Shown here one piece after another: positions 1-42,743 of a DNA stretch of 42,743 nt. The notes below the pieces were generated by a model that ran no database searches, had not been told where the DNA came from, and saw only the letters and a list, made by a program, of their open reading frames with translations. Each line of letters starts with the position of its first letter. Position 1 is the stretch's first letter. A program made the position numbers and the translations under genes. Origin of the DNA: an uncultured Clostridia bacterium (lineage in GTDB: Bacteria; Bacillota; Limnochordia; Darwinibacteriales; DTU012); assembly GCA_900019385.1 (NCBI GenBank), contig FIZJ01000003.1:1-42743 (forward strand), given 5' to 3'.

Positions 1-32
1 TTGCGGCATCTGTCATTGGCGACAGCTTTCTT

Positions 33-62
33 ATCTTACCACACCTGTCCGGGTGGTGTCAA
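33..62 (-). promoter_or_regulatory. Tandem promoter P3 reading out of the left end
   Basis: On the minus strand there is a perfect -35 TTGACA (57-62) and a -10 TAAGAT (33-38) separated by 18 bp. It is the third of three similar promoters in 1-266 and would start transcription close to position 26, running leftwards out of the window. The transcribed gene is not visible. Confidence 0.6.
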
Positions 63-120
63 TAACTATTTTGCGTTTAAACTCGCTGCGGCATTCACCA
101 ATGTGCGGCGACATTTGTGT

Positions 121-149
121 ATTATACGCGCCTCAAACCGCATTGTCAA
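121..149 (-). promoter_or_regulatory. Tandem promoter P2, full consensus
   Basis: The minus strand has TTGACA (144-149), a 17-bp spacer and TATAAT (121-126), a perfect match to the vegetative sigma-70/sigma-A consensus. It lies between P1 and P3 at a regular distance of about 85 bp from each. Confidence 0.7.
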
Positions 150-203
150 TTGCCAATTGCTTCCAGGCTCCTTGGCTTTGGCCAATCCATGCCGGCAAGT
201 GAT

Positions 204-233
204 ATCATACCAGCTTATCCCGGTGGATGTCAA
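204..233 (-). promoter_or_regulatory. Tandem promoter P1 downstream of the gmhB-like gene
   Basis: The minus strand has TTGACA (228-233), an 18-bp spacer and TATGAT (204-209). It starts about 34 bp beyond the stop of the gmhB-like gene. The remainder of 1-266 contains no convincing gene. Confidence 0.6.
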
Positions 234-266
234 TAGCTCTTTTACCGAAATTCCTGCTTTTTGTTT

Positions 267-809
267 TCACTCTTCCAGGCCGAACAGCAGTTCAACCGCC
301 TCGGCCAGGCTTTGGCTCACCAGATCCACATCTGGCGGAGCTTCTGCGGAAGATCCGATAAAAATGGTTTTGGTGCCGGCATTCTTGCCGGCCTCGATGT
401 CGATGCTCCGATCGCCAACCATGTATGACTCGCCGAGGTCCAAATCATATTCTTCCGCCAGTTCCAAAAGCATGCCTGGTTTCGGTTTGCGGCAGGCGCA
501 GCCCGCCTTGGGCTTGTGGGTGCACACCTTAATCTGATGGATGACGCCTCCACAGCGGCGCACATGGCTCACCAGCTTTTCATGAATCCGATCCAGATCT
601 GCTTGGGACATGAGCCCCAAGCCGACACCACCTTGATTAGTGACTACGAAGACGAAATAACCTTGTTGATTGAGACACCGTATTGCCTGCCCCACACCAT
701 CGATCATCCTCAGTTCCTCTGGTTTGTTTGGGGGCCGTTGTTTTCCCCGGTGGGGGATACTGTGATTCAGGACTCCGTCCCGATCGAGAAAAAAAGCCCG
801 ATTTTTCAA
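267..809 (-). CDS. gmhB: HAD-IIIA phosphatase, D-glycero-D-manno-heptose-1,7-bisphosphate 7-phosphatase-like
   Basis: This 180-residue protein is a cytoplasmic HAD-superfamily phosphatase of the histidinol-phosphate/heptose-bisphosphatase type. Visible motifs are the nucleophile loop FFLDRDGVLN (D9 and D11), motif II VVTNQGGVG, a zinc-binding loop of the pattern C-x-H ... C-x-C (CTHKPKAGCACRKPKPG) and motif IV GDRSIDIEAGKNAG. The zinc loop and insert are typical of GmhB; the true substrate cannot be told from sequence. The longer reading from GTG 848 lacks a ribosome site, whereas TTG 809 is preceded by AAGGTGAG with 5-nt spacing and overlaps the upstream stop as TTGA. I therefore chose 809. 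It is translationally coupled to the transporter gene upstream. Confidence 0.8.
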   Translation of the reverse strand: MKNRAFFLDRDGVLNHSIPHRGKQRPPNKPEELRMIDGVGQAIRCLNQQGYFVFVVTNQGGVGLGLMSQADLDRIHEKLVSHVRRCGGVIHQIKVCTHKPKAGCACRKPKPGMLLELAEEYDLDLGESYMVGDRSIDIEAGKNAGTKTIFIGSSAEAPPDVDLVSQSLAEAVELLFGLEE

Positions 810-1717
810 GTTCTCACCTTCATCTTGCTGAAGTACTGGGCACCCCACACGCCAACCACAATTCCAATCCCGCCGACAATCTGGATTGGTGTCAGCCGTT
901 CACCTAAGAACACAACGCCTGCTGTGATCGCGATTAATGTGGTGAGAGTATCGAACACTCCTACCTTATAGGATGGTAGATGCGCCAACGCGTAATTCAG
1001 CAGGAAAAACCCGGCGACAGACGCTCCAAACCCCAAGTAGGCAACAGCGCCCAGAATTGGAGGTTCCAACAGCGGTATAAGAAAAGCCTTCAAAGGATTG
1101 TCCGAGCCTGAACCAGCCAGCGAGGCCAGCGCCATTGGCAGGAATGCCAGCAAGCCCATGTGCATCATGGCGTAGGTTATGGTCAATGGCGAATAGCTCC
1201 GCGACAGCCACCGGGACATGACCGTCGCCGCCGCTGCGGCCACCGCCGCCCCCAACAGCACCATCAAGCCCAACATGCTCACATTGGCGGCTTCCCCATA
1301 GTTTAGGCCAATCAGGGCAACTCCGGCTATGGAAACAAACATGGCAGCCAGCTGGTAACGATTAGGTTTTTCTGACAAGAACACCCGGGCAAAGATAAGT
1401 GTAAAGATTGGAATAACGGCAACCATCAGCCCGGAGATGGCCGCTGATGTATGATGGATTCCTAGTGTCTCCAGCGAGAAATAGAGAATTGGTTGAATCA
1501 GCCCAATCGCCAAAAGGGGTTTTATTGATCCGGCTCGTTCAATCCTGATAATCCTCAGCAACCGCAGCAGGTTAATCAACACTACAGCAAACAAAAACCG
1601 CAGCGCCAGCAAGTGGAATGGGTCGAGCCTGCCCAAAGCGGCCCGGGAAAACACGAAAGAAAAGCCGAAAACCGCTGTGAATCCTATTACAGCCAAATAG
1701 GGGTTGCGCTTAAACAT
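806..1717 (-). CDS. EamA/DMT-family transporter, ten membrane segments
   Basis: This 303-residue, strongly hydrophobic protein has the two-repeat layout of EamA-type drug/metabolite transporters, with about ten predicted membrane helices. The first is near residues 7-27 (AVIGFTAVFGFSFVFSRAA) and the last ends shortly before a charged tail. The length is normal for the family. Family members export amino acids, nucleotide-sugars or other metabolites; the substrate here is unknown. It starts 18 bp after the MutS-like gene and ends in a 4-base TTGA overlap with the gmhB-like gene, so the three probably form an operon. An upstream GGAG lies about 11 nt before the ATG, which is slightly long. Confidence 0.85.
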   Translation of the reverse strand: MFKRNPYLAVIGFTAVFGFSFVFSRAALGRLDPFHLLALRFLFAVVLINLLRLLRIIRIERAGSIKPLLAIGLIQPILYFSLETLGIHHTSAAISGLMVAVIPIFTLIFARVFLSEKPNRYQLAAMFVSIAGVALIGLNYGEAANVSMLGLMVLLGAAVAAAAATVMSRWLSRSYSPLTITYAMMHMGLLAFLPMALASLAGSGSDNPLKAFLIPLLEPPILGAVAYLGFGASVAGFFLLNYALAHLPSYKVGVFDTLTTLIAITAGVVFLGERLTPIQIVGGIGIVVGVWGAQYFSKMKVRT

Positions 1718-1735
1718 ATGTCCGGTTTCTCCACT

Positions 1736-3460
1736 CTAATCAGTTATTGCCTCCGGGTAACCCAAGAGGCGCAGAAGAGCAATCGCATTCCGGGTTTGAG
1801 AAGGTCCCGGTTTCAAAGTGTAATCAAATTCGAGTCCGTGTTCCCCCACCTGCTCCCGAAAATGGTAATTGACATAGTCCGGCTCAAGCAGCTTCGTTAA
1901 TTCAAGATCGTGAGTCGCTGCCAGGATGATTGTCCCAGATCTGACCACATGTTTCAGTACCCGGCAACCTGCCTTGATTCTTTCTTCGGAATTGGTGCCT
2001 CGGTACAATTCATCAAAAACCGCCATGATGGCTGTCTCGGTTTCAGCGTCGATCGCCTTGATGATCCGGAGAATCGACTGAGCCTCGACCAGGTAGTAAC
2101 TCTTACCCTCAATAATGTTGTCCGACCGTCCGATTGACGTGAACAGCTTGAGAAACAGGGACCGGTAGCTCTTGGCCAAGCAGGTGTAAATTGTCTGGGC
2201 AAAGAGAGCGTTGAGAGCCACAGTTCTTAAAAACGTGGATTTTCCGGACATGTTTGACCCGGTAACCAATATGCCCTGGGCGCCAACAGTCAGTGAATTT
2301 GGCACAGGGTCTTGAATCAGAGGATGGTACATGTCCTCCCCCGCCAGTTTATGTCCTGCTCCTTGACTGCGCTTAAGAACCGGCTCGCAATAGTATGCCA
2401 GTGATTCCCGGTAGGAAGCCACTGCCAGCAGCGCATCCAGCTCGGCCACGCACTCATAGACCGCAAGCAGCGCGCTGCGGTGCCGGCGGATTAACTGCAC
2501 AGTACGGTTAAATCCCCGCACATCCAGGAGAAACAGAATACTGATGTACTGAAGGATACTGCCCATGATCGGATCTGCCGATTCCAGCCCGATCCGGGAA
2601 GAATAGCGCATGAACGTAGTGGTTTCCCCCAATGCTGTTTTAAGCTTGGCATTGAATGAGGCCAATGCTTCGGCTTCGACCGACGCAAGTCTCCTGCCAA
2701 AATACACGAGCTTCCGCAGTGCCCTGACCAAGTGAAAGTACCCCTCGATTTTCTTCTGCACCCGATTGTGGATAAACAAGTTCGTGATAAATACCGGGAT
2801 AACGGTTGCAGCCGACAATTCAGGCGAGACAACAGCCGACATGATGCCTGCGGCGGCAAGAAAGGCCAGTAGATTGTGCAGCCAGCCAAAACTCAGTCCA
2901 GAGATCTGAGGCGGGTCAATCAAGAAGCTGATGGCTCGATGTGCATCATCGCGCCCAACCTTGGCCAGAATGGTTTGTACTTTTTCTCTGATTCCAGGTT
3001 CAGCCTGGAACAGCCCTATCAATGCCGAACGCCTTTCGAGTTCACCCTCGCTGAACACGGGCGTCCTCAAGAGAGCGTACAGGTACTGCTGGCCGTAAGC
3101 GGTCAGGGTCCGGTCGATACGGGCGAAAACAAGATTGCCGTTGAGATCCTCCCACGTGCGGTCATCGATCACAAAGCCGGCGTTGGGAACGGAAACCAGC
3201 CTGAAATAATCATCGATTTCGGAAAAATCCCGGCGTTTTTCAATCTCGCCCTTTGACCCCCACAGGCTCCCGAGCCTCGCCAGCAGCTTTTCATGCTCAA
3301 GCCGGACAAAAAGGCTCCTGCTCAAAAGCCCAAACGCCGCGGCCGCAGCCAGCAGCCACAGATACTGGATGGATATGTTCGCGCTCAGCACCAGGCTAAA
3401 ATAAGCCAGCACCCCGGCAATCAGCGCCGTTGTCCAGGCCAGTAATTTTGACGCCGCCAC
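1736..3460 (-). CDS. Membrane-anchored MutS-family ATPase (MutS core and domain V)
   Basis: The 574-residue protein ends in a complete MutS domain V ATPase: Walker A GSNMSGKST (about 401-409), Walker B VFDELYRGT (D483) and the downstream ATHDLEL motif. The middle third is helical and resembles the MutS core/lever region. The mismatch-recognition domain I and the Smr nuclease of MutS2 are absent. Hydrophobic stretches near residues 5-45 and 190-230 look like two pairs of membrane helices, so the protein is probably membrane anchored. Start GTG 3460 is preceded by GGAGG at 7-nt spacing; the in-frame ATG at 3481 has no ribosome site. Its function is unknown; mismatch repair itself is unlikely without domain I. 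It lies between leuS and the transporter on the same strand. Confidence 0.8.
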   Translation of the reverse strand: MAASKLLAWTTALIAGVLAYFSLVLSANISIQYLWLLAAAAAFGLLSRSLFVRLEHEKLLARLGSLWGSKGEIEKRRDFSEIDDYFRLVSVPNAGFVIDDRTWEDLNGNLVFARIDRTLTAYGQQYLYALLRTPVFSEGELERRSALIGLFQAEPGIREKVQTILAKVGRDDAHRAISFLIDPPQISGLSFGWLHNLLAFLAAAGIMSAVVSPELSAATVIPVFITNLFIHNRVQKKIEGYFHLVRALRKLVYFGRRLASVEAEALASFNAKLKTALGETTTFMRYSSRIGLESADPIMGSILQYISILFLLDVRGFNRTVQLIRRHRSALLAVYECVAELDALLAVASYRESLAYYCEPVLKRSQGAGHKLAGEDMYHPLIQDPVPNSLTVGAQGILVTGSNMSGKSTFLRTVALNALFAQTIYTCLAKSYRSLFLKLFTSIGRSDNIIEGKSYYLVEAQSILRIIKAIDAETETAIMAVFDELYRGTNSEERIKAGCRVLKHVVRSGTIILAATHDLELTKLLEPDYVNYHFREQVGEHGLEFDYTLKPGPSQTRNAIALLRLLGYPEAITD

Positions 3461-3487
3461 CTCGCTGCCTCCTGTTGACATAATTGA

Positions 3488-3507
3488 GCGGGGATATCAA
3501 TCCCCGC
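3488..3507 (-). terminator. Hairpin after leuS
   Basis: An 8-bp perfect GC-rich stem (3488-3495 with 3500-3507) and a 4-base loop lie between the leuS stop and the MutS-like start. The minus-strand tail is poor in T, so it would be a weak terminator at most. Confidence 0.4.
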
Positions 3508-3512
3508 CTACG

Positions 3513-5909
3513 TTATTTCACAACCAGGTTCAAAATCTTGCCAGGCACATAGATCGTTTTGAGTATTTCTTTCCCTTCCAAAGCATTCTTCACCGAAGTG
3601 ATCGCCGCCGCAGCGTTCATTACATCTTCTTGCGCTGCATCGGCTGGGACATCCACAGTGCCGCGTGTCCTGCCGTTGACTTGGATCGCCACTGTCACCT
3701 GATCCGCCACCAACATCGCCGGATCTGCTTGAGGCCAACGGGCATCGAACACGGAAGGCTTGTGGCCCAACAGCTGCCACAGCTCTTCCGCCAGGTGCGG
3801 CGCCAGCGGTGCCAAAAGGATAACCAGTGTTTCCAGGCTTTGGCGGTCCACAGTCTGCCCCAATTGGTTCACATACTCCATAAATGCACTGACTACCGTG
3901 TTGAGTTTGAAGGATTCGATCCGTTCAGTCACCGTGGCAATAAGCCGATGCCGCAGTTTTTCACTGGCAAGTGTAGGCTCGGGCATGTTTTTAAGGCTGC
4001 GCACGACCAGGTTCCATACTCTTTGAATAAACCTGTAAACGCCTTCAATCCCGTTGTCCATCCACTCCGAGTCGACCTCGGGCGGCCCGATGAACAACTC
4101 GTAAATCCGGAGGGAATCAGCGCCGTAGTGCTCAACCAGTTCGTCCGGATTGACCACATTGCCTTTGGATTTGCTCATCTTGGCTCCGTCCTTGGTGACC
4201 ATGCCCTGGTTGAACAATCTGACAAACGGCTCGTCAAAGTCTACAACGCCAATGTCGTAGAGAAATTTGATGTAGAATCTGGAATAGAGCAGGTGCAGCA
4301 CCGCATGCTCGATTCCGCCCACATACAAATCCACCGGAAGCCAATACGCAAGCTTTTCGGGATCAGCCAGGGCTGTGTCGTTGTCGGGATCTGCATAGCG
4401 CAGGAAATACCAACAAGAGCCTGCCCACTGTGGCATGGTATTGGTCTCCCGCTTCGCCGGGCCGCCGCACTTGGGACATGTGGTGTTCACCCATTCAGTG
4501 ATGGCAGCCAACGGCGATTCTCCGGTCCCGGTCGGCTGGTAGTTTTCAACATCCGGCAGAGTCACCGGCAGCTGATCTTCGGGAACGGGAACCTCGCCGC
4601 ATTTGGGGCAGTGGACAATGGGAATCGGCTCGCCCCAATAGCGCTGGCGCGAGAACACCCAGTCGCGCATCTTGTATTGTACCGAAGCCCTGCCTTGACC
4701 TTTCTTCTGCAGATGCTCTGTAATCGCTTTTTTGGCGTTTTCCGAATCCATGCCGTCGAACGGGCCAGAATTGATCAAGACGCCGTCAATCACGAACGGC
4801 AGATCTGGAACAGTACCGTCCTTTTCGGCAATCACTGGAATGATGGGCAGAGCGAATTTTTGGGCAAATTCATAGTCCCGTTCGTCGTGGGCGGGGACGG
4901 CCATGATCGCCCCTGAACCATAGTCGATCAGCACATAGTCGCCGACCCAGATCGGTATCCGCTTGCCGTTGACAGGGTTTATCCCATAGGCTCCAGTGAA
5001 CACACCGGTCTTCTCTTTATTGGCCATCCGTTCCACAGAAGACTTGCTCATGGCTTGTTTGACGTACTTCTCCACGTCCTCTTTCTGCTCTGGGGTGGTG
5101 ATCTTGGAAACCAGCTCATGTTCAGGAGCCAGCACCATGTAAGTCGCGCCAAACAGAGTGTCCGGCCTAGTGGTGAAGACTGTGATCTGTTCATCAGCGC
5201 CATCTATGGCGAAGACCACTTCCGCACCTTCACTGCGGCCGATCCAGGCTTCCTGCATTTTGACCACTTTTTCTGGCCAATCCAGGGTTTTCAAGCCTTC
5301 CAGGAGCCGATCGGCATATTTGGTGATCCTGAGCATCCACTGCATCAGATGCCTCTTCTCCACCGGTGTGCCGCACCGCTCGCACGCACCCTGGACAACC
5401 TCTTCGTTGGCCAACCCTGTCTGACAGCTCGGGCAGAAATTGATGGGCATCTCTTTGCGGTAAGCCAGGCCGCGCTTATACATTTGCACAAAAATCCACT
5501 GCGTCCATTTATAATAGCCGGGGTCTGTCGTGTTGACCTCCCGGGTCCAATCATACATGGCACCGATTTCATGCAGCTGGCGCTTGAAGGTCGCCACGTT
5601 GCTCGCTGTGGAAACTGTGGGATGAATTCCTTTCTTGATCGCGTCGTTCTCTGCCGGTAGGCCAAACGCATCCCAACCCATGGGATGCAGCACATTATAC
5701 CCCTGCAGTTTTTTGTACCGGCTCCACACATCGCTGAGCACATAGCCGCGCCAATGACCTACGTGAAGCCCGGCTCCCGAAGGATATGGGAACATGTCCA
5801 GGCAGTAGAACTTGGGCTTGTCGGGATCCATTGTCACGGTGTGAGCCTGCGTCTCTTCCCAGTACGATCTCCATTTGGCCTCGATTGCCTTGTGATTGTA
5901 CGAATTCAT
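3513..5909 (-). CDS. leuS: Leucyl-tRNA synthetase
   Basis: This 798-residue class Ia synthetase charges tRNA-Leu in the cytoplasm. The sequence shows the HIGH-box equivalent HVGH (residues 49-52), a large CP1 editing insertion containing the threonine-rich TTRPDTLFGATYMV motif, two CxxC zinc-type pairs (CPSCQTG and CERCG), and KMSKS (577-581), followed by an anticodon-binding domain. The length is close to the usual 800-810. The ATG is preceded by a strong GGAGGAGGAG site. It has its own promoter (6009-6037) and a leader with a terminator-like hairpin but no T-box, unlike pheS and ileS in this window. Confidence 0.97.
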   Translation of the reverse strand: MNSYNHKAIEAKWRSYWEETQAHTVTMDPDKPKFYCLDMFPYPSGAGLHVGHWRGYVLSDVWSRYKKLQGYNVLHPMGWDAFGLPAENDAIKKGIHPTVSTASNVATFKRQLHEIGAMYDWTREVNTTDPGYYKWTQWIFVQMYKRGLAYRKEMPINFCPSCQTGLANEEVVQGACERCGTPVEKRHLMQWMLRITKYADRLLEGLKTLDWPEKVVKMQEAWIGRSEGAEVVFAIDGADEQITVFTTRPDTLFGATYMVLAPEHELVSKITTPEQKEDVEKYVKQAMSKSSVERMANKEKTGVFTGAYGINPVNGKRIPIWVGDYVLIDYGSGAIMAVPAHDERDYEFAQKFALPIIPVIAEKDGTVPDLPFVIDGVLINSGPFDGMDSENAKKAITEHLQKKGQGRASVQYKMRDWVFSRQRYWGEPIPIVHCPKCGEVPVPEDQLPVTLPDVENYQPTGTGESPLAAITEWVNTTCPKCGGPAKRETNTMPQWAGSCWYFLRYADPDNDTALADPEKLAYWLPVDLYVGGIEHAVLHLLYSRFYIKFLYDIGVVDFDEPFVRLFNQGMVTKDGAKMSKSKGNVVNPDELVEHYGADSLRIYELFIGPPEVDSEWMDNGIEGVYRFIQRVWNLVVRSLKNMPEPTLASEKLRHRLIATVTERIESFKLNTVVSAFMEYVNQLGQTVDRQSLETLVILLAPLAPHLAEELWQLLGHKPSVFDARWPQADPAMLVADQVTVAIQVNGRTRGTVDVPADAAQEDVMNAAAAITSVKNALEGKEILKTIYVPGKILNLVVK

Positions 5910-5930
5910 CCAGAACTCCTCCTCCAGATT

Positions 5931-5966
5931 AAAACAAAAGACCCTTCACTCGCGGCGAAAAGGGTC
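5931..5966 (-). terminator. Terminator-like hairpin in the leuS leader (possible attenuator)
   Basis: A 7-bp stem (5940-5946 with 5960-5966, GACCCTT/AAGGGTC) is followed on the minus strand by TTTTGTTTT. It lies downstream of the leuS promoter and upstream of its ribosome site, so it can act as an attenuator within the leuS transcript as well as end the yunB transcript. Confidence 0.6.
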
Positions 5967-6008
5967 AGCGATCTCCGCCAGATCCTGAGTCCGAAAGAAC
6001 TTATGCAT

Positions 6009-6037
6009 ATTATATCCAAAAGCGCGGCTCTTGACAA
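6009..6037 (-). promoter_or_regulatory. Promoter of leuS
   Basis: The minus strand has -35 TTGTCA (6032-6037), a 17-bp spacer and -10 TATAAT (6009-6014). The start would be near 6002, giving a leader of about 93 nt that includes the attenuator-like hairpin. Confidence 0.65.
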
Positions 6038-6057
6038 GTAGTTCCGCTTGAAAAGGA

Positions 6058-6825
6058 TCAGCGCCCGATGACAAATTCCACAGATTGCGGCAGGCTGCCA
6101 GCCCCCGACGACTGCCCAAACCCGCCTACCAGGCCTTCAGCAGTAAAATACCAGGACGGAACATCCCCGACAATCACGTCTTCGATCAGGACAACCCTGG
6201 TTGACACCGGCATTGTCTGTGACGCCAAGGGGACCACAATCCGCATCTCAACAACAATATCTAGGTATAGGCGGTGAATTGTCTGATTGATTCCAGCTGA
6301 TACGAAGCTGCTGACGGGAGTGGCTGTCACCGCCCCGGCTGGAAGTATTTTGAGTGTTATTTTTGGCCCGTAGCCTGCGAATAGTTCCGAGCCTAGGAAC
6401 TGGCCGAGAGGGACAGCCAAAGTTTCAGCGGGCAATCCCTGCAGGTCATGGGCTATCTTCAGGGCGACCGCTGCAGAGGTTTGGCTGATCTTGGCGGTAT
6501 CATATTTGATCGCCTGGATCCGGCCTTGAGTGTCGGTGATGACTTCAGCCAGTTCCAGTGCGGCAATCTGTTCGAGTGTCTCTTCCACAGCCTTATTGAT
6601 CGCTTGGGTGGCCAGATTCACGGCTTTGGCCTCAGCCCAGGCGAACAACACTGGAGCGACTCGTTTCTCAACTGTCATGGCTGTGACAGCCATCAGCAAA
6701 GCAATCAACAAAAAGCCGATCAGCAAAACTCGGATCCGGCTTGGGCGTGATGGTTCTCCCGGGCTGGGCTTTGATCGATAGGCCTTGGACATCCTAAACG
6801 GCGGCTGCCACCGTAATCGGGACAT
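6058..6825 (-). CDS. yunB: Sporulation protein YunB
   Basis: This 255-residue protein has one N-terminal membrane helix (about residues 32-52, IRVLLIGFLLIALLMAVTA) followed by a soluble domain. Directly after the helix comes the stretch WAEAKAVNLATQAINKAV, which I recognise from the YunB family; B. subtilis YunB has nearly the same length and is made in the mother cell under sigma-E. Its role in sporulation is structural or assembly-related but not defined. The ribosome site is weak (a run of G about 8 nt upstream of the ATG); an internal ATG at residue 12 is an alternative start. It diverges from the PBP gene. No clear sigma-E promoter was found upstream. Confidence 0.85.
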   Translation of the reverse strand: MSRLRWQPPFRMSKAYRSKPSPGEPSRPSRIRVLLIGFLLIALLMAVTAMTVEKRVAPVLFAWAEAKAVNLATQAINKAVEETLEQIAALELAEVITDTQGRIQAIKYDTAKISQTSAAVALKIAHDLQGLPAETLAVPLGQFLGSELFAGYGPKITLKILPAGAVTATPVSSFVSAGINQTIHRLYLDIVVEMRIVVPLASQTMPVSTRVVLIEDVIVGDVPSWYFTAEGLVGGFGQSSGAGSLPQSVEFVIGR

Positions 6826-6905
6826 AAGCTCTGCCCCCCGCGCGAAATATATGTCAACCCCATCTCTGCTTGTATTTGCCCATTGATTGTGGTAAATTAT
6901 ATCTG

Positions 6906-6934
6906 TTCATAGTCCAAATTGAGTATGATATAAT
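6906..6934 (+). promoter_or_regulatory. Extended -10 promoter of the PBP gene
   Basis: TGATATAAT (6926-6934) is an extended -10 element; a moderate -35 TTCATA lies at 6906-6911 with a 17-bp spacer. The expected start near 6941 falls after the GTG at 6938, which argues for the downstream TTG start of the PBP gene. Confidence 0.6.
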
Positions 6935-6958
6935 TCCGTGAGGATGGAGGCGAAACTG

Positions 6959-9004
6959 TTGGCCAAGAAATCAAAAAAACTACCTAAACAAAAGCCCCGC
7001 TCCCGCGCAAAGCTTTGGTTTTTTGTCATAATCTTTTCTATTCTATTCGGTGGAACGTTGGGTGTGCTGACGGCTTATGTGGGTAGTGCTCCCAGCTTGG
7101 ATCAGGTCAACCTGACACAACAGTATTCAACTCATATCTATGACATAAATGGGCAGCTGATAACCGATCTGTACCGGGAAAACCGGGTTCCGATCGCCAT
7201 CGAACTGCTGCCCGAATATCTGAAAAATGCGGTGATTGCCATTGAAGACGACAAGTTTTACCAGCATCACGGCATAGATTTCATCGCTTTTGGGCGTGCG
7301 ATTATTGTCAACCTTCGGGAAAGAAGGTTCGCCCAAGGCGGCGGCACCATCACTATGCAGGTGGCCCGCAATCTGTTCCTTACACAGGACAAGCTCGTTT
7401 CCCGCAAACTACAGGAATTCCTTTGGGCTGTCCAGATCGAACGGAAGTATTCCAAGCAGGAAATTCTAGAAACGTATTTGAACATGGTGCATCTTGGGCA
7501 CGGCGCCAATGGAGTGGAAGCCGGTGCCCAATTGTATTTCGGGAAGTCGGCGAAGGATCTTAACTTGGCGGAGGCGGCTTTGCTGGCAGGTATCATTCGC
7601 TGGCCGTCCCGTTACTCTCCTCACAACAACCCTGACATAGCCTTGGAGCGGCGCAATTTTGTCCTCAAGCGTATGTTTGATCTCGGGCTCATCACCGAGA
7701 ATGAATATATGTCCGCCAAGGAGGAACCGATCGAAGTTGTCGAGCGCAAGCCCCGCAGTGTCAATGCGCCCTATTTTGTCGATTACATCCTAGAGGACCT
7801 GATCGAACGTTACGGCGAAGAACGAGTGTTTGGAGGCGGGCTGCGCATCTACACCACCTTGGACCTGAACATGCAGAAGGCAGCGGAAAAGGCGTTGGCC
7901 AACGGACTTCCAAAAGGCTACGCTGACAGCAACGGGCTGACTCAGCCTCAAGGCGCCCTGGTGGCCATTGACCCTCGCAACGGACATATCCGGGCGATGG
8001 TCGGCGGCCGCGGCGAGGATAAGTTCAACAGGGCGGTGCAGGCTTTTCGTTCACCCGGTTCGGCCATCAAGGTGTTTGCCTACACAGCGGCGATTGACAA
8101 AGGTATCACCGCCGCTGACATATATGTTGACGAGCCGGTCGAATATGTCCTGGCCACCGGTGAGACATGGAGCCCCCGCAACTACTACCCGGTCTTTGAC
8201 GGCGAAATGACCATCAGGGAAGCGATCGAGCGCTCAATCAACACCATAGCGGTGGAAGTAGTCAACCAGCTCGGCTTCAACACTGTCATCGAATACGGGA
8301 AGAAGATGGGGATCACTTCATTTGTCGAATCAGGCAGAGTCAATGATTTGGGCCTCTCTCCCCTTGCCCTCGGCGGGTTGACCAAGGGAGTATGCCCGCT
8401 GGAGATGGCTTCCGCTTACGGTGTCCTGGCCAATAAAGGGATTCGGGTCGAACCGATAGCCATTTTGAAAGTCACAGATTATCACGGCAATGTGCTGGAG
8501 GAAAACACCCCCCGCAAAGAAGTGGTGCTCAGCGAGGAAACCGCTTATATCATGACTGATCTGCTTAGAGGCGTGATTGAGCGAGGCACTGCCCGCGCCG
8601 CCAATATCAACCGGCCAGCCGCAGGCAAGACCGGAACCCACCAGGACAACCGCGACGCTTGGTTTGTTGGATTCACACCGGAATTGGTGGCAGCCGTGTG
8701 GTTTGGTGAGGATATCCCCAAAGCGATGGTCTATCAAGGTGTGCAATACGGTTCGTGGAACGCGACACCGATCTGGCGAGAATTCATGATGGAAGCCCTG
8801 AAACACACACCGATCTCTGACTTCAAACGGCCAAACGGTATCGTGGAAGTGCAGATTGACATCAAAACGGGGTTGCTGGTGCCTGACAACTGTCAGCTCC
8901 CGAAGGACGAAATACGGACGGAAATATTTATCAAGGGCACCGAACCGACCGAGTACTCACCCCGGTGTTCGTCATCAATTTGGGACTTTTTGCCGTTTAG
9001 ATAG
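6959..9004 (+). CDS. Class A penicillin-binding protein (PBP1A type)
   Basis: This 681-residue bifunctional peptidoglycan synthase has a short basic cytoplasmic tail, one membrane helix (about 18-40), a GT51 glycosyltransferase domain with catalytic E96 in IEDDKFYQHHG, and a transpeptidase domain with S-x-x-K (SAIK, S368), SIN (426-428) and KTGT (557-560). It polymerises and crosslinks glycan outside the membrane. The ORF can be read from GTG 6938, but TTG 6959 has GGAGG 8 nt upstream and lies beyond the likely transcription start, so I used it. It is the only plus-strand protein gene here and faces mutS2 across an inverted-repeat element with a terminator. Confidence 0.95.
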   Translation: MAKKSKKLPKQKPRSRAKLWFFVIIFSILFGGTLGVLTAYVGSAPSLDQVNLTQQYSTHIYDINGQLITDLYRENRVPIAIELLPEYLKNAVIAIEDDKFYQHHGIDFIAFGRAIIVNLRERRFAQGGGTITMQVARNLFLTQDKLVSRKLQEFLWAVQIERKYSKQEILETYLNMVHLGHGANGVEAGAQLYFGKSAKDLNLAEAALLAGIIRWPSRYSPHNNPDIALERRNFVLKRMFDLGLITENEYMSAKEEPIEVVERKPRSVNAPYFVDYILEDLIERYGEERVFGGGLRIYTTLDLNMQKAAEKALANGLPKGYADSNGLTQPQGALVAIDPRNGHIRAMVGGRGEDKFNRAVQAFRSPGSAIKVFAYTAAIDKGITAADIYVDEPVEYVLATGETWSPRNYYPVFDGEMTIREAIERSINTIAVEVVNQLGFNTVIEYGKKMGITSFVESGRVNDLGLSPLALGGLTKGVCPLEMASAYGVLANKGIRVEPIAILKVTDYHGNVLEENTPRKEVVLSEETAYIMTDLLRGVIERGTARAANINRPAAGKTGTHQDNRDAWFVGFTPELVAAVWFGEDIPKAMVYQGVQYGSWNATPIWREFMMEALKHTPISDFKRPNGIVEVQIDIKTGLLVPDNCQLPKDEIRTEIFIKGTEPTEYSPRCSSSIWDFLPFR

Positions 9005-9014
9005 GTGTTGTGGC

Positions 9015-9164
9015 GTGACAGGGCGTGACAGGGGACGGTGACCTGTCACATGGGTTCAATTGGATATGCGAAAGCCCGCTTTAGCTAGCGGGCTTTATGT
9101 ATTACGAGAAGCTAATTTGCACATGCCATGTGACAGGTCACCGTCCCCTGTCACGCCCTGTCAC
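9015..9164. repeat. Palindromic repeat element with 39-bp perfect inverted arms
   Basis: The arms 9015-9053 and 9126-9164 are perfect inverted copies over 39 bp. Each arm can also fold on itself (GTGACAGG 9025-9032 with CCTGTCAC 9042-9049). The 72-bp centre carries a terminator hairpin. It resembles a REP/MITE-like non-coding element; no transposase is present. Confidence 0.75.
9071..9096. terminator. Terminator between the PBP gene and mutS2
   Basis: A 10-bp perfect stem (9071-9080 with 9087-9096, AAAGCCCGCT/AGCGGGCTTT) with a 6-base loop. A-rich and T-rich ends on both sides make it suitable for both convergent transcripts. Confidence 0.7.
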
Positions 9165-9169
9165 TCCCT

Positions 9170-11494
9170 TTACATTAATTCTACGATGGTCACTCCTGAG
9201 CCGCCTTGGTTCGGATCGGCCAGGCGATAGCTCTTTACGTGTGGATGGCTGCTCAACTGAGCCTGAATGGCATCCCGGAGGGCGCCTGTGCCTTTTCCGT
9301 GGATGATCCGCACCTGCGTCAGTGAGGACAGCACCGCGTCATCCAGATACTTATCGACAGCGATGGACGCATCGTCGACAGTGTAACCCCGCAGATCTAT
9401 CTCGGGTTTGATGGAAACACTCTTGCCCATACTCCGCCCCCGCAGCCGGTGAGTGACTTGGCTCTGCGGAGCTGGTGCCACCCGTTCCAAATCGTTGAGT
9501 TTAACACTGACTTTCATAATGCCAACCTGCACTTGAGCTTCTGTTCCGGAAAGCTCAATCACATGCCCTGTCTGGTTGAGGCTGCGTACTCTCACATGTT
9601 CCCCAATTTTCAAATCCCGGAGCGGTTCCTCCTCCGCCACCTTCGGTTTGCCGGCTGCGAACTGTCTCTGCCGCTCCAATAGTTCATCCCGTTTCGCTTT
9701 GGCAAGATTCTCCAACTCCAGGTTCTGCTGCCTGCGCAGCTCACCAATGAGCAAGTCCAATTCCTGACGCGTCTTTTTTACCAATTCTTCAGCCTCTTCG
9801 TGCGCTTTGGCCATCAGATCCGCCCTGGCCGCCCGAAGTTCATTGTACAGCTTCTCATACTCGAGTTTAAGCTGTTCATATTCTCGTCTCAGATCCTCCG
9901 CCTCGTCCCTTGCCTGCCGGGCCTGCCGCTGATTGAGTTCAAGCTCCCCAATGATATCCTCGACCTTTATCTTTTCCTCGCCCAAGAGGCTCCGGGCATG
10001 ATTGACCAGCTCATCTCTTAAGCCCAGCCCTTTGGCGATGGCCAGAGCGTTGCTCTTGCCGGGAATCCCGATAGCCAGCCTGTAGGTTGGCCTAAGGGTA
10101 ACAGGATCGAACTCCACCGAGGCGTTCTCAATCTCTGGATGGGCGTAGGCGAAATGCTTCAGCTCTGAATAATGAGTGGTGGCCACTGTCGTCACACGTT
10201 CCTTGCGCAGGAAGTCCAAAATCGTCATGGCCAGCGCCGCTCCTTCCGCAGGATCAGTCCCTGCACCCAGTTCGTCCAGGAGCACAAGGCTGCGTTCGGT
10301 GACACGATCGAGAATCTTGACAATGTTGCTCATGTGGGAGGAAAAAGTGCTCAAACTCTGTTCTATGCTCTGTTCATCGCCTATGTCGGCGAAGATGTTG
10401 TCAAAAACAGGCATTTCGGATCCATCGTCCGCGGGAATATGTAATCCGGCCTGATTCATGATGGCGAACAGCCCCACCGTTTTCAGTGTGACTGTCTTTC
10501 CCCCGGTGTTCGGCCCGGTGATTACCAATAGGTAGGCACTGCCGCCCAGCCAGAAATCGATTGGAATCACATTGCCGGTCAGCAGCGGATGACGGCCTTG
10601 TTTGATCGAGATGTACCCGTTTCTATTGAGCTTCGCGGCGGTAGCCCGCAGCTGCCTGCTGTACTTCGCCATGGCAAATATCAAATCCAGTTCCGCCAAC
10701 GTCTGAACAGTCTGCTGCAGTTGGCCGGTATACGGCTGCACAGCGCTGCTCAGCTCACTGAGAATCCGTTCAACTTCCCGCTGCTCGTCCTGGATCGCCA
10801 ATCTCAATTCGTTGTTCAGCTCCACCACTGCCTGCGGTTCCACAAACACAGTGGCCCCGCTTGCCGACTGATCATGAACAATACCGCCGAAGACTGACCG
10901 GTACTCCTGTTTAACAGGGACAACGTAACGTCCGCCGCGTATTGTTATGATGTTCTCCTGCAGGAGCTTCTGATTGCTGCTGGAATGTATGATGTTGTTC
11001 AGCTTCTCCCGGACCCGATCCTCCAGGCTGCGGATCTTCTGGCGCACAGCTCGCAGTTTTGGCGAAGCATTGTCCTTGATTTGTCCTTCATCATCAAGAC
11101 AGCGGTCGATTTCGCCTGCAAGGCCAGGCAATTCAGCCAACTGATCCCGATAGCTCTGGAAAGCCTCCACCTCTCCCAGATAGCGGCGCATTCCGGAAGC
11201 GCAATGAAGCAGCCCAGCAAGCTTCAGCAGTTCCTGGCCGTCCAAGATTCCGCCAACCGCCGCCCGCTGGATAATGGCAGTAACATCAGAAGCGCCGCCA
11301 AAGGGAGGCGCGCCGTTTTTCCACAGCATTGACACCGCCGCGGTAGTCAAAGCTTGGCGGGATTCCACTTCCGCATAGTCATCGGATGGCTGAAGGGCCA
11401 AAGCCCGCTGTTTTCCCAAAGAAAAACTGGCATGCTCGGCAAGCTGCTGCTTGATTTTATCCCATTCCAGTACACGTAAACTTCTTTGATCCAT
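9170..11494 (-). CDS. mutS2: Endonuclease MutS2
   Basis: This 774-residue protein has MutS core and ATPase domains (Walker A GPNTGGKT at 327-334; Walker B LLDELGAGTDPAEG with D407), a long charged coiled-coil of about residues 500-620, and a C-terminal Smr nuclease domain (about 697-774) with DLRGYTVDD and HGKGTGALR. MutS2 proteins suppress recombination and in B. subtilis rescue collided ribosomes. It lacks mismatch-binding domain I, as is normal. ATG 11494 is preceded by AGGTGAG; the longer ORF to 11533 would overlap the amidase gene and lacks a site. Its position after pheST-zapA-cvpA matches B. subtilis mutSB. Confidence 0.96.
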   Translation of the reverse strand: MDQRSLRVLEWDKIKQQLAEHASFSLGKQRALALQPSDDYAEVESRQALTTAAVSMLWKNGAPPFGGASDVTAIIQRAAVGGILDGQELLKLAGLLHCASGMRRYLGEVEAFQSYRDQLAELPGLAGEIDRCLDDEGQIKDNASPKLRAVRQKIRSLEDRVREKLNNIIHSSSNQKLLQENIITIRGGRYVVPVKQEYRSVFGGIVHDQSASGATVFVEPQAVVELNNELRLAIQDEQREVERILSELSSAVQPYTGQLQQTVQTLAELDLIFAMAKYSRQLRATAAKLNRNGYISIKQGRHPLLTGNVIPIDFWLGGSAYLLVITGPNTGGKTVTLKTVGLFAIMNQAGLHIPADDGSEMPVFDNIFADIGDEQSIEQSLSTFSSHMSNIVKILDRVTERSLVLLDELGAGTDPAEGAALAMTILDFLRKERVTTVATTHYSELKHFAYAHPEIENASVEFDPVTLRPTYRLAIGIPGKSNALAIAKGLGLRDELVNHARSLLGEEKIKVEDIIGELELNQRQARQARDEAEDLRREYEQLKLEYEKLYNELRAARADLMAKAHEEAEELVKKTRQELDLLIGELRRQQNLELENLAKAKRDELLERQRQFAAGKPKVAEEEPLRDLKIGEHVRVRSLNQTGHVIELSGTEAQVQVGIMKVSVKLNDLERVAPAPQSQVTHRLRGRSMGKSVSIKPEIDLRGYTVDDASIAVDKYLDDAVLSSLTQVRIIHGKGTGALRDAIQAQLSSHPHVKSYRLADPNQGGSGVTIVELM

Positions 11495-11511
11495 ACTCTC
11501 ACCTGCTTGAA

Positions 11512-12264
11512 TTACAGTCCTGCTTTTTGACAATACTCAACAATACCTTGGAAAACACCTTTTGCCGCCGCTGTGCGATACCACGGCTGGGCCAGCAGCT
11601 GCGCCTCACGCTGATTGCTCAAGAAACCTACTTCAATCAAGGCCGAGGGCATCTTGGTATTGCGGAGCACGTAGAAATTACCCCGCTTGACCCCGATGTT
11701 CCGGCTGCCCAAGTAAGAAACCAAGTGTTTCTGGATCGAATCGGCCAGCATCCAATCGTGAGCGTGATAATAATACGATGTGGTGCCGCTGATGCTGCTG
11801 TTGCTGTTCCAGTCATTGTGTATGCTGACAAAAAGATCCGCGTTATTGTAGTTGGCGATAGCTGTCCGGGCTGCCAGCTGCCCGTTGGCCCGGCTGGCGT
11901 ATGCAGTTCCTTGAGCCGGGTTAACATTGGTTTTGCGGGTCATAATCACGGTAGCCCCCGCTTCTTCCAGCAGATCCTTCAGTTCCCAGGCAATGGCCAG
12001 CACGTTTTCGGCCTCGGTTGAATACCCCAACCCGATCGTTCCGGGATCAACCCCCCCGTGTCCTGGATCAACCACAATCACCATTCCCTGCAGCGCTTCA
12101 CTACTGTGTCCCGCCGGTGGTGGAGTGTTTGTCGGATACCGGTCCCGGCTGGTAGGCTGTCCTCCGGAAATTCCCGAAACAAAAAAGAAGACCAGCATCA
12201 ACAGGGTGGTCCAGATATTGGCATAAAGGACTACAGCATTTTCGCCTGATCTTCTTTGTGCCAC
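11512..12264 (-). CDS. N-acetylmuramoyl-L-alanine amidase (Amidase_3)
   Basis: The 250-residue protein starts with a membrane or signal segment (about 15-34, IWTTLLMLVFFFVSGISG) and a proline-rich linker, then a single Amidase_3 zinc domain. Visible residues are H69 in VVDPGHGGVDPG, E84 in STEAENV, the second histidine in VSIHND and the catalytic glutamate in ALIEVGFLSN. It should cut the lactyl-peptide bond of peptidoglycan outside the membrane. Size and layout are CwlD-like, but the germination role is not proven. The GTG start has GGAGGAG with 6-nt spacing, partly inside a hairpin (12276-12300). It sits between cvpA and mutS2, where B. subtilis has polX. Confidence 0.9.
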   Translation of the reverse strand: MAQRRSGENAVVLYANIWTTLLMLVFFFVSGISGGQPTSRDRYPTNTPPPAGHSSEALQGMVIVVDPGHGGVDPGTIGLGYSTEAENVLAIAWELKDLLEEAGATVIMTRKTNVNPAQGTAYASRANGQLAARTAIANYNNADLFVSIHNDWNSNSSISGTTSYYYHAHDWMLADSIQKHLVSYLGSRNIGVKRGNFYVLRNTKMPSALIEVGFLSNQREAQLLAQPWYRTAAAKGVFQGIVEYCQKAGL

Positions 12265-12275
12265 CTTAAGCTCCT

Positions 12276-12300
12276 CCTTAACTTCGCCGCTGAGTTAAGG
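12276..12300 (-). promoter_or_regulatory. Hairpin covering part of the amidase ribosome site
   Basis: An 8-bp perfect stem (CCTTAACT/AGTTAAGG, 12276-12283 with 12293-12300). Its minus-strand 3' arm supplies the AAGG of the AAGGAGGAG ribosome site, so folding would hide about half of it. There is no T-tract, so it is not a terminator. Confidence 0.5.
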
Positions 12301-12351
12301 TATTCACTGCTTCCGTGCCACATCCTTCAAGCAAGATCAGGCGAGCCTTCC

Positions 12352-12948
12352 TTATCCCGCCAGGGATGGAAAAAAACCCGCCGCTGGCGGCGGGTCGTTT
12401 AGATAGCTTATATCCTCGTTTAACTGAAGCTGGCGAAACAGCCATCCTGGTTTGGCCCATTCTTCCGGCCAAGCCCGTTCCAAACCCAGGCGCACGTGAG
12501 GCCAAATCATATCAAACTGCTGGACTACCAGCGAACCGGCCAGCACTTCCTCGACTGCCTCAACATGGAGTGAATGGAGGATAACAATGGCCGCCATCAC
12601 GAAAACCAATACCTTGACTGTGCCAAACGTGGCGCCCAGAATCCCGTCGATTAGAGCCAGCGGTGTAAAACGCACCACTTTGGACCAGACAAACCCCAAC
12701 AGCATGGCGACTAAGCTGATGCCTACAGCGAGAACCACAAACGCAATCAACTGGGCCTGCCACTCAATCAACGGGTAACTCACCATCAACCGCAGCGACA
12801 AATCCTGGTACCGGTGGAAAGCCACCGCCACCGCCAGCAAAACGCCGAACAGACTTAAAATCTCTCTGATAATCCCACGGCGAAACCCACGCCAGATGGC
12901 AATGGCGCATATCACTATGATCAAAAGATCGATCCACCTGCCAGCCAT
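12352..12948 (-). CDS. cvpA: CvpA family membrane protein
   Basis: This 198-residue protein has the CvpA/YshB layout: four hydrophobic segments (about 7-27, 29-47, 62-88, 102-125) and a soluble C-terminal tail. The family is named after colicin V production in Escherichia coli; its biochemical role is unknown. It follows zapA by 14 bp with AGAGGGG before the ATG, as in B. subtilis. Unusual: an excellent intrinsic terminator (12370-12395) lies inside the last codons, encoding the run DPPPAAGFF, so a terminated transcript would lack the stop codon. A late frameshift or sequence error is an alternative, since other frames close before the hairpin. Confidence 0.88.
   Translation of the reverse strand: MAGRWIDLLIIVICAIAIWRGFRRGIIREILSLFGVLLAVAVAFHRYQDLSLRLMVSYPLIEWQAQLIAFVVLAVGISLVAMLLGFVWSKVVRFTPLALIDGILGATFGTVKVLVFVMAAIVILHSLHVEAVEEVLAGSLVVQQFDMIWPHVRLGLERAWPEEWAKPGWLFRQLQLNEDISYLNDPPPAAGFFPSLAG
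12370..12395 (-). terminator. Intrinsic terminator inside the 3' end of cvpA
   Basis: A 9-bp GC-only-core stem (12376-12384 with 12387-12395, ACCCGCCGC/GCGGCGGGT; the innermost pairs probably open into the loop) followed on the minus strand by seven T. The cvpA stop codon lies about 16 nt downstream of the T-tract. Confidence 0.75.
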
Positions 12949-12962
12949 CTTAACCCCTCTTT

Positions 12963-13220
12963 CTAATTGGCTTCCTCCATTATCTTCAGAAGCTCCTGGT
13001 ATTCGGCTTTCACCCTCTGCAGTTCATCGGCAAGGTTGATTGCCGCCAAAACGGCCATGCGGTGCCGAGTGAGATTGGGACTTTTCTGCTGTATTGCCCT
13101 AAACTTCTCGTCAACTATTCTCCCCAGTTCAAGGATGTATTCTTCAGGGGCATTTCCTTTGATCAGGTGCTCTTCTCCTGCGATCTGCACCTTGACCACG
13201 GTAGTTTTTGCATCAGTCAC
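12963..13220 (-). CDS. zapA: Cell division protein ZapA
   Basis: This 85-residue protein has the ZapA pattern: an N-terminal strand region with VKVQIAGEEHLIKGNAPEEY, then RIVDEKFRAIQQK and a C-terminal coiled-coil (about 50-83) with MAVLAAINLADELQ. ZapA bundles FtsZ filaments at the division ring. GTG 13220 has AAGGTGAG with 5-nt spacing and gives an N-terminus like other ZapA proteins; an ATG at 13241 would add seven residues but has only a poor site. It lies between pheT and cvpA as in B. subtilis, where rnhC separates it from pheT; rnhC is missing here. Confidence 0.88.
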   Translation of the reverse strand: MTDAKTTVVKVQIAGEEHLIKGNAPEEYILELGRIVDEKFRAIQQKSPNLTRHRMAVLAAINLADELQRVKAEYQELLKIMEEAN

Positions 13221-13285
13221 AAATCTCACCTTCTTACCCATTCTTTCACATATTTTTAACTTCGCCTTAGCGGCGCGATTTCCTT

Positions 13286-15685
13286 CTACCGCAGTTGGGC
13301 GCCGAATTTCTTGTGCAGGGTCTGGTACATGGAATTAAGCTGCTCATTGACTTCTTCATCGGTCAGGTTGCGGTCTGCCTGGAAAACAAAGGAGAAGGCT
13401 ACGCTCTTCTTGCCTTGGGCAATTTGTTTTCCTTGGTAAACATCGAAAATGTCAATCGCCCTCAGCAAGCTCCCACCAGCCTGCTGAAGCTGTTCAACCA
13501 ACAGGCCAACCGGGATTTCTTCATCCACCAATACTGCCATGTCCCGATCGATCGCAGGGTATTTGGGCAGCGGCTGGAATACGGGTACAGGCTTTTCAGC
13601 CCTTAGCAGGCGTTCCAGATAAACCTCAGCCAGATATGCACGCTCTGGCAGGCGATATGTTTTCTGCACCTCCGGATGCACCTCGCCCATGACAGCGATA
13701 ATCTGGCCGTCGGCCACTACCCGGCCTTGGCGGCCTGGATGAAAAATGGGCAGCGACCCCTTCTCCCATGTGTAGTCCAGCTTGAAATCTGCCAGGACAT
13801 ATTCCACCAATCCCTTGAGATCATAGAAATCGTAAGCCTTTGCCTCCACGCTCCAGTGGCGAGGGGTGCGTCCACCGGTGAGCAGCAGAGCCAGCCGCCT
13901 TTCTTCCGCAGGGCGGTTTTGAAGCGGCAGTTTGTCGGCCAGGTATACAGCTCCGATTTCGAATAGAGCCAGGTCCTCCTGCTGCCTGCTGACATTGTAA
14001 GAGGCGCACTCCAAGAGGCTTGGCAAAAGCGTGGTCCGCATCGCACTGTGATCTTCGGTCAAAGGATTCGCCAGTGCGATCATCTCTCGCAGTTGGGGAA
14101 GGTGATCTAGATTGGCTTGCTCAAGCCTTTGGCGGCTGACAAAAGAATAAGTCAGAATCTCGTTCAGGCCTGCCCCAACAAGTTTCACCTTGAGCTGATC
14201 GATCAAGGACATCTCCCGAGTTGCACCGCCGGCACCGCTTTTGTTGGCCGGAAGCGTCACCGGAATTTGATCATAGCCCCAGAATCTGGCGATTTCCTCA
14301 ATCAGGTCACATTCAAGCTCCAGATCCCGGCGAAAACTGGGAATCCAAACCTGCCACGGCTCAGCCGATTGATCGACTTCGAGCTCAAGCCGGCTTAAGA
14401 TTTCCGCCATGACGTTCCGAGCGATATTGGTACCCAAGAGTTGGTTTACCCGCTCCGGGCGCAGCGTAATCACCCGGCGCCCGGCATCGGCATGATTGAC
14501 ATCGATAATACCTTTGGCCACCTTGCCGCCGGCCAGTTCTGCCAGAAGTGCCGCTGCGCGGTTGATCGCCAGGATGGTGGCCTCAGGATCGATGCCTTTC
14601 TCAAAGCGAGCTGCCGCTTCTGAACTGATCGCCAGCTTTCTGGCAGTGCGGCGAATGTTCGCCGCCTTGAAATTGGCCGCTTCCAAAAGGATTGTCCTGG
14701 TCTGATCTGTGACCTCACTGTTGGCTCCGCCCATGACTCCACCGATGCACACAGGTTTTTCGGCGTCGCAGATCATCAGCATATCCTCGGTAAGCTCCCG
14801 TTCCACTCCGTCGAGAGTCACAAACTTCTTCTCGCCGGCAGCGGGAGTACGGACTACTATCCGGTTTTCAGTAAGCTGGTCATAATCAAAGGCATGAAGC
14901 GGCTGCCCTGTCTCCAGCATGACAAAGTTGGTTATGTCAACAACAATGTTGATTGGCCGCATTCCAGCCGCCCGCAGCCGCTGCTGCATCCACAACGGCG
15001 AGGCTTTCATGGCCACGCCGGAAATCACACGGGCGCAATAGCGGGGGCATTTGTCCGTATCCTCCACGGTCACGGAGGTAAGTTCCGCAGCCGACGGGCC
15101 GTCTTCCGGCACTTCCAGGCTTGGATACTTCAGTGTCGTCCCGGAAAGAACCGCCACTTCCCGGGCGATGCCTAACATGCTCATCAAATCCGGACGGTTG
15201 GCGTACACGGATACATCGAGGACCTGATCATCTAGCCCCAGGGCCGCAGCCAAATCTTGGCCCACTTGAGCATCGTCGGGCAGTTCCATAACCCCCGAAT
15301 GATCATCACCCAGGCCCAATTCCTGCTCGGAGCAGGCCATACCGTAAGAGATGACACCGTGAAGGTCTGCCTCTTTTATGCTCATCCCGTTTGGCAAAAC
15401 CGCCCCGGGCAAAGCCACCGGGACTTTGATACCAGCCCGAGCGTTGGGTGCGCCGCAGACAACAGTCAGCACTTGACTGCCCACATCGATCCGGCATACG
15501 CTCAGATCAGCACTGGGATGGGGCTCCACTTCGACAATTTGGCCTACATACACATGTGACAGTTCAGGGCCGAGGCGTTCGATCGATTCAACTTCGATTC
15601 CGGCCATTGTCAGTTTGTCTGCCAGTTCCTCCGGGCCCCACGGTATGGATGTATAATCTTGCAGCCAGTGATATGATACCTTCAT
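13286..15685 (-). CDS. pheT: Phenylalanyl-tRNA synthetase beta subunit
   Basis: At 799 residues it has normal bacterial length. Domains in order: N-terminal B1, an inserted tRNA-binding OB fold (about 40-150, with VCGAPNARAGIKVPVALPGA), the B3/B4 editing domain (about 210-385), B5 (about 400-470), the catalytic-like core, and a C-terminal FDX-ACB anticodon-binding domain (about 705-799, beginning near PKYPAIDRDMAVLVD). It forms an alpha2-beta2 enzyme with PheS. The ATG has GGAGG with 7-nt spacing and lies 24 bp after pheS. Transcription is controlled by the Phe T-box upstream of pheS. Confidence 0.97.
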   Translation of the reverse strand: MKVSYHWLQDYTSIPWGPEELADKLTMAGIEVESIERLGPELSHVYVGQIVEVEPHPSADLSVCRIDVGSQVLTVVCGAPNARAGIKVPVALPGAVLPNGMSIKEADLHGVISYGMACSEQELGLGDDHSGVMELPDDAQVGQDLAAALGLDDQVLDVSVYANRPDLMSMLGIAREVAVLSGTTLKYPSLEVPEDGPSAAELTSVTVEDTDKCPRYCARVISGVAMKASPLWMQQRLRAAGMRPINIVVDITNFVMLETGQPLHAFDYDQLTENRIVVRTPAAGEKKFVTLDGVERELTEDMLMICDAEKPVCIGGVMGGANSEVTDQTRTILLEAANFKAANIRRTARKLAISSEAAARFEKGIDPEATILAINRAAALLAELAGGKVAKGIIDVNHADAGRRVITLRPERVNQLLGTNIARNVMAEILSRLELEVDQSAEPWQVWIPSFRRDLELECDLIEEIARFWGYDQIPVTLPANKSGAGGATREMSLIDQLKVKLVGAGLNEILTYSFVSRQRLEQANLDHLPQLREMIALANPLTEDHSAMRTTLLPSLLECASYNVSRQQEDLALFEIGAVYLADKLPLQNRPAEERRLALLLTGGRTPRHWSVEAKAYDFYDLKGLVEYVLADFKLDYTWEKGSLPIFHPGRQGRVVADGQIIAVMGEVHPEVQKTYRLPERAYLAEVYLERLLRAEKPVPVFQPLPKYPAIDRDMAVLVDEEIPVGLLVEQLQQAGGSLLRAIDIFDVYQGKQIAQGKKSVAFSFVFQADRNLTDEEVNEQLNSMYQTLHKKFGAQLR

Positions 15686-15709
15686 CTTGATTCCTCCCTC
15701 GCGCCCAGT

Positions 15710-16729
15710 CTACCTGAATTGATTCAAGAACCGGTGATCATTGATGTAAAACAGCCTGATGTCATTGATGCCGTATTTGAGCATGGCGATTCTTTCAATG
15801 CCCATCCCGAAAGCAAATCCTGAAACCTTGTCAACATCGTACCCAACCTTCGCCAGCACCCGGGGATCCACCATCCCTGAGCCCAGTATCTCCAACCAGC
15901 CTGTGTTGGAACACACCCGGCATCCCCTGCCCCGGCATATGATGCATGAAACATCCACTTCAGCACTGGGTTCGGTGAAAGGAAAATAACTTGGCCTGAA
16001 CCGGGTCCTGGTCTCAGGGCCGAACATCGCCTCGGCGAATGCCTGAAGTGTGCCTTTGAGGTCGGCGAAGGTAATCCCTTCATCGACCAGCAGCCCTTCG
16101 ACCTGATGAAACATGGGCGAATGCGTCAAGTCGGAATCGGCACGGTACACCTTGCCGGGAGCTATAATCCTCACCGGAGGCTCTTGCCGTTCCATGACAT
16201 GGATTTGAACCGGAGATGTCTGGCTGCGGAGCAGAAAGTCTTCTGTGATATAGAACGTATCCTGCATATCCCTTGCCGGATGGTCCTTGGGAATGTTCAA
16301 TGCCTCGAAATTGTAGTAGTCGGTCTCAATCTCCGGTCCTTCCACCACTTTGTAGCCCATAGCGATAAAGATCTGCTTGATTTCGTTCAACACCAGGGTG
16401 AGAGGATGGAGTGCGCCTGATCTGGGCATGCGGCCGGGCAGAGTGATATCCAAAGTCTCTTCCTGCAGGCGCTTTTGCTGGATCAACCGCTCCAGCTGCG
16501 CCTGCTTTTCATCGTAAAGCTGCTCTAGTTCACTTTTAAGGTTGTTGACCATCTGGCCTACCACCGGCCGTTGTTCCGCAGGTATGCCTCCCAATCCCCG
16601 CAGCAGTTGTGTGACTTCTCCCTTTTTACCGAGAAATTTCACCCGCAGCTGCTGCAGCTCTTCCAGGTTTTCAACCTGGCTGCATTCTTCTATGGCTCTC
16701 GCTCTCACGGCTTGAATACTCGCTTCCAT
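15710..16729 (-). CDS. pheS: Phenylalanyl-tRNA synthetase alpha subunit
   Basis: This 339-residue class II synthetase has an N-terminal coiled-coil (about 1-85) and the catalytic core with motif 2 ([15 protein letters not shown]) and motif 3 ([17 protein letters not shown]). It makes Phe-tRNA with PheT. ATG 16729 lies 7 nt after GGAGG; a GTG two codons upstream is less well placed. A complete T-box leader with UUC specifier precedes it. In the motif 2 to 3 region there is a cysteine-rich [16 protein letters not shown] segment, common in Firmicute PheS. Confidence 0.97.
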
Positions 16730-16751
16730 ACCCACACCTCCAGAATATACT

Positions 16752-16985
16752 AAAAAAGCTTTTTACATCCAAGGGACGTAAAAAGCTTCCGCGGTACCAC
16801 CCTAGTTGATTATGCATGAACAGCACAACCCACTCTTCATCCGGTAACGGCGGACATCCGGCCCAGCCTACTCCCAGTTCAGCCGGCAGCTCAAGAGTGA
16901 ATTTCAGCCAACTTGTCCCCCGGTGGGCTCTCAGTCTGCGGCCCGCCGTCCCTGTGGTTTCCATTGGCTTACTTGTCTCTGTCAT
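16752..16985 (-). promoter_or_regulatory. T-box riboswitch, Phe (UUC specifier)
   Basis: The conserved T-box/antiterminator sequence lies at 16789-16805 (AGGGTGGTACCGCGG on the minus strand). It is followed by a 15-bp terminator stem (16756-16770 with 16774-16788) and six T. Stem I shows the AGTA motif (16970-16973), matching helices AGCCAA/TTGGCT and AGAG/CTCT, and UUC at 16899-16901 followed by A in the specifier loop. Uncharged tRNA-Phe should stabilise the antiterminator and allow pheST transcription. Confidence 0.95.
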
Positions 16986-17022
16986 CGCTTTTGACGTTGA
17001 TTTGACATAGACAATGATTGCG

Positions 17023-17133
17023 TCAGTGGAATGTATGAATTTGTAAAGCGGCAAGCTGCTTATACAGCAGATAAGCTGCTATGGAACCGGTAGCTAAGAA
17101 AATCTTCCACACTACTTCAGGTGTCAAGCTCAT
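17023..17133 (-). CDS. yqzL: YqzL-type small protein
   Basis: A 36-codon gene starts at ATG 17133 with GGGTGG about 6 nt upstream and ends TGA at 17023. Its core VWKIFLATGSIAAYLLYKQ matches the pattern I know for the small YqzL family (W-x-x-F-x-x-TG-x-x-x-x-YLLYK). The function is unknown. A good promoter lies 35 bp upstream (17168-17196), so it heads the transcript that continues into the Phe T-box and pheST unless a separate leader promoter exists. In B. subtilis yqzL lies elsewhere, near era and recO. The recognition is from memory of a short motif, so it is not certain. Confidence 0.65.
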   Translation of the reverse strand: MSLTPEVVWKIFLATGSIAAYLLYKQLAALQIHTFH

Positions 17134-17167
17134 TAACTACCACCCTTTTCTGCCCGATGTTAGATCA

Positions 17168-17196
17168 ATTATAACATACAGACAGATGGCTTACAA
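17168..17196 (-). promoter_or_regulatory. Promoter of yqzL (and perhaps pheST)
   Basis: The minus strand has TTGTAA (17191-17196), a 17-bp spacer and TATAAT (17168-17173) with a TG one base upstream (extended -10). The last three bases of the -35 are the TAA stop of the upstream methyltransferase gene. Confidence 0.65.
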
Positions 17197-17994
17197 CTGC
17201 ATAAACCGCCTTTGACGGACCATTTCGTAGATCAGGATGGCTGCCGCGGCTGCAGCGTTCAACGACTCCACATCGTTTGCCAGAGGAATCGACACCTTTG
17301 CCCTGCTGTGCTCTAAGAGATACGGCTGGACGCCATTGGCTTCGTTGCCGATAATCAAGGCGCAGGGCTTGGAAAAATCATGATTGTAATAGGGTACAGC
17401 CCCGCCTAATGCTGCCGCTGCCAAGTTCAGTCCCAGACGCTCACACAGCGCCACACAGCCTTCAGCGGTGACAGAGGCTATTGCCAGTTTCCCGACTGCC
17501 CCCATCGACGCCCGCACAACTTTTGGGTTGAATGGATCGACTGTTCCGTCGACCAACCACAGCCCATCCACCCCTGCTGCCGCTGCCGTCCGGATGATAG
17601 TGCCCAGATTGCCGGGATCCTGGATGCGGTCCAGCACAAGGATCATGCCCTGCTTAAGCTGGGGCTCCCAGTCAACAACCGGCTGCGGCTTCTCCAAAAC
17701 GGCCAGCACACCTTGATCAGCGTCCGTATCGCTGATCTCGCCAAACACCTTCTCGGTGCACAGGTACACACGGGCGCCTGTCCCTGCCGCGATTCGGTCC
17801 AGCAGCCGCCTCCCCCGCTCGCTGACAGTCAGCTTCTTGGTATAGTACAGTTCGCGGACACTGCTGGTGACGCACAAATCCTCCACCAGCCGCAGCCCCT
17901 CCGCAAGATAAAGGCCGTACTCATCGCGGTATCGGCGGCGGTACAGTTTTTTGACAAACTTGATGCGTTCATTTTGACTGCTAGAGATCTCCAC
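17191..17994 (-). CDS. ysgA: TrmH/SpoU-family RNA 2'-O-methyltransferase
   Basis: This 267-residue protein has an N-terminal substrate-binding domain (about 1-90, SSSQNERIKFVKKLYRRRYR) and a C-terminal SPOUT fold with the three family motifs: LVLDRIQDPGNLGTIIRTA, IIGNEANGV, and VSIPLANDVESLNAAAAAAI near the end. It should methylate a ribose 2'-OH in rRNA using S-adenosylmethionine. The location next to pheS matches B. subtilis ysgA, an rRNA methyltransferase of the A-loop region; that target is inferred. GTG 17994 has GAGGAG with 7-nt spacing; the ORF can be read to 18066 but would overlap the rplT terminator. Confidence 0.88.
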   Translation of the reverse strand: MEISSSQNERIKFVKKLYRRRYRDEYGLYLAEGLRLVEDLCVTSSVRELYYTKKLTVSERGRRLLDRIAAGTGARVYLCTEKVFGEISDTDADQGVLAVLEKPQPVVDWEPQLKQGMILVLDRIQDPGNLGTIIRTAAAAGVDGLWLVDGTVDPFNPKVVRASMGAVGKLAIASVTAEGCVALCERLGLNLAAAALGGAVPYYNHDFSKPCALIIGNEANGVQPYLLEHSRAKVSIPLANDVESLNAAAAAAILIYEMVRQRRFMQL

Positions 17995-18013
17995 CGAAAT
18001 ACTCCTCAATAGA

Positions 18014-18040
18014 TAAAAATCCGGATAGAATACCCGGATT
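18014..18040 (-). terminator. Terminator after rplT
   Basis: A 7-bp stem (AATCCGG/CCGGATT, 18018-18024 with 18034-18040) with TTTTTAT on the minus strand, starting 4 bp after the rplT stop. Confidence 0.75.
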
Positions 18041-18043
18041 CTT

Positions 18044-18394
18044 TTACTGTTTCTTGGCCACGGCAACCAGCTGCTTGAACGCTTCGGCGTCGTTGACTGC
18101 CAGATCGGCCAGGATCTTGCGGTTGATCTCCACTCCGTTCGCCTTCAAGCCGGCAATGAAGCGGCTGTAAGACATCCCATTCTGCCTGGCGGCAGCGTTG
18201 ATACGGGCGATCCACAGCTTGCGGAAATCCCGCTTCCTGTTCCGCCGATCACGGTATGCATATGCCAAAGACTTGAGCACCTGTTCGTTCGCGGGACGGA
18301 ACAGTTTGCTCTTGGCACCATAATAACCTTTGGCCAGTTTCAGAATCTTATTGCGGCGTCGGCGTGCTGCAAATCCGCGCTTAACTCTTGACAT
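18044..18394 (-). CDS. rplT: 50S ribosomal protein L20
   Basis: This 116-residue, very basic protein starts [23 protein letters not shown], has the [15 protein letters not shown] segment and ends in the conserved globular C-terminal domain. It binds 23S rRNA early in 50S assembly. It is the last gene of infC-rpmI-rplT; in Firmicutes L20 represses this operon by binding the infC leader. A terminator follows directly. Confidence 0.98.
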
Positions 18395-18424
18395 GTCAAT
18401 CTTCCCCCTATCTTCTATTGACCA

Positions 18425-18622
18425 TTAACCATAAGGCAGCATGCGTTTTACCCGCTTGGCGTCGTTACTGTGGATCAAATCACTCTGACGCAGTTTGCGC
18501 TTCCTTTTGGCTGATTTTTTCTCCAGAATGTGGCTCTTATACGCATGATTGCGCACTACTTTGCCGGAGCCGGTAACTTTGAAACGCTTGGCTGCTCCCC
18601 TATGGGTCTTCATTTTAGGCAT
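18425..18622 (-). CDS. rpmI: 50S ribosomal protein L35
   Basis: This 65-residue protein shows the L35 signature: [20 protein letters not shown] at the N-terminus, then a lysine/arginine-rich centre and a VKRMLPYG ending. It lies 34 bp after infC and 30 bp before rplT, with a GGGGG-type site before the ATG. Confidence 0.98.
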
Positions 18623-18656
18623 AAAAATCCCCCTTAAACATAGGACGCAAACCGAA

Positions 18657-19205
18657 TCAGTTTTCGTCCGCTTTGTTTTTTACTGTTTTGGCATTGTCGG
18701 TCTTTGGTACTAAGATCATGACCATGTTACGTCCTTCCAACTTAGGGACCCGCTCAACAACACCACAGTCTTTGAGATGATCGGCCATTTCATCAAGCTT
18801 TTGTCGGGCCAGTGCCGTGTGGACGATTTCCCTGCCCCGGAAACGTATTGTCACTTTCACTTTGTCTCCGGATTTGAGAAACCGCTCCGCACTTCGAGTC
18901 TTGACCAAGAAATCGTGCTCATCAATTTTCGGGCTCATGCGAAGCTCTTTGATATTGATTACTTTCTGTTTTTTTCTGGCCAACTTGTCACGCTTGCTCT
19001 GCTCATACTTATGTTTGCCGTAATCCATGATCCGGCATACAACGGGCGTGGCATTGGGAGCAACCTCCACCAAATCCAACCCCCGCTCGCCGGCGATGCG
19101 GAGTCCTTCCCGGAGGCTCATGATTCCCAGCTGTTGGCCTGTTTCATCGACGACCCTTACTTCCCGAGCGCGAATCTCCTCGTTAACTCTCAAATCACTG
19201 CTAAT
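18657..19205 (-). CDS. infC: Translation initiation factor IF-3 (probable AUU start)
   Basis: This 182-residue factor has an N-terminal domain ([20 protein letters not shown]), a lysine-rich linker and a C-terminal domain ([20 protein letters not shown]). It binds 30S subunits and checks start-codon pairing. The sequence upstream reads GTG-ATG-CAC-ATT. AAGGGGTG ends 6 nt before the ATT but only 0-2 nt before the ATG/GTG. Starting at ATT 19205 also gives the N-terminus [16 protein letters not shown] that aligns with B. subtilis IF-3. A rare AUU start is classical for infC and lets IF-3 repress its own translation. The longer reading would begin at 19211 or 19214. Confidence 0.95.
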
Positions 19206-19359
19206 GTGCATCACCCCTTATTTTTAATAAAAAAAAGCAGATCGCCGCAGCCACCCGCTTACACACAAAACACTCATCCATATGGATGTTTCTCGCTTTG
19301 TCAGTTTAACCTTGTGAACTCAGCGTTACAAGGTGAGAAGCGGTGACTTCTACTTAGCA
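19206..19359 (-). promoter_or_regulatory. infC leader, L20-leader type
   Basis: The roughly 150-nt leader contains paired segments ACCTTGT/ACAAGGT, TTCTC/GAGAA and a terminator-like hairpin with a T-tract just before the ribosome site. Position and layout match the L20-responsive leader of Firmicute infC-rpmI-rplT operons. The precise pseudoknot was not modelled. Confidence 0.6.
19229..19259 (-). terminator. Attenuator hairpin in the infC leader
   Basis: An imperfect stem with G-U pairs (19236-19246 with 19250-19259) is followed on the minus strand by TTTTTTTATT, about 15 nt before the infC ribosome site. It is a likely premature terminator in the leader. Confidence 0.6.
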
Positions 19360-19365
19360 ATGACA

Positions 19366-19394
19366 AGTATAGCACATCAGTCACCACTCGTCAA
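19366..19394 (-). promoter_or_regulatory. Promoter of infC-rpmI-rplT
   Basis: The minus strand has TTGACG (19389-19394), a 17-bp spacer and TATACT (19366-19371), located directly after the ytxC stop. Confidence 0.7.
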
Positions 19395-19404
19395 GCATTC
19401 ACAA

Positions 19405-20214
19405 TCACGGACATTTGCAAAACGCATTGCAAATCGCACAACTGTCGCAGATATAGACTCTGGTGCCAAAAATGCTGATGATTGTCTGTTCGACACGGCT
19501 GCCCTGGCACAAGTGGAGCACGATTCGCGCTGGGGCAATCGTGATCAGGGCGCTGATCAGATAATCCTCAAAGTCAAATTCATTGTGATTAATCTCCGAC
19601 AGGATCCCCTGCAGGTAATCCGTTTGGATGGCATTACCATTGACATCGAGGATGCGGAAACTCTCCGGTTGATCAACAATCACATTGACCATGTCAGTCT
19701 TGGGCTCCTGCAGTTCCACAAAATACCGCAGCAGTGTCACAAACTCTTGATACTCCCTTTCCACCAGGTAGTCGTCAACCGCTGAATCCACCGTCTCTTG
19801 GAGAAACTGCCAGAACTCCTTGGCGCGAAAGCGGATGAACCCATCCAGGTTGAGCTGGTCGTTGTCCCTCAAGTATTCGGTCAGAGCGGTATAGACCTGA
19901 TGGTAAAGATGATGCGGGCAGTTTTCCAGGCGCCCGTTTGCATAGTCAAGGATCTGCTTCTGCTCTTCGGGATCAAAATAGCCGTAATTCACCCGCAGGA
20001 GGCGCTTGAACCAAAACAACGACAGCTGGCGGAATATCGCCGCGGCAATGGTGTTGACAACTTTCAGATCCGGCCCGGATCCTTCCTGGCGCGGCAGTTC
20101 CAAAAATGTGTACACGCCTTCGCTGCGCCATTTCCTTTCAGCAAACGCCGCGTCCATGGCCGGCCTCAAGGTATCCATCAACGCGTTGGAAGCGCCTATA
20201 GTCAGGATGGACAT
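19405..20214 (-). CDS. ytxC: Putative sporulation protein YtxC
   Basis: This 269-residue protein matches the YtxC family in the segment LDGFIRFRAKEFWQFLQETV and the following VDDYLVEREYQEFVTLLRYFVELQEPK. It is acidic and soluble with no signal peptide. Its last residues carry four cysteines in the pattern C-x-x-C-x-x-x-x-x-C-x-C (CDSCAICNAFCKCP). The function is not known beyond the link with sporulating Firmicutes. GGTGGGGG precedes the ATG. A sigma-E/sigma-K-like promoter is visible 24 bp upstream (20238-20266). It lies 60 bp after the NHEJ polymerase gene on the same strand. Confidence 0.8.
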   Translation of the reverse strand: MSILTIGASNALMDTLRPAMDAAFAERKWRSEGVYTFLELPRQEGSGPDLKVVNTIAAAIFRQLSLFWFKRLLRVNYGYFDPEEQKQILDYANGRLENCPHHLYHQVYTALTEYLRDNDQLNLDGFIRFRAKEFWQFLQETVDSAVDDYLVEREYQEFVTLLRYFVELQEPKTDMVNVIVDQPESFRILDVNGNAIQTDYLQGILSEINHNEFDFEDYLISALITIAPARIVLHLCQGSRVEQTIISIFGTRVYICDSCAICNAFCKCP

Positions 20215-20237
20215 TGATCCCCCACCTCTCTCGATCT

Positions 20238-20266
20238 AGTATATGGTGCCCCGAAAACTGATATTC
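20238..20266 (-). promoter_or_regulatory. Candidate mother-cell promoter of ytxC
   Basis: The minus strand has GAATATC (20260-20266), 14 bp, then CATATACT (20238-20245). This fits the sigma-E pattern (GNATATT-N14-CATACANT) except for about two bases; the -10 region also fits sigma-K CATANNNTA. Confidence 0.4.
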
Positions 20267-20274
20267 TTTGCGCC

Positions 20275-21183
20275 TTAAGCCCGGCAAAGATCAAGAACAT
20301 GGTCGATAGACTGCTGATCGGCCAATACTGGCTCGAAAAGGTCGCCCACGGCCTTCACCCGCTCTAGAATGGTGGTGATGGTGAAATCCGCCGGATCAAT
20401 CATGTCCAGTTCCTCCCAGCGGACAGGAGTCGACACCGGAGCTTTAGGAAGCGGCCTGGGGCTGTATGCGCCAACGATTGTCTTGCCGGGGAGATTCTGC
20501 AGATGATCGATATACACACCGCGGCGGTTTTTAACCAACCGTTCATTGGTGGCCAGGTCTGGAGCAAGCCGCACCAGCAGCCGTCCAATGAACTCCACCA
20601 GCCGGCAGCTGTCGTCGAATGTGTACTTCGGCAGCAGCGGGATGTATATGTGAATCCCTGTCGCTCCCGATGTCTTCGGGTATCCGCGCAAATCAAGCTC
20701 TGCCAGAACGACTTTCACCTTTTTGGCAATTTGCCTTGCGGCATCAAAACCCAACGGCGCTGTCGGATCCAGGTCAACAATGGCAAAGCTCGGACAGTCC
20801 GGAGCAGCGATGTGGTATGTGGCGGGATGGATTTCCACCACTCCCTGATTCCCCAGCCAGACCAAGGTCGCCAGATCGTTACAGATAATATATTCGATGT
20901 TCCCGCTGTCGGTGACAATGCTTGCCCTGTCCACCCATTCCGGGGCATAGGCGGGACAGTTTTTTTGGTAAAACCCCTGGTTGCGGACTCCATCGGGATA
21001 ACGTGTCAAGGTCAGAGGCCTGTTCGACCAGTACTTCAGCGCCATCGGCCCGATTTCGATGAAGTATCGGATCAAATCGGCCTTGGTCAAGGCCGGAACC
21101 GGCCAGATGATTTTATCCAGATTGGAAAGGGAGATCTGTTTCCCTTCAACCTCTACAAGCTGTTTTGCCATGGGACGCTGCAC
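20275..21183 (-). CDS. ligD: LigD-type polymerase/primase of NHEJ
   Basis: This 302-residue protein is a stand-alone LigD polymerase domain (archaeo-eukaryotic primase fold). It starts with ISLSNLDKIIWP and YPDGVRNQGFYQKN, has the catalytic metal-binding D137-x-D139 in VDLDPTAP, the SGATGIHIY motif with its histidine, and ends near DLCRA. It adds nucleotides, often ribonucleotides, at broken ends before ligation. It overlaps the ligase gene by 31 bp, so the two are coupled; GTG 21183 is preceded by AAGGAAG, and ATG 21171 is an alternative start. No LigD phosphoesterase domain is encoded here. Confidence 0.92.
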   Translation of the reverse strand: MQRPMAKQLVEVEGKQISLSNLDKIIWPVPALTKADLIRYFIEIGPMALKYWSNRPLTLTRYPDGVRNQGFYQKNCPAYAPEWVDRASIVTDSGNIEYIICNDLATLVWLGNQGVVEIHPATYHIAAPDCPSFAIVDLDPTAPLGFDAARQIAKKVKVVLAELDLRGYPKTSGATGIHIYIPLLPKYTFDDSCRLVEFIGRLLVRLAPDLATNERLVKNRRGVYIDHLQNLPGKTIVGAYSPRPLPKAPVSTPVRWEELDMIDPADFTITTILERVKAVGDLFEPVLADQQSIDHVLDLCRA

Positions 21184-22079
21184 TCTTCCTTCCCTGCGCC
21201 TGGAATGAGCCCTGCAAAGCTAGCCTGCCGCAGCCGTCTGGTGTCGGTGTATTCAAGGTAAGTTATCCGGGCGGCAAGCACGGGTTTCACCCACACTGCT
21301 CCAGGGATTGCCGGCGGATCCACCAAAGGGCATGGAGACTCGATCGCAGCCATTCCTTTGCGCAAAATCCCTTTGTCCTGCTGCGAAAACCCTGTGCCGA
21401 CGCTGCCGACATAAACCAGCCGCCCCTGATCATACTGGCCGAGGATCAAGGACTTGAAGCCCGACGGATCGGGTACATAGCCGACAATGACCGCGGCCGT
21501 TTCCAGGCGGCGCTTGATTTTCAGCCAAGCCCGGCTGCGTTTGCCTGGAAGGTAAACACTGTCTTTGCGCTTGGCCATTATTCCCTCGAGATTGAGTTCC
21601 TCAACGGCATGGAAAAACCCGATGCCACTGCCTTCGACAGCTTTTGACAAAAAAACCCGCCCCGGGGGCAGCCCATCAAGTGCCGACATCAGAAGGGACC
21701 GCCGCTCCACCAGGGGCAGGCCCAATAGATAGCGATCGTCGAGATACAGAAGGTCGAAAACCGCATAACTCGTCGCGATGCCTGCTTTGCCTTTGAAACT
21801 AGACTGCAGCAGAGAAAAACTGGGCCGTTGATCAGCAGCGAAGGCGATCAGTTCACCGTCAAGGATGCAGCGGGCGGGCATTTGTTTCAAGGCTGCGGCA
21901 ATCTCGGGGAAATTGCTCGTGAGCTCTTTGCGGTTGCGGCTGAACAGTTTCACATCTCCATCGCAGTAAGCCAGACAGCGGTAGCCATCCCATTTGACTT
22001 CAAACAGGTGGTCACCGGAATCAAAAGGCTCTGGGCAATCCACAGCCAGCATCGGTTCCAGCGGTTTATGAAACAACAT
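21153..22079 (-). CDS. ATP-dependent DNA ligase of NHEJ (LigD ligase domain)
   Basis: This 308-residue ligase has the nucleotidyltransferase motif I VKWDGYR with lysine K29 that carries AMP, motif III (VFDLLYL), motif IV (EGIMAKR), motif V (RAWLKIKRR), and an OB fold at the C-terminus (about 200-308). It seals double-strand breaks held by Ku. ATG 22079 begins inside the last codons of ku (14-bp overlap), and the downstream polymerase overlaps its end. The ORF can be read to 22154 but that extension lies wholly in ku and lacks family similarity. In Bacillus the ligase and polymerase are one protein; here they are separate. Confidence 0.93.
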   Translation of the reverse strand: MLFHKPLEPMLAVDCPEPFDSGDHLFEVKWDGYRCLAYCDGDVKLFSRNRKELTSNFPEIAAALKQMPARCILDGELIAFAADQRPSFSLLQSSFKGKAGIATSYAVFDLLYLDDRYLLGLPLVERRSLLMSALDGLPPGRVFLSKAVEGSGIGFFHAVEELNLEGIMAKRKDSVYLPGKRSRAWLKIKRRLETAAVIVGYVPDPSGFKSLILGQYDQGRLVYVGSVGTGFSQQDKGILRKGMAAIESPCPLVDPPAIPGAVWVKPVLAARITYLEYTDTRRLRQASFAGLIPGAGKEECSVPWQNSL

Positions 22080-22875
22080 GCTGTTCTTCCCGCTCACGTC
22101 TGGCTTGCTCCTCCGCCGCTTTGAGCGAGGCTTCCAGCGCCGCCACCAAGTCAATGACTCGTCCCGGTTCCGGTGGCTCGGCCGCCACTACACCGTGATC
22201 TCCAGCAATCTTGGCGTCGATCAAGTCAATCAAGGCTTTGCGGTAACTGTTCTCATACTGGCTTGGCTCGAACTTGGACGTCTGGCTGTTGATCAAAGCC
22301 ACCGCCATTTCCATTTCTCTGCTTCCGATTTGGACATGCTCCGGTCTCACAAGCGCGTGCGCAGGCCGGATCTCTGCAGGATAGAACATGGTTTCCAGAG
22401 CCATCAGATCCTGGTAGACCCGGATCGCGGCCAGCACTTGCTTGGTACGGATCACCACCCGAGCCAGGGCGATCTTTCCCGTCTGTTCCATCGCCGAACG
22501 CAGCAGTTGATAAGCTTTCGCCCCTGGATTGACCGGTTCCAGGTAATATGTTTTATCGAAATAAATGGGATCGATCTCCGCCAAATCGACGAAATCGAGG
22601 ATATCGATGGTTTTCGCAGCTTCCACAGCCACACCGGCAAAGTCTTCTTCGGTCAGCACCACATACTGCCCTTTGGCGAATTCGAACCCCCGCACAACAT
22701 CTTCCTGCCCCACCTCAGTACGGCAGGCCGGGCAGTATTTCTGGTAGCGGATGGGTGTGTGGCATTTGCTGTGCAGGTAGTTGAACTTCAGATCCTGCCG
22801 CTCGGTAGCGGTGTAAAGCTTCACCGGGATATGGACCAGGCCAAAACTGATCGCTCCACTCCACAGGCTGCGCAC
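22066..22875 (-). CDS. ku: Ku DNA end-binding protein
   Basis: This 269-residue bacterial Ku begins RSLWSGAISFGLVHIPVKLY and contains the DLKFNYLH, CxxC-containing (CPACRTEVGQEDVVRG) and YYLEP motifs of the Ku core ring. It ends in a short charged, probably helical tail (AALEASLKAAEEQARREREEQ). As a homodimer it threads onto DNA ends and recruits the ligase. GTG 22875 is preceded by AAGGAGG with 8-nt spacing, so the six-residue longer reading is less likely. It is the first gene of ku-ligase-polymerase. In Bacillus the homologous genes serve spore DNA repair. Confidence 0.95.
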   Translation of the reverse strand: MRSLWSGAISFGLVHIPVKLYTATERQDLKFNYLHSKCHTPIRYQKYCPACRTEVGQEDVVRGFEFAKGQYVVLTEEDFAGVAVEAAKTIDILDFVDLAEIDPIYFDKTYYLEPVNPGAKAYQLLRSAMEQTGKIALARVVIRTKQVLAAIRVYQDLMALETMFYPAEIRPAHALVRPEHVQIGSREMEMAVALINSQTSKFEPSQYENSYRKALIDLIDAKIAGDHGVVAAEPPEPGRVIDLVAALEASLKAAEEQARREREEQHVVS

Positions 22876-22965
22876 CAAGGATCCCTCCTTCAAACCGGAC
22901 TTCGCTTTTAGTCTCTGCCCGTGGGAACCAGATTAACCACTGGGATCAATGCCTGTTCTGGAAAA

Positions 22966-22992
22966 TAAAAAAAGGACAGCTTCCTGCCATCC
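22966..22992 (-). terminator. Probable terminator after tRNA-Cys
   Basis: A short bulged hairpin (CAG/CTG and GGA/TCC pairs) is followed by eight T on the minus strand, starting about 17 bp after the tRNA 3' end. The stem is weak but the T-tract is strong. Confidence 0.4.
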
Positions 22993-23008
22993 CATTGAGA
23001 ATATCAAT

Positions 23009-23082
23009 TGGAGGCGGCACCCAGATTCGAACTGGGGATCGAGCTTTTGCAGAGCTCTGCCTTACCACTTGGCCATGCCGCC
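23009..23082 (-). tRNA. tRNA-Cys (anticodon GCA)
   Basis: A full cloverleaf is visible on the minus strand. The 7-bp acceptor stem is GGCGGCA/TGCCGCC. The anticodon loop CTGCAAA, on a GAGCT/AGCTC stem, gives anticodon GCA. The T-arm is CCCAG-TTCGAAT-CTGGG. The discriminator base U73 is typical of tRNA-Cys, and CCA is encoded (23009-23011). Confidence 0.95.
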
Positions 23083-23104
23083 TTGGTCAGAATCAGCACT
23101 TGTT

Positions 23105-23133
23105 ATTTTACCACCCGATCGGCCCCATGTCAA
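23105..23133 (-). promoter_or_regulatory. Promoter of tRNA-Cys
   Basis: The minus strand has TTGACA (23128-23133), a 17-bp spacer and TAAAAT (23105-23110), placing the start about 16 bp before the mature tRNA. Confidence 0.7.
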
Positions 23134-23488
23134 GGATGGGCGGCTGAAAAAAGGGTTTTAGCTGGAAAGAAATACCATTCCCGCCAGGTATAAATACCGC
23201 CCAGCGGGACACCATATAGATGCGGTGATAAGCAACGCTGCACCGCGCCTAATCCAGAATCGAAGCCTGACTTGCTTAAGACCGCTGCCGCTGAAATGCA
23301 AGAATGGTTTTCAAGCTTGTCACCGCTGCCATCGGTTCTGGTTAGGCAGCCATGGAACAGCATATGTGCACCAGATGCACCAGCAGATCCAGTCTACCGG
23401 TGCGGCAGAGGAAAGCCAACAACCTTCTTCGCTTCAAGCAGTCGGCCTTAAGCTTAAGGGAGGAGCCTCAATAGGCTCCTCTTTTTCG
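23134..23488 (+). ncRNA. Gene-free stretch with a candidate plus-strand structured RNA
   Basis: About 355 bp without a credible protein gene. The plus strand ends in an excellent terminator (23460-23486) although all flanking genes run on the minus strand. Several hairpins can form: CCCGC/GCGGG enclosing GGTAT/ATACC (23180-23208), GCGGTG/CACCGC (23222-23246), GCTGCC/GGCAGC (23325-23350) and GTGCA/TGCAC (23366-23380). A 14-bp perfect palindrome (23446-23459) precedes the terminator. I found no matching plus-strand promoter and do not recognise it as 6S, RNase P, SRP or tmRNA. The 5' end is unknown. Confidence 0.3.
23460..23486 (+). terminator. Plus-strand intrinsic terminator next to the pyrR stop
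   Basis: A 9-bp perfect stem GAGGAGCCT/AGGCTCCTC (23460-23468 with 23473-23481), loop CAAT, followed by TTTTT on the plus strand. On the minus strand the tail is not T-rich, so it does not suit pyrR. Confidence 0.75.
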
Positions 23489-23489
23489 T

Positions 23490-24965
<1,476 letters not shown>

Positions 24966-24991
<26 letters not shown>

Positions 24992-25412
24992 GAATCAGCA
25001 CCTCCAAAAAGAGCAGTGCCACTCCCGCCACGATACTCATGTCGGCAACATTGAAGATGGGAAAAACGGTCAAATCGATGAAGTCGATCACCGCCCCGAC
25101 CCGAATCCGGTCGATGAGGTTGCCCACAGCGCCGCCAATCGCCAATGTGACACCCCACCGCACATACCAGCTTTGCCGTTTGATTGTTTCCCTGAAATAA
25201 AAAGCCACAGCCAAAACAGCGAATCCCAGCAGAATGAACAGCCACCGCCAGTTGGAGAACAAACCAAAAGCTGCTCCCACATTTTTCACATAAGTCAAGT
25301 ACAAATATGGCAGCAGCCGTACACTCTCGCCTTCAACGAAGTTCGCGGCAATCAAGTATTTGGTCAGTTGATCAACGGCGATTATCGCTGCGCAAACGAT
25401 CATATGAATCAA
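24966..25412 (-). CDS. lspA: Lipoprotein signal peptidase (signal peptidase II)
   Basis: The 148-residue integral membrane protein has four membrane helices and the two catalytic aspartates: one in GGAVGNLIDRI (D101) and one in FNVADMSIVAG (D124). It removes signal peptides from prolipoproteins at the lipidated cysteine. TTG 25412 lies 7 nt after GGAGG, whereas the internal ATG three codons later is too far, so TTG is the better start. It is coupled to rluD by a 26-bp overlap. Confidence 0.96.
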
Positions 25413-25504
25413 CCAGATCCCTCCATATGCAACGAGCGCTGCCGCGCCTGCTTATATGAACTTCGTTTCTTGGCTGGATTTTCCTGCTCAAGGTTTGATT
25501 TGTC

Positions 25505-26101
25505 TCAATCGGTATCGGTATACTCCTCAACAGCGTCCAAGACGTCCATTTCCTCATCGCTCAACATCTCGTCGTCAAGATCACCGATCCCCGCATAATC
25601 CTGGCGGGTGTTCGCTGTCCCGAACCGGGCCACACTCTGCCAGGCATCCTCCCCATCAAAGCCGACAAAACTGGTGCCGTCTGTGAAACTGCGCCTGAAC
25701 GAAAATTCTTGTTTTTTGACTTCAGGCTGCTGCTGTTTTTCTTCCTCAAGCTTGCATCGCACACACAAAGAAGCTTGGGGCAGCACTTCAAGACGCTCGG
25801 GGCTGATGGGCTGGCGACACTGCCGGCAGATTCCGTACGTTCCCTGGTCAATCCGTTCCAGCGCTTGATCGACCAAATGCAGTTGGTCCTTCAAGTTTTC
25901 CAGCAAGCCCTGATCCTTCTCCCGTTCGAACATTTGGGAGCCGTAATCGGCGGGATGCTGATCATAGGCTGACAGCTCGCCGCTTACATCATTCATGTTC
26001 TCATGAATCCCCTGTTCTTTGAAAGACTCCATCGTCTCCAACAGCTGCCGGCGTTCAGCCTGCAGCAGCAGCCGGTAGTGCTCTAGATCCTTATGTTTCA
26101 T
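25505..26101 (-). CDS. yteA: TraR/DksA-type zinc-finger protein, YteA family
   Basis: This 198-residue protein has an N-terminal helical hairpin (about 1-75, containing LEHYRLLLQAERRQLLETM) and a C4 zinc finger of the DksA/TraR type (YGICRQCRQPI ... SLCVRCK, about 98-122), then an acidic tail. The layout is that of the YteA family found in sporulating Firmicutes. DksA relatives act in the RNA polymerase secondary channel, but the finger lacks an obvious acidic tip pair, so a DksA-like activity is unproven. ATG 26101 lies 7 nt after GGAGG. Confidence 0.85.
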   Translation of the reverse strand: MKHKDLEHYRLLLQAERRQLLETMESFKEQGIHENMNDVSGELSAYDQHPADYGSQMFEREKDQGLLENLKDQLHLVDQALERIDQGTYGICRQCRQPISPERLEVLPQASLCVRCKLEEEKQQQPEVKKQEFSFRRSFTDGTSFVGFDGEDAWQSVARFGTANTRQDYAGIGDLDDEMLSDEEMDVLDAVEEYTDTD

Positions 26102-26151
26102 CGACATACCTCCGTACTGTTTTATGCAAAGGGCGTGATTTGGCGCCGGGA

Positions 26152-26460
26152 TTAGTAAGCGCGCCTGGAGAGCTCTTCTTGGACAATCCTTGTAATCTCG
26201 GCGATAAACTCACCGACTATCGGCAGGTTCAAAGCGGCCAACCTGCCCATTAAATACAAAAACAACGCCCCTACCGCCGTAAACCCGACAGCCAGGCCGA
26301 AACCGCGGGCAATTCCGCTGATGAAATTCAGGTACAAAAGCCTGCGGGGCTTGCGGTACAGCTCAATATATTCGGCCACACTGGCTTTTTCCATTGCCGA
26401 GGCAAGCTTCTCCAGATTCCTGATCAGTGTCTCGATTAAGCCTTGTTTGATTTCGTTCAT
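26152..26460 (-). CDS. DUF5665 family membrane protein
   Basis: This 102-residue protein has an amphipathic N-terminal helix (LIRNLEKLASAMEKASVAEYIEL), a basic turn YRKPRRLL, two hydrophobic segments (about 42-72) and a short helical tail. The N-terminal YRKPRRLLYLNFISGIARGFG stretch is what I associate with DUF5665. Its function is unknown. It has a GGAGG site and lies 44 bp after ileS, separated by the ileS terminator. Confidence 0.7.
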   Translation of the reverse strand: MNEIKQGLIETLIRNLEKLASAMEKASVAEYIELYRKPRRLLYLNFISGIARGFGLAVGFTAVGALFLYLMGRLAALNLPIVGEFIAEITRIVQEELSRRAY

Positions 26461-26489
26461 CCCTTTGCCTCCTCAAGCAATATCCTATG

Positions 26490-26522
26490 AAAAAAGCTCC
26501 TCTGCTATACTGCAGAGGAGCT
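26490..26522 (-). terminator. Terminator of ileS overlapping its last codons
   Basis: An 11-bp perfect stem AGCTCCTCTGC/GCAGAGGAGCT (26495-26505 with 26512-26522) with TTTTTT on the minus strand. The 5' arm encodes the last residues of IleS and the stop TAG sits at the top of the stem. Confidence 0.85.
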
Positions 26523-29270
26523 TGTGATCACTTCGTAACACCTGTCGCAGACGTGATGGCTTTCATGGCTGCCGACACTTTCGTCGTAGCGCCAGCACCG
26601 GTCACATTTCTCCGTATCGGCCAATTCCACCGTGACCTTGGCTTGTGTTTCGCCGGAAACAACCAGATTGACTTCCGACACTATAAACAGCATCGGCAGC
26701 GGCTCTGAAATCGTTTTCAGCTGCTCAACAGTTCTGCTGTCGGCAGTGATGGTAATCTTGGCCTCGTTGGATGCACCAAGCTTCTTGTCGGCCCGGGCAT
26801 CCTCCAGGGCTTTGGCCACTTGACGCCTGACCTCCAGAAGTGTCGACCACTTGTCTCTCAGCGCCCGGTTTTCAAACTGCCGCGGTAGGGTCTGCCACCG
26901 GGACAAGTGGACACTTTCCGGAGCGGAAGCAGGTTTAGGCATGTGCCTCCAGATTTCGTCTGCCGTGAAGACCAGGATGGGAGCGACAAGCTTCACCAAC
27001 TCCACAAGGATGTGGTACATGGCGGTCTGAGCTGAACGGCGCGTGCGCCCTTGGGGAAGATCGCAGTAGAGTCTGTCTTTCAGCACATCAAGGTAGAACC
27101 CACCCAAATCCACGGCGCAAAAATGGTGCACGGTGTGGTAAACAAGATGAAACTCATACCGTCGGTAGGCTCCCCGAACCCGATCGCTCAACACTGCCAG
27201 CTGATCCAGAACCCATTGATCGATTTCGCACAAGTCTTCATAAGCGACGAGGTCTTTTTCCGGGTCAAAATCGCTTAAGTTGCCCAGAATAAACCGGGCT
27301 GTGTTGCGGATTCTGCGGTAGGCGTCCGCCAACTGCTGCAGGATTTCCTGAGAGACGCGGATATCGCCGCGGTACTCCGCAGACGCTACCCACATCCTGA
27401 AGATGTCGGCACCGTATTCTTTGATAACCTCTTTAGGTGTGATCACATTTCCAAGGGATTTGGACATCTTCCGGCCTTCGCCATCGACCACAAAACCATG
27501 GGTGAGCACACTTTTGTACGGCGCTTGGTTGAACGCGGCCACGGATGTGGACAGCGATGATTGAAACCAGCCGCGATGCTGATCGCTCCCTTCCAAGTAC
27601 ATGTCCGCCGGCCACCGCATGTCATCCCGCTGCTGCAGTACAGCGGCGTGTGAGACGCCGGAGTCAAACCACACATCCATGATGTCGGTTTCCTTGGTGA
27701 ATTCAGTCCCGCCGCAGTGCGGGCATGAGTAACCGTCCGGTAGGAAGTCTTTGGCATCCCGCTTCCACCAGGCGTCGCTGCCCTCAGTGCGGAAGACCGC
27801 GGCGACACGGTTCGTCAGCTCTTCGTCAATAACCGCTTCCCCACATTTGCCGCAGTAGAACAGCGGTATCGGCACGCCCCAGGCCCGCTGCCTGGAGATG
27901 CACCAGTCACCTCTTTCTGCCACCATGTTGCGGATCCGGTCAATCCCCCACTGGGGTATCCACTCTACCTGGTTGATGGCGTCAAGCATCGCCTGCCTGA
28001 ACCCGCTGATAGATGCAAACCACTGCTCTGTGGCCCTGAAGATCACCGGGTCCTTGCAGCGCCAGCAGTGGGGATATGAGTGTGTGACGAAATCCAGCTT
28101 GAGAAGGGCGCCGCATTCCTCCAGGTCCTGAACGATGACTTTATTGCTGTCAGTGACCTTCAGGCCGGCATATTTGCCGGCTGCTTCAGTGAACACGCCG
28201 TGTTCATCAACCGGCGCTAAAATCGGCAGATTGTACCGCAAACCCACCTCATAGTCCTCCAGGCCGTGCCCAGGGGCTGTATGCACACAGCCAGTGCCCG
28301 CCTCCAAAGTGGCATGATCGCCGAGGATGATCGGCGAATCACGATCCACCAGAGGATGCCTGCAGACTATGCCTTCCAGATCGGCGCCAGTGAACTCTTG
28401 GATGATCTCGTACTGCTCCAACCCGATTTCGGCGGCGAAATTCTCTAACAGCCCCTTGGCCACAAGCAAATTGCCGAAACTGGTCTTGACTTTGACATAT
28501 GTCAAGGTTGGATTGAGACAGATGGCCAGGTTGGCCGGTATGGTCCACGGTGTTGTGGTCCAAATCACGAAGTAGGTGTCCTGTTCAGGAAGGATTCCTT
28601 TACCGTCTCTAACGGCAAACCGGACATAGATGCTTGGAGAGCGGTGATCATAGTACTCAATCTCTGCCTCGGCAAGAGCAGTCCGGCAGTCCATGCACCA
28701 GTAAACCGGCTTCAAGGCTTTATAGATAAACCCTTTGCCCGCCATTTTACCGAAGATCTCAATCTGTTTAGCTTCATATTCGGGGTTCAGAGTCAAGTAG
28801 GGGTTCTCCCAGTCGCCCCAAACGCCCAGCCTCTTGAATTCTTCCCTCTGAATATCCACGTATTTCAGGGCATACTCCCGGCATTTCTGCCTTAGCTCCA
28901 GCCCCGATATGCGTTCCTGGTCCACACCTAAGTCACGGATCGCCTGCAGTTCGATAGGCAACCCGTGGGTATCCCATCCGGGAAGGTACGGGGCATGATA
29001 CCCATCCATGGAATGGGAGCGGATCACCAAGTCTTTAAGAACCTTGTTCAACGCAGTGCCGATGTGGATGTTGCCGTTGGCATACGGCGGGCCGTCGTGT
29101 AAAATAAACAGCGGCAGCTTCTGGGCTTTGCCGTCGGCCTGCAGTTTTTGGTAGAACTGCTTCTCCTCCCAGTATTTAAGCATTTCCGGTTCCCGCTGCG
29201 GCAGATTCGCCCGCATCGGGAAATCAGTCTTTGGCAGCTGTAGTGTTTGTTGGTAGTCGTTTTTCTCCAA
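26505..29270 (-). CDS. ileS: Isoleucyl-tRNA synthetase
   Basis: This 921-residue class Ia enzyme has the HIGH-box variant HIGT (69-72), the CP1 editing domain with WTTTPWTIPANLAI, KMSKS (601-605) and a C-terminal zinc motif of two CxxC pairs (CDRCWRYD and CDRCYEVI). The length is typical of the Bacillus-type enzyme. It starts at TTG 29270 with GGGGG about 9 nt upstream. Expression is controlled by an Ile T-box leader. The terminator is made from its last codons. Confidence 0.97.
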   Translation of the reverse strand: MEKNDYQQTLQLPKTDFPMRANLPQREPEMLKYWEEKQFYQKLQADGKAQKLPLFILHDGPPYANGNIHIGTALNKVLKDLVIRSHSMDGYHAPYLPGWDTHGLPIELQAIRDLGVDQERISGLELRQKCREYALKYVDIQREEFKRLGVWGDWENPYLTLNPEYEAKQIEIFGKMAGKGFIYKALKPVYWCMDCRTALAEAEIEYYDHRSPSIYVRFAVRDGKGILPEQDTYFVIWTTTPWTIPANLAICLNPTLTYVKVKTSFGNLLVAKGLLENFAAEIGLEQYEIIQEFTGADLEGIVCRHPLVDRDSPIILGDHATLEAGTGCVHTAPGHGLEDYEVGLRYNLPILAPVDEHGVFTEAAGKYAGLKVTDSNKVIVQDLEECGALLKLDFVTHSYPHCWRCKDPVIFRATEQWFASISGFRQAMLDAINQVEWIPQWGIDRIRNMVAERGDWCISRQRAWGVPIPLFYCGKCGEAVIDEELTNRVAAVFRTEGSDAWWKRDAKDFLPDGYSCPHCGGTEFTKETDIMDVWFDSGVSHAAVLQQRDDMRWPADMYLEGSDQHRGWFQSSLSTSVAAFNQAPYKSVLTHGFVVDGEGRKMSKSLGNVITPKEVIKEYGADIFRMWVASAEYRGDIRVSQEILQQLADAYRRIRNTARFILGNLSDFDPEKDLVAYEDLCEIDQWVLDQLAVLSDRVRGAYRRYEFHLVYHTVHHFCAVDLGGFYLDVLKDRLYCDLPQGRTRRSAQTAMYHILVELVKLVAPILVFTADEIWRHMPKPASAPESVHLSRWQTLPRQFENRALRDKWSTLLEVRRQVAKALEDARADKKLGASNEAKITITADSRTVEQLKTISEPLPMLFIVSEVNLVVSGETQAKVTVELADTEKCDRCWRYDESVGSHESHHVCDRCYEVITSSSAV

Positions 29271-29299
29271 TCGCTTCTACCCCCTTCCGTACTTATAAC

Positions 29300-29520
29300 A
29301 AAAAACTCTCATCCCATAAGGGACGAGAGCTACCCGCGGTACCACCCTAGTTAAGGCTAACGCCAAAGCCTTCACTTGTCAGCGATAACGGAACCACCGA
29401 TCAGCCTACTGCCAGTTCAGCTGATAACTCCGAGGTGATTTTCAAAGAAACCTTGGTGCCGGGCTCTCACCTTTCCCCGGCTCTCTGGGACCGTTGATTT
29501 CTTCTACTCTCCTCTTCACA
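29300..29520 (-). promoter_or_regulatory. T-box riboswitch, Ile (AUC specifier)
   Basis: The T-box sequence is at 29334-29350. It is followed by a terminator (29306-29315 with 29320-29329) and six A on the plus strand giving a T-tract. In stem I, GAGG/CCTC and AGAAGAAA/TTTCTT helices frame an AGTA-containing loop and the 3' loop with AUC (29437-29439) followed by A. It senses tRNA-Ile charging for ileS. Confidence 0.95.
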
Positions 29521-29552
29521 GTCTATTGCCTATGCCGTTTCAATCATAAGTA

Positions 29553-29582
29553 ATTATACTAAAACCGCACATGTGAAGTCAA
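29553..29582 (-). promoter_or_regulatory. Promoter of the ileS T-box transcript
   Basis: The minus strand has TTGACT (29577-29582), an 18-bp spacer and TATAAT (29553-29558). The TGA inside the -35 hexamer is the proC stop codon. Confidence 0.7.
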
Positions 29583-30385
29583 GACTTATCGGCCTGTTCC
29601 AACTGGGCAGCCCGTTCCGCCGCAGCCCGCACTGCGTCTATAAGAGCGGAACGGAAGCCTCGGGCTTCCAATGCAGCCAGGCCGGCGATGGTGGTCCCAG
29701 CCGGAGAAGCCACCATGTCCTTGAGCTCAGCGGGGTGTCCGCCCTGCTCAACCATCGCCGCGGCGCCTTTTACCGTGAGTGCGGCAAGTTTAAGCGCCAG
29801 ATCCCGGGGCAGCCCTGCCAGCACGCCTCCATCCGCCAAAGCCTCAATCAGCACAAAGACGTATGCCGGCCCGCTGCCGCCAAGAGCTGTCGCAGCGTCC
29901 ATCAACCTTTCCTCTATTTCCACTACTGCACCGATGCGCTGGAAGATGTCTGTGACGAGCTGAATGTCCGCCTGGGTGACACCGGAACCCCACGCCACCG
30001 CTGATACACCCTGTTGAATCAGGACCGGTGTGTTGGGCATCACCCGCACAATCCTCGCTCCATTCCCAAGCGCCTGACGCAATCCGGCAATAGATATGCC
30101 GGCCATGACGGAGATCACCAGCTGATCGTTGATCTCATGGGCAAATGAAGCCGCCGCTTTGGAAAACACCTGTGGTTTCACAGCCAAGATCACCAGATCA
30201 GCACCCTTTACTGCCGCCGCGTTGTCAGTTCCGGTGTTGATTCCCCAGTATTCAGGGTTGCCTGTCATTTCTGGAAGCAGTGGGTCACTGGCGGTGATGT
30301 CCTCCGGGCGGCACAAGCCTCCGGCGATGATCCCTCTTACAAGTGCAGAACCCATCTTTCCCAGGCCGATAATTCCAATCCTCAT
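29579..30385 (-). CDS. proC: Pyrroline-5-carboxylate reductase
   Basis: This 268-residue enzyme has an N-terminal NAD(P)-binding Rossmann fold (IGIIGLGKMGSALVRGI) and a C-terminal dimerisation domain with the signature VTAL-like DAATALGGSGPAYVFVLIEALADGGV (about 172-198). It reduces pyrroline-5-carboxylate to proline, the last step of proline synthesis. It follows proA by 36 bp with AAAGGAG upstream of the ATG and shares the proB T-box control. Its stop codon lies within the -35 hexamer of the ileS promoter. Confidence 0.96.
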   Translation of the reverse strand: MRIGIIGLGKMGSALVRGIIAGGLCRPEDITASDPLLPEMTGNPEYWGINTGTDNAAAVKGADLVILAVKPQVFSKAAASFAHEINDQLVISVMAGISIAGLRQALGNGARIVRVMPNTPVLIQQGVSAVAWGSGVTQADIQLVTDIFQRIGAVVEIEERLMDAATALGGSGPAYVFVLIEALADGGVLAGLPRDLALKLAALTVKGAAAMVEQGGHPAELKDMVASPAGTTIAGLAALEARGFRSALIDAVRAAAERAAQLEQADKS

Positions 30386-30421
30386 TTTGAAACCATCTCC
30401 TTTCCGGGTGCTCCGGCGGCG

Positions 30422-31675
30422 TCATGATCTTGTCTGGCCTTGGCCGTAAATCACGTATTTGAATGTGGTCAATTCTTTAAGGGCCATGGGACCCCGGGCG
30501 TGGAGTTTTTGGGTGCTGATCCCAATTTCCGCGCCCATACCGAACTCACTGCCGTCGGTGAACCGGGTCGAGGCATTGACATAGACTGCAGCCGCGTCTA
30601 CTTCCCTCAGGAATCTCTGGCTGCTAGTGTAATCATTGGTGACAATCGCTTCCGAATGCTTTGTGCCGTAAGTGTTGATATGCTCAACCGCTTCATCGAA
30701 GCTGCCCACAACCTTCACTGCCAGGATATAGTCAAGGTATTCCGCATACCAATCGCTTTCGTCGGCAGCCTTGACCTGCGGCAGGATTCGCCGCGTCTTG
30801 GGGCACCCTCTAAGTTCCACCCTCCCCTCGAACAACTTAAACAGCTGTGGCAAAAACCCATCAGCCTGTTCCTGGTGGACAAGGAGAGTCTCAACTGCGT
30901 TGCATACACCTGGGCGGCTGGTCTTGGCGTTGTCGACAATTTTAAGAGCCATCTCCAAGTCGGCGCTTTTGTCGATATAAATATGGCAGTTGCCCACACC
31001 AGTCTGGATCACCGGAACCTTCGCCTCATTGATTACTCGCTGAATCAACCCGGCGCCGCCTCTTGGTATCAATACATCCAAGTACTCATGCATGCCTAAG
31101 AGTATGGAAACAGCCTCCCGGTCTGTGCTGGAAACCAATTGAATAGAACCTTCGGGCAATCCGAAGCGCTCCAGCACACTGGCGGCGATTTGAACCAGGA
31201 TTCTATTGGAATTAAGCGCTTCGGAGCCTCCCCGCAAGATCACAGCGTTGCCTGACTTGAAGCAGAGCCCGGCAGCATCTATGGTGACATTTGGCCGAGC
31301 CTCGTAAACCATCCCCACCACTCCCAACGGGACACGCATTTTTCCGATCTGCAGCCCGTTTGGGCGCCGCTGCATTTCCACGATTTCACCGATGGGATCC
31401 GGAAGTTTGGCCAATTCTCGAAGGCCTTGAGCCATGGCGCCGATTCTTTTGGTGTTCAACTCCAGCCGATCCAGCAGTGCTTTGCTTAACCCAGCCCTCT
31501 CGCCCGCCTCAAGATCCTTCTGGTTTTCGGCGGCAATAACCGCTTGGGCGTTCTCCACCGCGTCAGCCATCGCTTGCAGAACTTCGTTCTTTGTGTCGGC
31601 GGCAATTCCTGCCAGAACCTGGGCAGCCTTTTTCGCCGCTTTACCTTGGGCAATCAGCATATCTCTCAAGTTCAT
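30422..31675 (-). CDS. proA: Gamma-glutamyl phosphate reductase
   Basis: This 417-residue aldehyde-dehydrogenase-fold enzyme has the catalytic cysteine C258 in TSRPGVCNAVETLLVH, the nucleotide-binding region FKSGNAVILRGGSEALNSN, and the C-terminal GSEFGMGAEIGISTQKLHARGPM signature. It makes glutamate-5-semialdehyde from gamma-glutamyl phosphate with NADPH. ATG 31675 has AGGAGG with 7-nt spacing and overlaps the proB stop as ATGA; the ATG two codons earlier is too close to the site. It is part of proB-proA-proC. Confidence 0.97.
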   Translation of the reverse strand: MNLRDMLIAQGKAAKKAAQVLAGIAADTKNEVLQAMADAVENAQAVIAAENQKDLEAGERAGLSKALLDRLELNTKRIGAMAQGLRELAKLPDPIGEIVEMQRRPNGLQIGKMRVPLGVVGMVYEARPNVTIDAAGLCFKSGNAVILRGGSEALNSNRILVQIAASVLERFGLPEGSIQLVSSTDREAVSILLGMHEYLDVLIPRGGAGLIQRVINEAKVPVIQTGVGNCHIYIDKSADLEMALKIVDNAKTSRPGVCNAVETLLVHQEQADGFLPQLFKLFEGRVELRGCPKTRRILPQVKAADESDWYAEYLDYILAVKVVGSFDEAVEHINTYGTKHSEAIVTNDYTSSQRFLREVDAAAVYVNASTRFTDGSEFGMGAEIGISTQKLHARGPMALKELTTFKYVIYGQGQTRS

Positions 31676-32529
31676 CCCCATCCCTCCTGCGCGCTGTTGT
31701 GCCTCCCATCGTTCTTCACTCTGGCATTATTCTTGGCCAAAAATGTGGTGCCGATCTGGAAGCCTGCCCCTTTTTCCAGCATCTCCACAATCTCCAGGAT
31801 TACATAGTCTTTGTGGGCTGGGCCGATCACAGTCGTGATGCCCGCACCCGTCGCGATTTTGGCTGCTGCGAGTTTGGTTTTCATACCGCCTGTGCCCACG
31901 CTGTTGGTGTTGCCGCCTGCATAAGCCTCAATTTCGGCGGTAATATCTTCCACCACATCGATCTTGGACGTCAGACTATCCAAGTGGGGATCTTTCTGGT
32001 AAAGCCCTTCCACATCCGAAAGGATGATCAGCAAATCCGCGTTGATCAGACGGGCGACCAAGGCGGAAAGCGAATCATTGTCGCCAAACTTGATCTCGTG
32101 GGTGGCAACCGTGTCGTTCTCGTTGATAACCGGGATTACGCCCCATTTGATAAGATTGATCATAGTGTTGTAGGCATTGAGCCTGTGCTGTGGATCCTCA
32201 AGATCATACGCCGTCAAAAGGATCTGAGCCCCAATAGCCCCGTACTCCCGAAGAAAACGGTTGTAAACAGCCATCAGTTGGGCCTGCCCGACAGCAGCCA
32301 GCGCCTGCTGTTCCGGAATACCGCAGGGACGCTCATGCACTCCCATTTCCGCCATCCCGGTGACAATAGATCCGGATGTGACAAACAGCACTTCCCTCCC
32401 CTGGTTTTTTAAATCCACCATTTGGCGCAGGAAGTGATCGATCCGGTTCAAATTGATCCTGCCGCCGTTGTGAGTCAGAGAACTGCTGCCGATCTTGATG
32501 ACAATGCGCCGATAACTCATTTTGATCAC
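31672..32529 (-). CDS. proB: Glutamate 5-kinase, without PUA domain
   Basis: This 285-residue amino-acid-kinase-fold enzyme starts [10 protein letters not shown] and has [21 protein letters not shown] with [12 protein letters not shown], and [13 protein letters not shown]. It phosphorylates glutamate for proline synthesis. Most bacterial ProB proteins are about 365 residues and end in a PUA domain; here the protein stops soon after the kinase domain. A stretch of similarity is not visible beyond the stop because proA begins there, so this appears to be a natural short form. It is the first gene of the operon, with GAGGTGATC before the ATG and a Pro T-box leader. Confidence 0.95.
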
Positions 32530-32546
32530 CTCGGTTTGGTCTTTAC

Positions 32547-32785
32547 GAAAAAACCTCGTTCCAATGCAGGAACGAGGTTATAGCTCGCGGTACCATCCTT
32601 CTTGGTTCGGAACACCGAACCCCCTCAGCGCCGAATTTAATTCGGCTCTCACGCTAACGGGTGAACCCGGAAAGGCTTAATGATCGCCTTCGGCTTCCAG
32701 GTGGGTAAGTTAAAAGCGTTAATACCGGGCTTCCACCATCCCCGGCTCGCTGGGGTTAACCGCCTTTTAACTGTAGCCTGTTCAT
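32547..32785 (-). promoter_or_regulatory. T-box riboswitch, Pro (CCC specifier)
   Basis: The T-box sequence AAGGATGGTACCGCG lies at 32586-32600, one base from the usual GGGTGG form. It is followed by an 11-bp perfect terminator (32552-32562 with 32569-32579) and a T-tract. In stem I, CAGG/CCTG and TAAAAG/CTTTTA helices frame a loop with CCC (32703-32705) followed by A. It should switch on proline synthesis when tRNA-Pro is uncharged. Confidence 0.92.
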
Positions 32786-32815
32786 CGCCTTTACCGATTA
32801 GATATGTTTTGACAA

Positions 32816-32844
32816 ATTATAACGGAAAACACTGTGCCTGTCAA
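32816..32844 (-). promoter_or_regulatory. Full-consensus promoter of proBAC
   Basis: The minus strand has TTGACA (32839-32844), a 17-bp spacer and TATAAT (32816-32821), a perfect consensus. The TGA in the -35 hexamer is the divIVA stop codon. Confidence 0.8.
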
Positions 32845-33425
32845 TACTCGGAAGCAGGATCTGCCTCGTCGTCCAGTTCGGCGTCGATCTCGGCACCGAG
32901 ATCCTGGTACACCTTGGTGGCCGCCGTTTCATCCAGATGCTGAGGTTCACTGACCTTCACATCCTCCAACATCGCCCAGATGGTCTCCATCAGCTGCTTC
33001 ATCCGCTTCTTGAACTTATGCTCAATGTCTGTCAGCTCCAGGATGCGCCTCTGCATCTGATTGAGCTTGTCCTGCTGCTCCTGCACGATCTGTTTGGCTT
33101 TGGCTTTGGCTTCTTCCAAAATGACATTTGCTTTGAGCTTGGCTTCGTCGACGATTGCTTGAGCTTGGAGGTTGGCCACTTCTTTCGCCTCGGACGCAGT
33201 CTCCCGCGTCAGGGTAATCAGACCATATATGTCCGACTCCTTGTTTTGGTACTGACGCAGTTCCTGTTCAAGTTGTTTGATTTGTTCCTGAAGATCTTTG
33301 TTTTCTTTGTAAATGTCTTCATACTTGCTGACAATCTTGGCTAAATAGTCATCGACTTCTTCCTTGTTGTACCCCCTGAATGAAACACTGAACTCCGCAT
33401 TGTGGATGTCAATCGGCTTCAGCAT
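32841..33425 (-). CDS. divIVA: Cell division protein DivIVA
   Basis: This 194-residue protein has the DivIVA lipid-binding N-terminus (KPIDIHNAEFSVSFRGYNKEEVDDYL), then two coiled-coil blocks (about 30-65 and 75-150, rich in Q, K and E) and an acidic tail. It binds curved membrane at poles and septa and directs division-site and polar proteins. ATG 33425 follows AGGGGGAG; a 6-residue longer reading lacks a site. It lies 25 bp after ylmH, in the conserved ylm-divIVA order. Confidence 0.95.
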   Translation of the reverse strand: MLKPIDIHNAEFSVSFRGYNKEEVDDYLAKIVSKYEDIYKENKDLQEQIKQLEQELRQYQNKESDIYGLITLTRETASEAKEVANLQAQAIVDEAKLKANVILEEAKAKAKQIVQEQQDKLNQMQRRILELTDIEHKFKKRMKQLMETIWAMLEDVKVSEPQHLDETAATKVYQDLGAEIDAELDDEADPASEY

Positions 33426-33450
33426 CGGAACTCCCCCTTTCATTCCCCTT

Positions 33451-34236
33451 CTAGATCATCCGTTTCAAGATCAAACCGATTCTACCTTTTTTAGTAGTGC
33501 CGGTAATTTGTTCCACGACCGCCCGGCCGCGCCCGCGAACGGACAGCACATCGCCGACCTTGACTTCATGGGCAGGGCTGGTTGTCGGTTTCCAGTTGAT
33601 TTTGACGCGTTCGTTCTTAATCTCCCGGGCTATTTTGGCTCTTGATGTGCCGAAACCGGCAGCGGCAACAGCATCAAGCCGAAGAGAGGCCACTGTCGCC
33701 TTGATTTCCCGGACACGTTCTGGCTCCGCTGCGATCTGCTCCGGATCGATCTCCCAGACCTCGATCGGCACTTCATGAACTTGACGCCAATGCTGCAGGA
33801 TGAAATCGGCAACCTCCTCCGCCACCACCACTTGGCATCCATCCTCCAGGCAGAGGATATCTCCGATTTTGTCCCGCTTTAGGCCCAAACCCATAAGGGA
33901 TCCAAGGTAATCTCCGTGCTTGATCTGGACAAAGCTGAAATTGCCCCTAGCCTGCAGCACTCTGATGGGAATTTCAATGGCTTCTGTCAGGTAAAACTGG
34001 GGATACACCGTCAGCCTGGCCCGCTCCGCGCGTGAATAACCGCCGAACACCGCCACCCCGACTTCGGGGATAGCAGTCAAAACGCTTTTGGCCACATTCT
34101 GTTCATAAGGATCATAGAAGTCTGTAACCTGAGGCCTGTTGATCTTCCAAGCCTGCTCAGCCGCATCAAGCACTCTGACGCCAATCTGCCTTTCCTGCTC
34201 ACCCCTAAGGTGAGACATCAGTCTTTCCCGATCCAC
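33451..34236 (-). CDS. ylmH: S4-domain RNA-binding protein YlmH
   Basis: This 261-residue protein belongs to the YlmH family: a YggT/sepF-cluster protein with a long N-terminal domain (containing AVFGGYSRAERARLTVYP), and a C-terminal S4 RNA-binding domain (about 180-245, RLDAVAAAGFGTSRAKIAREI) followed by a short basic end. YlmH proteins bind stalled 50S subunits with peptidyl-tRNA and help rescue them. GTG 34236 is preceded by GGGAGG with 7-nt spacing; the longer TTG reading at 34251 lacks a site. Confidence 0.9.
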   Translation of the reverse strand: MDRERLMSHLRGEQERQIGVRVLDAAEQAWKINRPQVTDFYDPYEQNVAKSVLTAIPEVGVAVFGGYSRAERARLTVYPQFYLTEAIEIPIRVLQARGNFSFVQIKHGDYLGSLMGLGLKRDKIGDILCLEDGCQVVVAEEVADFILQHWRQVHEVPIEVWEIDPEQIAAEPERVREIKATVASLRLDAVAAAGFGTSRAKIAREIKNERVKINWKPTTSPAHEVKVGDVLSVRGRGRAVVEQITGTTKKGRIGLILKRMI

Positions 34237-34251
34237 AGATAAACCTCCCAA

Positions 34252-34521
34252 CTAGAGCAGGAGCACATACAATAACCTAACCACCATTTGTTGGACAAAA
34301 ACCAGCAGCACAAGCACAATCGCCGGCGAAATATCGATTTCCGGCATTGGGGGAAGCACATTCCGCACCGGCCTCAGCACCGGTTCTGTCGCCTGATGCA
34401 GAAAAACAACCACAGGATGAGCACTGCGGTCCAGATCAGTGAACCAACTGATGAGCACTCTGGCCAGCATGATCAATCCATAGATTTGAAAGACGCTGTT
34501 CACCAACCTAATGATAATCAT
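34252..34521 (-). CDS. yggT: YggT family membrane protein
   Basis: This 89-residue protein has two hydrophobic segments (about 5-25 and 62-85) and the family pattern ARVLISWF with P-rich TEPVLRPVRNVLPPMPEIDISPAIVL between them. It is also called YlmG; homologues in cyanobacteria and plastids affect nucleoid distribution, and the bacterial role is unclear. ATG 34521 lies 6 nt after AGGTG. It sits between sepF and ylmH. Confidence 0.93.
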   Translation of the reverse strand: MIIIRLVNSVFQIYGLIMLARVLISWFTDLDRSAHPVVVFLHQATEPVLRPVRNVLPPMPEIDISPAIVLVLLVFVQQMVVRLLYVLLL

Positions 34522-34545
34522 CGGACACACCTGGCCTATTTGATT

Positions 34546-34983
34546 CTATTCACCGATATCTTCAAGATCAAAGAGAGTCGTTTCGATCTCTCCCTCAATC
34601 GTGACTGATTGAGGCGCAAAGAAGAAAATCATGTCGGCGAGCTTGCGCATGTTGCCGTCGATAGCATACGTCGCCCCGCTCATAAAGTCCACGATTCTCC
34701 TCGCCTCGGCAAGGTCCAGATGGTTCAGCCTGACAATCAATGGATTCTTGTTCTTGAGATGTTCGACATAATCCCGGACTTCTTCAAAATGAGTCGGATC
34801 GATAATGATAACCCGAACCGACTTGGCTCCTCCTTCCAGGCTGACAAGATTGCCCTTCCGCACCAGTTTGGTTTCCTGCGGTTTACTCTGAGGCTTTGTT
34901 TGCTGTTCCCGGTTTTCTGCCTCGCCCTCTTCCAAATCCCGCACACCAAGGAAACCTAACACTTTATCCAGAAACGAAGCCAT
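34546..34983 (-). CDS. sepF: Cell division protein SepF
   Basis: This 145-residue protein has an amphipathic N-terminal membrane-binding helix (ASFLDKVLGFLGV), a charged Q/E/K-rich linker (about 17-45) and the SepF globular domain (about 55-135, ending in FFFAPQSVTIEGEIE). It tethers and shapes FtsZ filaments at the membrane. The GGAGGAT site lies in the last codons of yggS. Confidence 0.95.
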   Translation of the reverse strand: MASFLDKVLGFLGVRDLEEGEAENREQQTKPQSKPQETKLVRKGNLVSLEGGAKSVRVIIIDPTHFEEVRDYVEHLKNKNPLIVRLNHLDLAEARRIVDFMSGATYAIDGNMRKLADMIFFFAPQSVTIEGEIETTLFDLEDIGE

Positions 34984-34985
34984 TC

Positions 34986-35660
34986 CTAATCCTCCTCCAT
35001 GAATAGAGCTGTCCCGATGCGGACAATCGTTGCCCCCTCTTCGACAGCGACTTCGAAATCATTGCTCATCCCCATGGATAGTATATCCGCGTCAGGTTTG
35101 ACCACCGCCCGCAGTTCCGCGTGCAGATCGGACAATGCCCGAAAATAGGGGCGAGTCTCTTCTGGCTTTACATGAGGGGCCATCCCCATGAGGCCCCGCA
35201 GGTTGAGGTTGGGGCAATCATCTATCAAGGCCCGGGCAAAGCTCAGGGTTTCTTCCGGCCTAATCCCGTGTTTGACCGATTCTCCGCTGATATTCACTTG
35301 TATCAGCACATTCACCTGCTTGTCCCATTCTTTGGCCTTCTCGTTCAAAAGCTGCGCGATCTTGAGGCGCTCGAGGGAGTGGATCAAGTCAAAATTCCGG
35401 CAGTACTTGATCTTGTTAGACTGCAGCGGGCCGATCAAGTGCCACTTGGCCTGAGGGAAATGCTCGCTGCGGAGGTGGCCTGCTTTTGCCCTGTTCTCTC
35501 CTAATGAATGCTGGCCAAGCTTAATGAGACGCTCAACCATGGTATCGGAAGCTGTTTTGGTCACAGCCACCAGTTCGACCGAATCTGGATCGCGCTTGGC
35601 CCGGGCGCAGGCTTGGGCAATCCTGGTGCGAATCACCTTAAGATTGTGTTCCAAGTCCAT
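34986..35660 (-). CDS. yggS: YggS family pyridoxal-phosphate homeostasis protein
   Basis: This 224-residue alanine-racemase-like TIM-barrel protein binds pyridoxal 5'-phosphate through K35 in VELVAVTKTAS. It also has QSNKIKYCRNFDLIHSLER, VLIQVNISGE and the C-terminal SMGMSNDFEVAVEEGATIVRIGTALF with the phosphate-binding elements. It has no known enzymatic activity and buffers free PLP in cells. It is the YlmE position of the division cluster, directly followed by sepF. Confidence 0.95.
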   Translation of the reverse strand: MDLEHNLKVIRTRIAQACARAKRDPDSVELVAVTKTASDTMVERLIKLGQHSLGENRAKAGHLRSEHFPQAKWHLIGPLQSNKIKYCRNFDLIHSLERLKIAQLLNEKAKEWDKQVNVLIQVNISGESVKHGIRPEETLSFARALIDDCPNLNLRGLMGMAPHVKPEETRPYFRALSDLHAELRAVVKPDADILSMGMSNDFEVAVEEGATIVRIGTALFMEED

Positions 35661-35723
35661 CCCGATCTCTCCTCATCGTCTCTTGTCAAAATTCGCTGTT
35701 GAAAACCTGCTTTCCTGCTCAAA

Positions 35724-36542
35724 TCAGGCCAACAATAAAACGATCAGGCCGACGATCCAAGTGTAATATGAAAAGACGGTGAGCCTCCCCCTGCGGACAA
35801 AGTTCAAAAGCAATCGAATCGCGAAATACCCGCTTACCGCCGCGGTCACAGTTCCCACAACCGCAGCCGGCAGCGGCACTCCCACTGCAGGGTTATCCAC
35901 CAGTTCTTTGACAGCCAGTAATTGAGAACCAAGCACCGCTGGAATACTCAAGAGAAATGAAAATTTGGCGGCGCTTTCCCGGTTTATCCCGCGAAACAGT
36001 CCGGCGGCAATCGTCGTCCCGGAGCGGGATATTCCCGGCAGTACCGCCAAAGCCTGGGCGAAGCCAATCGCCAAACCGTCTCCACTGCCTATCTCTTCCA
36101 GAGTTTTGCCGCCGGGGCGAGCTCGGTTGGACAAAAACAGGATTGTCCCGGTTACACACAGCATCGCTCCGGTGAACCGAGGATTGTCGAACAAACGGGC
36201 CAGCCAGTCGTTGGCTGCCAAACCAAAAACTGCCGCAGGAACGGTAGCCAGCAGGATGATCACAACCAAGCGGCAGCCTGGGTTTTCCTTGACCAGTTTT
36301 CCAATTTTGGTTGGGTTTCCAAGCATTATAAAAACAGCCTTGGCCAGCAAGGCAGTCTCCCGCCAAAACGCGGCAAAGACAGCGATCAAGGTTCCGAAAT
36401 GCAGCATGATCTCCAACAGCATCCCAGGCTCGTCAACTTTGAGCAGGGCCCCAAACAAAACCAAATGCCCGGATGAGCTTATTGGCAGAAACTCGGTCAT
36501 TCCTTGAACAATGCCCAATATGACTGCCTGCACCAGATCCAC
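35724..36542 (-). CDS. uppP: Undecaprenyl-diphosphate phosphatase (UppP/BacA)
   Basis: This 272-residue membrane protein with about eight helices has both family motifs: TEFLPISSSGHLVLFG (with E17) and LPGISRSGTTIAAGLFRG. It recycles the lipid carrier for cell wall synthesis by removing a phosphate from undecaprenyl pyrophosphate and gives bacitracin tolerance. GTG 36542 is preceded by GGAG with about 9-nt spacing. It starts 64 bp after the Na/Pi cotransporter gene and ends 63 bp before yggS. Confidence 0.96.
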   Translation of the reverse strand: MDLVQAVILGIVQGMTEFLPISSSGHLVLFGALLKVDEPGMLLEIMLHFGTLIAVFAAFWRETALLAKAVFIMLGNPTKIGKLVKENPGCRLVVIILLATVPAAVFGLAANDWLARLFDNPRFTGAMLCVTGTILFLSNRARPGGKTLEEIGSGDGLAIGFAQALAVLPGISRSGTTIAAGLFRGINRESAAKFSFLLSIPAVLGSQLLAVKELVDNPAVGVPLPAAVVGTVTAAVSGYFAIRLLLNFVRRGRLTVFSYYTWIVGLIVLLLA

Positions 36543-36606
36543 AACCGGCCACTCCTTTGCTTAGGTGGTTTGATCATATGACACTTCATGACTCTGTAGT
36601 GTTCGC

Positions 36607-37542
36607 CTAATATTGACGGATTCCTGCCATTTTGCCCGCCAGGCGCACCAAAGGATCGATCAGCACCAATGCGCAGACAGCGGTGAAAGCGTTGAACAGA
36701 GTGTGAGCGTTGGCTATCTGCCTTCCCAAATCCGGGCTGGTCAGGGACACCAGCCCCGCGAAACCTTGAATCAAGGGCAGCATAAGGGCGACACCCAGCA
36801 CGTTGAAGATCAAGTCTGCATAAGCTGCCGCTTTCGCCTCCCGGTTCATGCCGATGCTGGAAATAAGGGTTGTCAGGACGGTGCCGATGTTTGAGCCAAA
36901 AGCGATGGCGATTGCGCCGACCAGAGAAATGGCCTGTGCCTGGCCCAAGACGATCACCACACTAGTTACAGCGCTGCTGGATTGGACGACAGCCGTCACA
37001 GCGACGCCTGCCAATACCGCCGCCAATGCGTTGCGGCTCAGACTGATCAAAACCGACTGCACCCAGCGGCAGCCAAGGATAGGAGTCAAGCTCAGCCTCA
37101 ACAGCGAAAGTCCCAGAAACAAGCCTCCCAGCCCGATCAAGGCCATGCCCGCATAGTGTGTCCTGCGGTTGATAGGCAATAAAAAAAGCCCGCAGAGGAT
37201 TAGAGGCACAATCATGTGGGACAGGTCCAGCGCCGCGATTTGCGCTGTCACAGTCGTCCCGACGTTTGCACCCAGAATCACTCCAAAGGCTTGACTTAAT
37301 GTAAGCACTCCGGCGTTGACCAGAGCCACCATTACGGCCGCTACGGCGCTGCTGCTCTGCACCAAAGCGGTGACAGCGGCTCCGGAAATCGCTGCCGTCA
37401 ATGGGTTAAAGGTAAAAACGGCCAAAATCTTCCTAAGGCGCGCTCCGATGGCATTTTGAACACTTTCGCTCATCAAGCGCAGGCTTACCAGGAACACAGC
37501 AATGCTCAAGCAGAATCCGATCAGGGTCTTCACGGTTTCCAT
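36607..37542 (-). CDS. Na/Pi-cotransporter family (NptA/PF02690-type) membrane protein
   Basis: This 311-residue protein contains two inverted-repeat units, each with the QSSSA motif: VTALVQSSSAVAAVMVALVNAG with GANVGTTVTA, and VTAVVQSSSAVTSVVIVLGQA with GSNIGTVLTT. This is the sodium-phosphate cotransporter type II fold. It lacks the long PhoU-like C-terminal domain of many bacterial members. The transported ion is likely phosphate but unproven. No good ribosome site precedes ATG 37542, so the start is uncertain. In B. subtilis spoIIIE follows ylzJ in this position. Confidence 0.9.
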   Translation of the reverse strand: METVKTLIGFCLSIAVFLVSLRLMSESVQNAIGARLRKILAVFTFNPLTAAISGAAVTALVQSSSAVAAVMVALVNAGVLTLSQAFGVILGANVGTTVTAQIAALDLSHMIVPLILCGLFLLPINRRTHYAGMALIGLGGLFLGLSLLRLSLTPILGCRWVQSVLISLSRNALAAVLAGVAVTAVVQSSSAVTSVVIVLGQAQAISLVGAIAIAFGSNIGTVLTTLISSIGMNREAKAAAYADLIFNVLGVALMLPLIQGFAGLVSLTSPDLGRQIANAHTLFNAFTAVCALVLIDPLVRLAGKMAGIRQY

Positions 37543-37570
37543 GGCACATTATATGCCGTGAAAACCGCGA

Positions 37571-37789
37571 TTATGATCGGTTACTGCCAAGGGGCACCAG
37601 GCTGCCGGGCTGAAATGTGGGATTAAGGTATGCCTGAGGATCTGTGCTTATAACCCTCACCACTCTGCCGCTCGCTCCATCAATCGGTTCAACCTGGACC
37701 ATAAATCCGTCGATCATCACTTCATGGAAGTTATAGTCAACGCTGTCTTCCGACCAAATATCTTCATTGGGCACAATCGAGTAAAGCAC
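37571..37789 (-). CDS. ylzJ: YlzJ-like small protein
   Basis: This 72-residue protein begins LYSIVPNEDIWSED and contains VMIDGFMVQVEPIDG and a C-terminal proline-containing tail. It matches the YlzJ-like family in start, length and position directly after tepA. The function is unknown. GTG 37789 lies 7 nt after GAGGG; the start is separated from the tepA stop by a single base. Confidence 0.85.
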   Translation of the reverse strand: MLYSIVPNEDIWSEDSVDYNFHEVMIDGFMVQVEPIDGASGRVVRVISTDPQAYLNPTFQPGSLVPLGSNRS

Positions 37790-37790
37790 A

Positions 37791-38621
37791 TCAATACCCT
37801 CCCCCAGGCTGATACCCGCCGAAACTTTGGGGCATCTGCCGGTAATTGGGCGGATAGTTGGGCATGGATGCTGGTTGGTACGGGAATCGGCGCTGCTTGC
37901 TGAACCCTGGGTTTTCGATAAACATCTTCAACCTGGCTATGGCTGCGCCCAAGCCGCCGATCTCGTTGATCAAACCACAGTTGACCGCTTCCTCGCCGAT
38001 TAAAACCGTCCCCACGTCCCGCACAAGCTCCCCGGTGCGGAACATCATTTCTCTCAGCTGTGCTTCGGAAACACGCGAGTTGTCCACTATGAAGCGGATA
38101 ATCCGGTCCTGCATCTTGTCAAGGTAGTCATATGTTTGCGGCACTCCAATGACCATCCCTGTCAGGCGGATCGGATGAATGGTCATGGTGGCGGTTTCCG
38201 CGATAAAGGAATAATCGGCTGCCACGGCGATCGGTATCCCGATTGAATGGCCGCCGCCGAGCACCAAAGACACTGTCGGTTTGGACATTGTTTTGATCAT
38301 CTCGGCAATGGCCAGTCCCGCCTCGATATCACCGCCGACAGTGTTTAAAACGATCAACAGCCCTTTGATTTTGGGATTCTGCTCGATGGCGACCAGCTGT
38401 GGGATGACATGTTCATACTTGGTGGTTTTGTTGCGGGGAGGCAGGATCAAATGGCCTTCCACCTGCCCAATGATGGGCAGGACATGAAACAGATTGGACT
38501 CGTCCGGCAGGCTCATTTGGCCGAAATGGCGGATTGCCTGCATAGATGTTTGTTCCTGGCCGGGTTGGCTGGGCTGGGGCGGTGGGCCCGGCTGATTCGG
38601 CATGGTTGGCATTGCGGCCAT
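37791..38621 (-). CDS. tepA: TepA, ClpP-like protease family protein
   Basis: This 276-residue protein has a ClpP/crotonase-like serine-protease fold (about 50-220) with a [11 protein letters not shown] region around the expected nucleophile serine and a TIHPIRLTG region with the histidine. It has Pro/Gln-rich N- and C-terminal tails (the C-terminus ends in repeated GGGY). B. subtilis TepA has been linked to protein translocation and spore proteins; the exact substrate is unknown. GGAAGGG precedes ATG 38621 by 7 nt. A hairpin lies just upstream (38634-38667). Confidence 0.9.
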
Positions 38622-38633
38622 ATACTATCCCTT

Positions 38634-38667
38634 CCTTTCCTCATCTGAAGCTAGTATGAGGAAAAGG
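38634..38667 (-). other. Hairpin between rnjB and tepA
   Basis: A stem of about 11 bp (CCTTTCCTCAT with ATGAGGAAAAGG, 38634-38644 and 38656-38667, one bulge) lies in the short rnjB-tepA gap. There is no T-tract, so it is not a typical terminator; the 3' arm borders the tepA ribosome site. Confidence 0.5.
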
Positions 38668-38686
38668 GCCGCGAATTAAACATCGG

Positions 38687-40351
38687 CTACACTTCCATAA
38701 TAATCGGCAAAATCATCGGCCGGCGCTTTGTCTGTTCGTACAGGTAGCGGGACAAGGCTTCTCTGACTCCCTGTTTAAGCAAGCCCCACTCGGTGATCCC
38801 TTTACTCTTGAATTCTTCCAAGATTTCCCGGACTTTGTCCCGGGCATCCTCGATCAACTGCTCCGACTCCCTTACATAGACGAACCCGCGGGAGACAATA
38901 TCCGGACCGGCGAGCACTTCACCAGTGCGGCCGTTGATGGTGACCACCACGATCAGAATTCCGTCGCTGGCCAACTGCCGCCTGTCCCTAAGCACTATAT
39001 TGCCTACATCCCCCACACCCAGTCCGTCCACAAAGACCTGCCCTGCCGGAACTCGTTCCGACACTCTCAGGCCTGATTCAGTGAACTCAAGCACCGAACC
39101 TAACTCGGCAATACAAATATTCTCTTTCGGCACACCGGTTGATTCGGCCAATTCCGCATGTTTCATCAGCATCCTGTGTTCGCCGTGAATCGGCACAAAA
39201 TAGCGGGGCTTGGTGAGGTTAAGCAGCAGTTTAAGTTCTTCCTGCTTGGCGTGGCCTGAGGTATGAATTCCGAAATGGGGCTCATAGACCACAGTCGCCC
39301 CTTCTTTGAATAAGTGATTGATGATCTTGCCCACACTTTTTTCGTTCCCCGGTATGGGGTTGGCGGAAATGATCACCGTGTCACCATGGGTGATGGCCAG
39401 CTTGCTGTGTTCCGCCATGGCGATCCGTGTCAAGGCGGACATGGGTTCGCCCTGGGATCCGGTGGTGATCACCACCACTTTGTTGGCAGGCAGTTTGTCG
39501 ACCTGCTCCACATCAATCAACATACCATCGGGAATATTCAGATACCCCAGTTCCTGGGCAATTGAGACCACGTTCACCATGCTCCGCCCAACAATACAGA
39601 TCTTTCGCCCTTGGGCTTGAGATGCGCTGATGATCTGCTGAAGGCGGTGCACATTGGACGCGAAGGTAGCCACGAAAATCCGGCCTTCGGCCCGGGCGAA
39701 CACATGGCTGAATGTATCCCCAACCGTCCGTTCCGACTCAGTGTACCCCGGCCGCTCCGCATTGGTGGAATCGGACAGCAAACAGAGCACACCTTCATTT
39801 CCTAGTTCGGCAAGCTTGTACAAATCGGTGACCTTGCCGTCGATCGGCGTCTGGTCGAACTTAAAGTCACTGCAGTGCACGACAATGCCCAAAGGAGTGT
39901 GGACGGCAATGGCCACCACGTCGGGTATGCTGTGGTTCACATGGATGAATTCCACAGCGAAGGATCCGATGGTGATCCGATCGCCGGCTTTGATCTCCCG
40001 AAGCTCGGTCGATCGTTCCAAGCCGTGTTCTATCAGTTTCAGCCTGAGCAGCCCAAGCGTGAGTTTCGTTCCATAAACAGGGATGTTCACTTGTTTGAGC
40101 AAAAAGGGGACTCCCCCGATATGATCTTCATGTCCGTGGGTGAGCAAAACAGCCTTGATGCGGTGGGCATTTTCCACCAAATATGTAGTGTCAGGTATGA
40201 CCAGGTCAACTCCTGGCATGTCGTCCTCGGGGAACATGACTCCGGCATCGATGACAATTAGCTCGTTGTTCCATTCGAATACCGTCATGTTCTTGCCGAT
40301 CTCCCCCATACCGCCAAGGAAGATGATTCTAAACTTTTGTTTTTTTGCCAT
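38687..40351 (-). CDS. rnjB: Ribonuclease J
   Basis: This 554-residue metallo-beta-lactamase/beta-CASP nuclease has the motif HGHEDHIGG (H72, H74, D76, H77), the downstream metal-binding HVNHSIPD and a C-terminal domain. It matures and degrades RNA from the 5' end and also cuts internally. The dapA-rnj-tepA-ylzJ order matches B. subtilis rnjB (ymfA), hence the symbol; rnjA cannot be excluded. ATG 40351 has GGAGG about 12 nt upstream and gives the standard length; the longer ORF up to 40543 is leader sequence with its own promoter. The leader holds two competing hairpins. Confidence 0.94.
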   Translation of the reverse strand: MAKKQKFRIIFLGGMGEIGKNMTVFEWNNELIVIDAGVMFPEDDMPGVDLVIPDTTYLVENAHRIKAVLLTHGHEDHIGGVPFLLKQVNIPVYGTKLTLGLLRLKLIEHGLERSTELREIKAGDRITIGSFAVEFIHVNHSIPDVVAIAVHTPLGIVVHCSDFKFDQTPIDGKVTDLYKLAELGNEGVLCLLSDSTNAERPGYTESERTVGDTFSHVFARAEGRIFVATFASNVHRLQQIISASQAQGRKICIVGRSMVNVVSIAQELGYLNIPDGMLIDVEQVDKLPANKVVVITTGSQGEPMSALTRIAMAEHSKLAITHGDTVIISANPIPGNEKSVGKIINHLFKEGATVVYEPHFGIHTSGHAKQEELKLLLNLTKPRYFVPIHGEHRMLMKHAELAESTGVPKENICIAELGSVLEFTESGLRVSERVPAGQVFVDGLGVGDVGNIVLRDRRQLASDGILIVVVTINGRTGEVLAGPDIVSRGFVYVRESEQLIEDARDKVREILEEFKSKGITEWGLLKQGVREALSRYLYEQTKRRPMILPIIMEV

Positions 40352-40396
40352 AAATAAAGACAACCTCCAATGTTCTAAGCTGCGATTTTGAAACGC

Positions 40397-40448
40397 ACTC
40401 AATAATAGATTGAGTCTACCGCCCGCCCGATCATCAAATGGTAGACTC
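40397..40448 (-). promoter_or_regulatory. Two mutually exclusive hairpins in the rnjB leader
   Basis: On the minus-strand RNA, hairpin B pairs GAGTCTACC (40440-40448) with GGTAGACTC (40412-40420) around a 19-nt loop. Hairpin A pairs ACTCAAT with ATTGAGT (40397-40403 with 40409-40415). The shared bases 40412-40415 can be in only one of the two. Confidence 0.55.
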
Positions 40449-40480
40449 GATGCCATTGCCCGAACAAAACCGTTAGGTCT

Positions 40481-40509
40481 ATTATAAACAAATTGGCTGC
40501 TTTTTACAA
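40481..40509 (-). promoter_or_regulatory. Promoter of rnjB
   Basis: The minus strand has TTGTAA (40504-40509), a 17-bp spacer and TATAAT (40481-40486), directly after the dapA terminator. Confidence 0.7.
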
Positions 40510-40527
40510 CCCGACAGTACGCCCCAT

Positions 40528-40555
40528 AAAAAAAGAGCACCATTTACTGGCGCTC
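40528..40555 (-). terminator. Terminator of dapA containing its stop codon
   Basis: An 8-bp stem with one G-U pair (40535-40542 with 40548-40555) followed by seven T on the minus strand. The dapA stop TAA is in the loop. Confidence 0.8.
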
Positions 40556-41431
40556 CAACAATCCAAACTGTTTCAGCGTTGCTTTAATCGTCTCCGCTTC
40601 TGCTTCCGTCAGGTCCACCAGCGGAAGCCTTACCGGCCCCGTCTCAATGCCCACAAACTCCAGGCTCCGTTTGACAGGGACAGGGTTGGTGGTGATGAAG
40701 CACATCTTGAAGATCGGCAGCAGTTCCAGGTGAATGCTGGTCGCTTCCTGGACCCTTCCTGCCAAAAATGCCTCCACCATGGCTTTGATTCGTCGTCCCA
40801 CCAAGTGGGAAGCGACACTCACAACCCCGCATCCGCCCACGGAAAGAATGGGCAGAGTCAGGCTGTCATCGCCTGAATAGATTAAAAAGTCATCGGGAGT
40901 TATGGAACGGAGCAAACTAACCTGCTCGAGATTACCGCTTGCTTCCTTGATGGCCACAATGTTGGGAATCTCGGCCAAGCGGGCTACTGTATCCGGCAGC
41001 AGGTTGGTGTTTGTCCGGCCCGGCACATTGTACAGCATAACCGGCAGGCTGGAGTTTTCGGCGATTGCTTTGAAATGCTGGTACAATCCTTCCTGCGACG
41101 GTTTATTGTAATACGGTGTCACCAACATGATGCCGTCCACACCGGCTTTCTCGGCTGCCTTGGTCAAGGCGATGCTGGCTGCCGTGTCGTTGGATCCGGT
41201 ACCGGCAATCACTTCTGTGCTTCCGCCAAGATCATTGACGATTTCTGTGAACAGCTGTACTTTTTCCTCAAAGGTCAATGTCGCCGACTCTCCTGTGGTA
41301 CCGCAGATCACCAGGCCGTCGGATCCATTGCTCACCAGCGTTTCCGCAAGTTTCACCGCCTGCTTGTAATCCACGGAGCCGTCCTTTTTCATAGGCGTTA
41401 TCATTGCCGTATAGACTTGACCTACCCTCAC
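40544..41431 (-). CDS. dapA: 4-hydroxy-tetrahydrodipicolinate synthase
   Basis: This 295-residue TIM-barrel aldolase condenses pyruvate with aspartate semialdehyde, the committed step to diaminopimelate and lysine. Visible residues are the T45-T46 pair in [11 protein letters not shown]134 in LYNVPGRTN and the Schiff-base lysine K162 in [10 protein letters not shown]. The GTG start follows the aspartokinase stop directly (TGA-GTG), with GGAGGG 7 nt upstream. The product also feeds dipicolinate in spores. The terminator hairpin encloses its stop codon. Confidence 0.97.
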
Positions 41432-42664
41432 TCACATACCCTCCTTCGATAACTCAAACTCGGCATACAGCGCGCGTACAGCCTCCAACAAGTCCTTTTC
41501 CCGGATCAGGCATGAGATGTTGGCATGGGAATCGGTCGTCTGGAAAATCGGCACGTTTGCCCGCTCAAGGCTGCGCACCACCCGGGCCATCACTCCGGGC
41601 ACTCCGTGCATGCCTGCGCCCACGACAGACACTTTGGCATAGCCCTTTTCGACTGTAGTATTCAATCCCAGATCCGCCAAAACCTGCTTTACCAGATCAA
41701 CTTTCGCCTCATCGATGATAAATGCGATCAGCTGCGGAGACAAATAGATTAGATCGATGCTGATTTGATTCCGTGCCAACAAGTCAAAAATTCTAAGCGT
41801 CAGTTCCGACTTGTTGAAATCTTCCTGTCCGCTGATCTTGACATGAGCTCTTCTTGTCAAATGGGCAATGCCGGTTACAACCCGATCGGTGATCTTCACG
41901 CTTCGTTTCTTACTGCCTGCGCCGGCGGCAATCGTCGTGCCGAGCCCAGCCTGTTCCGTGCCGAGGATTTTCAGTTCAATCCCGGCCTCCATAGCGATCT
42001 CCACCGCCCTGGGGTGTACAACCTTGGCCCCCAGGTGAGCCAGTTCGATGATCTCGCCATAGGTCAACTCCTTGATGGTCGGGGCATCGGGAATCAATCG
42101 GGGATCCACAGTTTTCACCCCGTCAACATCAGTGTAGATTTCCACAACCGGACATTCCAAGGCTGCGGCGACGGCCACCGCGGTGATATCACTGCCGCCC
42201 CTCCCCAAGGTGGTCACCCGGCCGGAATCCGTCTGTCCCTGAAAACCTGCTACAACAGGGATTATTTGCTCTCGGCAGGCCTGGATGATTGCCTCCGGAT
42301 CAATTGAAGCGATCCTGGCACTACCGAATTCCTGATCGGTAACAATCCCCGCTTGCCACCCAGTTAAAGCCTGAGCGCGGTACCCTAGCTGATTCAAGGT
42401 TTCAGCCAGGACTGCCGCGGAGATGATCTCGCCGCAGCTAAGCATCAGATCCAGGTTCTGCGGATCTGGGTTTGGATTTGCGCGGCGGATCACGTCAATA
42501 AGGCTGTCGGTGGAGTATGAGTCGCCGGCCCTGCCCATTGCAGACACAACCACAACAGGGACAAAACCAGACTTTATCTTCTCAATGATTCTCTGCGCAG
42601 CCAGCCGGCGCAGTTCTTCCGTTGCCAGAGAGCTGCCGCCGAACTTCAGCACCGAGAACTCCAT
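41432..42664 (-). CDS. dapG: Aspartokinase (DapG type)
   Basis: This 410-residue enzyme phosphorylates aspartate as the first step of the aspartate pathway. It starts VLKFGGSSLATEE and has SAMGRAGDSYSTDSL, GRGGSDITAVA and ITGIAH-type VVTGIAHLTRR, followed by two ACT regulatory domains (about 275-340 and 345-405). ACT2 has VVGAGMHGVPGVMARV and DSHANISCLI. Size, motifs and order resemble B. subtilis DapG, which is inhibited by diaminopimelate; that regulation is inferred. ATG 42664 follows GAGGTGA; the longer reading to 42685 would overlap asd. Confidence 0.96.
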   Translation of the reverse strand: MEFSVLKFGGSSLATEELRRLAAQRIIEKIKSGFVPVVVVSAMGRAGDSYSTDSLIDVIRRANPNPDPQNLDLMLSCGEIISAAVLAETLNQLGYRAQALTGWQAGIVTDQEFGSARIASIDPEAIIQACREQIIPVVAGFQGQTDSGRVTTLGRGGSDITAVAVAAALECPVVEIYTDVDGVKTVDPRLIPDAPTIKELTYGEIIELAHLGAKVVHPRAVEIAMEAGIELKILGTEQAGLGTTIAAGAGSKKRSVKITDRVVTGIAHLTRRAHVKISGQEDFNKSELTLRIFDLLARNQISIDLIYLSPQLIAFIIDEAKVDLVKQVLADLGLNTTVEKGYAKVSVVGAGMHGVPGVMARVVRSLERANVPIFQTTDSHANISCLIREKDLLEAVRALYAEFELSKEGM

Positions 42665-42674
42665 ACTATTCACC

Positions 42675-42743
42675 TCAATCGGCAATCAGGTACTCTCCAA
42701 TCTGAATCGCGTTCAGCGCCGCCCCCTTGCGGAGCTGATCCCC
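42675..42743 (-). CDS. asd: Aspartate-semialdehyde dehydrogenase, C-terminal fragment
   Basis: The window edge cuts this gene. Reading the minus strand from the edge gives DQLRKGAALNAIQIGEYLI and then a stop at 42675, which is the recognisable C-terminal end of Asd. Only about 22 residues are visible. Asd reduces aspartyl phosphate to aspartate semialdehyde. It lies 10 bp upstream of the aspartokinase start, and its stop overlaps that gene's ribosome site, giving an asd-dapG-dapA operon. Confidence 0.8.
   Translation of the reverse strand, partial: GDQLRKGAALNAIQIGEYLIAD

Follow-up and report, generated by a model that had tools for sequence, protein, structure and literature searches.

The interval between the tRNA-Cys gene and pyrR in the window, the whole 42,743-nucleotide stretch of DNA analysed here, is supported by comparison with related genomes as a plus-strand gene for a structured RNA that belongs to no known Rfam family. 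The sequence evidence supports the gene, its helices, the type of its promoter and, less directly, its strand. We propose that this RNA probably belongs to a new forespore family, with a pseudoknotted core that would serve as a scaffold or binding platform.

An earlier note, made from the letters of the window, had suggested a structured RNA on the plus strand at this place. That suggestion is now supported by covariation among relatives, by synteny and by a promoter motif that is conserved on the plus strand at a near-fixed distance from the first helix (helix a). The note had the element begin at 23134, but the conserved fold begins near 23222 and is preceded by promoter-like boxes at 23188–23216, while 23105–23133 is occupied by a promoter-like site of the minus strand. 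The element does lie between tRNA-Cys and the end of pyrR, and the stretch is free of genes as described: the interval holds short ORFs only, the longest of which on the plus strand (95 codons, GTG start) extends into pyrR. A covariance model built for the RNA, R3, matches the window copy, which is part of its training set, at G000:C3:23222–23489. We rejected a conserved coding gene. Judged by length, the longest ORF inside the RNA has a median of 29 codons and a maximum of 62 across 26 copies, and RBS-like sites before an ORF of at least 15 codons are rare (3/26). The coordinates of the RNA, its parts and its neighbours are listed in Table 1.

Table 1 Features of the RNA locus and its surroundings, in positions of the window.
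Feature	Position	Strand	Remarks
tRNA-Cys	23009-23082	minus	neighbour of the RNA
Sigma-A-like promoter site	23133-23105	minus	fits tRNA-Cys
Promoter boxes GTATA (23188-23192), 17 nt, CACCATA (23210-23216)	23188-23216	plus	promoter-like, forespore sigma-F/G type
Non-coding RNA, ~265 nt	23222-23487	plus	predicted 5' end at helix a; predicted 3' end at the terminator T-run
Helix a, 5' strand GCGGTGATAAGC	23222-23233	plus	partner 23315-23326
Helix d, 5' strand GCTGCACCG	23237-23245	plus	partner 23398-23406
Helix c, 5' strand, outer GCCTAATC and inner CCAGAATCGAAG	23247-23265	plus	partner 23330-23347
Helix b, 5' strand GCTTAAGACCG	23274-23284	plus	partner 23443-23453
Helix a, 3' strand GCTTGTCACCGC	23315-23326	plus	partner 23222-23233
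Helix c, 3' strand	23330-23347	plus	partner 23247-23265
Small hairpin e, GTGCA-loop-TGCAC	23366-23380	plus	next comes a largely unpaired segment in which a YAG is common
Helix d, 3' strand CGGTGCGGC	23398-23406	plus	partner 23237-23245
Helix b, 3' strand CGGCCTTAAGC	23443-23453	plus	overlaps the palindrome 23446-23459
Terminator hairpin, stem 23456-23468 / 23473-23485, T-run 23482-23486	23456-23486	plus	kept in relatives
pyrR	23490-24041	minus	convergent neighbour, gene end at 23490

The class of the RNA had not been recognised from the sequence, and Rfam did not supply one. Searching Rfam 15 (4227 families), we found no match to the window copy at the gathering score and none up to E = 5. Nothing fell on the RNA at the gathering score in 16 related loci either; five far sub-cut-off matches overlap it in L051, L059, L064 and L070, the best being MicX, on the opposite strand, with E = 0.02 and 28.6 bits against a cut-off of 75. 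Among the best-ranked literature matches listed, no paper describes the RNA.

Of the 36 genomes of the order that we examined, 32 gave a copy of the RNA; 22 of these belong to family f3, nine to f1 and one to f4. BLASTN recovered the region from each of the four remaining genomes of the genus, but from none of 35 further genomes searched. RNA and pyrR share a contig in 28 of the 32 genomes, with the RNA converging on pyrR or uraA; in G022, G027, G029 and G033 the RNA is on a contig other than that of pyrR, or no pyrR was found. Each genome has a single copy, save for weak extra matches in G010, G023 and G030. The copy of the f4 genome, G011, was identified only by its place, promoter motif and topology. 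Beside the RNA of one genome of the window's genus (L005, G001) we found no tRNA-Cys; the promoter-like sequence persists there and is followed by another ORF.

Presence of the RNA tracks the genes of sporulation. A sigma-G gene scored above cut-off in 31 of the 36 genomes, and all 31 carry the RNA. G007, which is 87% complete, has the RNA and SASP genes, and its single below-cut-off match is sigma-F-like in look. G009, G012, G014 and G016 gave no sigma-G or SASP match, and the RNA was not found in them. The gap from uraA to tRNA-Cys in G012 and G014, about 90 and 130 nt, is too short for the RNA; in G009 and G016 the contigs end and the models used are insensitive, and absence is read from the synteny in G012 and G014. 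Since these four genomes span two families, the correlation between RNA and sigma-G rests on at most two losses. Although the rest of the order sporulates, these genomes seem to have lost spore formation itself, in one lineage or in two.

Outside the order we found nothing convincing with the models at hand, which are insensitive. Model R2 gave no match at E = 0.001 in 36 genomes of the class outside the order; it also misses eight of the nine f1 genomes and G011, which limits how its result outside the order can be read. Across 299 genomes of the phylum, R3 matched in four genomes of the genus and 12 others, and missed the true G008 copy, which the same model finds when given the locus. In five of the 12 the match was confined to the terminator part of the model, and in the other seven (8 places) we saw by eye a terminator-like hairpin and no GHATR-N17..19-CANNNTA motif. 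A combined scan for promoter, terminator and topology over loci L046–L165, with a terminator rule that misses most true copies, returned seven candidates, six of which are this RNA.

The counts of promoters, topology and T-runs given here cover 26 of the 32 copies (all but those of G022, G027, G028, G029, G030 and G033). When the strong stems of these copies were listed, common long-range helices appeared in one order, a-d-c-b-a'-c'-d'-b'. Helices d and c are nested, and the units a, (d,c) and b cross one another in an ABCABC pseudoknot arrangement, which is rare among known RNAs. Because a and b cross the others, no nested fold can show all four helices. The 14-bp palindrome reported earlier, CCTTAAGCTTAAGG, is indeed present at 23446–23459, where its left half belongs to the 3' strand of helix b, but its palindromic form is not kept in relatives. 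In a topology search the copies scored 72.8–109.9, and 25 of the 26 exceeded the best of their own 40 shuffles; the search windows were fixed after the copies had been viewed, and the shuffles passed through the same search. L064 was the single copy that did not beat its own shuffles (72.8 versus 75.3).

Covariance analysis in relatives, a check that the earlier note had suggested, revealed compensatory changes in the conserved structure, as looked for in structured non-coding RNAs generally. In each of two alignments, A3 and A4, one of 8 and the other of 9 sequences, 17 pairs changed on both sides once the crossing helices were included, compared with 9.0 in shuffles and with none of 500 shuffles as high. 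Sliding the partners along the alignment reduced these changes to 2–9 pairs. Counted by helix in A4 and A3, both-side changes numbered 1 and 1 in helix a, 3 and 6 in d, 7 and 6 in c, and 4 and 4 in b; with one such pair in each alignment, helix a leans more on conservation within families. In A4, pairing of helix d is only 65.8%, and pair types are no more numerous than in shuffles (35 versus 34.2). Among 19 CM-aligned sequences, whose alignment was itself fitted to the structure, both sides had changed in 23 of 35 nested pairs (versus 11.9) and in 13 of the 14 pairs of helix c. Finally, when 5' strands were paired with the 3' strands of other copies, pairing fell from 0.95–0.97 to 0.52–0.64; this swap covered 16 of the 26 copies, whose own strands had been picked for pairing.

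About 35 nt ahead of helix a, a relaxed motif, GNNTA-N17..19-[CT]ANNNTA, occurs in 22 of the 26 copies, against 0.67 (maximum 4) in shuffles. With the near-duplicate copies L002, L003, L004, L005 and L066 left out, it occurs in 17 of 21, against 0.46. The stricter GHATR-N18-CANNNTA is found in 15 of 26 copies, against 0.02 in shuffles. Scored with a matrix from SASP genes, the distance from the end of the second box to helix a is 5 nt in 22 of the 26 copies and 6 nt in two. A sigma-A pattern was found upstream of the RNA in one copy of 26, with 1.20 expected from shuffles, and sigma-E, sigma-K and sigma-H patterns in 1, 0 and 0 of 26. The earlier note had pointed to the lack of a clear plus-strand promoter. 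For the window by itself this remains true, as its own boxes, GTATA-N17-CACCATA, are weak alone (23% of 200 shuffles score as high), but across the family there is a motif, of forespore rather than sigma-A type.

A matrix from SASP upstreams that was seeded with the sigma-G consensus, and is thus not blind, gave the RNA upstreams a score of 4.65, compared with 0.78 in shuffles and a largest shuffle mean of 1.99. As a control within the same genomes, the relaxed motif was present in 18 of 37 SASP-gene upstreams (0.98 in shuffles, maximum 6), and the seeded SASP model had an 18-nt spacer in 92%; two stricter forms of the motif occurred in none of the 37. An unseeded motif search on the SASP upstreams gave another motif, and here the RNA upstreams scored 1.35 versus −0.79 in shuffles. 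At the level of the family, a conserved promoter of the sigma-F/G type was found with the relaxed consensus and the same-genome SASP control. Promoters of sigma-F and sigma-G overlap, so the two cannot be told apart at the RNA. Sigma-F and sigma-G of C. difficile are described as promiscuous in the promoters they read (PMC7438776).

We propose that the locus probably encodes, as a gene in its own right, a non-coding RNA specific to the forespore. During sporulation, RNA polymerase with sigma-G, and perhaps also with sigma-F, would start at about 23222, and the terminator would end the RNA at about 23487. The RNA, made in the forespore, would fold into a compact core of helix a, the nested helices d and c and the long helix b, with all helices formed together and their strands interlocked. 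Such a fold would leave a small number of conserved segments unpaired and on display, near hairpin e and at the YAG segment ahead of d'. The RNA would act in trans, offering a protein or a second RNA a scaffold or binding platform, and would not be a plain antisense. More tentatively, and with less than even confidence, we consider that the RNA might be a new class whose function needs the compact ABCABC fold: a forespore or spore RNP scaffold, a ligand sensor or even a catalyst, not a base-pairing regulator, and needed wherever the order sporulates. What appears new is the family and its architecture; forespore non-coding RNA as a kind has precedents. Few forespore RNAs are known, and their functions are largely open. 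This would be a second conserved forespore family, next to the CsfG-type RNA of the same genomes, and its conserved fold is unusually intricate. With such a family it becomes testable whether endospores use structured RNAs beyond base-pairing regulators.

The main rival to this proposal is a forespore base-pairing small RNA of the CsfG/Bvs196 kind, with a mainly protective fold and a function in pairing with mRNAs. We regard it as possible but unlikely. The nearest functional precedents are forespore RNAs of sigma-F and sigma-G. CsfG, described as conserved among spore-formers (PMC12456014), is reported to be forespore-restricted and under sigma-F/G control in Bacillus (PMC9147052). Bvs196 (S547) is described as a 294-nt independent transcript with a terminator, found only in the forespore and dependent on sigma-F and mainly on sigma-G, at the hinT-ecsA locus, with an RNAalifold structure and a presence in 253 Bacillus genomes (PMC9147052). 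By that description, the RNA of Bacillus velezensis and its relatives resembles ours in size, in having its own terminator and in forespore type, and is set apart by its locus. Some unpaired stretches of our RNA are also conserved within a family, which speaks for this rival. Between families, however, the sequence between the helices differs strongly while the topology stays, and the CU-rich core of CsfG, TTCCTCCGGTTTCTCCTCTCCC, is absent: all 26 copies have at least 8 mismatches out of 22 on either strand, and no site with 3 or fewer mismatches was found in the window.

CsfG itself (ylbH, RF00516, a model reported to describe the strand opposite to CsfG; PMC3574147) was rejected as the identity of the RNA, since it lies at another locus, its core is absent and the model gave no match at the RNA up to E = 5. 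The window genome carries both RNAs. Its best RF00516 match lies elsewhere (C6:41852–41945, L232), between RecG and RsmD-CoaD, and contains the CU-rich core; the score is below the family cut-off, and we assigned it to the CsfG type by its core, strand and neighbours. This core occurs at the CsfG-type loci L230–L234, and CsfG-type RNAs with this same core were seen in G008, G011, G031 and Tepidanaerobacter. To cover such CsfG-type RNAs, the ylbH model of Rfam seems too restrictive. The RF00516 search of six genomes of the order gave no match in G005 and a weak one in G010 (E = 0.7). CsfG is a stand-alone RNA gene, as we propose for our RNA. In the genomes examined, a relaxed promoter-like motif takes the same form at both RNAs: it was seen, without a shuffle control, at each of five CsfG-type loci, of which four belong to this order and one to Tepidanaerobacter. 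In contrast to our RNA, which lies beside pyrR, CsfG lies beside rsmD (ylbH).

That the element acts in cis on its neighbours, either as the 3' UTR of ytaF or as a terminator or antisense element for pyrR-uraA, seems to us improbable. The gene for the sporulation membrane protein YtaF was found in 19 of the 36 genomes, all of them RNA-bearing; in 17 it lies directly upstream of the RNA and on the same strand, and the RNA in turn converges on uraA or pyrR. The T-run of the end hairpin, which is longer on the pyrR-uraA strand in most copies (see below), may well serve that operon too. Against this, 13 RNA-bearing genomes have no YtaF match, for which we rejected dependence on ytaF, and in the window's genus YtaF occurs in G001 only, away from the RNA. 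In other genera examined pyrR is followed by uraA and then by the RNA on the opposite strand, but uraA is absent from this place in the window's genus. The RNA also has its own promoter motif, with the second box at the same 5-nt distance from helix a in 22 of 26 copies, and termination would need no interlocked fold.

It is very improbable that the functional molecule comes instead from the minus strand, as a pyrR or uraA 3' UTR would, for example. Both strands fold better than shuffles (z = −4.5 for plus, −4.7 for minus), so folding energy cannot pick between them. The end hairpin is ambiguous as well. The plus-strand terminator that the earlier note had seen in the window is there, a hairpin with a T-run. 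A terminator scan of the window did not list it, probably because the stem absorbs the T-run through G-T pairing. From this terminator the note had concluded that a plus-strand transcript exists, an argument that holds within the window's genus but is weaker than it looked: among the 26 copies the plus-strand T-run is longer in 8, including all five of the genus, equal in one, and shorter than that of the minus strand in 17. Across the order, the terminator is not good evidence for the plus strand. The core of the hairpin, AAAGAGGAGC, is near-invariant in family f3 (in A3, 10 of its 11 pairs show no variation), and the hairpin may end both transcripts, serving the pyrR-uraA strand too. For a minus-strand RNA, however, its place would be on the 5' side of the fold, and the promoter motif is on the plus strand. 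The aligned helices contain more G-U than C-A cells (37 versus 15 in A3, 17 versus 12 in A4 and 41 versus 19 in A6, which are not three independent counts as A3 and A6 have genomes in common), and this excess favours the plus strand.

Least probable of all is that the RNA is a known housekeeping RNA, or CsfG, in strongly diverged form, as size and single copy would fit but 6S RNA lies elsewhere in all nine genomes searched, a CsfG-type RNA occupies the rsmD-coaD locus of the same genome and the window copy matches nothing in Rfam even at permissive E-values. We rejected 6S RNA (RF00013) because, in addition, it gave no covariance match at the RNA; the window genome has its 6S RNA at G000:C44:13289–13471. 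Among the housekeeping RNAs, the genome-wide search covered 6S RNA. The raiA motif RNA (ModT), described as a conserved structured non-coding RNA of Bacillota and studied in Clostridioides difficile (PMC11706538), differs in that the Rfam search gave no match to it at our RNA.

Two T-box leaders were seen elsewhere in the window, both on the minus strand, at 16769–16994 and 29316–29528; the latter is just upstream of an ORF that by eye resembles isoleucyl-tRNA synthetase. Nearer to the RNA, the minus strand carries a forespore-type motif, GGTTA-N18-GAGACTA, at 22938–22909, upstream of ku (22893) and ahead of genes of the Ku and LigD type. A similar forespore-type motif follows tRNA-Cys in the three relatives of the genus that we viewed (L002–L004), a count made without a control. 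From these motifs, the NHEJ genes near the RNA may be forespore genes too.
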